Source: Molanna angustata
Taxonomy: Eukaryota; Arthropoda; Insecta; Trichoptera; Molannidae
Assembly (NCBI GenBank): GCA_963576475.1
Contig: OY754973.1
Coordinates: 6,229,052-6,293,051, forward strand
Length of the DNA: 64,000 nt
Reading direction: 5' to 3'
The notes below the pieces were generated by a model that was given only the letters and a program-made list of their open reading frames with translations, made no database searches and was not told where the DNA came from. A program made the position numbers and the translations under genes. Of the stretch, positions 1 through 64,000 are shown piece by piece (positions within the stretch are counted from its first letter, which is position 1; each line of letters starts with the position of its first letter).

Positions 1-33
1 ATGCCTCCTCAGCTGCTTTGGATGACCAAGTAC
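1..33 (-). CDS. PSAT1: PSAT1 exon 4 (partial, window edge)
   Basis: Acceptor TTGTTAG, then GTACTTGG. In phase with exon 3 it reads [11 protein letters not shown], as expected for the family. Continues beyond position 1. Confidence 0.9.
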
Positions 34-2542
34 CTAACAAAATAATTTTATTCCATTTATTAAACTAATTATTGTGACACAACATATATGTGAAGCTATA
101 GAGCACATTTGTTATTATGATAATAAAAACTTCCTCGCACCCTGCGCAAGTGGCGAATTTATGGCCGTATTCTTTTCTTCTATTTGCAATTTCTTCCAAC
201 TAAGCAGTGTTTCCAGCCCAGAGAAGCAATATTAGCGTGAGAAATTTATTGAAATAATTTCTCCACTGCTGAGGATCCAACCCAGGACACCCACACAGAA
301 ACCTACTTTGCCATGGCGGTCGGCATTATATTAATAAAAATATTTAAAATATAAAAATTCATCAGTGTGTTTGAAATTCAAACGATGATCATAAATTAAA
401 TATTATCAAACAGATAGTGACAGTATCAAAAATTACCAGTCACGACATAATCAGCAGTTCCTGTTTTAGAAATAAGATTCAAAGGAACGGCTGCGAACAT
501 TCCGGTACCACCTCCTTGCATGAAAATAATTTCATAATTATCCGGAACATTCCTAAAACAATCAGAATCATACACATTTACTATCGAACATATAAGTATT
601 TAAAAAATATTTTGCAACCATTTTTTTTTAATTAAAATGTTGATATCATAAATATAATATATTAAACTAATGTTACTCCTAAATACATTAAACTTTAATT
701 CAAATAAATATTATTCTCTGACAAAAATAATTGTCGTTTTGTTGAAAAAAAAAATGCATTTAACCATCAATTAAATTGTACCTACATGATGGCAAATATA
801 CAATAAAACAAATATCCGATATTAATATACATACATACCATCTTTCCATGTGTTCCTAATGGGTTATGCAGAGAGAAATAAACGCTATATTTTTCTATCA
901 TGGCACACATCCATCGCCTCAACTTTCATACATCATCTCAAACATGTTCGTTTGTTGTTCAAGCTTCTTACATTTCTCCCTTTCAGAATATTGTTCACAT
1001 GGTTGAGCCATCCCATTCTTGGACAGCCCCAACCTCTCATTCCATTCCTGTCTGCATTATATATTTTCTTCATCTGGCGTTCCTCATTCATTCTCCCCGT
1101 GTGTTCACTTTCATTCTATTGATGACATTTATTTATGTACACATTTTTTCCTAATGTCCTCATTTCTACAACGTCTTGTTACATAATATTCTTCTCAACA
1201 ATCTCATTTCAACTGCATTTATTCTGCTTTAATGCGTCTTCTGCCATGTCCACCATTTATGAAAAGCAACATTGACTTCCTTTGATATGTTATAATCATT
1301 CATTGCTTATATTATTACTGCATTCACCTTGTTTTCTGCCATTACTCTTTTTTCACTATCCTTTATATTAAAATATTTAAATATAATCTAACATGGTGTA
1401 GTACCTAGTAATAATAATTAGAATGTGAAGTAGTAATAATATAGTCTGCTGATCCAAAAGGGTTCGATTCCCGGTGGAGACACAGTTTTTAATTATGTTT
1501 TCAGTCTGGATCTGTGAGACGGTTAATATCGTAAGTCTACAGAATGTAGCAACTTGTTATTGGGTTCGTCTTAAATTAATATTTGACATAGTACCTTGTT
1601 AGTTGCCCGAGAATCGACATAAATTAAAATTAAAATGATTCTGGATCGTTCCAAGGGCATTCATTGCTTAATTTGTGTTGTGTTGATATTGTGAACTTAC
1701 ATTAATTCTTTGACTAATGCCTGGCAGTCATCATTAATTTTTTTATAGTGAGCAGATCTATGGCTCATTTCCATTACACTAATTTGTGAACTTCCATATT
1801 GAATCAGTTCTTTTTGGACATCCAATAGCACCTATAAAATTTGAAAAATATACATATTACTGATATTTTTTTGGGGAATGTACGAAGAAATAAAATACTA
1901 TTATTTTATGGGAATTCAATAGGTACAGATTTTTATTGACATATTTTATTAAGTTTTGAATAATATTTTGTAAGCATGTCTCTTTTATGAGTGAACTTTT
2001 AGCCGAGAAGGGGGGTGATTTGCAAAAATTTTCAAAAAAACCAACGAAGCAAAAAGACACAAATTTGCGCTCTGCGCAACCGGAAGCTCGTTCAAGATGT
2101 TTGGCGAAAATTTATATCTGTTTTAAGAAATAAATAATCAATTTCACAAAAAATATGCGCGCAAACAACAAACTCATACTATATGAAAAATATCTCATTT
2201 ATATTACAGCAAAAAATAAAATGTATATCTTGGTATTTCGTAAGACAAAAAATAATTTCCTATGCAATTGTTAATGAATGCTCACGCCAATCTGAATCAA
2301 AGAATAAACTAAACTTTATTTTGTCTCTTTCTATCACGAACAACATACATATTGAATGAGAAAGAGACGGTTAATTGAATTTGACACTTGTTTAATAACA
2401 GAAACGTGGATGACTGAAAAATATTTACTAAGCACAAGAATAGATAAGAAAGATTAAATTCACAACAAACATAAAAAAAAACATTTTATACCTCTTCTGG
2501 TAATTTTGCCGGTCCCGCACCAAAATTCAAAACGGATGTCAT
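1..2542 (-). CDS. PSAT1: Phosphoserine aminotransferase, 5' part (exons 1-4, runs off window)
   Basis: PLP-dependent class-V aminotransferase of cytosolic serine synthesis: 3-phosphohydroxypyruvate plus glutamate gives O-phosphoserine plus 2-oxoglutarate. Minus-strand exons are 2542-2492, 1831-1701, 552-437 and 33-1 (incomplete). All visible introns are GT-AG and the reading phase is continuous (0, 2, 1), giving residues 1-110 of a protein usually about 365 long. Residues 6-17 read [12 protein letters not shown], the hallmark N-terminus of the family. Exon 2 has [11 protein letters not shown], and exon 3 has [17 protein letters not shown], the glycine-rich cofactor-phosphate loop. Exon 4 begins [11 protein letters not shown]. 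The ATG at 2542 was chosen because it precedes the conserved N-terminus directly. The Schiff-base lysine lies beyond the window. Introns 1-3 hold a MITE, a LINE fragment and SINEs. Identification by motif recognition is very secure. Confidence 0.95.
170..335 (-). repeat. SINE-3 copy (PSAT1 intron 3)
   Basis: On the minus strand it starts GCCGACCGCCATGGCA and contains a degenerate B-box-like GGGTTGGATCC, then GCTTCTCTGGGCTGGAAACA. It matches the plus-strand copy at 42482 in layout and wording, so it is a tRNA-headed SINE. Confidence 0.6.
437..552 (-). CDS. PSAT1: PSAT1 exon 3
   Basis: The acceptor is TTTTAG and the donor is GTAATT. Encodes [20 protein letters not shown] and then the start of the large domain. 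116 nt. Confidence 0.95.
835..1110 (-). mobile_element. LINE fragment, family a (PSAT1 intron 2)
   Basis: Same family as 39655-39955 and 63872-64000. Read on the minus strand these copies give the C-terminal end of a non-LTR retrotransposon ORF, with an RMNEE..KKIYRA block, a GRPRKG-like block and a [11 protein letters not shown] block in the better copy. This copy is decayed. Confidence 0.6.
1440..1612 (+). repeat. SINE-1 copy, 5'-truncated (PSAT1 intron 2)
   Basis: Contains CTGCTGATCC, a B-box GGTTCGATTCCC, then TCTGGATCTGTGAGACGG and the end block GTTAGTTGCCCGAGAA. It shares this order with the fuller copy at 50402. Confidence 0.65.
1701..1831 (-). CDS. PSAT1: PSAT1 exon 2
   Basis: The acceptor is TTTATAG and the donor is GTAAGT. 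Encodes [13 protein letters not shown] followed by the MEMSHRS motif. 131 nt, ends in phase 2. Confidence 0.95.
1993..2106. mobile_element. Small MITE copy (PSAT1 intron 1)
   Basis: Shares TTTGCGCTCTGCGCAACCGG and the terminal GTTCAAGATGTTTGGCG with 51211-51327, where both terminal inverted repeats are visible. The left terminus here is eroded. Confidence 0.5.
2492..2542 (-). CDS. PSAT1: PSAT1 exon 1
   Basis: Encodes residues 1-17, ending ...AKLPEE, followed by a GTATAA donor. Phase 0. Confidence 0.93.
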
Positions 2543-3248
2543 GGCGACAGTTTAAATTTCGATAATCGAATTCCCGCGTTCAAATTCCAGAGCCGACCGC
2601 ACAAACAGGCGGCAGTTTTTAAACTGTCTCAAACTGTCTGTTTTCTGTCTTGTTTCTTTTTGTCGCTAGCCGCTTCGTTCACAAAACTCGTTTGACCGAC
2701 TTGTATTCCAATGTATTGGTACGTGACGTACGTGTAATATTAGTAATATACATACATACATAATTATTAACAAAGAATATAATTATTATACTAGTACGTA
2801 TTATAAATAAATTATAATAGTTCAATGTGTCTCGCGACTCGCGGAAAGACTTGACTCGAGAACTCGAGTAAAAATTACTATATCTTCAAAACTCGTGTAG
2901 TTGTATGGTTTGGTACTACATTATAAAATGACGATTGGTTCATTGGTTAAAATTTAAACGTAAAAAGGTCGAAGATCAAACTAGGTCATCTAAGATCATC
3001 GAATCAAGTGTATTATAATATTATGGTTATGTGTTTTATGAAAACAGTTTTGTTTTTCTTTAAAATTAAACGAAGTTATTTCTAAATGCATCGCTTTTCT
3101 ATATTTACTAGAAATTATTATATTTTCATCAATTTTCATCTTAATTTCTTCTGAGCAACTGCGCAAACTAACACACAAATCCCAGTCGTATATTCTGAAT
3201 AAAAAAATCTATATAAATTTAGTTTGTAGGTATCTAAATAGATACAAG
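2543..3248. other. Upstream region of PSAT1, no further gene seen
   Basis: About 700 bp 5' of the PSAT1 start codon. The first 200 bp is relatively GC-rich (GTCGCTAGCCGCTTCG) and probably contains the promoter, but I cannot place a start site. Confidence 0.35.
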
Positions 3249-4156
3249 CTAGATGCATGTAACACTAACACATGAGATCCAACTGTCGATGGTGATAGTA
3301 TGTATAATTGAAGAGAAGAATACGTACCGAACTATAAACATTTTATGATATTTTGTTTTCCATATAAAACATGTAGGTATATAATATGTCAGAATAGGAT
3401 AGAATGAAGGTCAGTCTTTTTTTTCCTACCCAGAATATAAAAACAGCATGATGGTATGCATGTGTATTAAGTATCAAACTATTGAGTCCCCGTAGATATT
3501 GTGTAGTGTAGATATACTTACTGCCTTACCAATTGTATGAAACGAAGTCGTCACTAAATTCAATATTTATCAAAATTGTAAAAAAAATAGTTTGAGCTGT
3601 TCTTGTTTTTTTTTATAGCAAATGAAATTATCTAGTGGGGATTTTTTGGCTTTTTCGATATTTTAAAAATATTTGAAAATAAAGACAGTTAAAAAAATAA
3701 AAGTTTTTCTTTATAAAAAAATGTTTGAGAAACGCTTGAGATATTGTATTTTTCTATATTTATACCTATTTACAGGGTTCTAGCTTATACGGTTATTGAG
3801 ATATATGAAAAAATAAAGTAAAAATTCAAAAGTTGATAACCCCTGACAAAAACAAAAATTCAAAATTCTGAGTATTAAAGTTTTGTAGGCCTGTAACTAG
3901 CTATATATTCCGAAATTTTGAGCTCTGTGAATTGAGCGGATCAAAAGTAATAAGGGGGGGGGGGGACACTCACACACGCACACAGACACACAGACACACT
4001 AAATGTTCTAATCCTAATTCTGAGTAAATCAATATATGGAACATATATATGCTGCGAAGCCTCTAAGTTGGTGTTTTTTTACTTCAAAGTTGGAAAAACT
4101 GTGAAAAATATAGCCCCTGCATACAAGTCTCGCGTATCTTGGCTTGATACTTATGC
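3249..4156 (-). mobile_element. Helitron-like element copy A, 5'-truncated
   Basis: Minus-oriented member of the family best seen at 25642-26623. Its 3' terminus (CTAG, then hairpin and GATCCAACTGTCGAT) is at 3249. It has the shared internal blocks ATTCTGAGTAAATC and TGCTGCGAAGCCTC. It stops at about 4156 before the family's 5' end. A short plus-oriented internal fragment follows at about 4165-4290. It contains a G12 run near 3955 and a CA-rich stretch after it. Confidence 0.7.
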
Positions 4157-4979
4157 CTTTTAGTTAATTTTTTCATATATCCCATAAATCATAAAAGCTA
4201 GAACGCTGAAAATTGGTATAAATCAATAAATAGATAAATACAAAATCTCAAACTAATTATTTAAAAAAAGTGGGAGTTTTTCCAACTTTTTTTATTACCT
4301 ATGAAAAACCATGGGGGTATATGAAAAACATTTTTATATGTCTAGTTGCATGTAACACATGAGATCCAACTGTCGATAGCGATAGTATCTATAGTTGAAG
4401 AATAAGTACCAAACTATAAACCCATAAATACAAATTATTTAATATTTTAAGATATTTGGTTTTCTATACAGCATATGTACCTAGGTATGTATGTTAAGAT
4501 AAGATAGTACGGAGGTCAGTCCTTTGATCCTACCCAGAATATGAAAACAGGATGATGGTATGTATGTATGTTTGGAGATGAGTATCAAACAATTAAGTCT
4601 TCTTAGATATTGTGTGTAGGCGACTGCCATACAATTTGTATGAAACAATGTCGTCACTAAATTCAATTTTTTAAAAAATTGAGATGTGCTAATATAATGT
4701 TAATATTTTTTATAGAAAATTAAATTATCTAGTTGGGGTGTTTCGGCTTTTTTCGATATTTAAAAAAAATGGAAATATATGCAGTTAAACTCATAAATTT
4801 ATCATAAAAAAAATATTTTTCTTAATAAAAAATGCTTTAGAAACCTTGGAATTTTTTCAAAAAAACTAATTTGAAATTTTGTATTTGTCTATGTTTATAC
4901 CAAATTTCAGCGTTCTAGCTTTTATGGTTTCTGAGATACATGGAAAAATAAATCAAAATTTCAAAAGTTGATAACCCCT

Positions 4980-5505
4980 ATGGAGATCGCGATACCACTT
5001 CCACGCCGGTAGCGTTATAGAACCCATTGGTCCTGTTCACCCCCAGACGCAGCCGCAACGTCGGACAACACAAAATATCCACTATCCATCGGGTTCAACC
5101 ACTGCCCCCGAGAATCCAACCTACAACGGCGGGGCAACCGCTCAAGATCGGCAGCAGGGGCAAGCCCCTAGGCACAGCGATCGAACGGAAGGGCTTGTCC
5201 CCGCACCCCTCGGTCCTCGTGTTGGCGTCCGAAGGCTTGGCGGGCTAACACCGGGGGCATCCGACACAATCATCACCTGTCAGATTTGACGTCACAATTG
5301 TCAACACAGGATGTCTGACCCGACGTCTGCGCCGGCGGTGTGCCCGAACCAAACAACATTCGCCACAGTTGACGAGTCACTGCCGAGCGAGACTAGAGGC
5401 GTTCGTCCTGCTCTTCTCTAAGTACAGAATTGATGAGGGCACAACAGCGTCGGCCGCCCACTCCCGCCTTTACTGCCTAGGCCCTTAGAGCCGCAACCTA
5501 GGCTC
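4980..5505. mobile_element. GC-rich insertion with 15-bp target-site duplication
   Basis: Sharply GC-richer than its surroundings and absent from other family copies. It is flanked by the direct repeat AAGTTGATAACCCCT (4965-4979 and 5506-5520), so it is a transposed insert. No poly-A tail and no clear protein. A truncated non-LTR element or SINE-like retroelement is most likely. Confidence 0.7.
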
Positions 5506-5735
5506 AAGTTGATAACCCCTGACTGAAACAAAAATTCACAATTCTGAGTATAAAAGTTTTGTAAGCCTATTTATATATTCTGAAATTTTGGGCTCTGTAA
5601 ATTGAGCGTATCAAAAGTTATAAGGAGGGGACGGACAGACATACAGACACACAAAACTCACATAAAATGTTCTACTCCGAATTCTGAGTAAATCCATGTA
5701 TGGGAACATATATGCTGCGAGGCCTCTAGTTATAC

Positions 5736-5999
5736 CTATAATTCTTCTTCTTCTTCTTCTTCAGCCCTCTGTCTTCCACTGCTGGATATAGGCCTCTTCC
5801 ATATTCTTCCACTTCATAATTAATCAACAATAATAATTCAAAGTCTAACGAAAGCTTGAATGTTTAAGAGTATTTTTTATAGTAACTATTTTCGTTTCGT
5901 CAGACTTTAAAATATTTCTTATCCTAATCGGCAACGCGTTAATAATATGCGGTACAAGATGTTTCCTGGTACGATCTCCATACACGTTGTTTGTCTTTG
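5736..5999. repeat. Unclassified repeat nested in Helitron copy B
   Basis: Begins with a (TTC)n tract and contains CCACTGCTGGATATAGGCC, a phrase resembling a common lepidopteran retroelement. It interrupts Helitron sequence that resumes at ATTAGCATGCAAAAAGTCC. Confidence 0.45.
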
Positions 6000-6129
6000 G
6001 TGTTATTAGCATGCAAAAAGTCCACTACGCCATACAAAATGTTCCTTCGTACACGCAACTTCGCATCTTGGCTTAATAATGTCGATTCATTCAGATAATT
6101 GAATTCTCATGAACGAATCGACAGTTGGA

Positions 6130-6555
6130 TAAATGTATGTGTTCAACTGCTTACATTTCCAAAGTTTTAAAAATATCGAAAAAACGCCGAAACACCCCAA
6201 CTATATAATTACATCGCAATCATAGTAGTACATCGCAATTTTTTTTACGATTTTTATAAAAATTGAATTTAGTGACGACATCGTTTCATACAATTTGTAA
6301 GGCAGTAAACACCACACTCTCACTCAATAGTTTGATACCTACATAATCTACAAACATACATCATGCTGTTTTCATATTATGGGTGGGAAAACACTGTCCT
6401 CCATACTATCCTATCCTAACATACATACCTACATGTTATGTAAAACGAAATATCTTAAAACATTTATTAATTTGTGTTTATAGTTTGGTACGTATTCTTC
6501 AATTATACATACTATCGCCATCGACAGTTGGATCTCATGTGTTACATGCAACTTG
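6130..6555 (+). mobile_element. Helitron-like element copy C, 3' half
   Basis: Plus-oriented 3' half, abutting the 5' end of copy B head to head. It ends CATGTGTTACATGCAACT with the final CTAG changed to CTTG. Confidence 0.65.
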
Positions 6556-6825
6556 TATAGATGTAAACTTCTGTCGGCGATACAGAAATATCGGGTCCAA
6601 GTTTGTGGAAGCGTATGGGATGGGACTGCTGCAATAGAAGCGACGATGACGTCATGTTTTTGATTAGTTGAAGGTTTCGTAATGCGAAAGGGAGGTGAGC
6701 ATGTTGATCAAAAAATTTATCAAAATTAACGTCATTAAAATCTAACACTGTACATAAAATTGAAGTAAAATATACAAAAATAACTTATTTTTTCTCTATT
6801 TAGACAATTTAATCAGTTAACTTGT

Positions 6826-7116
6826 ATGGCTGAGAACACTCGGGTGAAGAGCCAACCAAAAAAAAATGCGAAACCTTTATCTAACCGTAACCAAAAACAT
6901 AATAGAGCTGGCTGCGAGCTTCTGAAAAGTACTTGCTGTGTAGGTATTTGTTGTAATTCATTAACTCTATATGTGTTGTTGTTATCATGGGAAATTTTTG
7001 ATTACGCTAAAAGATGGGACGACGCGATGTATTATATAAATTTGTATATTTATCGATGTTTAGGTATTCGTCTTTACAGTAATATTTTACACTATATTAT
7101 AATTGACACAATTTGA
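6826..7116 (+). CDS. Possible small membrane protein ORF (uncertain)
   Basis: A 96-codon ORF. Residues 1-28 are basic and polar (KSQPKKNAKPLSNRNQK). Residues 34-56 are Cys-rich and hydrophobic (TCCVGICCNSLTLYVLLLSW), possibly one membrane segment, followed by an acidic/aromatic stretch. I recognise no family. It lies between decayed transposable elements with no visible promoter, so it may be chance or a repeat remnant. Confidence 0.2.
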   Translation: MAENTRVKSQPKKNAKPLSNRNQKHNRAGCELLKSTCCVGICCNSLTLYVLLLSWEIFDYAKRWDDAMYYINLYIYRCLGIRLYSNILHYIIIDTI

Positions 7117-7418
7117 AGGGGTATAATTTTTCTTAAAGGCTGACGAGTCTTCCGAATTCACTAATAACTTAATGTAGTAATCTTCCTTAACATGACGATT
7201 ATCAAAATGTAGCCTGTAGAGATGGAATGGACGAAGAATATCATGATTCCTCAGTAACAAAAATACCAACTAGCACGGCACAGAATTTCCTCTCGTGGCA
7301 CCGTCTGCAAGTGCCCACATGATATGATGCAATATCGAAGTACATATATGTAAGTAGACAAATATACTAACAATAATCATCATATAGAGTGAAAGCTTTG
7401 AAATAACTGCTATGTATG

Positions 7419-10150
<2,732 letters not shown>

Positions 10151-10461
10151 GGTGCCAAGAATAAATTACCCTTCATCAATTTTCACAAATGTATTTATTT
10201 TCTATACTAGCAACATCAATTTTATCTGTCACAGTTTGTTATCTGTCACATTTCACGTTTTAGTGATTAGTATAGGAAATATTGTATTTTTTTATTTTGT
10301 TATCTGAAATATCGTCGTAAATTTAATATATTTAATGAACGTTGAAAAATATACATTGCTCTATTTTGTATTCGATTTTGAAATAATCATTTGATTATAT
10401 GTAATAATAATAATAATATTATTTCAATGATGTATTATGTATTTCCAATAACCTGGTTTAC

Positions 10462-10476
10462 CACGTGACCTCAGTT
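10462..10476 (+). promoter_or_regulatory. MRI1: Candidate MRI1 core promoter (E-box and initiator)
   Basis: The palindromic E-box CACGTG (10462-10467) is followed by TCAGTT (10471-10476), which fits the arthropod initiator consensus, 43 bp before the start codon. Position and consensus only. Confidence 0.3.
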
Positions 10477-10518
10477 TTGTGCTTTTAATATTTGTTTTTG
10501 AAGAAATATTGTATCAAC

Positions 10519-17827
<7,309 letters not shown>

Positions 17828-17952
17828 CAAAATTAATAATGTTATAGCTTGCCTTGTGCCCCTAATATGATTAATTTCTAGATTTTGCTAAAAATATATT
17901 AATATGATACATTTATACACTGTTGATCATGTATATTTTATATATTTTTTAT

Positions 17953-17958
17953 AATAAA
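17953..17958 (+). terminator. MRI1: MRI1 polyadenylation signal AATAAA
   Basis: The first canonical AATAAA after the MRI1 stop codon, 126 bp downstream. Confidence 0.6.
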
Positions 17959-18944
17959 GCATTTGCTAAACATTTTTGATTTTTTATTAGTAAATGTACT
18001 CTTAAATATTAAAGGCTGAAAGGATTTTCCAGTTGAATTACTTACTTACTTTGCGGGTCCGGATCCCAGTCCATGCTACTCAAGTAGGCAGAATTGGATA
18101 TCGCCTTGTCATTCCGGACAGTTCAATTAGTAAGTATACATTTTTTTTATAATTTGTCCTTGCAGCCTTTATAATTAAAAATAACCAAAATATATGTATT
18201 TACGTATTTATCTTCCATAATGTATAAATTATTTAATTTTTTATAGTATCATACCTTCATGATGTTTTATATATTGTATTACATATTTTGAAATTTGAAC
18301 AAAAATAAATCATTGTCTTGAATAAAAAAAATCCATAAAATTTCCATTATTATTATTACTTAAATGGCTCTTGTAACTCTCAAATGGAGGAAAATTGGCC
18401 AGACTCAAGTTTGTTATAAAGTCGTACATTTGTTACTTGCATATTAAATTTCTAAAATAAATAATATGTAGTGGAAGCAAGGGTATTACCGGTCACCTAT
18501 GGGAATAGTTGAATAAAATCTATATTAATAAACATATCTTTATTATATTACACTTATACAAAACTTTCATTATTCTTTTAACAATATCACTTTAATTAAG
18601 ATCAATTCTATAGTTATTTTTGGAATGACCGTTGATTAAAAACAACTGGGTTTGACCGGTAATATCAACACTGGTGGGTAATAGCAGTCAGTTTGCGTAC
18701 AATACCAATCAAGTACGATGTAAACACATTTTGCATATATAAACAAATTACATTTCTGCCCATATGACGTCTTAAAAAGTCCAAAAATGATACATCGAGT
18801 GGCCGAATGCGATGCGAGCTATGGGTGTGAAAATTAAAAAGAATTATGGCTAACTTAGGTATCTATAATTTGTAAAATAGGTTCATTTTTACTAAGTTTT
18901 GCATTACCTGCAAAATATTTCAGCCATTCCACAAAGTAACTCAT

Positions 18945-19435
18945 TTATCGAGTCATTTTATTTTTGTACAATGCGCCACATGGTTCATCTTTCTCTAACG
19001 AGTTTGAATGTCTCTGGTGAGAATAAATTAACATCAGTGGTATAAATGCCCCAGTACCACTCATTGTATACAATGCTCTAATATTGCGACCTGTTCTCCA
19101 CTTGTTATAGAACCTACTCTTTTTTCTCTGCATGAACCGCTTTAACCAATCCTTTCCAGCAATACATAATGTGTCATTAAAGTTTTGCTTTATTTTATTT
19201 AGCTGTGCATATTGGTAAGCATTTTTTATTTTCTGAATACCAGTAACTCCATAAAAAATATTTGATAATAATTTTAATACTGAAGCCACATTATCTTCTT
19301 GATGCTTATTAAAAAAGGATTTTCATCCAGTTGTGGAGTGTCAGTGTTTTACTTTTTCAATTCTCTACTAATTTGAAAGCTTTAGCTAAGAATGTTTTGA
19401 GTATTAAGATCGCTATTTCTTCTTTGTGGCATTCT
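18945..19435 (-). pseudogene. pogo/Tigger-like transposase remnant
   Basis: A minus-strand ORF of 114 codons at 18945-19289 contains QYAQLNKIKQNFN..LCIAGKDWLKRFMQRK, which is the CENP-B/pogo helix-turn-helix signature (the long form is interrupted here). It then joins RNIRALYTMSGTGAFIPLMLIY, resembling the start of the DDE domain (family pattern AMSA.G.FIPP). The segment that normally separates these blocks is missing, so there is an internal deletion. More N-terminal-like sequence (SFQISREL) lies out of frame at 19290-19435. Not functional. Confidence 0.6.
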
Positions 19436-19489
19436 AAAATAAAGAAAAATAAGTCAAATTATCATAAAAAACATATTTTTATATAATAC

Positions 19490-20285
19490 TTCATGACCAA
19501 GTATGGGTAATACTAAACTCTCCACACCATAGGAAGTGTTCATTTTTTCTTCTTGAAAGGTTGACAATTTCTGGATGCATAGTTATGAAGTGAATTTCTA
19601 TTAGATTTGTAAACAAACATAAGATTCCCAGTGGACAAAAGTTTTCACAATACACCATACACACATAAACATTGTCACGAAACTCATAGTAGGTATGCAC
19701 TTTCTACGTTATACCCGTTGAAAAATTGATGTAAAAAATTGCATTACTAGCAAGATGAGTATGTATGAGACAGTGTATCAATGTTGATGAAGGCTTTGTA
19801 TATGTGCCAAGATAGAAGAATGTGGTGTTCGGTTCTCACTGCCTACCATTTGAGGAAGATAGAAGTGGAGAGTAAAAAGATACACTTGTCTAGAGACACA
19901 TACAATATCAATATGAAATTTATCACTCAATTTTCCCATACAGAAGCTATTTTACTTCTGTTATATACATTTTTCATACACATGAAATTTATTTCACATT
20001 TATATGGCAGACCATAGATTTTTTTCTTTAAATTTTAACAATCCTTGAATGCATTTTTGATGAGTGTATTTTTATTGCATCAAAATTTTAAACAGTATAA
20101 AAATACCTCGATTTTCCAGACCGTGAGAGCATTTTGAAAATTTGGACAGATGAAATCATAGAGAAGAAATTAATAGATATCTATGGAGAGCTAATCAGCT
20201 CTAAGTTTATGGACTTTACAAATATGCTATCAATATGAAGTCAATCGGACTTATAGTTTGAGCTGCAGAGAGGACACCAAAAAAA
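19490..20285 (+). repeat. Unclassified dispersed repeat, plus copy
   Basis: Shares blocks with 44490-45070 in inverse orientation: GATTTTCCAGACC.T..GAGCATTTTGAAAATTT, AAATTAA..GATATCTATGGA and GACTTCATATTGAT (reverse). A LINE family-a scrap (CCAAGATAGAAGAATGTGG) sits at 19775-19860 inside it. Confidence 0.5.
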
Positions 20286-21090
20286 AAACAATGTAAACGA
20301 TGAATTCATAATGCAGGAAAATTACAGCATTTAACACTCGCCTATTATTTTCACAACTCTGATTAATATACTAATTCGGTTTGAAATTGACACATATCCA
20401 CACCTAACGCTGACTCAGAACTTCTTGAGTAATTTATTTATTTATTTAATATAAAGAGACACCAACAGAACACTGAACAACACAAACAAAGAAATCATGA
20501 AACAAAAAAATAGAATCTCCAGTGCTCTAATAACAGGTATCTCTCGCATGGCTATTGTGCATAGTTAGGTAGCTAAAATCAACGTCTCCCGAGCATACAA
20601 ATTATAACAAAAAAAAAATACATTACACTGCACAATTAAAACGAAAGTTTAAAATACACATATACAAAAATTGAACCGAAAAAAAAAATAGATCTTGGCC
20701 CATCATATTTTAAGGAATAAAAATAGACAATTTATCAAGGGTTAATTTCTATAAAATTATGTACATCAGTATCAGTTGGGACCTATAATAATACTTTAAA
20801 CTGTCACAACGATTCAGGCGCGACGCGCCTACACTCACCCATACACTGCAGACAGAATCAGGCAGAATGTCATTGTATTGGTAGGTGCATACGCAAATGC
20901 AATGTAACGACGGTCAAAAGAGAACATCGCGTCGCGAACAATATCGCGAACTCGGAAAAAAAACAGAAAAACCAAAAATAATAAAACAAAGAAGTGTGCA
21001 TCCTGGGGGGTGTTATTTTATTTTTTCTTTCCTCTTTCTTTCCTTTTTGGACTTGGCAGCATGCCCGTCTAACTTTAATAGTGTTTTAGG

Positions 21091-21130
21091 AAGAAATTGA
21101 TTCTTCGATTAATCGAAGAATCAATTTCTT
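21091..21130. repeat. Perfect 40-bp palindrome, no loop
   Basis: AAGAAATTGATTCTTCGATT followed directly by its reverse complement, immediately upstream of the repeat at 21136. Confidence 0.95.
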
Positions 21131-21135
21131 GGTAT

Positions 21136-21440
21136 TTTTTAACAGATTTTTAATTATCTCAAAAGAGACGAAGTTGGAATATTTATTGTAGGAGAACCGG
21201 GAAATCAAGGCACCTACAGGGCTTACGACCTGTCATCGGCTGGTTTACGTGATCACTTTATGCGCTTGCGCAACGTTCACCAATTATGCCTTTTTAATGA
21301 GATCCCTATCAATTCAATTTTGAAAGTTCTATATATTGTAATACTGAAATTCTTTTCGCTTGAAAATAATGAATTTTTACTACAGCCATCTATGGGTGAA
21401 ATTATGAACAACAATCTTATTATTTTTTTATTTATTTTAC
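21136..21440 (+). repeat. Single-arm copy of the repeat that forms the 916-bp palindrome
   Basis: From TTTTTTAACAG through GTTGGAATATTTATTGTAGG and the CCATCTATGGGTGAAATTAT block it is nearly identical to 47415-47705. It diverges after CTTATTATTTTT. It contains no mirrored arm. Confidence 0.8.
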
Positions 21441-22299
21441 AATTTCTTGGATCAAAAGAATCTATTTTTACAATCGATACTAAGTGATGTATCGAGATTC
21501 GATTTTTATGATGTGATAAGATTTTTTTACTCTTAAAATATTTTTCGAGTTGACCGGTATTACCCAGTCTCCCCTTCGCACATTTACTGATATACAGATA
21601 GGTAGGTACCAAATATATTATTATTGTAAACGTCAAATTATTTCGAACAAAAAATCATACTAGCAACACTTGACTTAAGTTACCATATATACATTTTTTT
21701 AATATAACAATCCTATTTTATGGGAAATAAAAGTAACATAATATCCTCTTTGAAGGTTTATATTTTTAGATGCCTATTCAATCATAGTGTTTTTAAAGAT
21801 AATTATTTCATATTATTTCTTGGGAAATTAACTCATTGTCAAATATTTACCAATCTGCTTATTTTTTAAAACATTGTCTTACGAAATGTACTCTCACTAT
21901 AACTAAAACGTAAAAACCAAATAAACATATCATAGCGGCGAGTCAATTGGCTTTTGTGACAGTGTTAAAAATATTTCTCTGAGAAAAACGATGCTTAATC
22001 GAACGATATTAAAAATATTTATAACCGCTTTCACAAAATACGAACAATCGTTAAATCGAGATATTTATGACAAATTAGTGTTAATGAAAACAAAACCCGG
22101 GACCTACTGTAACTCAAGAATCAGATCAACTAAAAAACAAAGACCTCTGTTTTTAAAAAAAACATTAGTTTGTTAGTTTAATGTGAAATAAAAACAAATT
22201 CAAGTTTTTAATAATTTACATTTTGACGAAACCTGGAATTATTTTTTTAAGCTAGCAACTCTATATATAGTACATACTACAGTACATACCAAATGAAAT

Positions 22300-22783
22300 C
22301 TATAAATCCGACATGTCCTCAGTCGTTCGTCGTTCCGGAGAACTGTTAGCGATAATTAAGTATTCTTTGTTTGTCGTAAATGAAGTTTAATCGGCAAACT
22401 CGGGGGTGTTTTTAGTTATGATTTGAAGTTTTTATCCCTGTTATCATTTTGTGTTTCCTCTTTTAATGGTCGATTTCTGTGATATTATGTTTTATGTGTA
22501 GTTTGCAATTGTGTACAAACAACGATGTGGATAGTTTATGTGACGAATTAATCGTAGTGTTTAGTTTGTGCAATTCCCCATTGTTAACTTGTTTTATGGT
22601 AGTGTACATTTAGTTTATTTTTCAATCTACAAAACAATAAAATTTTGTTTACAAGCGCATGCGCCCTTGTCAAAACAGACAAAGGTTTTGTGTTTCGAGT
22701 CAGCTGTATTATTTTCTAGGAATGGCATAGCAGTATAAAATTGTGTATCATTAGTGCCCTTTGTGGTTTTAGTGCTTAAAACA
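22300..22783 (+). promoter_or_regulatory. Probable 5' UTR/promoter of the signal-peptide gene
   Basis: Unique sequence upstream of the coding exon. CCTCAGTCGTTCGTC at about 22317 fits an arthropod initiator (TCAGT). The transcription start is not determined. Short upstream ATGs are present. Confidence 0.3.
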
Positions 22784-22844
22784 ATGTTCAATGAATGTGG
22801 ATACGTGATATTTCTGCTACTAGTTCTTCCATGTACAGAAAGTG
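22784..22844 (+). CDS. Signal-peptide first exon of an unidentified secreted/membrane protein
   Basis: ATG opens MFNECGYVIFLLLVLPCTES, a textbook signal peptide (short polar start, hydrophobic FLLLVLP core, small residues before the likely cleavage site). It is followed at 22845 by a perfect GTAAGT donor in phase 1. The start context AAACAATG fits the insect consensus. No downstream exon is close. The only phase-compatible candidate I found is at 63675. The family is not recognised. Confidence 0.6.
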
Positions 22845-23877
22845 GTAAGTTCTTTCATCTTTTGATCAATCGTCGTATGACAACAAATGTCCTGTCATTT
22901 CTCTTTATTCCTGTTTAGTCAGTATGCTATTCTGATTTAAAAGACAAATTAAAGAGATACTTAAACTTTTGTTCAATTTACTAATATTATTTTAATATTT
23001 TGTTTATAAATAATTTGTGGCTTCACACTAGAAATAACAAAATTTTCTTTGTTTACAGATTATAAATGAGACAAAAAACACTATTTCTTATTTCGTAATT
23101 TTTATTTAAACAACTTGTAGCTGTTGTTTGTATAATTTATCATTAGGAGAGAATTGTCATTGATAATTTATTTTTATTTCGGTTGAATATGTATTGAATA
23201 TAATTCATTTAATTAAAAAAATATATTATTATGTTCATAAATCAGTATTTTACTATGTTTGTTTGCCCAGATTATCGAAAATAAACTTATGACTAAGGAA
23301 GAAAATGTATTGGGCTTAAAAAAATAAATAAGGCCAGAGATCCAATGTAGAAAAGTTGGCATGACACAGAAGGCTAAAAAGCAAGATTCATAGAAAATCA
23401 TCCATGGGTGTAGAAAAACCCATGAATTGGACCAAAATTTGTGTTTCAGTTATCTCTAGCCATTGGCGACGCACAATGGTTTCTTTTTAGTTAAAACCTA
23501 TCGATTTTCTTTCGTGATGCATCGTTTTTTTAGTCTGAGTATTACTAACGCAACTTCTGATAAGAGCAACCGATTATATGAATCATATGATTATTTGTTA
23601 TCAGTCAAAATAATTCTTTGTAAACATAAACTTACAACAAAAGTTTACACCATGGTGCTGAGATTGTACCACTTACGGGTTCAATAAAACTATGTTTAAT
23701 GCAATGGATTACTTTTTCTACTGTTTTTGATGTTATTTTTCTGTCAAAAAGATTCTTTACATTCCCATATGGACGTAAAGATTATGTTAAAGTGCGAAAT
23801 ATACCTGCCATATTGAAAGTCCATAGCATCTCTCGGAACAATCATTAACTTTGTTAATCATCTATTTAAACATTTTA

Positions 23878-23921
23878 AAGCATTATAATTATTCAATAAT
23901 ATGGATAATTATAATGCTTTG
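23878..23921. repeat. Inverted repeat AAAGCATTATAATTAT
   Basis: AAAGCATTATAATTAT and its inverse flank an AT-rich loop of about 12 nt. Function unknown. Confidence 0.7.
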
Positions 23922-24282
23922 AAATGTGGTTGATAATTATTATTTTGGGATTGTTATATGTGAAAAAAATGTAAGTACACGTAATGCCTTTTTAGTTAAT
24001 AAACCGACTGTTCAAACTCCTAACAGAACGGAGATTTGATATATATATTTTTTTATTATTGAAATCCGAAGTACATAATACAAACTATAAATATAAGTAA
24101 AAAATACATTTTGAATCAAATTTAAGAATAATATAAGTATATGTTTTTTTTGTATAAACCACCTCACTAGGCTGAGCCTGTTACGAGAAGGAATATTTCT
24201 TGCATTATATATCACAGAAAAATCATTTTGAATTTGTTTAATTTTTTTTTAATATCAAATATTTGGTTGAAAAATTTTTTAT

Positions 24283-24840
24283 GTCTTCGAAATAAGTTCA
24301 TTTTCATCCTCGTACATTTCCTAAATTAAGCAAGAATCTTTGTACTTTCTTCGTATCATTTTCAATCCTGGGATTGGTTTGTAACAGCTATGGCTGCCTC
24401 TCTTCTACTCCACTCCGTCCTGTCCTCTGTCAGCCTCTTCATCTCTACGTAGCTATTATAGCACATGTCGTCGATCACATGGTCCATGTAGCTCTTTCTT
24501 GGTCGGCCTGTATAGTTGCTGCCCTCTACCATTCCCTCCGCGATGGTTATGAGCAGACCCGGGTGCCTCATGTTACGGCCAATCCAGTTGGATCTTCGTT
24601 GGGCTATTCTTTTGAGGAGTTGCCTTATTTCCCCAACTCTGCTCAGCACCTCACAATTTTGGATGTGGTCAGTGGATCTTCAACATGTGTCTGTTGCACC
24701 ACATCTCGAATACAGACAGACGTTCTTTTTCCCGTGTACTTTAGGTGAATGAAATTGATTGAGGCAGGATTGGAGCTCGTATATACCGGGTTAGTGATCC
24801 ATCGTGCTAGCGATTCTGCCACCGACCCATTTAAAATTGA
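24283..24840 (-). repeat. SINE-2 copy split by a LINE fragment
   Basis: The SINE tail block (CATTTTCATCCTCGTACATTTCCTAAATT) is at 24300-24330. The tRNA-like head (minus: GGTCGGTGGCAGAATCGCTAG) is at 24735-24835. The middle is occupied by LINE sequence 24362-24740. Confidence 0.6.
24362..24740 (-). mobile_element. LINE fragment, family b, C-terminal end of ORF2-like protein
   Basis: A 95-codon minus ORF (24362-24649) reads QRRSNWIGRNMRH, TGRPRKSYMDHV, SYVEMKRLTEDRTEWSRREA and ends AVTNQSQD. This is the RR..WIGH..R / GRPR / Y.E.K..AEDR.W pattern found at the C-terminus of several insect non-LTR retrotransposon proteins. Truncated upstream. Related fragments are at 33142, 42855 and 49430. Confidence 0.75.
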
Positions 24841-25284
24841 ATTTATTTTTTGAGGTCTGGATCCATAGTTTATAACTTTGTAAAAGGTATTATAATATTA
24901 TGAATTCAAATACATATGACAATTTATTCACTTAAGCCTAAATTTTCTCTTAGATATCACATTTAATCCCAAATATTTAACTTAACCTTTTCTGATAGAT
25001 TGCATATGTACATAAAACTCTCAGATAAGTACTTATGTATCTATTCTTTCTTCACTAAGCTGCTCTCGCTATAGATGCTAGTCATAATCACCATATTTTT
25101 CTAGTCTTTTATCACTAATAGATGGCGTTAGTTATGAAATAAGATTTGTTTTACTTTTGTTTATCATTTATTGTCTATTATGTTTCTAAATTTTTTATTA
25201 ACTAAGTGATCGTCTGATGCTAAATGTAAGAAGTAATTTTACAATATTACTTTTATTATTCTTATCATCCTTCAAGATTCCATT

Positions 25285-25560
25285 TATTTATTGTGACAAC
25301 TTTTTCTTGGCCGACCTCTTGTTCTTCCTTCCTCTCTTATCAGCCTTGTATACTTTTGGGTCAGACTACCATTACTCGTTCTCTCTATGTGTCCAAACCA
25401 TCTCAAGACATTTATTTACATCTTACAATATCACTTTTAAGCATACATTTTTGCATTGTATCCACATTTGTTATTCTATCATAAGATGTTTTACAACTAC
25501 ACCATAATTTCAGCCGTGTTAATTCTACTTTCATGCATCTTCTGCCATATCTATGAAAAA
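25285..25560 (-). mobile_element. LINE 3'-end fragment
   Basis: Decayed minus-oriented sequence with GGCCGACCTCTTGTTCTTCC and TCCAAACCATCTCAAGAC, typical of complemented LINE ORF ends (GRP..., FGHM-like). Confidence 0.45.
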
Positions 25561-25641
25561 AATAGGATTAAAGAAATTGAGAATCATAATTGGGCAAACA
25601 CTGTAATTTTTAAAGTCAATATCATTAAATTAATGTTCTTA

Positions 25642-26623
25642 TCCAACTGTCGATTCGTTCATGAGAATTCAATTCTCTTAATGAATCGACATTATTAAGC
25701 CAAGATGCGTGTACGAAGGAAAATTTTGTATGGTGTAGTGGACTTTTTGCATGCTAATAACACCAACTAGAGGCCTCGCAGCATATATGTTCCCATACAT
25801 GGATTTACTCAGAATTCGGAGTAGAACATTTTATGTGAGTTTTGTGTGTGTGTGGTGTGTGTGTACGTGTGTCCGTCCCCCCCTTATAACTTTTGATCCG
25901 CTCAATTTACTGAGCCCAAATTTTCAGAATATATAAATAGTTATAGGCCTACAAAACTTTTATACTCAGAATTGTGAATTTTTGTTTCAGTCAGGGGTTA
26001 TCAACTTTTGAAATTTTGGTTTATTTTTCCATATATCTCAGAAACCATAAAAGCTAGAACGCTGAAAATTGGTATAAATATAGACAAACACAAAATCTCA
26101 AATTAATTTTTTTTTTTAAATTCCAGGGTTTCTCAAACATTTTTTATTAAGAAAAATATTTTTTTTATTATAAATTTATGAGTTTAACTGCCTATATTTC
26201 CAAACTTTTTAAATATATTGAAAAAAGCCGAAACACCCTAGATAATTTAATTTTCTATAAAAAATATTAACATTGTATTTGTACATCTCAAATTTTTTTT
26301 AACAATTTTTATAAAAATTGAATTTAGTGACGACATCGCTTCATACAATTTATATGGCAGACGCCTATACACAATATGTAAGAAGACTTAATAGTTTGAT
26401 AGGATCTTAATATCCAAACATACATACAGAACCATCATGCTGTTTTCATATTCCGGGAAGGAAAAGAGGACTGACCTCCATACTGTCCTATCTTGACATA
26501 TATACCAACATGTGTTAAAATTTTCAATAATTTGGATTTATGGGTTTATAGTTTGATTTTTATTCTTCAACTATACATACTATTGCTATCGACAGTTGGA
26601 TCTCATGTGTTACATGCAACTAG
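25642..26623 (+). mobile_element. Helitron-like element copy E, full length (982 bp)
   Basis: A|TCCAACTGTCGATTCGTTCA... to ...CATGCAACTAG|T: TC start, CTAG end and A/T flanks as for Helitrons. The 5' end folds (GTCGATTCGTTCATGAGAAT with an imperfect inverse). A hairpin CATGT-GTT-ACATG lies 3 nt before CTAG. The first 13 nt (TCCAACTGTCGAT) recur inverted about 22 nt before the 3' end, an asymmetric terminal inverted repeat. No coding sequence, so non-autonomous. Confidence 0.82.
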
Positions 26624-27280
26624 TTTAGTTAGTCCATTATTAACCATATGTCGGTTAATGTGTTGTAATCATAAATGATTTTAATTTCCTTACTAGTTTA
26701 ATATAAAGTTGCGTGTATTAAAAGTGTATCTATGCCAAGGATTTTTTTTGAATAATTGCAACCTGAAATAAGTTGATTATTTAATTTATTTTTACATAAT
26801 TTGTTACATTATATAAGTAGTTTAATTTCCTGTATTGTAAATATTATGATTACTTACCTATTAACTTAGTAATCTCAGACACATTATTTTTTTTGATAAA
26901 AATAATGAATATGTTCTTTTAACATTTAAGTTGCACAAAGCACTCTTTGTAGGGTGAATTCTTTATAATTAAAAAAATAATGAATATGTTCTTTTAACAT
27001 TTAAGTTGCACAAAGCACTCTTTGTAGGGTGAATTCTTTATAATTAAAAAAATAATGAATATGTTCTTTTAACATTTACAGACGGTGGCCAAATTAATAC
27101 AATCAAATGAATTTATAGCAGTTTTTAGACTTCGAATCATTGAAAATTATTATTTTTTTATTTTATTTCGATCTTTCTAGAATATTATGGGAGATTTAAT
27201 ATATTTTTATAAAATAAAATGCATTTACTATGAATATATAATAGTTTATTGATAATAAAATACGTTTTATGGTAAAATGA

Positions 27281-28397
27281 TCAATATTTAGTAAATCCTC
27301 CCTTAGCTTTAATTACTGCTGATATTCTTCTGGGCATGCTGGAGATACATTTAATTGAGATATTTTTTAATTCTGGTGTGTTGTGCCATGCCTCAATTAT
27401 GTTTTCTATTAGTTGTCTTTTGTTGGTGATGACACCTTTTTTTACAATTGCCCTTTTCAGAGCCTCCCAAACGTTTTCAATTGGATTTAGATCCGGTGAA
27501 TTTCCTGGCCAATCTAATACCTTTATTTTTTCTCCTTCTAGAAATTTAGTAACGGTTTTCGCTTTGTGGCAGGGTGCAGAATCATGCATAAATACATATT
27601 TTCCATTTGGAAACCATTCGGCCACTTTAGGCTTTAGTCTCCCTTTTAAAACTTCTATATACTGGTCCTGGCGCATTGTGCCATTCACAATATACAGCCT
27701 TCCCATACCCATCCCACTAATCACTGACCAGATCATTATTGACTGAGGGTGCTTCACTCTTTGGACCACACATTCCTCATTATATTTTTCACCTGGCCTT
27801 CTTCTCACATATTGAGTTTTGTCCTGCAGTATTTGGATTGAGGATTCATCAGAAAAACAAACCTGAAAGAACACGAGAAGTTTTCACTAGTCAATTTTAT
27901 TTAATACAGAAAGTTTCATAAAAACTTATTTTACATTCTAATACCTTGCTCCAATCGTCTTCGTTCCAATTTTGGTGTTTTAGTGCCCATTCTAGTCGCT
28001 TTTTACGCATTTCAGGTGTTAGTTTTGGCTTTTTCACTGGGCGATAACATTTGAGGTCCATTTCCACCAATCTTCGTCTCAATGTACGATCAGATATATT
28101 GACTCCTGTGGTCTGCAAAATAGATTTTATTACTTTTCGAGGCTTCTGTCTATTTTCTAGAGCAACATTTCTGATTTTTCTTTCTGTTCACGGAGTAGTA
28201 ATGCGCTTTCGTCCACATTTTCCTATTCGAGATGGTTCAAGGGGTACATTTCCTTTCATTTGCCTACTTATTTTGTGCACAGAATATTGAGAAACATTGG
28301 TAAGTGTGGCAATTTCTCGTTGACTGTATTCACAGTGACCAAGAAGGGTTGCAATTTTAGATTTTTTTCTTGGAGTGAGGTCACAAGATCTTCCCAT
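27281..28397 (-). pseudogene. Tc1-family transposase, DD34E, with intron and one stop codon
   Basis: Exons are 28397-27945 (151 codons) and 27862-27281 (193 codons plus stop), about 344 residues, the usual Tc1 length. Residues 1-66 form the N-terminal helix-turn-helix (SQREIATLTNVSQYSVHKI), then a GRKR basic hook. The second DNA-binding half is at about 80-130. The catalytic triad is D156 (FSDES), D245 (MHDSAPCH) and E280 (NPIENVWE); 34 residues separate the last two. An 82-bp GT-AG intron (27944-27863) splits NEDDWSK from VCFSDES and, if removed, restores the usual continuity. Codon 70 (28190-28188) is TGA where the frame otherwise continues, probably CGA to TGA decay. Mobilisation by this copy is unlikely unless the stop is read through. 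Confidence 0.9.
27863..27944 (-). other. 82-bp intron in Tc1 transposase
   Basis: Minus strand: AAG|GTATTAG ... TTCTTTCAG|GTTTGT. The 82-nt length is not a multiple of 3 and it contains in-frame stops, so it must be spliced for a full-length protein. Confidence 0.8.
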
Positions 28398-28879
28398 TTC
28401 TAAAATAAACCAAAAAATTCTGAAATTCAGCATACATTTAGAAAATAATTTATCAAAATCGTAATAATTTGATAAGTAGTATAATTGTGATAAATATTTA
28501 GTAATAAATATTAGGTTTACCTGTTATTTAAAAAAAAATGTAAGAAACACTCAAACACTGTCTCAAATAAACACAAAATCAATGGGCAAAATATTCCATT
28601 AACACCCGCACACTCTGTGAAGACCAATACTAAACTGACATTATCGTATCTTGTATGTGACAAACTTCATGTTGATGCTTAAAAAGTGTTGCAAGTACGA
28701 TAACAATAATGAAGGGAGTTGCCACAATTAAAAATATACTGATGTGATTCGATTTTGCTGGATAACAGCTAAAAATACAATTATTTTTGCATTTTTTTCC
28801 TTTGATTGTATTAATTTGGCCACCGTCTGTAAGTTGCACAAAGCACTCTTTGTAGGGTGAATTCTTTATAATTAAAAAA

Positions 28880-28985
28880 AAAACATTTATGTACTGCATC
28901 CTCATACATTCCCTTAACAGAGCATAAATTCTTGTAACTATAGGCGAACGAAATGGAGATTGAGGCAAGATGGGTTTAGAACACA
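28880..28985 (-). repeat. SINE-2 fragment
   Basis: Tail block CATCCTCATACATTCCCTTAAC, then CTATAGGCGAACGAAATGG, then GAGGCAAGATGGG; the same order as 30475-30668. Confidence 0.5.
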
Positions 28986-29039
28986 TCATCACTCGATTTT
29001 AAGAACTGGTATATGATTTGGAGATAAAATCGTGATTAT

Positions 29040-29180
29040 CCTCAATGTTTGCTGTGAGGCACCGGCTTAGAATAGTGCTTCCACTCTTTTCTATTATCAT
29101 CCTTTTCAGGCGTTCCGTAAGAGCCGGGTCATAACAACAGGCAAAATAACATCTTGCAAAGGTCAGCAATGAGGTTCACC
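29040..29180 (+). repeat. Repeat-5 fragment
   Basis: GCTGTGAGGCACCGGCTTAG...GTAAGAGCCGGGT...GCAATGAGGTTCACCA matches the 5' half of the family whose longer copies are at 46386 and 54825 (opposite orientation). Confidence 0.65.
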
Positions 29181-29306
29181 ATCCATATGGGTATGCCCCT
29201 TTGATAAATTCGTTTCAATTTGAATTGGTGTTGCTTGGAGGCACTTAGAACAAGTTGTTAGATCTGCCATTTCGCAATGGCTCAAATGGAAATTAATTTT
29301 ATTCAA

Positions 29307-30284
29307 CTAGTTGCATGTAACACATGAGATCCAACTGTCGATAGCGATAGTATGTATAGTTGAAGAATAAGTACCAAACTATAAACCCATAAATACAAAT
29401 TATTTAATATTTTAAGATATTTGGTTTTCTATACAACACATGTACCTAGGTATGAATGTCAAGATAGGATAGTATGGAGGTCAGTCCTTTGATCCTACCC
29501 AGAATATGAAAACTGCATGATGGTATGTATGTATGTTTGGAGATTAGTATCAAACAATTAAGTCTTAGATATTGTGTGTAGGCGACTGCCATATTGCATG
29601 AAGCAATGTCTTCACTAAATTCAATTTTTTTTAAAAATTGTTAAAAAAATTTCAGATGTGCTTATACAATGTTGATATTTTTTATATAAAATTATATTAT
29701 TTAGTTGGGGTGTTTCGGCTTTTTTTGATATTTAAAAAAAAATGGAAATATAGGCAGTTAAACTCGTAAATTTAAAATAAAAAAAATATTTTTCTTAATA
29801 AAAAATGTTTGAGAAACCCTGGTATTTTTTTTAAAAAACCGATTTGAGATTTTGTATTTGTCTAAGTTTATATCATTTTTCAGCGTTCTAGCTTTTATGG
29901 TTTCTGTGATATATGGAAAAATAAACCAAAATTTCAAAAGTTGATAACCCCTGACTGAAACAAAAATTCACAATTCTGAGTATAAAAGTTTTGTAGGCCA
30001 ATAACTGTTTATATATTCTGAAATTTTGGGCTCTGTAAATTGAGCGGATCAAACGTTATAAGGAGGGGACAGACACACACACTAAACTCACATAAAATGT
30101 TCTTCCGAATTCTGAGTAAATCCATGTATGGGAACATATATGCTGCGAAGCCTCTAAGTTGGTGTTTTTAGCATGCAAAAAGTCCACTACGTCATACAAA
30201 ATGTTCCTTCGTACACGCATCTTGGATTTAAACTGCCTCTTCCTTCAATAGAATTTCATTATCTTGAACGAATCGACAGTTGGA
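29307..30284 (-). mobile_element. Helitron-like element copy F, full length (978 bp)
   Basis: Minus orientation, CTAG end at 29307 and 5' TCCAACTGTCGATTCGTTCA at 30284, with A/T flanks. It matches copy E block for block. Confidence 0.82.
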
Positions 30285-30474
30285 TAAATCTGGACAGTCA
30301 CCTTCTGAGTTTTTTTTGTGCGAGTTAGTGATTAAAAAAACATCTAAGTATATTGTGACTTGTAAATGATGATTTCTTTTTTTGATGGTTTTATATAGTA
30401 ATCGTTGTGCTTAGGTTTTTGTATTTTTTTATATAATCATACGGTGGAGTCAAAACCCTCATTATTACCCATTT

Positions 30475-30668
30475 TTTTTTTATAAAATGAATATGTCCTT
30501 GTTAAACAAGTACATATACATCTTCCTACGTTCCCTAAAATAAGCATAAATGCGTTCGTATTTCGTTCACCTACCTATAGCTTGTGCTATAGGTGAACGT
30601 AATCGGTCGAGGCAGGATTCGAACTCGCGACCACTAACCCAATGCGCTAACCGCTCTGCCATCGACCC
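30475..30668 (-). repeat. SINE-2 copy, full
   Basis: Minus-strand head GGTCGATGGCAGAGCGGTTA, B box GAGTTCGAATCCTGCC, then a palindromic TTCACCTATAGCACAAGCTA and a tail reading toward AAGGACATATTCATTTT. tRNA-derived SINE. Confidence 0.75.
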
Positions 30669-31888
30669 ATATAATTATTATTGTATTTTGTTTTTAATTA
30701 TGTATTGTGTTTTATAATTGATATTATTTAGTTTTACTTTTATTTTAAAAGTTTTAATTTTTAATATAGGTACTTGTTAATTTTTTTTAATAGGCTTTCA
30801 AGCCGTAAATGTGGAAAAATGAATAAATTATTGTTTCCGATAACTATATTAGTACTTATATGTCGGGATTTGTGACACTCCCTACTCTTCGGGGTGCAAT
30901 AATCCATGGTGCGAGTTTCAAACTAATAATTTGTATGGGATTGTATCTCTATTTATGTTATATCTCTATGCATTTAACATTAGGCTCGCAGAAAGGGACG
31001 AGGCTATTATATGTATACTATCGCGGCAATAACGCCGTGGCACGAATGCTCAGTCGAGCCGAGCGAATGACACAGCTCATCCGCAATTCGCACATTACCT
31101 ATATACCTATATAATTTTATCATAATATCTTACCCGGACTTCTTGCGGTGATTTAAGGGAGAGTACGTTCAGAAGATATCTACCTTCGAAGGCATTATGT
31201 TTATTTTTTGTTATAAAAATGGGCAACGTGCGTAAATAAAAATTTAACAATATAGTTAATAAGAACAACAAAAGTACCTAATTGTAACTTAATCAGCCCC
31301 CATTTTATTTTATGTTATAAATACATATAGGTACTCACTGTTGGTAACAAAGCAATGAATTATTCCTTTCTAATATGGCTCCTGGACACACAGAATATGT
31401 CTACATCCTAATCCTTTCCAAATCATTATAATGTGGTAAGGCGTATAAACGCAATATTTTAAGTTGTAGACTACGAGGTGTGCAATTTGAAATATAGACA
31501 GGGGGACTGTCCACAAAATGCTGAGACAAACTTTAATTTCCTTTTTTAGCTTTATAAACATATATTAAGAAAAAATAACCAGGTCTAATTGAAAATCATG
31601 TAATATTGTTCAAATAATTAAATAAATCAATTGATTCTTAAATTTATTTTTAAAATAAATTGAATCTAAAGGAACTAAATTGGTGTGGTGACACACCAGG
31701 GGACTGTTTTTTGAGCATTATAAACACATTTTTCATGTATTAAAGTTAAATTAAATGGATGCAGTATGATGAGCACATGTAGATTAGGTAATTATCTTTT
31801 ATAATTAACTATGAAATATATAATAATCTAATTTTTTTTGTATAATATAGGCCTGAGACAGCGAGTTGCCCAGTTTACAGAGAAACAC

Positions 31889-32207
<319 letters not shown>

Positions 32208-32311
32208 TTCCACTAATAGTTTTCACTTGAGTAAATGGTTTGCATACTCTCATCAGGAATCCCAACATTTTATAAGCTTTTAGGGTAACTGTGTCAATAA
32301 TTTTATATTTA

Positions 32312-32482
32312 GATGGCTCAGCGTCAGAGCAGCCTGCGCGCTGGATTTATCGAGAGGACGCGTGTTCGAATCGTGTCTCGACCGACATTGTTTCCTTGTA
32401 TATGGACAAGTATTTATGCTTAATTTAGGAAATGAATGACGATGATGTATAATATTTATTTTGTACTTGTTCCAAGGATATA
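32312..32482 (+). repeat. SINE-2 copy, plus strand
   Basis: ATGGCTCAGCGTCAGAGCAG, B box GTGTTCGAATCGTGTC, then TATTTATGCTTAATTTAGGA and TTGTTCCAAGGATA. Confidence 0.6.
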
Positions 32483-32830
32483 TTCATTCTATTAAAAAAG
32501 TCTACTTAAGCAATTATTGTATGTTGATATTCTGTCTCAATAAATTGTGATGTCTTTATTTCCTTATCGGTCCGTGCATCAACCAGAAAAATCACCTTCA
32601 AAAGTCTATGGAGCTAATCAAATGTTAAGGAAGCACATTAACAATCATTTATTCTGGTTGTTTTTTTTTTGGTTTGTCACATTGTTCTCCTTCATTTGTT
32701 ACACAAGACGTGACTTTACTGTATTCTACAGCGGTTACATTAACAGTCAGTGACGGTTCCAGTAGTGCAGGTGTGCTAGACACAAAGAAATATGGGGCGC
32801 CAAATACATACAACAAAAATAATTTAAAAT

Positions 32831-33140
32831 ACTATTTGCATGAAACACATGAGATCCAAAACACATATTATTAAATATTGTAAGTTATTTTGTTTTGTAT
32901 ATAAAACATGTAGTTATGTATGTCAGGATAGGATAGTATGGAGGTCCGTCTGTTTATCCTACCCAGAATATGAAAACAGCATGATGGTTTGTATTTATGG
33001 TTGGAGATTAAGTATCGAATTATTAAGTCACCTTAGATATTGTGTATAGGCCACTGAGATACAAATTGTATACAACGATGTCGTCACTAAATACAATTTT
33101 TTTCAAAATTGTTTGAAGTTTGAGATGTACTACTACAATG
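32831..33140 (-). mobile_element. Helitron-like element copy G, 3' fragment
   Basis: GCATGAAACACATGAGATCC, then the shared AGGATAGGATAGTATGGAGG and ACCCAGAATATGAAAACAGC blocks. It stops where LINE sequence begins. Confidence 0.65.
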
Positions 33141-33141
33141 G

Positions 33142-33375
33142 ACATTGTTAGAAAGGCGCGCAAGATGGATCGGCCTTGTAATACGACAAAAGGGCCTCTT
33201 ACACGCCATAATGGAGGGTATGACTGAGGGAACAAACTCTAGGGGACGCCCAAGCCGAGAGTATCTGGAGGACCTGCTGGTATGTAGATGTGCGCTGCTC
33301 ATCATATTATGTTAATTTTCCAAAAGAAGCGCACAAGACAGGGAAGAATGGAATTAAAGAAATTGCTGCAAACCA
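33142..33375 (+). mobile_element. LINE fragment, family b, plus strand
   Basis: Frameshifted reading gives RRARWIGL, a GRP-like block, a YLEDLL-like block and an end resembling ANQSQD, corresponding to the C-terminus seen at 24362. Confidence 0.6.
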
Positions 33376-33414
33376 ATCCCAGGATTGAAACCAGAGAAGA
33401 AGACCATGAATGCT

Positions 33415-33605
33415 TTGTCTACAATGGAGGGTATCCAGCAACAGGTGTGCACAATATTATAAAAAAGAACTTCGAAGAATGCGTCTATCCCCACATACAA
33501 GTCTCGTCTCACCTAAATAGGTAACATCCAATGTGAAATGTTACTGTGCCTGTTGTATTTTCTATTACCCGACTCTTATGGGGCACCTGGAAATACTTTA
33601 TTTAT
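33415..33605 (-). repeat. Repeat-5 fragment
   Basis: CCACATACAAGTCTCGTCTCACCTAAAT and GTTGTATTTTCTATTACCCG match the family at 46386. A related scrap (GTGGAAGCACTATTTTAAGA) lies at 34757-34800. Confidence 0.5.
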
Positions 33606-33861
33606 TTACCTTTTATCACACCATATTTATAATGATAATAGTAAGTAGATTACTGCTGCCCAACTAGGAAATCCTATTCTAGGGCTAGCAGTTTACAATT
33701 TTTATTGACAATTATATGCAATTATGGACCAGGTAATTGTTCCCGTTCCACACTATAAATATGTACACAATCATTACCTCAACAAACATATGGGCTCACA
33801 CAAAACAGATCAACCAGCAGGCTAAGTCTGTAAGTAGATCTCGACCGGTAAATGTCGAAAT

Positions 33862-33903
33862 AAACTGTCAAAAAATCGACTAGTCGATATTTTGACAGTT
33901 TTT
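33862..33903. repeat. Imperfect palindrome centred on CGACTAGTCG
   Basis: AAACTGTCAAAAAATCGACT and its near-perfect inverse, followed by a GC-richer stretch to 34010. Confidence 0.7.
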
Positions 33904-34009
33904 GTTGTCACTAAGCAGATAACGCGTCGAATCGTTCTCGCCCACTTATTTGACGGCGAGATTGGGTCGACATCGAGTCGAGAGACGAGATCTAACGCCG
34001 CCATGTTGA

Positions 34010-35300
34010 ATTAAATGTCATTTTTTACGCGAACAATGCCGAATTTCATATTTATTTTGAGAATAATTATATAAACGGGTTAAACGACGCTGTTTAAGAG
34101 ATTCTTCAAACCCCTTAAATATTCCGCGTAATTCATTTATTGCTAATTACCGCGTAACAAAAGTTTTATATGGTTATATATTTATTGGAAATATGCGTCC
34201 GTAAATGTTTTCCGTAGGTATAGATTTGAAATAATTTTTGATTTTGAGAAAGTATTCTTGTAAGCTATTTTATCACATATGTATTTTATCACTTAACAAA
34301 AGAAAATTCGGCGTAGTTTTTAGTAAAAAAAATAACACGCTGCTGTCATCACACTTGATAAATTGATCGAAATATAATTAAAAATATTTTTTTAAATTAC
34401 TCTCAAAACTTTCAATAAACACAAAAGAAACTTAATTTAATCGTATTATAACTTGCTTTCGTGCTTAAAAATATGACCATATTATATTTATTTAACAAAT
34501 TTATGTAAACAAATTTGAAATTTATTCAAATCATGGGGAAAATATTGTGTATTGCCATAAATGATAATTCAAAAATGTACCGCAAGCCAGCCTAACGGCG
34601 ACAAATACTAATAAGTTCATTTACGAACTCGACAGCGCTTAGTGACTACGAATTGTCGTCACGGGCGTAAACATGGCGAGAAGTTCGGCGATACGTTGTC
34701 GGATCTCGACTTTTTTACTGACTTGGCCTGCAGGTCCCAATGTAATGATGATAGAAATGAGTGGAAGCACTATTTTAAGACGGTGCCTCACGGCAGAACG
34801 TTATTATTGTGTAAAAGGGCTGTTTTGTTTCTCCTAATAGTGATATTGATATGAGGGAGGGGGGTGGTGGGAACTATATGTAGATCCGTGCCTGTAAACA
34901 GCTTGTTACGTTGAATTACTCCATGTTGATGTGAATACTTAGTACCTACATATAATAATAATATTATATACGCCATTGTCTCTGATCCACCAACATAAAG
35001 CCTAATTAATTAATATCTCGGTAATAATTTGAGTGTTTTTCCTTGAAAATATCATGCACGAGGCGATATTTATTCACACCGCAATGAGATTTATTCTACT
35101 GTATCTAATGTCGTATATTTTATTCGGTCTTTAATGTATGATTATGATAGTTTCTATTTCTTATATAATAGGAAGATGTATTCGCGATTGCTAAAGGTAG
35201 CGCTCTTGGAATGATCTTCTCATCAAACTGCGCTTTATAAATTTTTTTTTGAAGGATAGCAAATACGGAAAGAAATTAAACCGTATAAAATTGACAAATT
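34010..35300. other. No gene recognised
   Basis: AT-rich single-copy-looking sequence with one repeat-5 scrap at 34757-34800. Short ORFs are not convincing. Confidence 0.4.
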
Positions 35301-35314
35301 TATTGTGATAATAA

Positions 35315-35734
35315 AGCCGGAGATACACATGCCTGTAGCTTCTATATTAGCGTACCAGCTCCTAGCACTTGCCAGCTCCTGGCACGTGAACTTGTTAAAT
35401 TGTTGTGGCAAGCAAGTTGATGTTATTATATGGAGTTCTACAATATCTTTAGATGTCACAGAACTCCATACGATAATTATATCCATGATATGGGTAATCA
35501 CTGGGGTTTTGATTTCGCCGGTCGAACCAGACTTGCCCCCCTGGTTAGTTGGTGACGTAAACTGTATACCAAAATGAATATGTAAAGAATGCCTCTACAA
35601 GCATGCCACGAAGTAGCTTGCATGAAATTTTACTTGCAAATGACATGCATTCTCGGTGTGTTAGTTACTAGCACATGCCATTTTTTCAGCAAACAAGCCA
35701 CTTGCTTAATTTGATGGCAGGTGTATCTTCGGCT
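35315..35734. mobile_element. MITE, 420 bp, TAA duplication (PIF/Harbinger-like)
   Basis: Terminal inverted repeats AGCCGGAGATACACATGCC and (inverted) AGCCGAAGATACACCTGCC are flanked on both sides by TAA. It includes sequence shared with the 120-bp MITE at 49552 (GGTTTTGATTTCGCCGG...GCCCCCCTGG), so a second element may be nested inside. Confidence 0.75.
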
Positions 35735-35796
35735 TAACAGGCTTTCGCAGATATATTAATCATAGGTATACCGATTACATTTACTTATAGCACAAG

Positions 35797-36192
35797 TACT
35801 TATTTAGTCGCTGACCGCTGAGGTATACTTAATGGTAATCGTTCCATTCCCAATAGAGATAGTACTTATTTAGTCGCTGACCGCTGAGGTATACTTAATG
35901 GTAATCGTTCCATTCCCAATAGAGGTAGTACTTATTTAGTCGCTGACCGCTGAGGTATACTTAATGGTAATCGTTCCATTCCCAATAGAGATAGTACTTA
36001 TTTAGTCGCTGACCGCTGAGGTATACTTAATGGTAATCGTTCCATTCCCAATAGAGATAGTACTTATTTAGTCGCTGACCGCTGAGGTATACTTAATGGT
36101 AATCGTTCCATTCCCAATAGAGATAGTACTTATTTAGTCGCTGACCGCTGAGGTATACTTAATGGTAATCGTTCCATTCCCAATAGAGATAG
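35797..36192. repeat. 66-bp minisatellite, 6 near-identical copies
   Basis: The unit starts TACTTATTTAGTCGCTGACC and ends CCCAATAGAGATAG. Units begin at 35797, 35863, 35929, 35995, 36061 and 36127 with no spacers. The second unit has GAGGTAG for GAGATAG. All frames contain stops, so it is not a protein repeat. Confidence 0.98.
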
Positions 36193-37960
36193 AATTCCAT
36201 TATTAGTTAAAAATAAAACATTTTGTTTCTCCTCTTTCTTTTGTTGATTTGTTTTTTGAGAATCTGGTCATTCTAGAGAAGCTGAGGTCCGGTTGTTTAT
36301 TTTCGATTCGATTTTACATATTTAGAAAATTTGTTTTCATTTTATTAGCAGTCTTACAATAAAATGTGTTGCAGTACACAAACATGCTGTTTGGTGTGTG
36401 TGTTTTTTTACTCTCCACACTATGGAATAGGGGAGAGTCATGATTTCGCAAAATTTAAGCGTATTTTTTTTTGTTTTATAGTGAGCGATGTGATTATGAA
36501 GTTTGTTAAATCTGCGTGTGTGTGAAGGAGAAACTGTGTTGGTTGGGGGAGATAATGTATAGCGTTAGGAGGATACATTGATTACCCAGTTATTTGTGGA
36601 GTTACTACACCACTAGGAGTTGTTGTTTGTTACATGTTAGCGGCGAATCGTGCTACAAACTTTGTCTTATTTAGGCTGCCTCCATCAAAAGTCTTTTGTA
36701 TATAATATATTTACTTGAGATGCTCCATATGAGAATGATACTTAACCTCTTATTTTATCGTGTTTAAGTACTTATAATATTTCTGCATAGTGCTAACCTT
36801 ATTTTCATTCCAAAGGAAACTATGCAGGTATTTTTTAATTTTGTTTTATTTTAACCTGTATAGTTACAATAGTTGGTGGAAAAAATAACAAATTTCAAAA
36901 TGTAACTGATATTCTATTTTTAATGTTTTTATATCGCCCTTGGAGTGATCTTGTATTACTAAAAGGCGCTTTATAAATCATTATTATTAAGAGATAAAAA
37001 AGTAAGCTACGAAAGAAAATTGTTATTTCGGACTTCACAACTCAAATGATTTGTTTGGTTCTTACATCAATATACATATGTTGTTATTATAAACTTACAC
37101 GTGTATAAATATTTTTACATTAACAGTTTATTAACAATTTTTTAAACATGTTTGATAAACAAACTTTATTGTAAGATAAATTACTATAATTTTATGTACT
37201 CAGTACCTACCCACTATTATTATTAGTTATGATGTTGCCTTGACGTATTATTATTAATATTTCCGTGCATTGATTGGCGGATGTTAAAATTATAATAAAT
37301 TCTTGATTCAAAGGTATTTGGTAAAAAAAATTGCGTATAACTCTTTGATTTATTATTTTCCTCTTGTGTATTTTCTTGTTTGTTACTAGTTTATACTTAA
37401 CTATAATATTATATTAAAATAATTATAGACTCATTTATAGTACACATTTTCATGGGACAAACTAGGAACTGAGGTGCATCTTCAGGGCTCACGACCTGTC
37501 ACCTTTTACGTCATCACTTAATATTAAGCTTACATAATGTTCAATTTAAACGCACAGATTTTCACGTTAGTTTTTGATACCATTCTGGACCATTATGGAT
37601 CCTTCTAAGTTGAAAGTAATTGTGTGATCACATATAGATCATCAGCCGGCTGCAGGCCGAATGCTATGTGTATAATCTATGTTTATCTAACTTTCTTATT
37701 CTCATATAAAAATCTTGTCCACAAGATATTAAGATATTTTAGACGCGATAGTGTAAAATTCAAAGCGTACGTTTAATTATGATTAATTCATATTTTCACG
37801 GTACTTAATTTGTTGCTTAAAATGACACTTTCGACTGTGTCTTTTCTCCGAAAGTCATTTCTGCATTTAAGTAAGTATATGGCTACAAACAGACCGCAAC
37901 AGTATATTAATTAAATTCTTAATGCATATTAATTTTCTGTACCTTCGTGTTATTTTTCTA
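36193..37960. other. No gene recognised
   Basis: AT-rich. A block at 36395-36480 (CTCTCCACACTATGGAATAG and AATTTAAGCGTATTTTTTT) recurs at 44310-44380, so part is dispersed repeat. A degenerate scrap of the palindrome family (TCACGACCTGTCACC) is at about 37470-37510. Confidence 0.4.
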
Positions 37961-37964
37961 ATAC

Positions 37965-38420
37965 TCGGAAAACGTCATCATCAGTGACTCCATAGTCCAG
38001 GATGGGCTTTGACCTCCTCACGTCTCCATTGCATCCTGTCCACGGCCTTCTCTCCAATTCCGCACGCCCGCCATCTGAAGGTCCCTCTCGACTCCATCGT
38101 AACCTAGGCCTTCACATACTTCTCCTTCCTCCGGACGCGTTGTGAGGATTCTTTTCGGCGTCTGGTCACCGTCCATACGATGCACGTGTCATAACCAGCG
38201 GAGCCTCTATTTTTATTTTTTGGACAATATTCGCTTCGTTAAATAGGCTCTCTAGTTCATGGCTAAAAATCTGATTCCCCACTCCACATGCATTTATCGC
38301 AGATGGGATCGAAAATTTTCCTATTGTTCTTCTCCTGATGTAGTATGTTATAGGCTTCCTTCAATTTTTTCCACCCTTCTACATCCTGGGCGTCCCTCTC
38401 CCACAACTGTAACTATGTCA
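37965..38420 (-). mobile_element. LINE 3'-end fragments
   Basis: GC-rich complemented LINE-like text: CATTGCATCCTGTCCACGGC, then GAGGATTCTTTTCGGCGTCTGG, then GCGGAGCCTCTATTTTTA. Decayed, and the family is uncertain. Confidence 0.45.
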
Positions 38421-39297
38421 TCATCCTCTCGAATTCTCGGAAATAATTATACAAAAATCAAAGAAATACGTAACGCCAAACATCTTCACAATTTTCGGCC
38501 TAGTGTGACGGCCTGTGTATCTACCAACCAGACAAAAATCCCCAAACTAATGTTCTGCGCAGCGACGTCATAATTCAATATGAAAATTGATAAATTAATA
38601 ATAATAATAATAATAAAAGACTTTTATTGATTTATACAACGTGGCGGACTTATTGCCCGCAGGCAATCTCTACCAGTCAACCACCAAGTAAGTAAGTTAT
38701 ACCAACTCCTGCAGTTTGTTATCTAGGGAAGGATACAACGGAGAATCGGACCAGGAGGACGAAGAATTCTATGACTGTAACCTGAAACAATAGTTAAGAA
38801 AATGTACCAAGTGAATGTTTCGGGTCGCCGTGAATAAATTAGAGATAGCGCCGATGATCGCCAACCTTCGTAGAGGATACGACACGTGATGAAGAAGTAG
38901 AATATTAAAAATAATATAATATATAAATAAACTTTGTTTTATCAGATTGTTTTAGTTTTATTAAGTGTGCATTATTATTGTGACGTGACACGAAGGAGTA
39001 ATGTTTTATGCAAATTATTTTCTAATTCATTTGCATGTAAAATAAATTATTTAGAGTGTGCATAAAACAACGTACTTAATGGACTCAATAACGCTTAACA
39101 TAATATATATGTAATATTCATATTAGGTGTATTATTATGTTGTGGTATATTTTTCTAACATAATATTATCGCGTTATTCATATAACAATGTTATGTTATA
39201 TTTTGTATACTGATTTGTTCCATGAAAATCAACTATTGCAAATTTTTAATTGTTATAAAATTACGCGTAGAATAATATTATATCGACTTTCTTTTTT

Positions 39298-39370
39298 TTA
39301 AGTGAATATGTCCTTGTAACAATTACAAATTCATCCTCATACATTATCTAAATTATGAAAAATAGTCCGA
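39298..39370 (-). repeat. SINE-2 tail fragment
   Basis: AAGTGAATATGTCCTTGTAACA and TCATCCTCATACATTATCTAAATTATG match the 3' half of SINE-2. Confidence 0.5.
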
Positions 39371-39532
39371 GAGATAGCAACGTTTTCGATGATTTATTTT
39401 TTAATTGTTGGTTTATTTGATATTTTCTTTCTTATTGAATATTGGTATGAAAAATGTAAGTTTGGCACCTGGGAGTGGTTGTTTTTTATACCTATAAAAA
39501 CCTGCTGTTTGTGAAACATGTATACTTACTGT

Positions 39533-39654
<122 letters not shown>

Positions 39655-39955
39655 GAATACATACATACATACCATCACGCCATGTCCCTTGCGGGGTAGG
39701 CAGAGAGAACCGAAAGCCACATTTTTCTATCCTGGCACGCATCCCTCGCCTCGTCCACATTCATGCATCGTCTCATACATGTTCGTCTATTGCTCACACT
39801 TCTAACATTTCCGTCTTTCAAAATTTCGTTCACATGGTCGTGCCATGGTGCCATCCCTTTCTTGGGCGTCCCCGACTTCTCATTCCATTCCTTTCCGCTC
39901 TGTATATTTTCTTCGTCAGGCGCTCCTCATTCATTCTCCCCATGTGACCAAACCA
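39655..39955 (-). mobile_element. LINE fragment, family a (best copy)
   Basis: Minus-strand translation gives a terminal ORF segment: HMGRMNEERLTKKIYRAERN, then GRPRKGMAPWHDHVNE, then [20 protein letters not shown] and SAYPARDMA before the stop. This fits the C-terminus of a non-LTR retrotransposon protein. A (TATG)n tail follows, then the (AT)n array. Confidence 0.75.
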
Positions 39956-40492
39956 AAGAATACTTATATAAATAAAAGAAGAATACTTATATAAATAAAA
40001 GAAGAAGATTTTCTTTTCAGAAATCTTCGCGGATTCGCGCTCACCAAATCACCATTTTCGTTTCATTGTATTCAGATTGATGATATAAGGGCACAAAATG
40101 GACTTACAAAGCTATGAATATAAAGCTATTCCGACACAAGCACTGCTTAGTGGAATAGGTCTTATCCACTGGATGTTGGTACTGATAAATTGTAGTCATT
40201 TTGTCAGTGCCAACATATTCTAATTTGTCGTCTCATAATTTAATTGTACTATTGTTGCACTATTGTATTGTTGTTATTTTTGTATGTTAATGTGGATTTA
40301 AATAAATAAAGATACAAATGATTACTAAAATCTGCTATTTTCACTTACAGAAAAGGGATGCGCACTGGTAAACGCAACCACTCCCAGGTGCCAGACTTGC
40401 CTTTTTCATACCCATATTCAATAAGAAAGGAAATTTCAAAAAACCAGCCATGAATATTATTCATGAACTATCTTAATTTTTATATATAGGTA

Positions 40493-40585
40493 TCCAGAAC
40501 GTGTTGTAAGGCTCCTGAATGTGACAACTTGCTTTTGGGTGCGTGTTAAATAAATATTTGACATAGTATCTGTTAGTTGCCATAC
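40493..40585 (+). repeat. SINE-1 3' fragment
   Basis: CTCCTGAATGTGACAACTTG, then GGGTGCGTGTTAAAT and GACATAGTATCTGTTAGTTG. Confidence 0.55.
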
Positions 40586-40954
40586 CTAGTATTGACATTG
40601 AAATAACATCCCATTCGACAGTACAGTTTTATGTTTATACAAAAAAATATCTATAAACGTCGGTTTTATTCTGATAAAATTCACGACGTTCATGATACTA
40701 TAATATTTATAATTTTGCTGAATTTCTTTGTAGTACCTAGTAGGTATATGTAGTTGGTTTGAGGTTACAATAGTTTCTATGTTAAACTGTTATCGCGATA
40801 ATAATGTTGCAGTTGTTTGCTTTCATGGAATCGTGAAATCATCAATGACTTAGCGGTCACCTTTTTATATTACATATGTGGTGATACATGATAATAATTC
40901 GTGTATGATATCATACACGAGTCAATATAGCACTAAATCACATATAATAATAAT

Positions 40955-41275
40955 TTCTTCTTCTTCTTCGTGTTATATCAGGCGATCACTGCTGAGAAGG
41001 TATCTCTATCCGCCGTACGGAACAATTCGCCGACTGACGTCTCTAATGCTGGTCCACTCACGATTGTTGCGGAGCCATGACATCTGACGTCTTCCTATTC
41101 TGAAGCGTCCCTATATTGCAGCCCTTCATAATCACTTGGAGCAGACTGTACTTTTCACCTCGCAAAATGTGACCCAAATATGATATTTTTCGTCGCTTCA
41201 TTGTGTCACTCAGCTCGCGCTCGACATTTGCTCTCCTGATAATTTTCCTACCTAATATTTTTAGCACATGCTATT
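40955..41275 (-). mobile_element. LINE fragment, family c
   Basis: A minus ORF at 41058-41267 reads RKISYLGHILRGEKYSLLQV and MKRRK, the terminal pattern of insect RTE/R-type LINE proteins. Truncated and frameshifted. Confidence 0.6.
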
Positions 41276-42481
41276 TTTTATCTTTATTTCTTGGCTAACC
41301 CACTCCCTTTTTAGACCGAATACACATCTCAAAGTCTGTATCAGTTATCGGTATAGTAATTTCAAGTTGTTATGTATCGCTTCTCGGGTAAATAACATGT
41401 ATTTTACATACTACATATGTCATGTAGTCTAAGAAGTTGCCACATTTGAGAAACTCGTGAGATAAATCGTTTCACAAATCCAGAATGAAAACACTGAATC
41501 GATGATCAATGTTTTTTTTTATTCATACTATAATCAATCATATAATTATATTTGGGTAAAGCTAAGTTTGTAATTCAATTTAATGTAGAAATGTAAGAAA
41601 TATTCATACCACCTGTGGTCAAAAACTTCAATACTAAATAATTATTTTATCTTCTTGTACACATAATTTGTACATTTGTCAATGGCCAAACGGCAATTTC
41701 TTTCAACCAACCAGAGTTGATGTTAATATACAATACAATGAGTACTTTGCCAATAATGTTATGACATGAAAAAATTAAATAAAAAATAATATAGATAACA
41801 GAAAGAAAGCAAAAATAATATTGAATAAAATAACATTTCATAGCAATGACGGAAAAACAAAAGATGAGGAGAGGAAGAAGAAATCAGGTATTATCATAGC
41901 TTTAGCCTTTATAGCTTACGTAATATCAGGACTATTCCATAGCCTTGCTGATTGTATTAGTATCAGTACTTCAGTACTTTGAATTGGAACAGTAATGCCT
42001 TGAAAGATAAGTGAATTTATCTTTAAGGTACTGAGGTAAGTTTGGATTAGAAAATACGTTGTATAACAATGACAGGATATGTAGGTATATTACGTCGCTG
42101 TCGCATTTTAATACTTCGTTTAGGAGTCAAATAATATTATAAATAATTTGGTCTCCTCAGATTTCTCGGTCACTTTTCTTATTAATGTAGGTCAATACCT
42201 ACTGATGTCCATGACATTCCATTTGCCTATTGTTCTTTTAGCGCTATTTTGCCAAGAATGCAAATATACAGGGACTATAAGGTACTTTTACAATTGTTTT
42301 GTTTCATGTTCATACTAGCGTTCTACGAATGAGCATAATATTAGTCATCGAATGCGAAATGGACGGAGGTGGAGACAAGAAAAATATTTTAGCTGTTTTA
42401 TTTAAATGAAAATTTCCGTTATCGTTCTAACCAAAGACCATTATTAATTTATTTTGTTTAAATTTATGTATAAAAATTGTA

Positions 42482-42640
42482 TTGTCGACCGCCGTGGTAT
42501 AGTGGCCTTTTGGCTTTTGTGCCAGCGTTCTGGGTTCGGTACTCAGCATAAGAGAAATTTATTTAAAAAAAAATTTTCTCACATAAATCTTGCTTCTCTG
42601 GACTGAAAACATCTGTAAGTTGATGTATAGAAGCGATGTA
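42482..42640 (+). repeat. SINE-3 copy, plus strand
   Basis: GTCGACCGCCGTGGTATAGTGG (A-box region), GGGTTCGGTACTC (B box), then TTGCTTCTCTGGACTGAAAACA. A partial minus copy follows at about 42735-42850. Confidence 0.65.
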
Positions 42641-42854
42641 TAATTTAAATTCGTTTGAAATTAGTTGAATCTTCACGTTGCTTGAAAGAGATTGTCTAAT
42701 GACAATAAACTCGCCTTCTAAATAGTTTTTTTATTAACTAGTGTTTCCAGTCCCTTATTAGCAACAATTGAGTGAAAAATAATTTTATAAATTTCTTTTC
42801 TTTTGGGAATCGAACCAAACGCTCTATCTCTACACATGTCATCAGCCAGCCCTT

Positions 42855-43075
42855 TCATCTTTTGGTAGCTGCTATCACGTGGTCCATATAACTGTCTCTA
42901 GGGCGACCTTTATGGTTTCTGTCCTCTGTCATTCCTTCGGCGATAGTAACAAGCAGACCCTAATGTTATGGACTATCCATTTGGATCGTTGTTGGGCAAC
43001 CTTCTTTAGGAGTTGTCTCGTTTTTTCGACTCTGCTCAATACCACGTCGTTTGGAATATGGTCCTACCAATGGAT
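42855..43075 (-). mobile_element. LINE fragment, family b
   Basis: Complement encodes a GRP-like block (CTAGGGCGACCTTT) and the WIGH-like block, as at 24362. Decayed. Confidence 0.55.
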
Positions 43076-43425
43076 CCTAGCCATGCTCCTGTAATCATGA
43101 TAGTATCGTTGTATTTTACTATTGCAATGACTGCACACAGTACATGCATACAAAATAGTGATAAAAACAACAATGTAGAATGCATGTCATGCACCTCTTA
43201 CGTACAAAACAATGTAGGTTATATGGTTGTGTTTTATACTATGATTTTCAGGTGAGACAGGATGCGCACTGTAAATCCTTGTTATAATTTTGATTTATTT
43301 ATTTGTAATTTTACATACCGACATTATGTATTTCTGTAATATCGATTTTTTCGTTGAGCCTTTGAAATACGTTCACCTTCATACAATTATGATTAGTTGA
43401 ATAAAACATCGGTAAACCTCTTGTA

Positions 43426-43616
<191 letters not shown>

Positions 43617-43944
43617 TTATATAACTTAATTCAATGCGGTCAATTTCGGTAACACGTTTAGAATAAAGCTTTTGTTTTTTTTTTCAAATTGTAGTTTTAT
43701 TTTTTCATTCTAAACTAAAATAAACAAATTAGGTAATCCCAGATGAAATAAAATCCATCTTTTTCATCACGTCTCCTTTATTAACTAAGTATGTACAGAT
43801 CTTATTTATTGTTCTTTAATGTAACCGTTTTATTGATTTCAAAAATTTTAAGCGCATTTATTTTACATTAATTTCTCAACGGGTATCGTGTTGTTAAGAA
43901 AATGGTTAATGTGAATTTCGTTGTGACGTTTTTTTTGTTTTTTT

Positions 43945-44232
43945 CGTACCATCACGGTACATATCCCACAATGTAGGATAACTAGTGTCAGATGCGCTGG
44001 TGTGTATTACCTTATAAAATGAAGCACTAAACCTTCGTTTATCCCCCTACACCATTATCGTCTCAAAAAGGTATTGAATTCAGAATGGGTGGTTCACCTA
44101 ATTGGTGTACTATTTGAGATGCTATTTTGCCTGTTGTATTTTCAATTACCCGGCTTTTACGGAACACTTGAAATCGAAGATAATTGAGGGGAGTGGAAAC
44201 ACTATTCCAAGCTGGTGCCTCACAGCAAAGAT
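43945..44232 (-). repeat. Repeat-5 copy, divergent
   Basis: TACCATCACGGTACATATCC, GAATGGGTGGTTCACC, GTTGTATTTTCAATTACCCGG and GGTGCCTCACAGC are all in the family order. Confidence 0.7.
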
Positions 44233-44489
44233 CTTATATTTAACTTTATAAACGCCCTCGCGTTCTGAAAGTTTTATTTTTGCTCAATTTTTTCTCTCAG
44301 TGTAGATATTTTTACTCTCCAAACTATGGAATAGTGGAGAGTCATGATTTCACAATTTTTAAGCGTATTTTTTTACATCAATTTCTGACTGGGTATCATG
44401 TAGAAAATGCCCACTGAGTTTCGTCGTGATGTGTTTGGATGTATGGCGTACGGCGCACGGCGTATGGCGTACGGATTACCCTTTTTGTG

Positions 44490-45070
44490 TCCTCTCTATA
44501 AGTCCCTGTACTATAAGTCCGATCGACTTCATATTGATATCATATAATGTAAAGTCCATAAACTTAGAGCTGATTAGTTTTCCATAGATTTATTTATTTT
44601 TTTATTTATTTATTTATTCCCTCTCACAATATATGCATATATATAAATTGATCAACAACGCCCCACTAGGTATTACCTGTTCTGGTGCTGCTGTTACGTA
44701 TATTACATTATCGTCATCCGTTATAGATATCCGTTAATTTCTTCTCTATGATTTCATCTGAGGTTCAAATTTTCAAAATGCTCTTATGGTCTGGAAAATT
44801 GAGGTATTTTTATACTGTTTAAAATTTTGATACAATAAAAATACACTCATCAAAAATGCATTCAGGATTGTCAAAATTTAAAGAAAAAAATCTATGTTTC
44901 GTGACAATATTTTTGTGTTTGTTGTATTGTGAAAAATTTTGTCCTCTGGGAATCTTATAGGTATATGTTTAAGAATCTAATATAAATGTTCTTCATAAAA
45001 ATGCATTTAGAGATTGTCAACCTTTCAAGAAGAAAAATTAACGCTTACTGTGGTGTGGAGAGTTTAGTGT
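44490..45070 (-). repeat. Unclassified dispersed repeat, minus copy
   Basis: Inverse of 19490-20285: GTGTCCTCTCTATAAGTCC, TCCATAAACTTAGAGCTGAT, TCTTCTCTATGATTTCATCTG and GATTGTCAACCTTTCAAGAAG. A scrap is also at about 55280-55370. Confidence 0.5.
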
Positions 45071-46016
45071 TGGCCACAACCTACTCGTTTTATTTATTAT
45101 ATTCTCACGAGTTTGACTATTCATATTCTTTCTCGAATTCCGAGTGAATCTCTTTTCGAAATATATACATTGTATAGTGGGTCTGCTATGAATGAGTATT
45201 TAAAGGTATGTAAGGGTCTCCGCTCTCCATACCGCACACACTTCCATTGTCTTTAATCCACGGACCGCGAAAACAATCCACCATATTGAATTACTCAGTT
45301 ACGGTCCAAAAGCTTTCGCTTTTCAAACAGATTTTTCCTTTTTCTACCGGCCGATGCGATGGTTCGCCCAGGGAATTTTGTTTCCGATATTCGAGTGTAA
45401 AATATAGGTACTTAGCACTTCGTACTTACATCGATTATTCCAACTCCCTAAACTATTTTCGGATTAAGCCTAAAATAATGATTTCATCGTCTTTCATTTG
45501 GTCGGAATAGCTACATTTTATTTATTGAAAACAAAAATACAGCCAATTTAGTAAATAATACAATACAATCAGGCCGTTATACAATAAATTAGCCATAAAT
45601 GGTTTGATAAATGTTACTGGTCAAATATAAATTGAAAAGAAACGTTTCTTTATGCTCGATAAAAAAATATTTTGTGCGAGAAGGAATTTGGAAGGATATG
45701 GGGGGTTACGGGAAGCGTTCGTGAGATCATTCAGAGTGATAAGGAGGATTTACTATTATAAAAATGTAGGTACTAAAAATGTATTGCATGAGTGTATGGC
45801 GCTCAGTTTTCTTTGCCTACCCCAATTACGGAACATTGCTTAATGGCAAGTACGCATGTACGAAAATACTGAATTGTACCAAAATTGTACAATCCAGTAT
45901 TTAAATCGACCTGTAGCATCGTATATTTGGAGTACGTAAAAATATAACTCAAGTTTCAGAGATAACATAAATTTATTCAGGCATTGTATTTAACAAACTC
46001 GTGTATAATTCAAGCT

Positions 46017-46372
<356 letters not shown>

Positions 46373-46385
46373 TTGGTATTTTCGT

Positions 46386-46690
46386 CTGGCACATTCATTC
46401 ATTCATTCATTCATACCATCACGGCATATCCCACAATGTGGGGTAACCAGCGAAAGGTGTGCAGGTGTGCATTGCCTTATAAAAGGGAGCACAACAATCT
46501 GTGTATACCCACACACCAGTCTCGTCTCACCTAAAAAGGCACTATATTCAGAATGGGTGGTGAACCTCATTGCTGAACTATGTGAGATGTTATTGTTGCC
46601 TGTTGTATTTTCGATTAGCCGGCTCTTACGGAACACTCGAAAACAATAATAGAAAAGAGTGGAAGCACTATTCTAAGCCGGTGCCTCACA
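46386..46690 (-). repeat. Repeat-5 copy (SINE/LINE-end type, ATTC-repeat tail)
   Basis: A (CATT)n tail at the left, then TACCATCACGGCATATCCCA, through to CGGTGCCTCACAGC. Read on the minus strand it has a fixed 5' end GCTGTGAGGCACCGGC and a simple-repeat 3' tail, the structure of a retroposed element. A Helitron scrap follows at 46698-46755. Confidence 0.7.
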
Positions 46691-47340
46691 GCAAAAGAGC
46701 CCAAAATTTCAGAATATATAAACAGCTATAGGCCTACAAAACTCTTATACTCAGAATTGGCACATTCGTTTGTCACAATTCTTGACGTACTATGAAATTT
46801 AATAGATCATCAAGAATATCAACACTTCAATCTGCGTTATTGTTACTAGGGCTATTGATTAATACGAATCTCCTTATTGTTTTCCTCATCTTCTGCATTT
46901 TTTGAGTCGGCTTTCTTTATGTTTGTCCTCCATGCCTCTCTATTTTGCATCATCGCTTCATCCAGTTGTGACTTTCTCAACTCCTTCTATATACCACTCC
47001 GTCATGTGAGTCTGGGTCAACCTCTCCTTCTCCCGCCTTCCTGTATTTCTAGTGCAGTATGTACTGCATGATCTTCTCTGCCTCATCACATTTCCATATC
47101 ATCTCACTCTTGATTCTGTTAACGTTTCCGTCACTGGGACCGTCTCAAAGCTGCTTCTGATATGTTGGTTTCTCACTCTGTCTAACCTTGTCTTGCCTCC
47201 GGACCACCTAAGCATCTTCATCTCGTTTGTGTAGAGTTTTGATCGTGTACGTTTTTTATAGTCCGGCTTTCGGCGCTATAAATCATTTCATTTACTTTTG
47301 TTTTTATTGGTACACGATTATCACAAAATACTACTGTGAG

Positions 47341-48337
47341 GAATCGAATATTTTTATTATTGCATATGCGCAAACATTGGATTTTTTTCCCTGTCGGGAG
47401 TCAAAGATATTTTTTAACAGATTTTTAATTATCTCAATAGAGACGAAGTTGGAATATTTATTGTAGGAGAACCGGGAAATCAAGGCACCTACAGGGCTTA
47501 CGACCTGTCATCGGCTGGTTTACGTGATCACTTTATGCGCTTGCGCAACGTTCACCAATTATGCCTTTTTTATGAGATCCCTATCAATTCAATTTTGAAA
47601 GTTCTATATATTGTAATACTGAAATTCTTTTCGCTTGAAAATAAGGAATTTTTACTACAGCCATCTATGGGTGAAATTATGAACAACAATCTTATTATTT
47701 TTATTTATTTTGTTGGAACGCCATCTATTGAGAGAATTGGTTTTTTGTAAATAATGAAAGCTACAATTCTTATATCTGAGGTGACAATGCATTTTTCGCA
47801 TAGAAGTCACCCCTGAATTGCGCCAGACTTATAAGGTCATTTTTGTCTTATTTACCTACTTGTACCAATGTGTAAGTAATTACTTACACATTGGTACAAG
47901 TAGGTAAATAAGACAAAAATGACCTTATAAGTCTGGCGCAATTCAGGGGTGACTTCTATGCGAAAAATGCATTGTCACCTCAGATATAAGAATTGTAGCT
48001 TTCATTATTTACAAAAAACCAATTCTCTCAATAGATGGCGTTCCAACAAAATAAATAAAAATAATAAGATTGTTGTTCATAATTTCACCCATAGATGGCT
48101 GTAGTAAAAATTCCTTATTTTCAAGCGAAAAGAATTTCAGTATTACAATATATAGAACTTTCAAAATTGAATTGATAGGGATCTCATAAAAAAGGCATAA
48201 TTGGTGAACGTTGCGCAAGCGCATAAAGTGATCACGTAAACCAGCCGATGACAGGTCGTAAGCCCTGTAGGTGCCTTGATTTCCCGGTTCTCCTACAATA
48301 AATATTCCAACTTCGTCTCTATTGAGATAATTAAAAA
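47341..48337. mobile_element. 997-bp insertion with 11-bp target-site duplication
   Basis: Flanked by ACTACTGTGAG at 47330-47340 and 48338-48348. It consists of an 81-bp single-copy left part plus the palindrome that fills the rest to the right junction. Retroposition by a cut-and-fill endonuclease is implied by the duplication. Confidence 0.85.
47422..48337. repeat. Perfect 916-bp palindrome (458-bp arms, no loop)
   Basis: Symmetric about 47879/47880 (GTAAGTAATTACTTAC). I compared the outer, coding-like and central parts of both arms and found no mismatch. The first break is 47421 against 48338. The identical 71-codon ORFs on opposite strands (47535-47750 and 48009-48224) are a consequence and not evidence of a gene. 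Confidence 0.95.
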
Positions 48338-48479
48338 ACTACTGTGAGGGTTCTCCATTTCTGTCAGGCTACGCTTTTCTGCGGGTGACGTCAGCATCAA
48401 CATTTGCATCCGCTGTGAGCACTGATTCAAGATATTTGAACTCTCTTCGAGTAGTTTTATTTTGTCAGTGTACCTATAT

Positions 48480-49420
48480 TGGTTGATCTATAGTTAAATC
48501 GCATATATTATATTCAGTAATACGAATACTTCGCTGAATTTCAAAAATATTATAAAATGAAAGTACCTACTCTTTTTTTATACTAACTTATACTTTGTTG
48601 AAACAATTCAGCCATGTGAATTTGACAATAGTTTCATTGCTTTTGACATTTTAGTATGTGGGTTGGTATGTCATAATACTAATATACCTAATATGAGAAT
48701 TTATTTTGAAATGATAAAAATTAAATTACACTCTTTATTGATATTAAGTAAACATTTTTCATTTCGCTACGTACGGTCCTTTTAAATATGACTCAACAAT
48801 AGTAGTATGTTTTGCAAACTAATAATCATATACTTTGTTAGCAATAAATCACATTCCATTATAATATACGTATAACAAAACGTTTGTCCAGTGTTTCTAC
48901 ATGTTTATCTTGGTTCATGCCTCTCCTTCACTCACCGAATAGCATGGTTCTCAAACTGTGATGATAAACAGTAAATGTTGATAATATACTGTGACAAAGG
49001 TCGACTCACGGTGAGTGGAGAAAAAAAAATTCTGTACTGCGTTTTCAATCTGGATTTGTGAACATATTTTTTATTTACATTGTTTTATCAAAACCACTGG
49101 GTGCAAATAGAAAGATAATGGATTATATTTTTCTTTTTAAGAACGTAAAATACAGTAAAGCAGGTATACATTGTATTAGACTCGTTTGCACGTGCAACGT
49201 ACATATATTATGTACGTGCAAATGAGATATGAATAATGAATAGTGTGTCATGTTTTTAATTTATTACTCTATTTATCTTGTACGTCAAAGCTATGTATAT
49301 ACAAATAAGTGTAGAATGGCGGGTTTATTGCTAAAAAGCAATCTTATCCTAGCAGCTTAAGCTACGTGAAACCTCAACCAAGGTCGGTTCTATAGTAATA
49401 GTTCATTTATTTATTATTAA
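48480..49420. other. No gene recognised
   Basis: AT-rich, with ACGTGCAACGTACATA/TATGTACGTGCA as a small inverted repeat near 49190-49225. Confidence 0.4.
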
Positions 49421-49429
49421 ATATTCTTC

Positions 49430-49760
49430 CTTGGTTTTAATCTTGGGGATTATATAGTTGGCAGCAAAACGATGCATCTCTTCCTCGTCCGCCCTGTCTT
49501 CAGCGACTTTCTTCAACTCTATGTAGGAGGTACACTTCATATCCTCGCACACCAGGGGGGCAAGTCTAGTTCATCCGGCGAAATCAAAACCCTCACGATT
49601 ACCCATATTATCGATATAATTATTATATAGAGTTCTATTATATCTTAAGATGTCCAGACTTGCTTCCCTGGTGTAGATACTCCCGGCGGGGACGCCCTCT
49701 GCCAGTTGTTCCCTCGACCATTTCCTCCAAGACAATTTGCGGGAGATCCCCGTGACCTAA
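49430..49760 (-). mobile_element. LINE fragment, family b, split by a MITE
   Basis: Minus translation gives ANWLGHGDLPQIVLEEMVEG and GRGRP, then (after the MITE) CEDMKCTSYIELKKVAEDRA. The same protein end as 24362. Confidence 0.65.
49552..49671. mobile_element. 120-bp MITE inserted in LINE
   Basis: Termini CCAGGGGGGCAAGTCTAG and (inverted) CCAGGGAAGCAAGTCTGG. It interrupts LINE coding text that continues on both sides. Confidence 0.75.
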
Positions 49761-50401
49761 CCAATTTGCCTTAACTGTGGTGCCCAAAATAATTGGCATA
49801 TTAAAATATTACTGTATTACCTACATCGCAAACATTTCATACCGAATGAGAAAATCTGCAAATTCATATAGGTACCTCTGTTGCGAAACTGAAGTGAAAA
49901 TACAATATGGTCTTAATGTAGGTTAATAGTTGTACTGTATGTTTCGTGTTTAGCCTTGATTTTCATTTCAGATTTGGCCTTTTCGAATAGCGTTTATTAT
50001 CTCACTACGTTTTGTCGTATAAGTACAACGATATTGTGATGAGTCATATAGTGAATATATGACAATAGACACTACACTTAGAATGCGTTGTTGTCTTTAT
50101 GACTTTCCTTTACGATCTGAATAATATTATTATAGCCGATTACATGAATAGAAGGCGACACAAAAATAATAATATAAATATATTCAGAGTTATATTTTTG
50201 ACACATTTTTAAACAATTTAATTTATTACAATTGACTTGGTCAAAGTCACGAATGAGTTACGATTGAACGACCGAGTTTTGAATAAATTATCTCATTTAT
50301 GATTAAAACTAATTGAATTGTTTTAAATAAATAAAAATATGACTACTTACAATAAATAGATAACGCATAGAATTGAAGAACGCACGAGGATTATCGTTTA
50401 A

Positions 50402-50608
50402 GTCGGTCTTCGTGGCTCAGCTGGTTAGGTATCAGACTGCTGATCCAAAGGTTCCAGTCTCGGTTCCCGGTGAAGACACGGTTTTTAATTGTGTTTTCAT
50501 TCTGGATCTGTGAGACGATTAATATCGTAAGTCTCCAGAATGTGGTAACTTGTTATTAGGACCGTGTTAAATTAATATTTGACATAGTACCTGTTAGTTG
50601 CCCGAGAA
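50402..50608 (+). repeat. SINE-1, best copy (tRNA-derived)
   Basis: Head TCTTCGTGGCTCAGCTGGTT (A box), CAGACTGCTGATCC anticodon-arm-like, GGTTCCAGTCTCGG (B box), then the body TCTGGATCTGTGAGACGATT and end GTTAGTTGCCCGAGAAG. Confidence 0.75.
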
Positions 50609-51039
50609 GTAATATAAAAAAAGATAAGTATGTTAATTTTATTTTTTTTCTTTCATATTTCTACAGACGACATTATAATATCATCAATTATAATATATTA
50701 CACAACTTTAGCTGTCCTTTACTTGAAGAAAGAGCTCAATAAACTTAGTTTTTAATGAAAATGCCAAGTGTGGTAGGTTCGTTCGGTTAGTAATATGTTG
50801 ACTTATTTCAATATTTTCATTTTAAGGTAAACAATGTTACATTCCAAATACATGTTAAAGGAAAAAAATATTCCAATATAAATAACTATAATGCGGTAGG
50901 ACATGCATACGGCAGCTGATTCAAATATTATAAAAATAACGTCAAAAAATGGATTTATTATTTATCAAAAAATGTCATCGATATTCCTTGTGTACTGTCG
51001 TATTTTCTTTTTCTTCTTAGATACCATATAATATATGTA

Positions 51040-51160
51040 TATCTTCTTCGATGACGCTTCAGCCCAAATCAAGCCTCAGCCTCCTTCAACTTCTGTCTCA
51101 AACGACTTCTTTCTCTCCAGTTAGAGATTGGTCTCTCAATACTTCTTTCTCCTGGGTGTC
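51040..51160 (-). mobile_element. Retroelement fragment, as at 14630
   Basis: TCTTCGATGACGCTTCAGCCCAAATC and GCCTCCTTCAACTTCTG. Confidence 0.45.
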
Positions 51161-51210
51161 CAACCATGATATGTATGCTATACATTGTATACTATTTTAG
51201 ATAAAGTTGA

Positions 51211-51327
51211 CGCCAAATATCTTGAACTTTTAGCCGAGAATGGGAACGATTTGCACGTAAACCAACGCATCAAAAAGACACAAATTTGCGCTCTGCGCAA
51301 CCGGAAGCTCGTTCAAGATGTTTAGCG
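51211..51327. mobile_element. Small MITE, 117 bp
   Basis: Terminal inverted repeats CGCCAAATATCTTGAAC and (inverted) CGCTAAACATCTTGAAC, 15 of 17 matching. The core is shared with 1993-2106 in the PSAT1 intron. Confidence 0.7.
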
Positions 51328-51887
51328 AAAATTATACCATATTATATGTATACTATAAATACTTGTGTTGATAGAAAGAGATTGCATTTTGACATTATAC
51401 TCTCCTTTTTACACTTTATATACATACCACTTACCTTTATTTACATTTGTTATTATTTTGTTTCGTAAATACATAATGTTTAGTTATAATATCTCTGATC
51501 TAAATGAACTAGAACACCGTGATGAACGTATTGTCCAGTATGTTGACCGTAAAGAGCACTTATCTTTCAAATGTCAGATATTCTGGTTCAACTGTGAAAT
51601 ACGTGTCGGGTCTGCATCATCTTAGCGTATCATAGAAAGTTTTGACCAGAGATGTCTTGTAACAAAAATATATAAGTACCTACTTACTAATTATATATAA
51701 GACAGTATGGTTATGTGGAAAGATGGAAAGTAGGACTAAAATTTAATTAAGATAATGTTCATCATTTAAAACATATACATTAAATGCTAGTTGTGTCTAG
51801 CGAAAGCGACACTAGGCATCTTATATGTTTTATATTGTACATATACTCGTTTGTGGAATATCAGAATCCTGAGCACAAATGTCCCGG

Positions 51888-52022
51888 GCTAGTTGGAGAT
51901 CCCTGTGGATACACAGTTTTTAATTGTTGTTTTTTCAGTCTGGATCCGCGATAAATATCATCTCTAGCCTCCAAAATGTGGCAACTTGTTATTGGGTGCG
52001 TGTTAAACTTTTACTTGACATA
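51888..52022 (+). repeat. SINE-1 fragment
   Basis: CACAGTTTTTAATTG, then CAGTCTGGATCCGCG and GTGGCAACTTGTTATTGGGT. Confidence 0.6.
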
Positions 52023-53800
52023 TTTTTCTGAATAAGTAAACTAAATTTCATAACCATAATACATGACTATTTGGTTTTAGAAAATAATAGCACCTTGATT
52101 TTTATTCATTTAACAATTTATACGATGTTAGACACTAAAATGGTACCTACCTATCCTCTTAAAAGTTATTAAAAAACATATTCCTACATTTTATTTTCTA
52201 TTCTTTGATTTCTTCAATGAATCATTTTTATTTCTTGTGTATTTAATGCGTAGTTTATTTTTCACTAAGGTCACTAAGTTATTGTGGTTGAAAGGTAAAG
52301 GCTATAAATCTGTTATACGTAGTGTGTTTTAAAATGTTCAACTGTATGTTTTCTATTTTTATGCACAATTTTATAAAATACCTACAAAATTTATCTTCAG
52401 TTGTAGAAGTTTAGTTGATATTTTTTATTTTGATTCTGTGTGTCCATTAATTTTATTTTGCTTTTAAACAATTTTCATAACATATTTTTATTCATATTTA
52501 TTTTGATAAATTTGATTCCCACGCTAACAGTAATGTGAGATCGAGTTGATTAATTAACGAGTAATAAGTAAATTTCCTCATATTAATATTTAATTATAAT
52601 ATATACCTAATATTGCAGTCATTAAAATAAAGATGACGTATTTTGGTTATTACGATTTCATAATTATTTTTAAAGTGTAATTAATGAGAGCGAAAACATG
52701 ATTGATGGTTAGAAGACCACCTTTCATTTTTTTTCAAAGAAAATTTGCCGTGAAAATAAATCTTGAAAAGTATTGATGAATAGTTGTAGGGAGAGTATTG
52801 ATCGAGATCTATTTAAAGGTGATGAACAACATATTGAGACAAGTTGCTTAAATACTTTTAACAAAAAAAAGAAGATATAGAAAATATTAATCTATAACTT
52901 AATAATTATTTATATAATATCCAAAGTGACTTTGTTTACACCACTTATGAGGACTAACGAATAAGTACGAATATTTGTTAATTTGATTGAAACTCTCAGT
53001 CCATCCACTTACCATTGTTTCGAAACCATGCTGCGAGAATGTTTCTTTCTACATCTATAAAGTTTTCCAAGTTCCTGATCCGTCGAGAGCTGGAACAGTT
53101 CTGGCTTCGACCGCGGTTAATAGTTAGTTATTGGCGTTCAAAGATTACCCACTGCTCTGAAACATTACAAATAATTGTGGTAATTCCTATTCAGGCTAGG
53201 GATTTAGCGTCTGTATCCATGTACACTCCGAAGAGTATACTAGATCACGTAGTAACGCGTTTCGATAGCGAATTGTAGCAAATAGGAGTTTACATATTAT
53301 AGGTATTATAACTAGTGGAGTTTATGTGAAACCCAATAGGGCGGTACTTGCTATATAGTAGTACAGCGTTTCTCTCATCCATTTTCGACGGGAGACCGTA
53401 CTTCACAAGAATCGGTTTCAAATTCACGAGATATCGTATTGAAAATGAGACTTAATAGAATAGTTGTATGAAACTCACTCGACGTATCGTAGGGTATGTT
53501 TATGTCTGGCTCCGACTTCAAAAAGTGATTTGATGTAAATAAATATTTTATTATATTTATTTTATACACTTGAACGACTCTAATGGGGCATTTACATATT
53601 GATTGGTAGGTATGTAGTGTTGGCACAACAAGAAAAATAATGGGAAAGATACCACAGATTTATTATACACATACAAAAAGTAAATACAAAGGAGGAGTAA
53701 AAATACAACATTAATTTTAAAAATAAAATTTAAGAGTAAAATAACAGCATAATTATTCTATGTAGAAAATAATTCAAAGCAAAGTAATACCTAAACAAAA
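52023..53800. other. No gene recognised
   Basis: AT-rich to 52980. 53000-53480 is GC-richer (ACTAGATCACGTAGTAACGCG, CTTCGACCGCGG) with an 87-codon ORF at 53015-53278 without recognisable domain. It may be an unclassified transposable element. Confidence 0.35.
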
Positions 53801-53802
53801 AG

Positions 53803-54090
53803 CGGTGATAGTCCAGCGGTAAGGTTGTCGCCTCACATGCGTGAGGTTGACGGTTCGAATCCGGACGGGGCACGCACCTCTGGATTTTTAAAAAATCTAT
53901 GTGCGGATTTATATCACTAGCTATGTGTAACCATGATCCAATTTGTCTGGTTCCCCTTTCTAAGGGTTACGAAGGTCAGATGGCAGTCGCTTCAATATAA
54001 TAACCAGACTCGCCAATTCCAGGATCATGGTCAAAGCGTACCCCGATAGAAACGGGACAAAAGCGCTAAGGGTAAAGAAGAAAGAAGAAA
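53803..54090 (+). repeat. SINE-4 (tRNA-derived)
   Basis: GATAGTCCAGCGGTAAGG (A box), CCTCACATGCGTGAGG arm, GGTTCGAATCCGGAC (B box), then a body of about 200 bp ending in a (GAA)n-like tail GAAGAAAGAAGAAAG. Confidence 0.75.
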
Positions 54091-54468
54091 GTAATACCTA
54101 AACAAAATGATTATGAAATAAGCAAATAAATTGACATAAAAAAGAGGAAGAGAATAGCAGAATAGTACTATGTAGACAAAAAAATAGCAAAGCAAAGCAA
54201 TAACTAAAAATTATAATTAGCGTTAAGTAACTCATTAAAACCATCTATCTTTCCAAGGCGGTGTAATCCAACTGTCGATTTGTTCAAGAGAATTTATTTC
54301 TCTTAACATATCGACAAAGTATCAAGCCAAGATTCGCGAGAATTGTATGCCAGGTGTATATTTTTCACGGTTTTTTCAACATTGAAGCCAAAAAAACACC
54401 AACTTAGAGGCTTCGCAGCATATGTTCTATGTATATGGATTTACTCAGAAATCGGAGTAGAACATTTA

Positions 54469-54581
54469 GGGCCTTACTTACTATTTGAAATACGAGTTAA
54501 ATCCAATGTTGTCAGTTTTGACCATACAAAAAACTGGGTAAGTATCATCTTAAACACAAATTGCTCATAGTAAGTAAGACC
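54469..54581. mobile_element. 113-bp MITE nested in Helitron copy H
   Basis: GGGCCTTACTTACTAT and (inverted) GGTCTTACTTACTATGAG. Absent from the same position in other Helitron copies. Confidence 0.65.
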
Positions 54582-54824
54582 ATTGTGTTTAACAATTTTT
54601 ATAAAAAATGAATTTAATGACGACATCGTTTCATACAATTTTTAAGGCAGTATACACTATGTACACAATATCTCACTCAATAGTTTGATACCTACTTACA
54701 TACATAATACCATCATGCTGTTTTCATATTCTGGTTAAGAAAAACAGACTGGCCTCCATACTGTCCTATCCTGACATAAATGTTTTATAATAGAAAACAA
54801 AATATCTTAAAATATTTAATTTGT

Positions 54825-55125
54825 TCATTCATTCATTCATTCATACCATCACGGCATATCCCACAATGTGGGGTAACCAGCGAAAGATGTGCGGGTGTGC
54901 ATTGCCATATAAAAGGGAGCACAACATATCTGTGTATACCCACACACCAGTCTCGTCTCACCTAAAAAGGCACTATATTCAGAATGGGTGGTGAACCTCA
55001 TTGCTGAACTATGTGAGATGTTATTGTTTCCTGTTGTATTTTCGATTACCCGGCTCTTACGGGACACTCAAAAACAATAATAGAAAAGAGTGGAAGCACT
55101 ATTCTAAGCCGGTGCCTCACAGCTA
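54825..55125 (-). repeat. Repeat-5 copy at the 3' end of the chimeric insertion
   Basis: Nearly identical to 46386-46690, including the CATT-type tail and the GGTGCCTCACAGC end. Confidence 0.8.
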
Positions 55126-55369
55126 GGTCACCCCAATATATCATGTAGGTATTATTAAATAACTTTGCAATTCAATCAACAAAGTATATTTTTATGTTAA
55201 GATAGACAAACTATTAATGCAGTATGGTGAAGAATGCTTATGTTGTATGAAATATTTTAATAAAAGCAGATAAATTTTGTTTTAAAGAACACGAGAGAAT
55301 TTTGAAAATTTTGACACGTGATATCATATGAAGTAATTTTATGTTATTCATAAAAAGCTAATCATTTCT

Positions 55370-55930
55370 ATGTTCAAGCTCTTTAAATTATAACATGAAA
55401 TCAAATCTACAAAAATTAATGAGAATGTTATCGAAAACTCTAATATTAATGAGAATGTTATTGAAACCCCCAAAATTACCGAGGATTTTATTGAGGACAT
55501 AACGCCTAAGAAGGTAACATTATTAAATAACTCGTAAAAAGAAAACATGCAAACATATATTTAAATAAATATTATCTAATGATACAATTAAGTTATACCA
55601 AAAATCACTTATGTTTTTGTCTAAAATAAATATTGTTTCTTTACAGATATCGTCTGGTTTTCATAATAAATAAAAAAAAACACCGAAGAACAGTAATATG
55701 AATATAAACAAAGAAATAACTAGACAAGTAACTTCAATTGCAGAAGTAGAAATAGAAAATAAAAAAAATATATATATTCGATCCAATTAGAAAACGCTAA
55801 GAAAAAATCACAATACTTAGACTTAGCCAATACAATTGCAGAAAAAGATATGGAACATAAAAGAGAATTACACGAAATAAGTATTGAAATTGCAAAGGAG
55901 TCGCGTAACTTAGATGTTATTGGAATATAA
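55370..55930 (+). pseudogene. Degenerate coding-like segment, unidentified
   Basis: One frame before 55512 reads INENVIENSNINENVIETP and EDITPKK, then a GTAACA donor-like site. A TTTCTTTACAG acceptor-like site is at about 55646. Beyond it NINKEITRQVTSIAEVEI and, in another frame, NTIAEKDMEHKRELHEISIE form a charged, helix-prone stretch. This resembles the C-terminal part of SANT/Myb-like DNA-binding proteins, but the match is weak. Stops and frameshifts are present. Confidence 0.25.
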
Positions 55931-55957
55931 TAAACGTGGAAATTATCTAACCATCTC

Positions 55958-57259
55958 TTGTATGCATCTTTAACCACAGGCAGTAAGAGTTTTACTCCTA
56001 AATATTGGTGGAAAAGGATATTAAATAACAAAGTTGCGGAAGCAACAATTGGAAATACAACCTTTTATGCCACTGAGAATTTAATGTTGATTCAATGTCC
56101 TCAAGGAAATTATTTAGTTTCAAGAGACCATTTATTGATAATATCAGATTTAGCTTCTCAAAGATATTTGCTTAAGCTATATAGTATTATATGTAATAAT
56201 ATGGAAGACTATGATTCTTTTATAGATATAAATACTTTAGACAAATTTTTGCTAAATGGAGATCTCATATTAGAGGAAGCAGGAAACTTAGGATATGAGT
56301 ATATTTATAAAATGGAACCTGCAGCATTAAGCAGATTAGTAGGAGATATTAAAATTGGTTCAGATCCTATTGACAGAAAAACATTTAAAGAAATAATGAG
56401 AGATGCAACAAATAATATAGCAAAAGAATTAAACATTCAAATTCTACACTTAGAAAGAGAAGAACTATTAGACAACATTCAAGACAAACCTCATTTATTG
56501 TCACAATTATACGGACTATATAGAATATGGGGACATCCCACATTAGAGCCCTGTGATGGAGCTATAGCTCTTAAGAAAATAGCAACTTATGTAAGACTAT
56601 CTTGCCAAGAATTAATAGACAAAATTGAATGCAAATTTAAAGAGGAATTCATCTTACGATACATCTCCAAATATAATAAATGGCCCATTATGAATATTGA
56701 TAGATTGATGCCAAATCACATTATTAGATCATGTTATGAAAAACAATTACCTTTTCCCAAAAAACACAGATATTACAATAGACAAAATTTGACATTAATA
56801 TCTTTTGAAAAAACATTTCCTGTGGATCCAAAGTTTGATATCATTGAAATGCTTTCAGACAAATCTATGTCATTATTAACAGATGAACTGATAAAAAAAG
56901 CATTAATGAAGAAAGAGGTGTTGGAAATGCTATAGATAGATCAGTCTTAATCAAATGGATTGAGTCAGATCTGCAAGATCCAGAAGTTTTCTTAAAAGAG
57001 ATAGATATTAATCGGTACAAACACAATGAAAAATCTTTTGGAGTCAAAGAGAAAGAAAGAGAAGGGAAATCCAAACCTAGATTGTTTGGACTTATGACAA
57101 TGTACAAAAGAATGTACATTGTATTAACTGAATCCTTAATTGCAGAGTATTTTGTCCATCTATTTCCTGAAATAACAATGGTGGATGACGAGTTTTCTCT
57201 GGATAAGAAAAGAATGAATTTTACTAAAACTGCTACTACTGACAAACAAACAGAATATC
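55958..57259 (+). pseudogene. Endogenous viral element: rhabdovirus-like polymerase (L) fragment
   Basis: An open frame of about 325 codons (55958-56935), then continued homology in another frame to 57259. Recognisable mononegavirus L features: SRDHLLIISDLASQRY early on, WGHP (residues 191-194 of the first frame) followed by L..CDG, KYNKWP, FPVDPKFD near the end of the first frame. In the second frame there are KEKERE (about 57045-57060), RLFGLMT (57079 on) and FPEITMVDDE. The order and spacing fit the N-terminal third of L up to the start of the palm; catalytic motif C is absent. Broken by one frameshift near 56930 and truncated at both ends; no viral start codon. Homology to rhabdoviruses rather than other mononegaviruses is my best reading. 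Confidence 0.85.
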
Positions 57260-57850
57260 AATATTTAATTTGTGTTTAAGTGTTAATAGTTTTGTACGTA
57301 TTCTTCAGTTATACTTACTATCGCCAACGACAGTTGGATCTCATGTGTTACATGCAACTAGTCTGTGTATTGGTGAATTAATAATTAAGTTGTTACGTAG
57401 ATTCTCAATATGAAATTGTGCATTTTGACGCGAAGCATACCTTGTGTGTGGGTACTACGAATTATATTATTTGAATTATCTCAGGGGAGCTAATAATATG
57501 TATGCTACTCATATAATATTTTGTTTTAGATGTAAAAATAACGTTCTTTATAAATAAATAAATTAGGTAATTATTTTGCACTTGGTTGTGTAAGTATTTT
57601 TTAGTTCTGTTGATTTTATTTTATGTTGTATTGATTTTTTCATTCAATTTTTTTGATTTCTTTGATATTTTTTTAATCATAACGTACAGAAATAAATTAA
57701 AAAATAGTTTATCAAAGAACTTTTTTCTATACAGGTATGAAACTACAAATTTTCACGGACCATAATTTGGGAAAAGATGCTTCAGTTGGTTTATAATGTT
57801 TGTTATGTATGAAGGATGTGTATGTATGTATTAGTGAGCCTAGGTATGTA

Positions 57851-58378
57851 CAGGGTGTACAAGTTTATATTTAGTGGATCGATTAAAAAAAGTAAGCCGT
57901 GTCTCAAAAAAATGTTTATTAATTATTGAAGTACGCAATTTGGGAATTTATTTTTTAAAAATAAACTGTGGACCCTCGCGTTCGCAGCACTCATTTAATC
58001 GAACAGTAAAATTACTTCTCAGTGATGGCTACCATTTCGTGACGGATATTTCCTTTCAAATGCGCCAGGGAAGTCGGTTTACTGGCATAATCATTAGATT
58101 TAATATAACCCCATAGGAAAGAGTCCATAGGGGTTAAATCGAGACTTCGTGGAGGCCAATTTATGTCACCTCTCCAGGAGATCAATTTGCCTGGGAAAAA
58201 TTTACGAACTCGTGGCATAGATGTATTGGACGTGTGTGACGTTGCTCCGTCCTGCTGGAACCATGTTCTTTGGTTATAGCCAGGAAAGTAAGTTTTGCAG
58301 TTCAGGCACCAAGAAGTCGTCTAACATCTCCACATAACCCTCTGAATACAAATATAAACTTTATTTTGAGACACCTTG
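57851..58378 (-). mobile_element. Internally deleted Tc1/mariner-superfamily element (DD41D-like)
   Basis: Flanked by TA on both sides. Inner terminal repeats share AAGTTTATATT in inverse orientation, though the outer bases are imperfect. On the minus strand the 3' end of a transposase remains: QQDGATSHT (second catalytic Asp), then NWPPRSLDLTPMDSFLWGY with a third Asp 41 residues further on, matching the D41D spacing of rosa-type elements. The ORF 58218-58012 ends HEMVAITEK. The N-terminus and first Asp are missing. Confidence 0.75.
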
Positions 58379-58852
58379 TATAATACCCCCCCCCCTACTA
58401 TTACCTTTGGCAATCATTATTGAAGAGGATGTAAGGGAAATTGGCAATTATGCGGACGGTTCGCCCGCTTTACTTTGACCTATTTATTATGTACCCCGAT
58501 AGCCCTGTACTGGGTGGGTCAATTTTTGCCTGTCGTTTACAATTTGCATAAAGAATCGGTGGGAGATTCCCTAAGTCGATAATATTGTTGTACTAATACT
58601 ATTACTACTAACTAACCCACCCTAAGTTTCGAAATTCAACCACCCTAGATATAATTTTGAAACATTTATTACAGCTTTGAGACGTCTGCGCGTTGCATAA
58701 AGTTTTATTCACGTTTAAATTCTGCCACATTCATACTGTCAATGTTAAACACATAATATCGAACGAAGTTTATGCAGCAATAAAAATCAAATTCATAATC
58801 TATTGTGAAACGATATAAATGGTACTAAAACAATTACACAAGTTTGCATGGA

Positions 58853-59010
58853 ATAGGTGGTGGCAAAGCGGTCAGTGCGCTGGATTAGTAATCCAGTGGT
58901 CGTGAGTTCGAATCCTGCCACGACCGATTTCGTTCACCTATAGCACAAGCTTTTGTGCTTTATTTAGGGAATGTTTGAAGATGTATATGTGCTTGTTTCA
59001 AGGATAAAAA
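58853..59010 (+). repeat. SINE-2 copy with well-preserved tRNA head
   Basis: TGGCAAAGCGGTCAGTGCGC (A-box region), CTGGATTAGTAATCCAG anticodon arm, GAGTTCGAATCCTGCC (B box), then the SINE body GATTTCGTTCACCTATAGCA and TTGTTTCAAGGATA. The body and other copies show it is a SINE, not a tRNA gene. Confidence 0.8.
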
Positions 59011-59167
59011 AAATCAAGCTGGAGATGCATTCTCATCGGGAATACACAAGAGTCGAGAAGTTAGCTAAAAATCAATTGCAATATTTCAGTACAAACAGAC
59101 AAGTGAAGTTAAATGAATGTGTCTAAGTATAACAGATGATAAATTATATTAAAATAAAGTATAAAAT

Positions 59168-59228
59168 AATCTGTCGCTGGTTACCCTAATTTGTGGAATA
59201 TAACGTGATGGTGTGAATGAATGAATGA
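59168..59228 (+). repeat. Repeat-5 3' end with GAAT-type tail
   Basis: CGCTGGTTACCCTAATTTGTGG, then GTGATGGTGTGAATGAATGAATG. Confidence 0.55.
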
Positions 59229-60034
59229 AATTATACAAAATTAAAATTAGTTTTCCGTTGAAAACGGTCAACTTCTTCTTTATGATCTCATTTTGACAGA
59301 GGTGCTCGCACGTTTTGGAAAATTTAGTTTGTAAACGCGTTAATGGGCGTCATATAAATTAATTGATATTCATCGACCTCTGATGAGTTTTGGGGACTGG
59401 TGAGGATTGCCAATCTCCTGTTAGCCATTCCTCGAGTTTTTTTCTCTCATAATAAATATGTATCATGTGTATATGTGGGCAGTTCCCTTCGTAGAGCTCG
59501 TCAAGCAAAATAATGCGGACGAAGTCATCTGCGCACAAATTAATTTTAGTACAGGGATATAGGTACTCTGATTTTGAACAGCTAATAAAATCAGTTGACG
59601 TTCAACGTTGTGTTGTGTATTGCGTGTCATTCTTGCCCCCCCGATCTTTGCAACCATACATTTGTAACCGTGTTGTACCTATATAGCTGTCACTCGCTTG
59701 TGGAGCTCTACGCGTTCTCTCGGCAGCACCGTTCAGCCATCACGATCCCATTAACCATCAGGATGTTCAGGATAGTGATCATTACGGAACATTTCGCGCT
59801 AATGGCTTTGGGCAATTTTGATTTTAATTTGACCACGCGTTGTAATTTGGTCTGATTCAGCGTTTCCTAACGTCGGCGGTGGTCAACTTGGCACAAGGCG
59901 ACGCTCATCAATTGATCGAATAATGACCCCGGGTCATTTCGAAGATGAGTAACTCCGAATTGTGGGTTGGTACATAGCAGCATAGATCGTTTCGTAGATC
60001 GACGTAATTCTCACGTGTGAAGTTTTTTATGACG

Positions 60035-60560
60035 ATCGAGTCGTGCGTATTTATTTATCTTTTCTTTATTTTCCTCAATCGTTTTTTGCCCTGGCCATTT
60101 CGTCCAATTATGTGGGGTCGACCCTTCTGATCCTTATTTGTCAAATTTTTCTCTCTTGTGCGTCTTCTTTGCGTAAGTCAGCCTCCCGCAACTCTCTTCT
60201 GATGGTGGAGTACCACGTTGTTAGCGGTCTGCCTGGTCTTCCGATCTGTACTCGGATGTCCATCGCTCTGCGTATCATATTGTCCTCTGGTCGCCGTATA
60301 ACGTGTCCATACCATATCAATCTACTCTCGAGTAACTTATCGGTGATCGGGCCATGCTAAAGTTTTCTCGGATATAGACATTACGCTCTACGCACTCTGT
60401 CCATCATGGTCACGCCCTCCGCCCATTTCTCAGCATTCTCATTTCAACTCTGTTGGTGAATCTCCTTCAGAGCCCATCACTCGGCGGCATAAGTCATGGC
60501 ATGTGACACTTTTATATATCTGACCTTTTATTTTGATGGGCATTCTACGATCACAGATTA
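60035..60560 (-). mobile_element. LINE 3'-end fragment, family f
   Basis: Complement of LINE-like text: ATTATGTGGGGTCGACCCTTC, GGTCTGCCTGGTCTTCCGATC, GCCGTATAACGTGTCCATACC. The phrases correspond on the minus strand to an M..GH.IRR-like block and a GRPG-like block of a non-LTR ORF end. Confidence 0.55.
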
Positions 60561-60739
60561 TGGAAGAACTCAATCATCCTTTGTGTTGGATACAGAGAGA
60601 AGGGAATATTGCACCTACCTGGTGGCTAATTTCTTCCTTCTTCTGGAGTCTTCACGGAAGCCACTCACTGTTCTCTGGTATCACAACACACACTATATTG
60701 ATGGTGAATGAAACCACTTTCAAACACGGTTTGGGTATA

Positions 60740-63660
60740 TGAAGGGGGGCGCACGGCGCGTAGTTTTTAGTTGATCAACACGAAAATGTATCGAAACTAA
60801 TTTACTTCAACTGTGTGTGACGTACACGACGATGAGTTGACGATTGTATATATTATATACTGCTGTGTTGTACAGCTGGCTACATATTTTAGGAGAGGAA
60901 AAGGTTGAGAGTGTTGCCACATTTACCGAACAATATGTGAAAATATGTTTTGCAGCAATCCGAAACGAAGAACCTTTGTTACATTCCGTCTGATGGTACG
61001 GTCTTCGTCTGATCCGAGGGCACGTGACATATTTGTTTATTGTTTTTAAGTCATTTGTAATTCAATTTTATAGTTTTTTTTACTCAATGATTATGATGTT
61101 GCTCATTATCGAAGATAAATTCTAATAACTACGGTGCAGATACTCAAATATATAATCGGCAGGTAGGTAAGTATGAGACTCTCAATACAAGACTTTCAAG
61201 TTTGTTTGCAAAGGTCATGCCTCATATTATGTGACGCTCAGTTATCCATGCCTACCCCGTATTATACATTGCATCATTGTTTTTAATTTAAGAATTTGAA
61301 ACATTTACTACAAAACATTGCGAAAATTGAATGATGTTATTACAGTATTACAAGTACTGATAATAACATTGCATAAAACCTTTTTTTATACGATAGGTGA
61401 AAAACAAGTGCTGATGTACGCCAGAATAATATAATGACAGCTTTTCCTTAGAAAATTGCAGATAAATGTCATTTTTCAGTTTTAACCGACTCGCACTTAC
61501 AGATTTCACACTCTGTGATTTTTTCATGTGAGTCAAGTCAATTTCACTCAACACCAGTGACATATTTTACCACGGTGTCATCCTAGGACCTACTTGCGTT
61601 TTAGTTCACTTCCTTGTTGATTCATTTTTCAGGTCAAATTTATTATCGAACGACATTTTGTGTTTTGTTATTGGTAATAAAGATGGCGTGTTGATGCAAC
61701 GTTCAATTTACTATTTAGATCTGTCGGTATTGCGTTATATTTTATTGAAGTCACTATCGAGATAATGATCCTATTGGGGAACCTTTGCGTGTCTGCGGTC
61801 TGTTTACTGCGGTAGTTCTAAATCAGTGGTCCGGACTTCTTACAAATTTCTCGAATATTTGTAATGAAGTATGTCTATATTTTTTTATTGCCACTAACTT
61901 ATCCACCATTTAATTTGTTTTAAATCGAACATACAATTCTACATAATAGCTACCTTATGCAAAATCGACTAGACCAAGGAGACGCTGTTTAAAAATTATT
62001 CATTCTTTCGGAGTTAAACTTGTGGCCCATTTTTAAACAATTTTATTTATTAAAAATCAATTTATTTTTCCACAACTGAGTATCGAAATCAACTTTGTTA
62101 TCAAAATTTGATTCATTCTGTTTCAAGGCGATTCCTTCTTCTCCAGGATGTCGGGATAAAAATGTATTTATAGTAAAAATGATAAGCTTTTAGAATAATT
62201 AATTTGTCAAATGAGTATTTTAGGTTGTATTTTCTGAATAATTCCTTTGTCATGAATACGGTGTATTTTTAAAATATTCTGCTTTGATGTCGGATCATTA
62301 CGTTTACCCTGATTTTTCTTTTGAGGAATTGAATAAGTAAGCTTTGTTATTGCCGTTTTAGAATATATCAAAGAAATATTTTTTCCATTCACATGTGTTT
62401 TGTAAAACTTTAAAAATAGTTTATGATTTGCGTTTGCTTTTCAGAATACGTAAGTAGGTATATGTATGCATATATACTTGTAGTATGGAATAGTAATAGT
62501 CATCCTTTTTGCTTTGATTTTTTTTTTGTGTAGAGTTATTCTTTGAATTATTTTAAATCCATTAGCAAATTAGCACATTCGTATTTCTTTTCTTGATAGG
62601 ATTTGCTTTATTCGTTTGTACAGTTAGTATTCTTTGTAGTACGCTATGTGTATCATAGAAACAAATTGTCGTTTTTCTCACTAACAACGTCATATTATTT
62701 TATTCGCCTAATAGCTCCGGCATAATTGCAAACTCTGAAGCTAGCCGTGTCAAGTCTTATCGAGATAGTTAATTTCTTTCATTGAGTAAAACTAAAAAGA
62801 TATTGGGGATTTTTGCAACAGCTGGTAAAGTATGTACATACCTACCTACTTAATAGCAAAGACGTCATATCTACAAATATGTCAGGTAGACTATTTTTAT
62901 TGTGTTCCCAACAAAATGCAACTTGAAACGATACAATTAAAATAAATTACTTAGTATGAACCATCAGTGAGTAATTTACGTTACTGAGTTTCGAAGCTGT
63001 CTGTCCAGACGAAGGAGCGAGTCTGTACTAAATCTACTGAATTAACACGTGACTTGGTTTTAATACGTTTTTGATCAAATTTCGATCGCTAGTTTGGTCG
63101 TATTTTCCAAACCAGTATACACGGAGGTAACTTCCCGATCAGTTAGAATTCTGAATCTTTCAGAATTTGTTCCCGATAGCAATGCATGTTAAAATTGTTG
63201 CTTGATTCATTGATATTTTGATAAAGTTGAACAATTTTGTATTTCATATTAACTTAGTGTAACTCTTTACGTACCATTTATATTGTTTCACAATATATTA
63301 TGTATGTTATATATTTGAATTCGTTTGCTGTATACAAAAACTGCGTTTGAAATTATGTGTTTGACATTAGCAGTATGAATGCAAACAATCTACTGACTGA
63401 TGTGAAATATTTTTTTTATTCTCTTTTTTGGAGTTGTCATACACAAATTTATCTTTGTCAATATTGTAATGTTGTGTACGTTCTATTGTTTTTTTTAAAT
63501 AAATAAATAGACAAATATCAATTTGAACGTGAAGACATCTTAAAACAGGGTCTCCTTTTTTTTTATTACTTACTTTTTTCCAGTAAGTTCCATTACGATT
63601 TACTCCATTTATAATATTTTTTTACTATAGACAAAGAATAATGAAAAACTTATGTATCGT
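60740..63660. other. No gene recognised; probable intron
   Basis: Single-copy-looking AT-rich DNA without recognisable repeats or coding exons. It would be intronic if 22784 and 63675 belong to one gene. Confidence 0.35.
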
Positions 63661-63674
63661 TTTATTTATTGCAG

Positions 63675-63808
63675 GCACTAACCGGTATCGGTCCATCGAA
63701 GACCATCCTCAAATCACTCTTCGTAGAGTTTCATTAAGAATTCTCTGTCAAAATACTGAACAAACCAAATATGTTTGGGTTGAATTTTGTTGGGTTGAAA
63801 AAAAATGG
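63675..63808 (+). CDS. Candidate internal exon (uncertain)
   Basis: A good acceptor (TTTATTTATTGCAG) precedes GCACTAACCGGTATCGGTCC, clearly GC-richer than its surroundings. In the phase set by the 22844 donor it reads GTNRYRSIEDHPQITLRRV and stays open to a stop at 63809. The true donor is unclear (GTAGAG at about 63721 or GTAGTG at 63808). No family recognised. Confidence 0.3.
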
Positions 63809-63871
63809 TAGTGTAATTTCACATTCAACTCGCACTTTGTCCTGTTTTGGTGATATTATTATATTATTATA

Positions 63872-64000
63872 TATACCATCACGTCATTTCCCTATTTGGG
63901 GTAGACAGAGAGAACCGAAAGCCAGACTGTTCTCTCAACACACATTTCTCGCTTCATTTACGTCCATGCATCGTCTCATACACGCACTTCTGTTATTCTT
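63872..64000 (-). mobile_element. LINE fragment, family a, cut by window edge
   Basis: TACCATCACGTCATTTCCCT, AGAGAGAACCGAAAGCCAGA and CATGCATCGTCTCATACACG match 39655-39800. Confidence 0.65.

Follow-up and report, generated by a model that had tools for sequence, protein, structure and literature searches.

The rhabdovirus-like polymerase fragment described here lies in a 2,435-bp insert within a 64,000-nucleotide stretch of Molanna angustata DNA (the window). We are fairly confident that this insert is a 5'-truncated retrocopy, led by a SINE, of a composite already existing on contig 24, and that it was made through a host RNA antisense to the viral polymerase gene L. It most likely records the re-copying of a viral fossil, not the first entry of the virus. 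The insert and its borders are made up as follows, in window positions:

54811..54824, plus strand: left target-site duplication, AATATTTAATTTGT; exact match, the site being uninterrupted in other copies of the flanking repeat
54825..54844, minus strand: simple-repeat tail at the SINE 3' end, TTCA on plus and TGAA on minus, read from the sequence
54845..55123, minus strand: SINE-like repeat, complete up to the 5' end common to other copies (CACAGC on plus); copies in the window and the genome
55124..55182, no strand: about 60 bp joined to the SINE 5' end; likewise joined on contigs 24 and 8
55183..55406, plus strand: piece of a DDE_Tnp_4 (Harbinger-like) transposon; L036:5535-5758, 95.5%
55412..55935, plus strand: second piece of the same DDE_Tnp_4 transposon; L036:4331-4869, about 92%
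55936..57259, plus strand: rhabdovirus-like L fragment, supported by frames, PF00946, solved L proteins and L copies in the host genome
57260..57273, plus strand: right target-site duplication; exact match, its first two bases, AA, also fitting contig-24 L

The insertion in the window is real and single, since the duplication is exact (54811-54824 and 57260-57273, flanking 2,435 bp inside a repeat copy), the 14-mer has no third exact copy in the 64-kb window, and paralogous sites are uninterrupted. When up to one mismatch is allowed, the 14-mer matches five times in the window, against a mean of 0.64 in shuffles. Six other window copies of the flanking repeat were aligned, a copy near 3335-3583 being left out; all six, which are paralogous repeat copies and not an empty allele, are uninterrupted at the site and exceed the occupied copy by three bases. 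Five were refound by pattern with 1-5 substitutions (6455, 12059 and 26515 on the plus strand; 29390 and 4425 on the minus strand). The first-pass annotation had read the 14-bp duplication around 2,435 bp as the mark of one insertion event, and this reading stands: a single duplication brackets all parts, and unoccupied copies of the flanking repeat hold the site once only, so that the direct repeat is not paired in them. The flanking repeat had been called Helitron-like; at a quick look it shows a CTAG end after a small hairpin and an inverted pair, ATCCAACTGTCGAT / ATCGACAGTTGGAT. Two further features of the window may be recorded here. A perfect inverted repeat at 47419-48340, with 461-bp arms that are 100% complementary and have no spacer, is either very recent or a product of assembly, while a frame at 58012-58320 (minus) resembles, by eye, the end of a mariner-like transposase.

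The evidence for a pre-existing composite comes from a search of the insert against the whole genome (994,815,102 bases in 131 contigs, with 40 of 3,154 candidates scored). On contig 24, at 11170652-11174304 (minus), the components of the window insert recur in unchanged order and with the same junctions. Window intervals 54827-55324, 55321-55975, 55970-56858 and 56918-57268 are collinear there on one strand, and the junctions of the SINE with the 60-bp stretch (at 55123) and of the transposon with L (near 55935) are common to both loci. The two differ by 21 substitutions over 2,287 compared sites, or about 99% identity, in a count that left out the tail, 55936-55975 (beside a 1,047-bp insertion) and 56859-56917 (missing at contig 24). 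By stretch, substitutions number 1/278 in the SINE, 1/197 and 7/613 in the middle segment, and 8/867 and 4/332 in L; gap events, ends included, number 11. If we assume a lepidopteran rate of 2.9e-9 per site per generation, which may not be that of the host, 0.9% would correspond to some 1.6 million generations, a figure to be taken as a guide only.

The right-hand ends of the two loci differ. At the window, L is cut by the target duplication, AA being common to template and target. At contig 24, the L homology extends about 580 bp past this breakpoint, to about position 10424 of c24rc, in frame with a GDNQ motif. There, the match to the L copies of contigs 22 and 23 ends while those copies continue, and the truncated L end directly abuts a tandem array of units of about 1,562 bp. 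The array itself (c24rc about 10427-18750; L021/L023) consists of units 98-99% alike, with sub-units of about 450 bp.

Each locus also holds sequence which the other does not. Stretches of 215 bp and 1,047 bp are found at contig 24 only; where searched, both consist mostly of multi-copy sequence, and the longer is flanked by TTAACC. We considered whether the window lacks the 1,047-bp stretch because it was a spliced intron, since its ends also fit GT..AG on the opposite strand, but set this aside because about 800 of the roughly 910 bp searched are multi-copy repeat. Contig 24 lacks 59 bp (window 56859-56917) which are kept in the window and on contigs 22 and 23, as well as 10 bp further on in L. 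The 59-bp stretch is gone at contig 24 only, and the window copy therefore left before at least that loss. Conversely, 21 bp and 3 bp of the middle segment are present at contig 24 and missing in the window; either the window copy lost them or contig 24 gained them, and the window is therefore not simply the older state throughout.

The direction evidence thus fits contig 24 as the parent, or else as a sister copy that outlasted a parent now lost. Against its parentage we counted the 21 bp and 3 bp missing from the window, as well as the lack of a target duplication around the contig-24 composite, where exact and near matches revealed none. The same observations, together with the fact that each locus holds sequence missing in the other, would suit an arrangement in which both copies are daughters of a third, unseen composite locus. 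The genome search scored 40 of 3,154 candidates, which leaves room for such a locus; no third composite was found among those 40, however, and L extends further to the right at contig 24 than in the window. We regard a third locus as rather improbable.

We return to contig 24 as the parent and to how its composite may have been copied. The insert shows the features of target-primed reverse transcription, namely a target-site duplication with uninterrupted sites elsewhere, a 3' tail, and 5' truncation. A locus at which the same upstream sequence is joined to the SINE, as is required for SINE-led 5' transduction, is present on contig 24; that contig 24 was the actual source locus is what we infer. 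A host RNA would have been transcribed from it antisense to L, through transposon debris, and ending in the SINE tail. LINE machinery serving the SINE, to which the tail and the duplication point, would then have made a nick at the target site and, priming from the tail, reverse-transcribed the RNA in the direction of its 5' end. Copying would have halted within L, leaving out the last 580 bp or so of the homology present at contig 24, and the product would have been joined there through a two-base overlap. An intron-like stretch of the transposon frame would have been retained, as the RNA would run antisense. Contig 24 would later have gained two insertions and lost the 59 bp.

The left end of the insert agrees with its earlier description as a retroposed repeat with a simple-repeat tail, for a TTCA-type tail is followed by a recurrent SINE-like repeat, and the start of the insert at that tail (54825) fits priming there. 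The repeat is about 300 bp long and recurs in the window at 46395-46692 (97%) and 43943-44226 (79%). At the contig-24 locus the tail is shorter and irregular; other SINE copies have similar tails. Among 16 genomic copies fetched, both ends were found by motif in nine, and end motifs were absent in seven. Five of the nine two-ended copies have a repeat of at least 9 bp beside the tail and no more than five bases from the 5' end (one of these repeats is T-rich); the other four have no such repeat of at least 9 bp, nor does the window copy at 46395. The family therefore displays the many copies, fixed 5' end and abutting duplications of a SINE. Neither ARAGORN nor Rfam at its gathering threshold returned a tRNA or 5S match in 54825-55123.

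The existence of the contig-24 composite bears most directly on the mechanism first proposed for the window, in which reverse transcription began on SINE RNA and switched to the RNA of the middle segment and then to viral genomic RNA at the window site itself. One duplication does surround all parts, and the strand relation, with the sense of the SINE on the minus strand and the L frame on the plus strand as was first described, fits negative-sense RNA. LINE template jumps yielding a tripartite chimera with 14-bp repeats have, moreover, been published (PMC2104539). Nevertheless, contig 24 holds the parts already joined in like manner, at about 99% identity and contiguous apart from the two later insertions, with an L that runs past the window breakpoint. 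Unless the contig-24 locus is misassembled, identical switches would have had to happen twice, which is not credible, and we reject template switching at the window as highly improbable. Viral RNA is not needed as a template here, and the proposal that the insert is a record of viral endogenisation gives way to one of secondary copying of an existing endogenous element. Duplication of contig-24 sequence at the DNA level, without RNA, would keep the intron-like stretch, but antisense RNA would keep it equally, and a left boundary at the SINE tail, a 14-bp duplication bracketing the unit and the absence of any match at the window place to the contig-24 flank past the tail make such an event very unlikely indeed.

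The middle segment had been described as unidentified. It does lie between the SINE and L, as was stated, but most of it is a DDE_Tnp_4 transposon with many genomic copies: bases 623-1125 of the query gave at least 16 genome matches beyond contig 24 and the window among the 40 of 3,154 candidates scored. The full element, of about 6 kb (L036:2640-8653), has DDE_Tnp_4 frames (1.8e-23) and may belong to the PIF-Harbinger superfamily; a Myb-like frame reached only 0.078, below the cut-off. Two fetched copies are 99.5% alike, and matches occur on many contigs. Internal units at 318-bp spacing were also seen in this element. Relative to the full element, the order of the two pieces in the insert is swapped, and the second (55412-55935) appears by eye to carry the degraded terminus of a transposon frame, along with a stretch resembling an intron.

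The SINE and the adjoining 60 bp recur on contig 8 (L053, 4692243-4696588), where both, together with about 37 bp more, are bracketed by a 10-bp repeat, AATGTGACAG; SINE and 60 bp can therefore move as a unit. A separate insertion of the SINE beside the middle segment was considered and set aside: neither in the window nor at contig 24 does a duplication abut the SINE 5' end, and on contig 8 the SINE, the 60 bp and the additional 37 bp or so share their own 10-bp repeat.

The right end of the insert is, as had been recognised, a fragment of viral L. Its frame is broken into two overlapping frames, 55934-56935 and 56887-57279, which match PF00946 at 1.5e-36 and 4.4e-21; the start of L is uncertain, homology to the L copies of contigs 22 and 23 beginning at 55967-55970. 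For both pieces the best solved relative by sequence is 6ueb; the VSV L chain 5a22 ranks second for one piece, fourth for the other. Judged by these matches, the fragment is homologous to mononegaviral L and is rhabdovirus-like. A protein search over 1,468 candidates of limited length gave five relatives, including one from Parnassius mnemosyne (37%). Six peptide patterns from the L piece found no match in IMG/VR, a search which reaches close relatives only.

Further L copies occur in the genome, one on contig 22 and four within about 18 kb on contig 23, with a 74-79% DNA match to the insert. Long open partial L frames of 574-973 aa were observed on these contigs (L032:4848-7280, minus; L033:5709-8630; L034:4923-6914; L035:899-2623, minus, and 2810-4738). 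One contig-23 copy contains a long TA array (L033 about 6115-6680) that leaves its frame open and is translated as a run of IY. When the lineages of contig 22, contig 23 and the window are compared, three of the four contig-23 copies being taken in, pairwise dN is 0.07-0.12 and dS is saturated or above 4. This saturation of synonymous sites suggests that the three lineages had already parted as viruses and that each entered the host on its own. Among themselves, the three contig-23 copies show dN of about 0.006 and dS of 0.006-0.011 (ratios 0.54-1.01), values in keeping with recent duplication and near-neutral change; that their frames are long and open is therefore no evidence of host use.

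How the contig-24 composite arose is a separate question. No target duplication was found around it, its L ends at a tandem array, and the SINE with its 60 bp can, judging by contig 8, travel as one piece; the template-switch idea therefore survives as a hypothesis for contig 24, and not for the window. Contig 24 might then be the primary endogenisation: LINE machinery would have primed on SINE RNA extended by some 60 bases and jumped first to antisense transposon RNA, then to RNA of the viral genome. Later, germ-line transcription of the locus antisense to L, perhaps yielding a small-RNA precursor, would have supplied the RNA from which it was retroposed in one piece. We offer this sequence of events tentatively and consider it unlikely as a whole. 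If true, the window copy would be a fossil trace of a viral element having been transcribed antisense in the germ line.

The retrocopy reading of the window insert carries an implication of its own, since, if it is true, germ-line transcription of the parent locus ran antisense to the viral gene. That one genome contains both a longer composite and what appears to be its daughter argues that SINE/LINE machinery can multiply a non-retroviral viral fossil after its entry. A duplication and a retroelement tail beside viral sequence therefore do not, by themselves, record entry.

Read-through retroposition is of a known kind, and non-LTR retrotransposons such as SVA carry out 5' transduction, in which upstream sequence is carried by a read-through RNA ending in the retroelement tail. 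Chimeric LINE products and endogenous mononegaviral elements are likewise already known. What appears to be new is the SINE-led retrocopy of a viral element alongside a longer source-like locus, a combination which we did not find described in the titles and abstract openings of the literature searched. The insert resembles 5' transduction by SVA (an element treated in PMC12593883) in that upstream sequence is carried along with a retroelement tail, and departs from it in that a short SINE-like repeat serves as the mobile tail and the cargo is an antisense endogenous viral fragment. The Magnaporthe grisea LINE chimera, attributed to template jumps (PMC2104539), similarly joins three components, one of them a SINE, and shows 14-bp direct repeats and a presumed role for LINE machinery; here, in contrast, the composite pre-exists elsewhere and one part is viral. 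Endogenous bornavirus-like L in bats, as summarised in PMC4865735, offers a parallel for L-derived open frames in a host genome, such as those on contigs 22 and 23, whereas the window copy is broken and the comparison of contigs 22 and 23 gives host use no support. Finally, like the non-retroviral endogenous viral elements which are reported to occur in animals (PMC2987831), the insert places a virus-derived polymerase fragment in a host chromosome, but unlike them the window copy is best read as a second-generation retrocopy.
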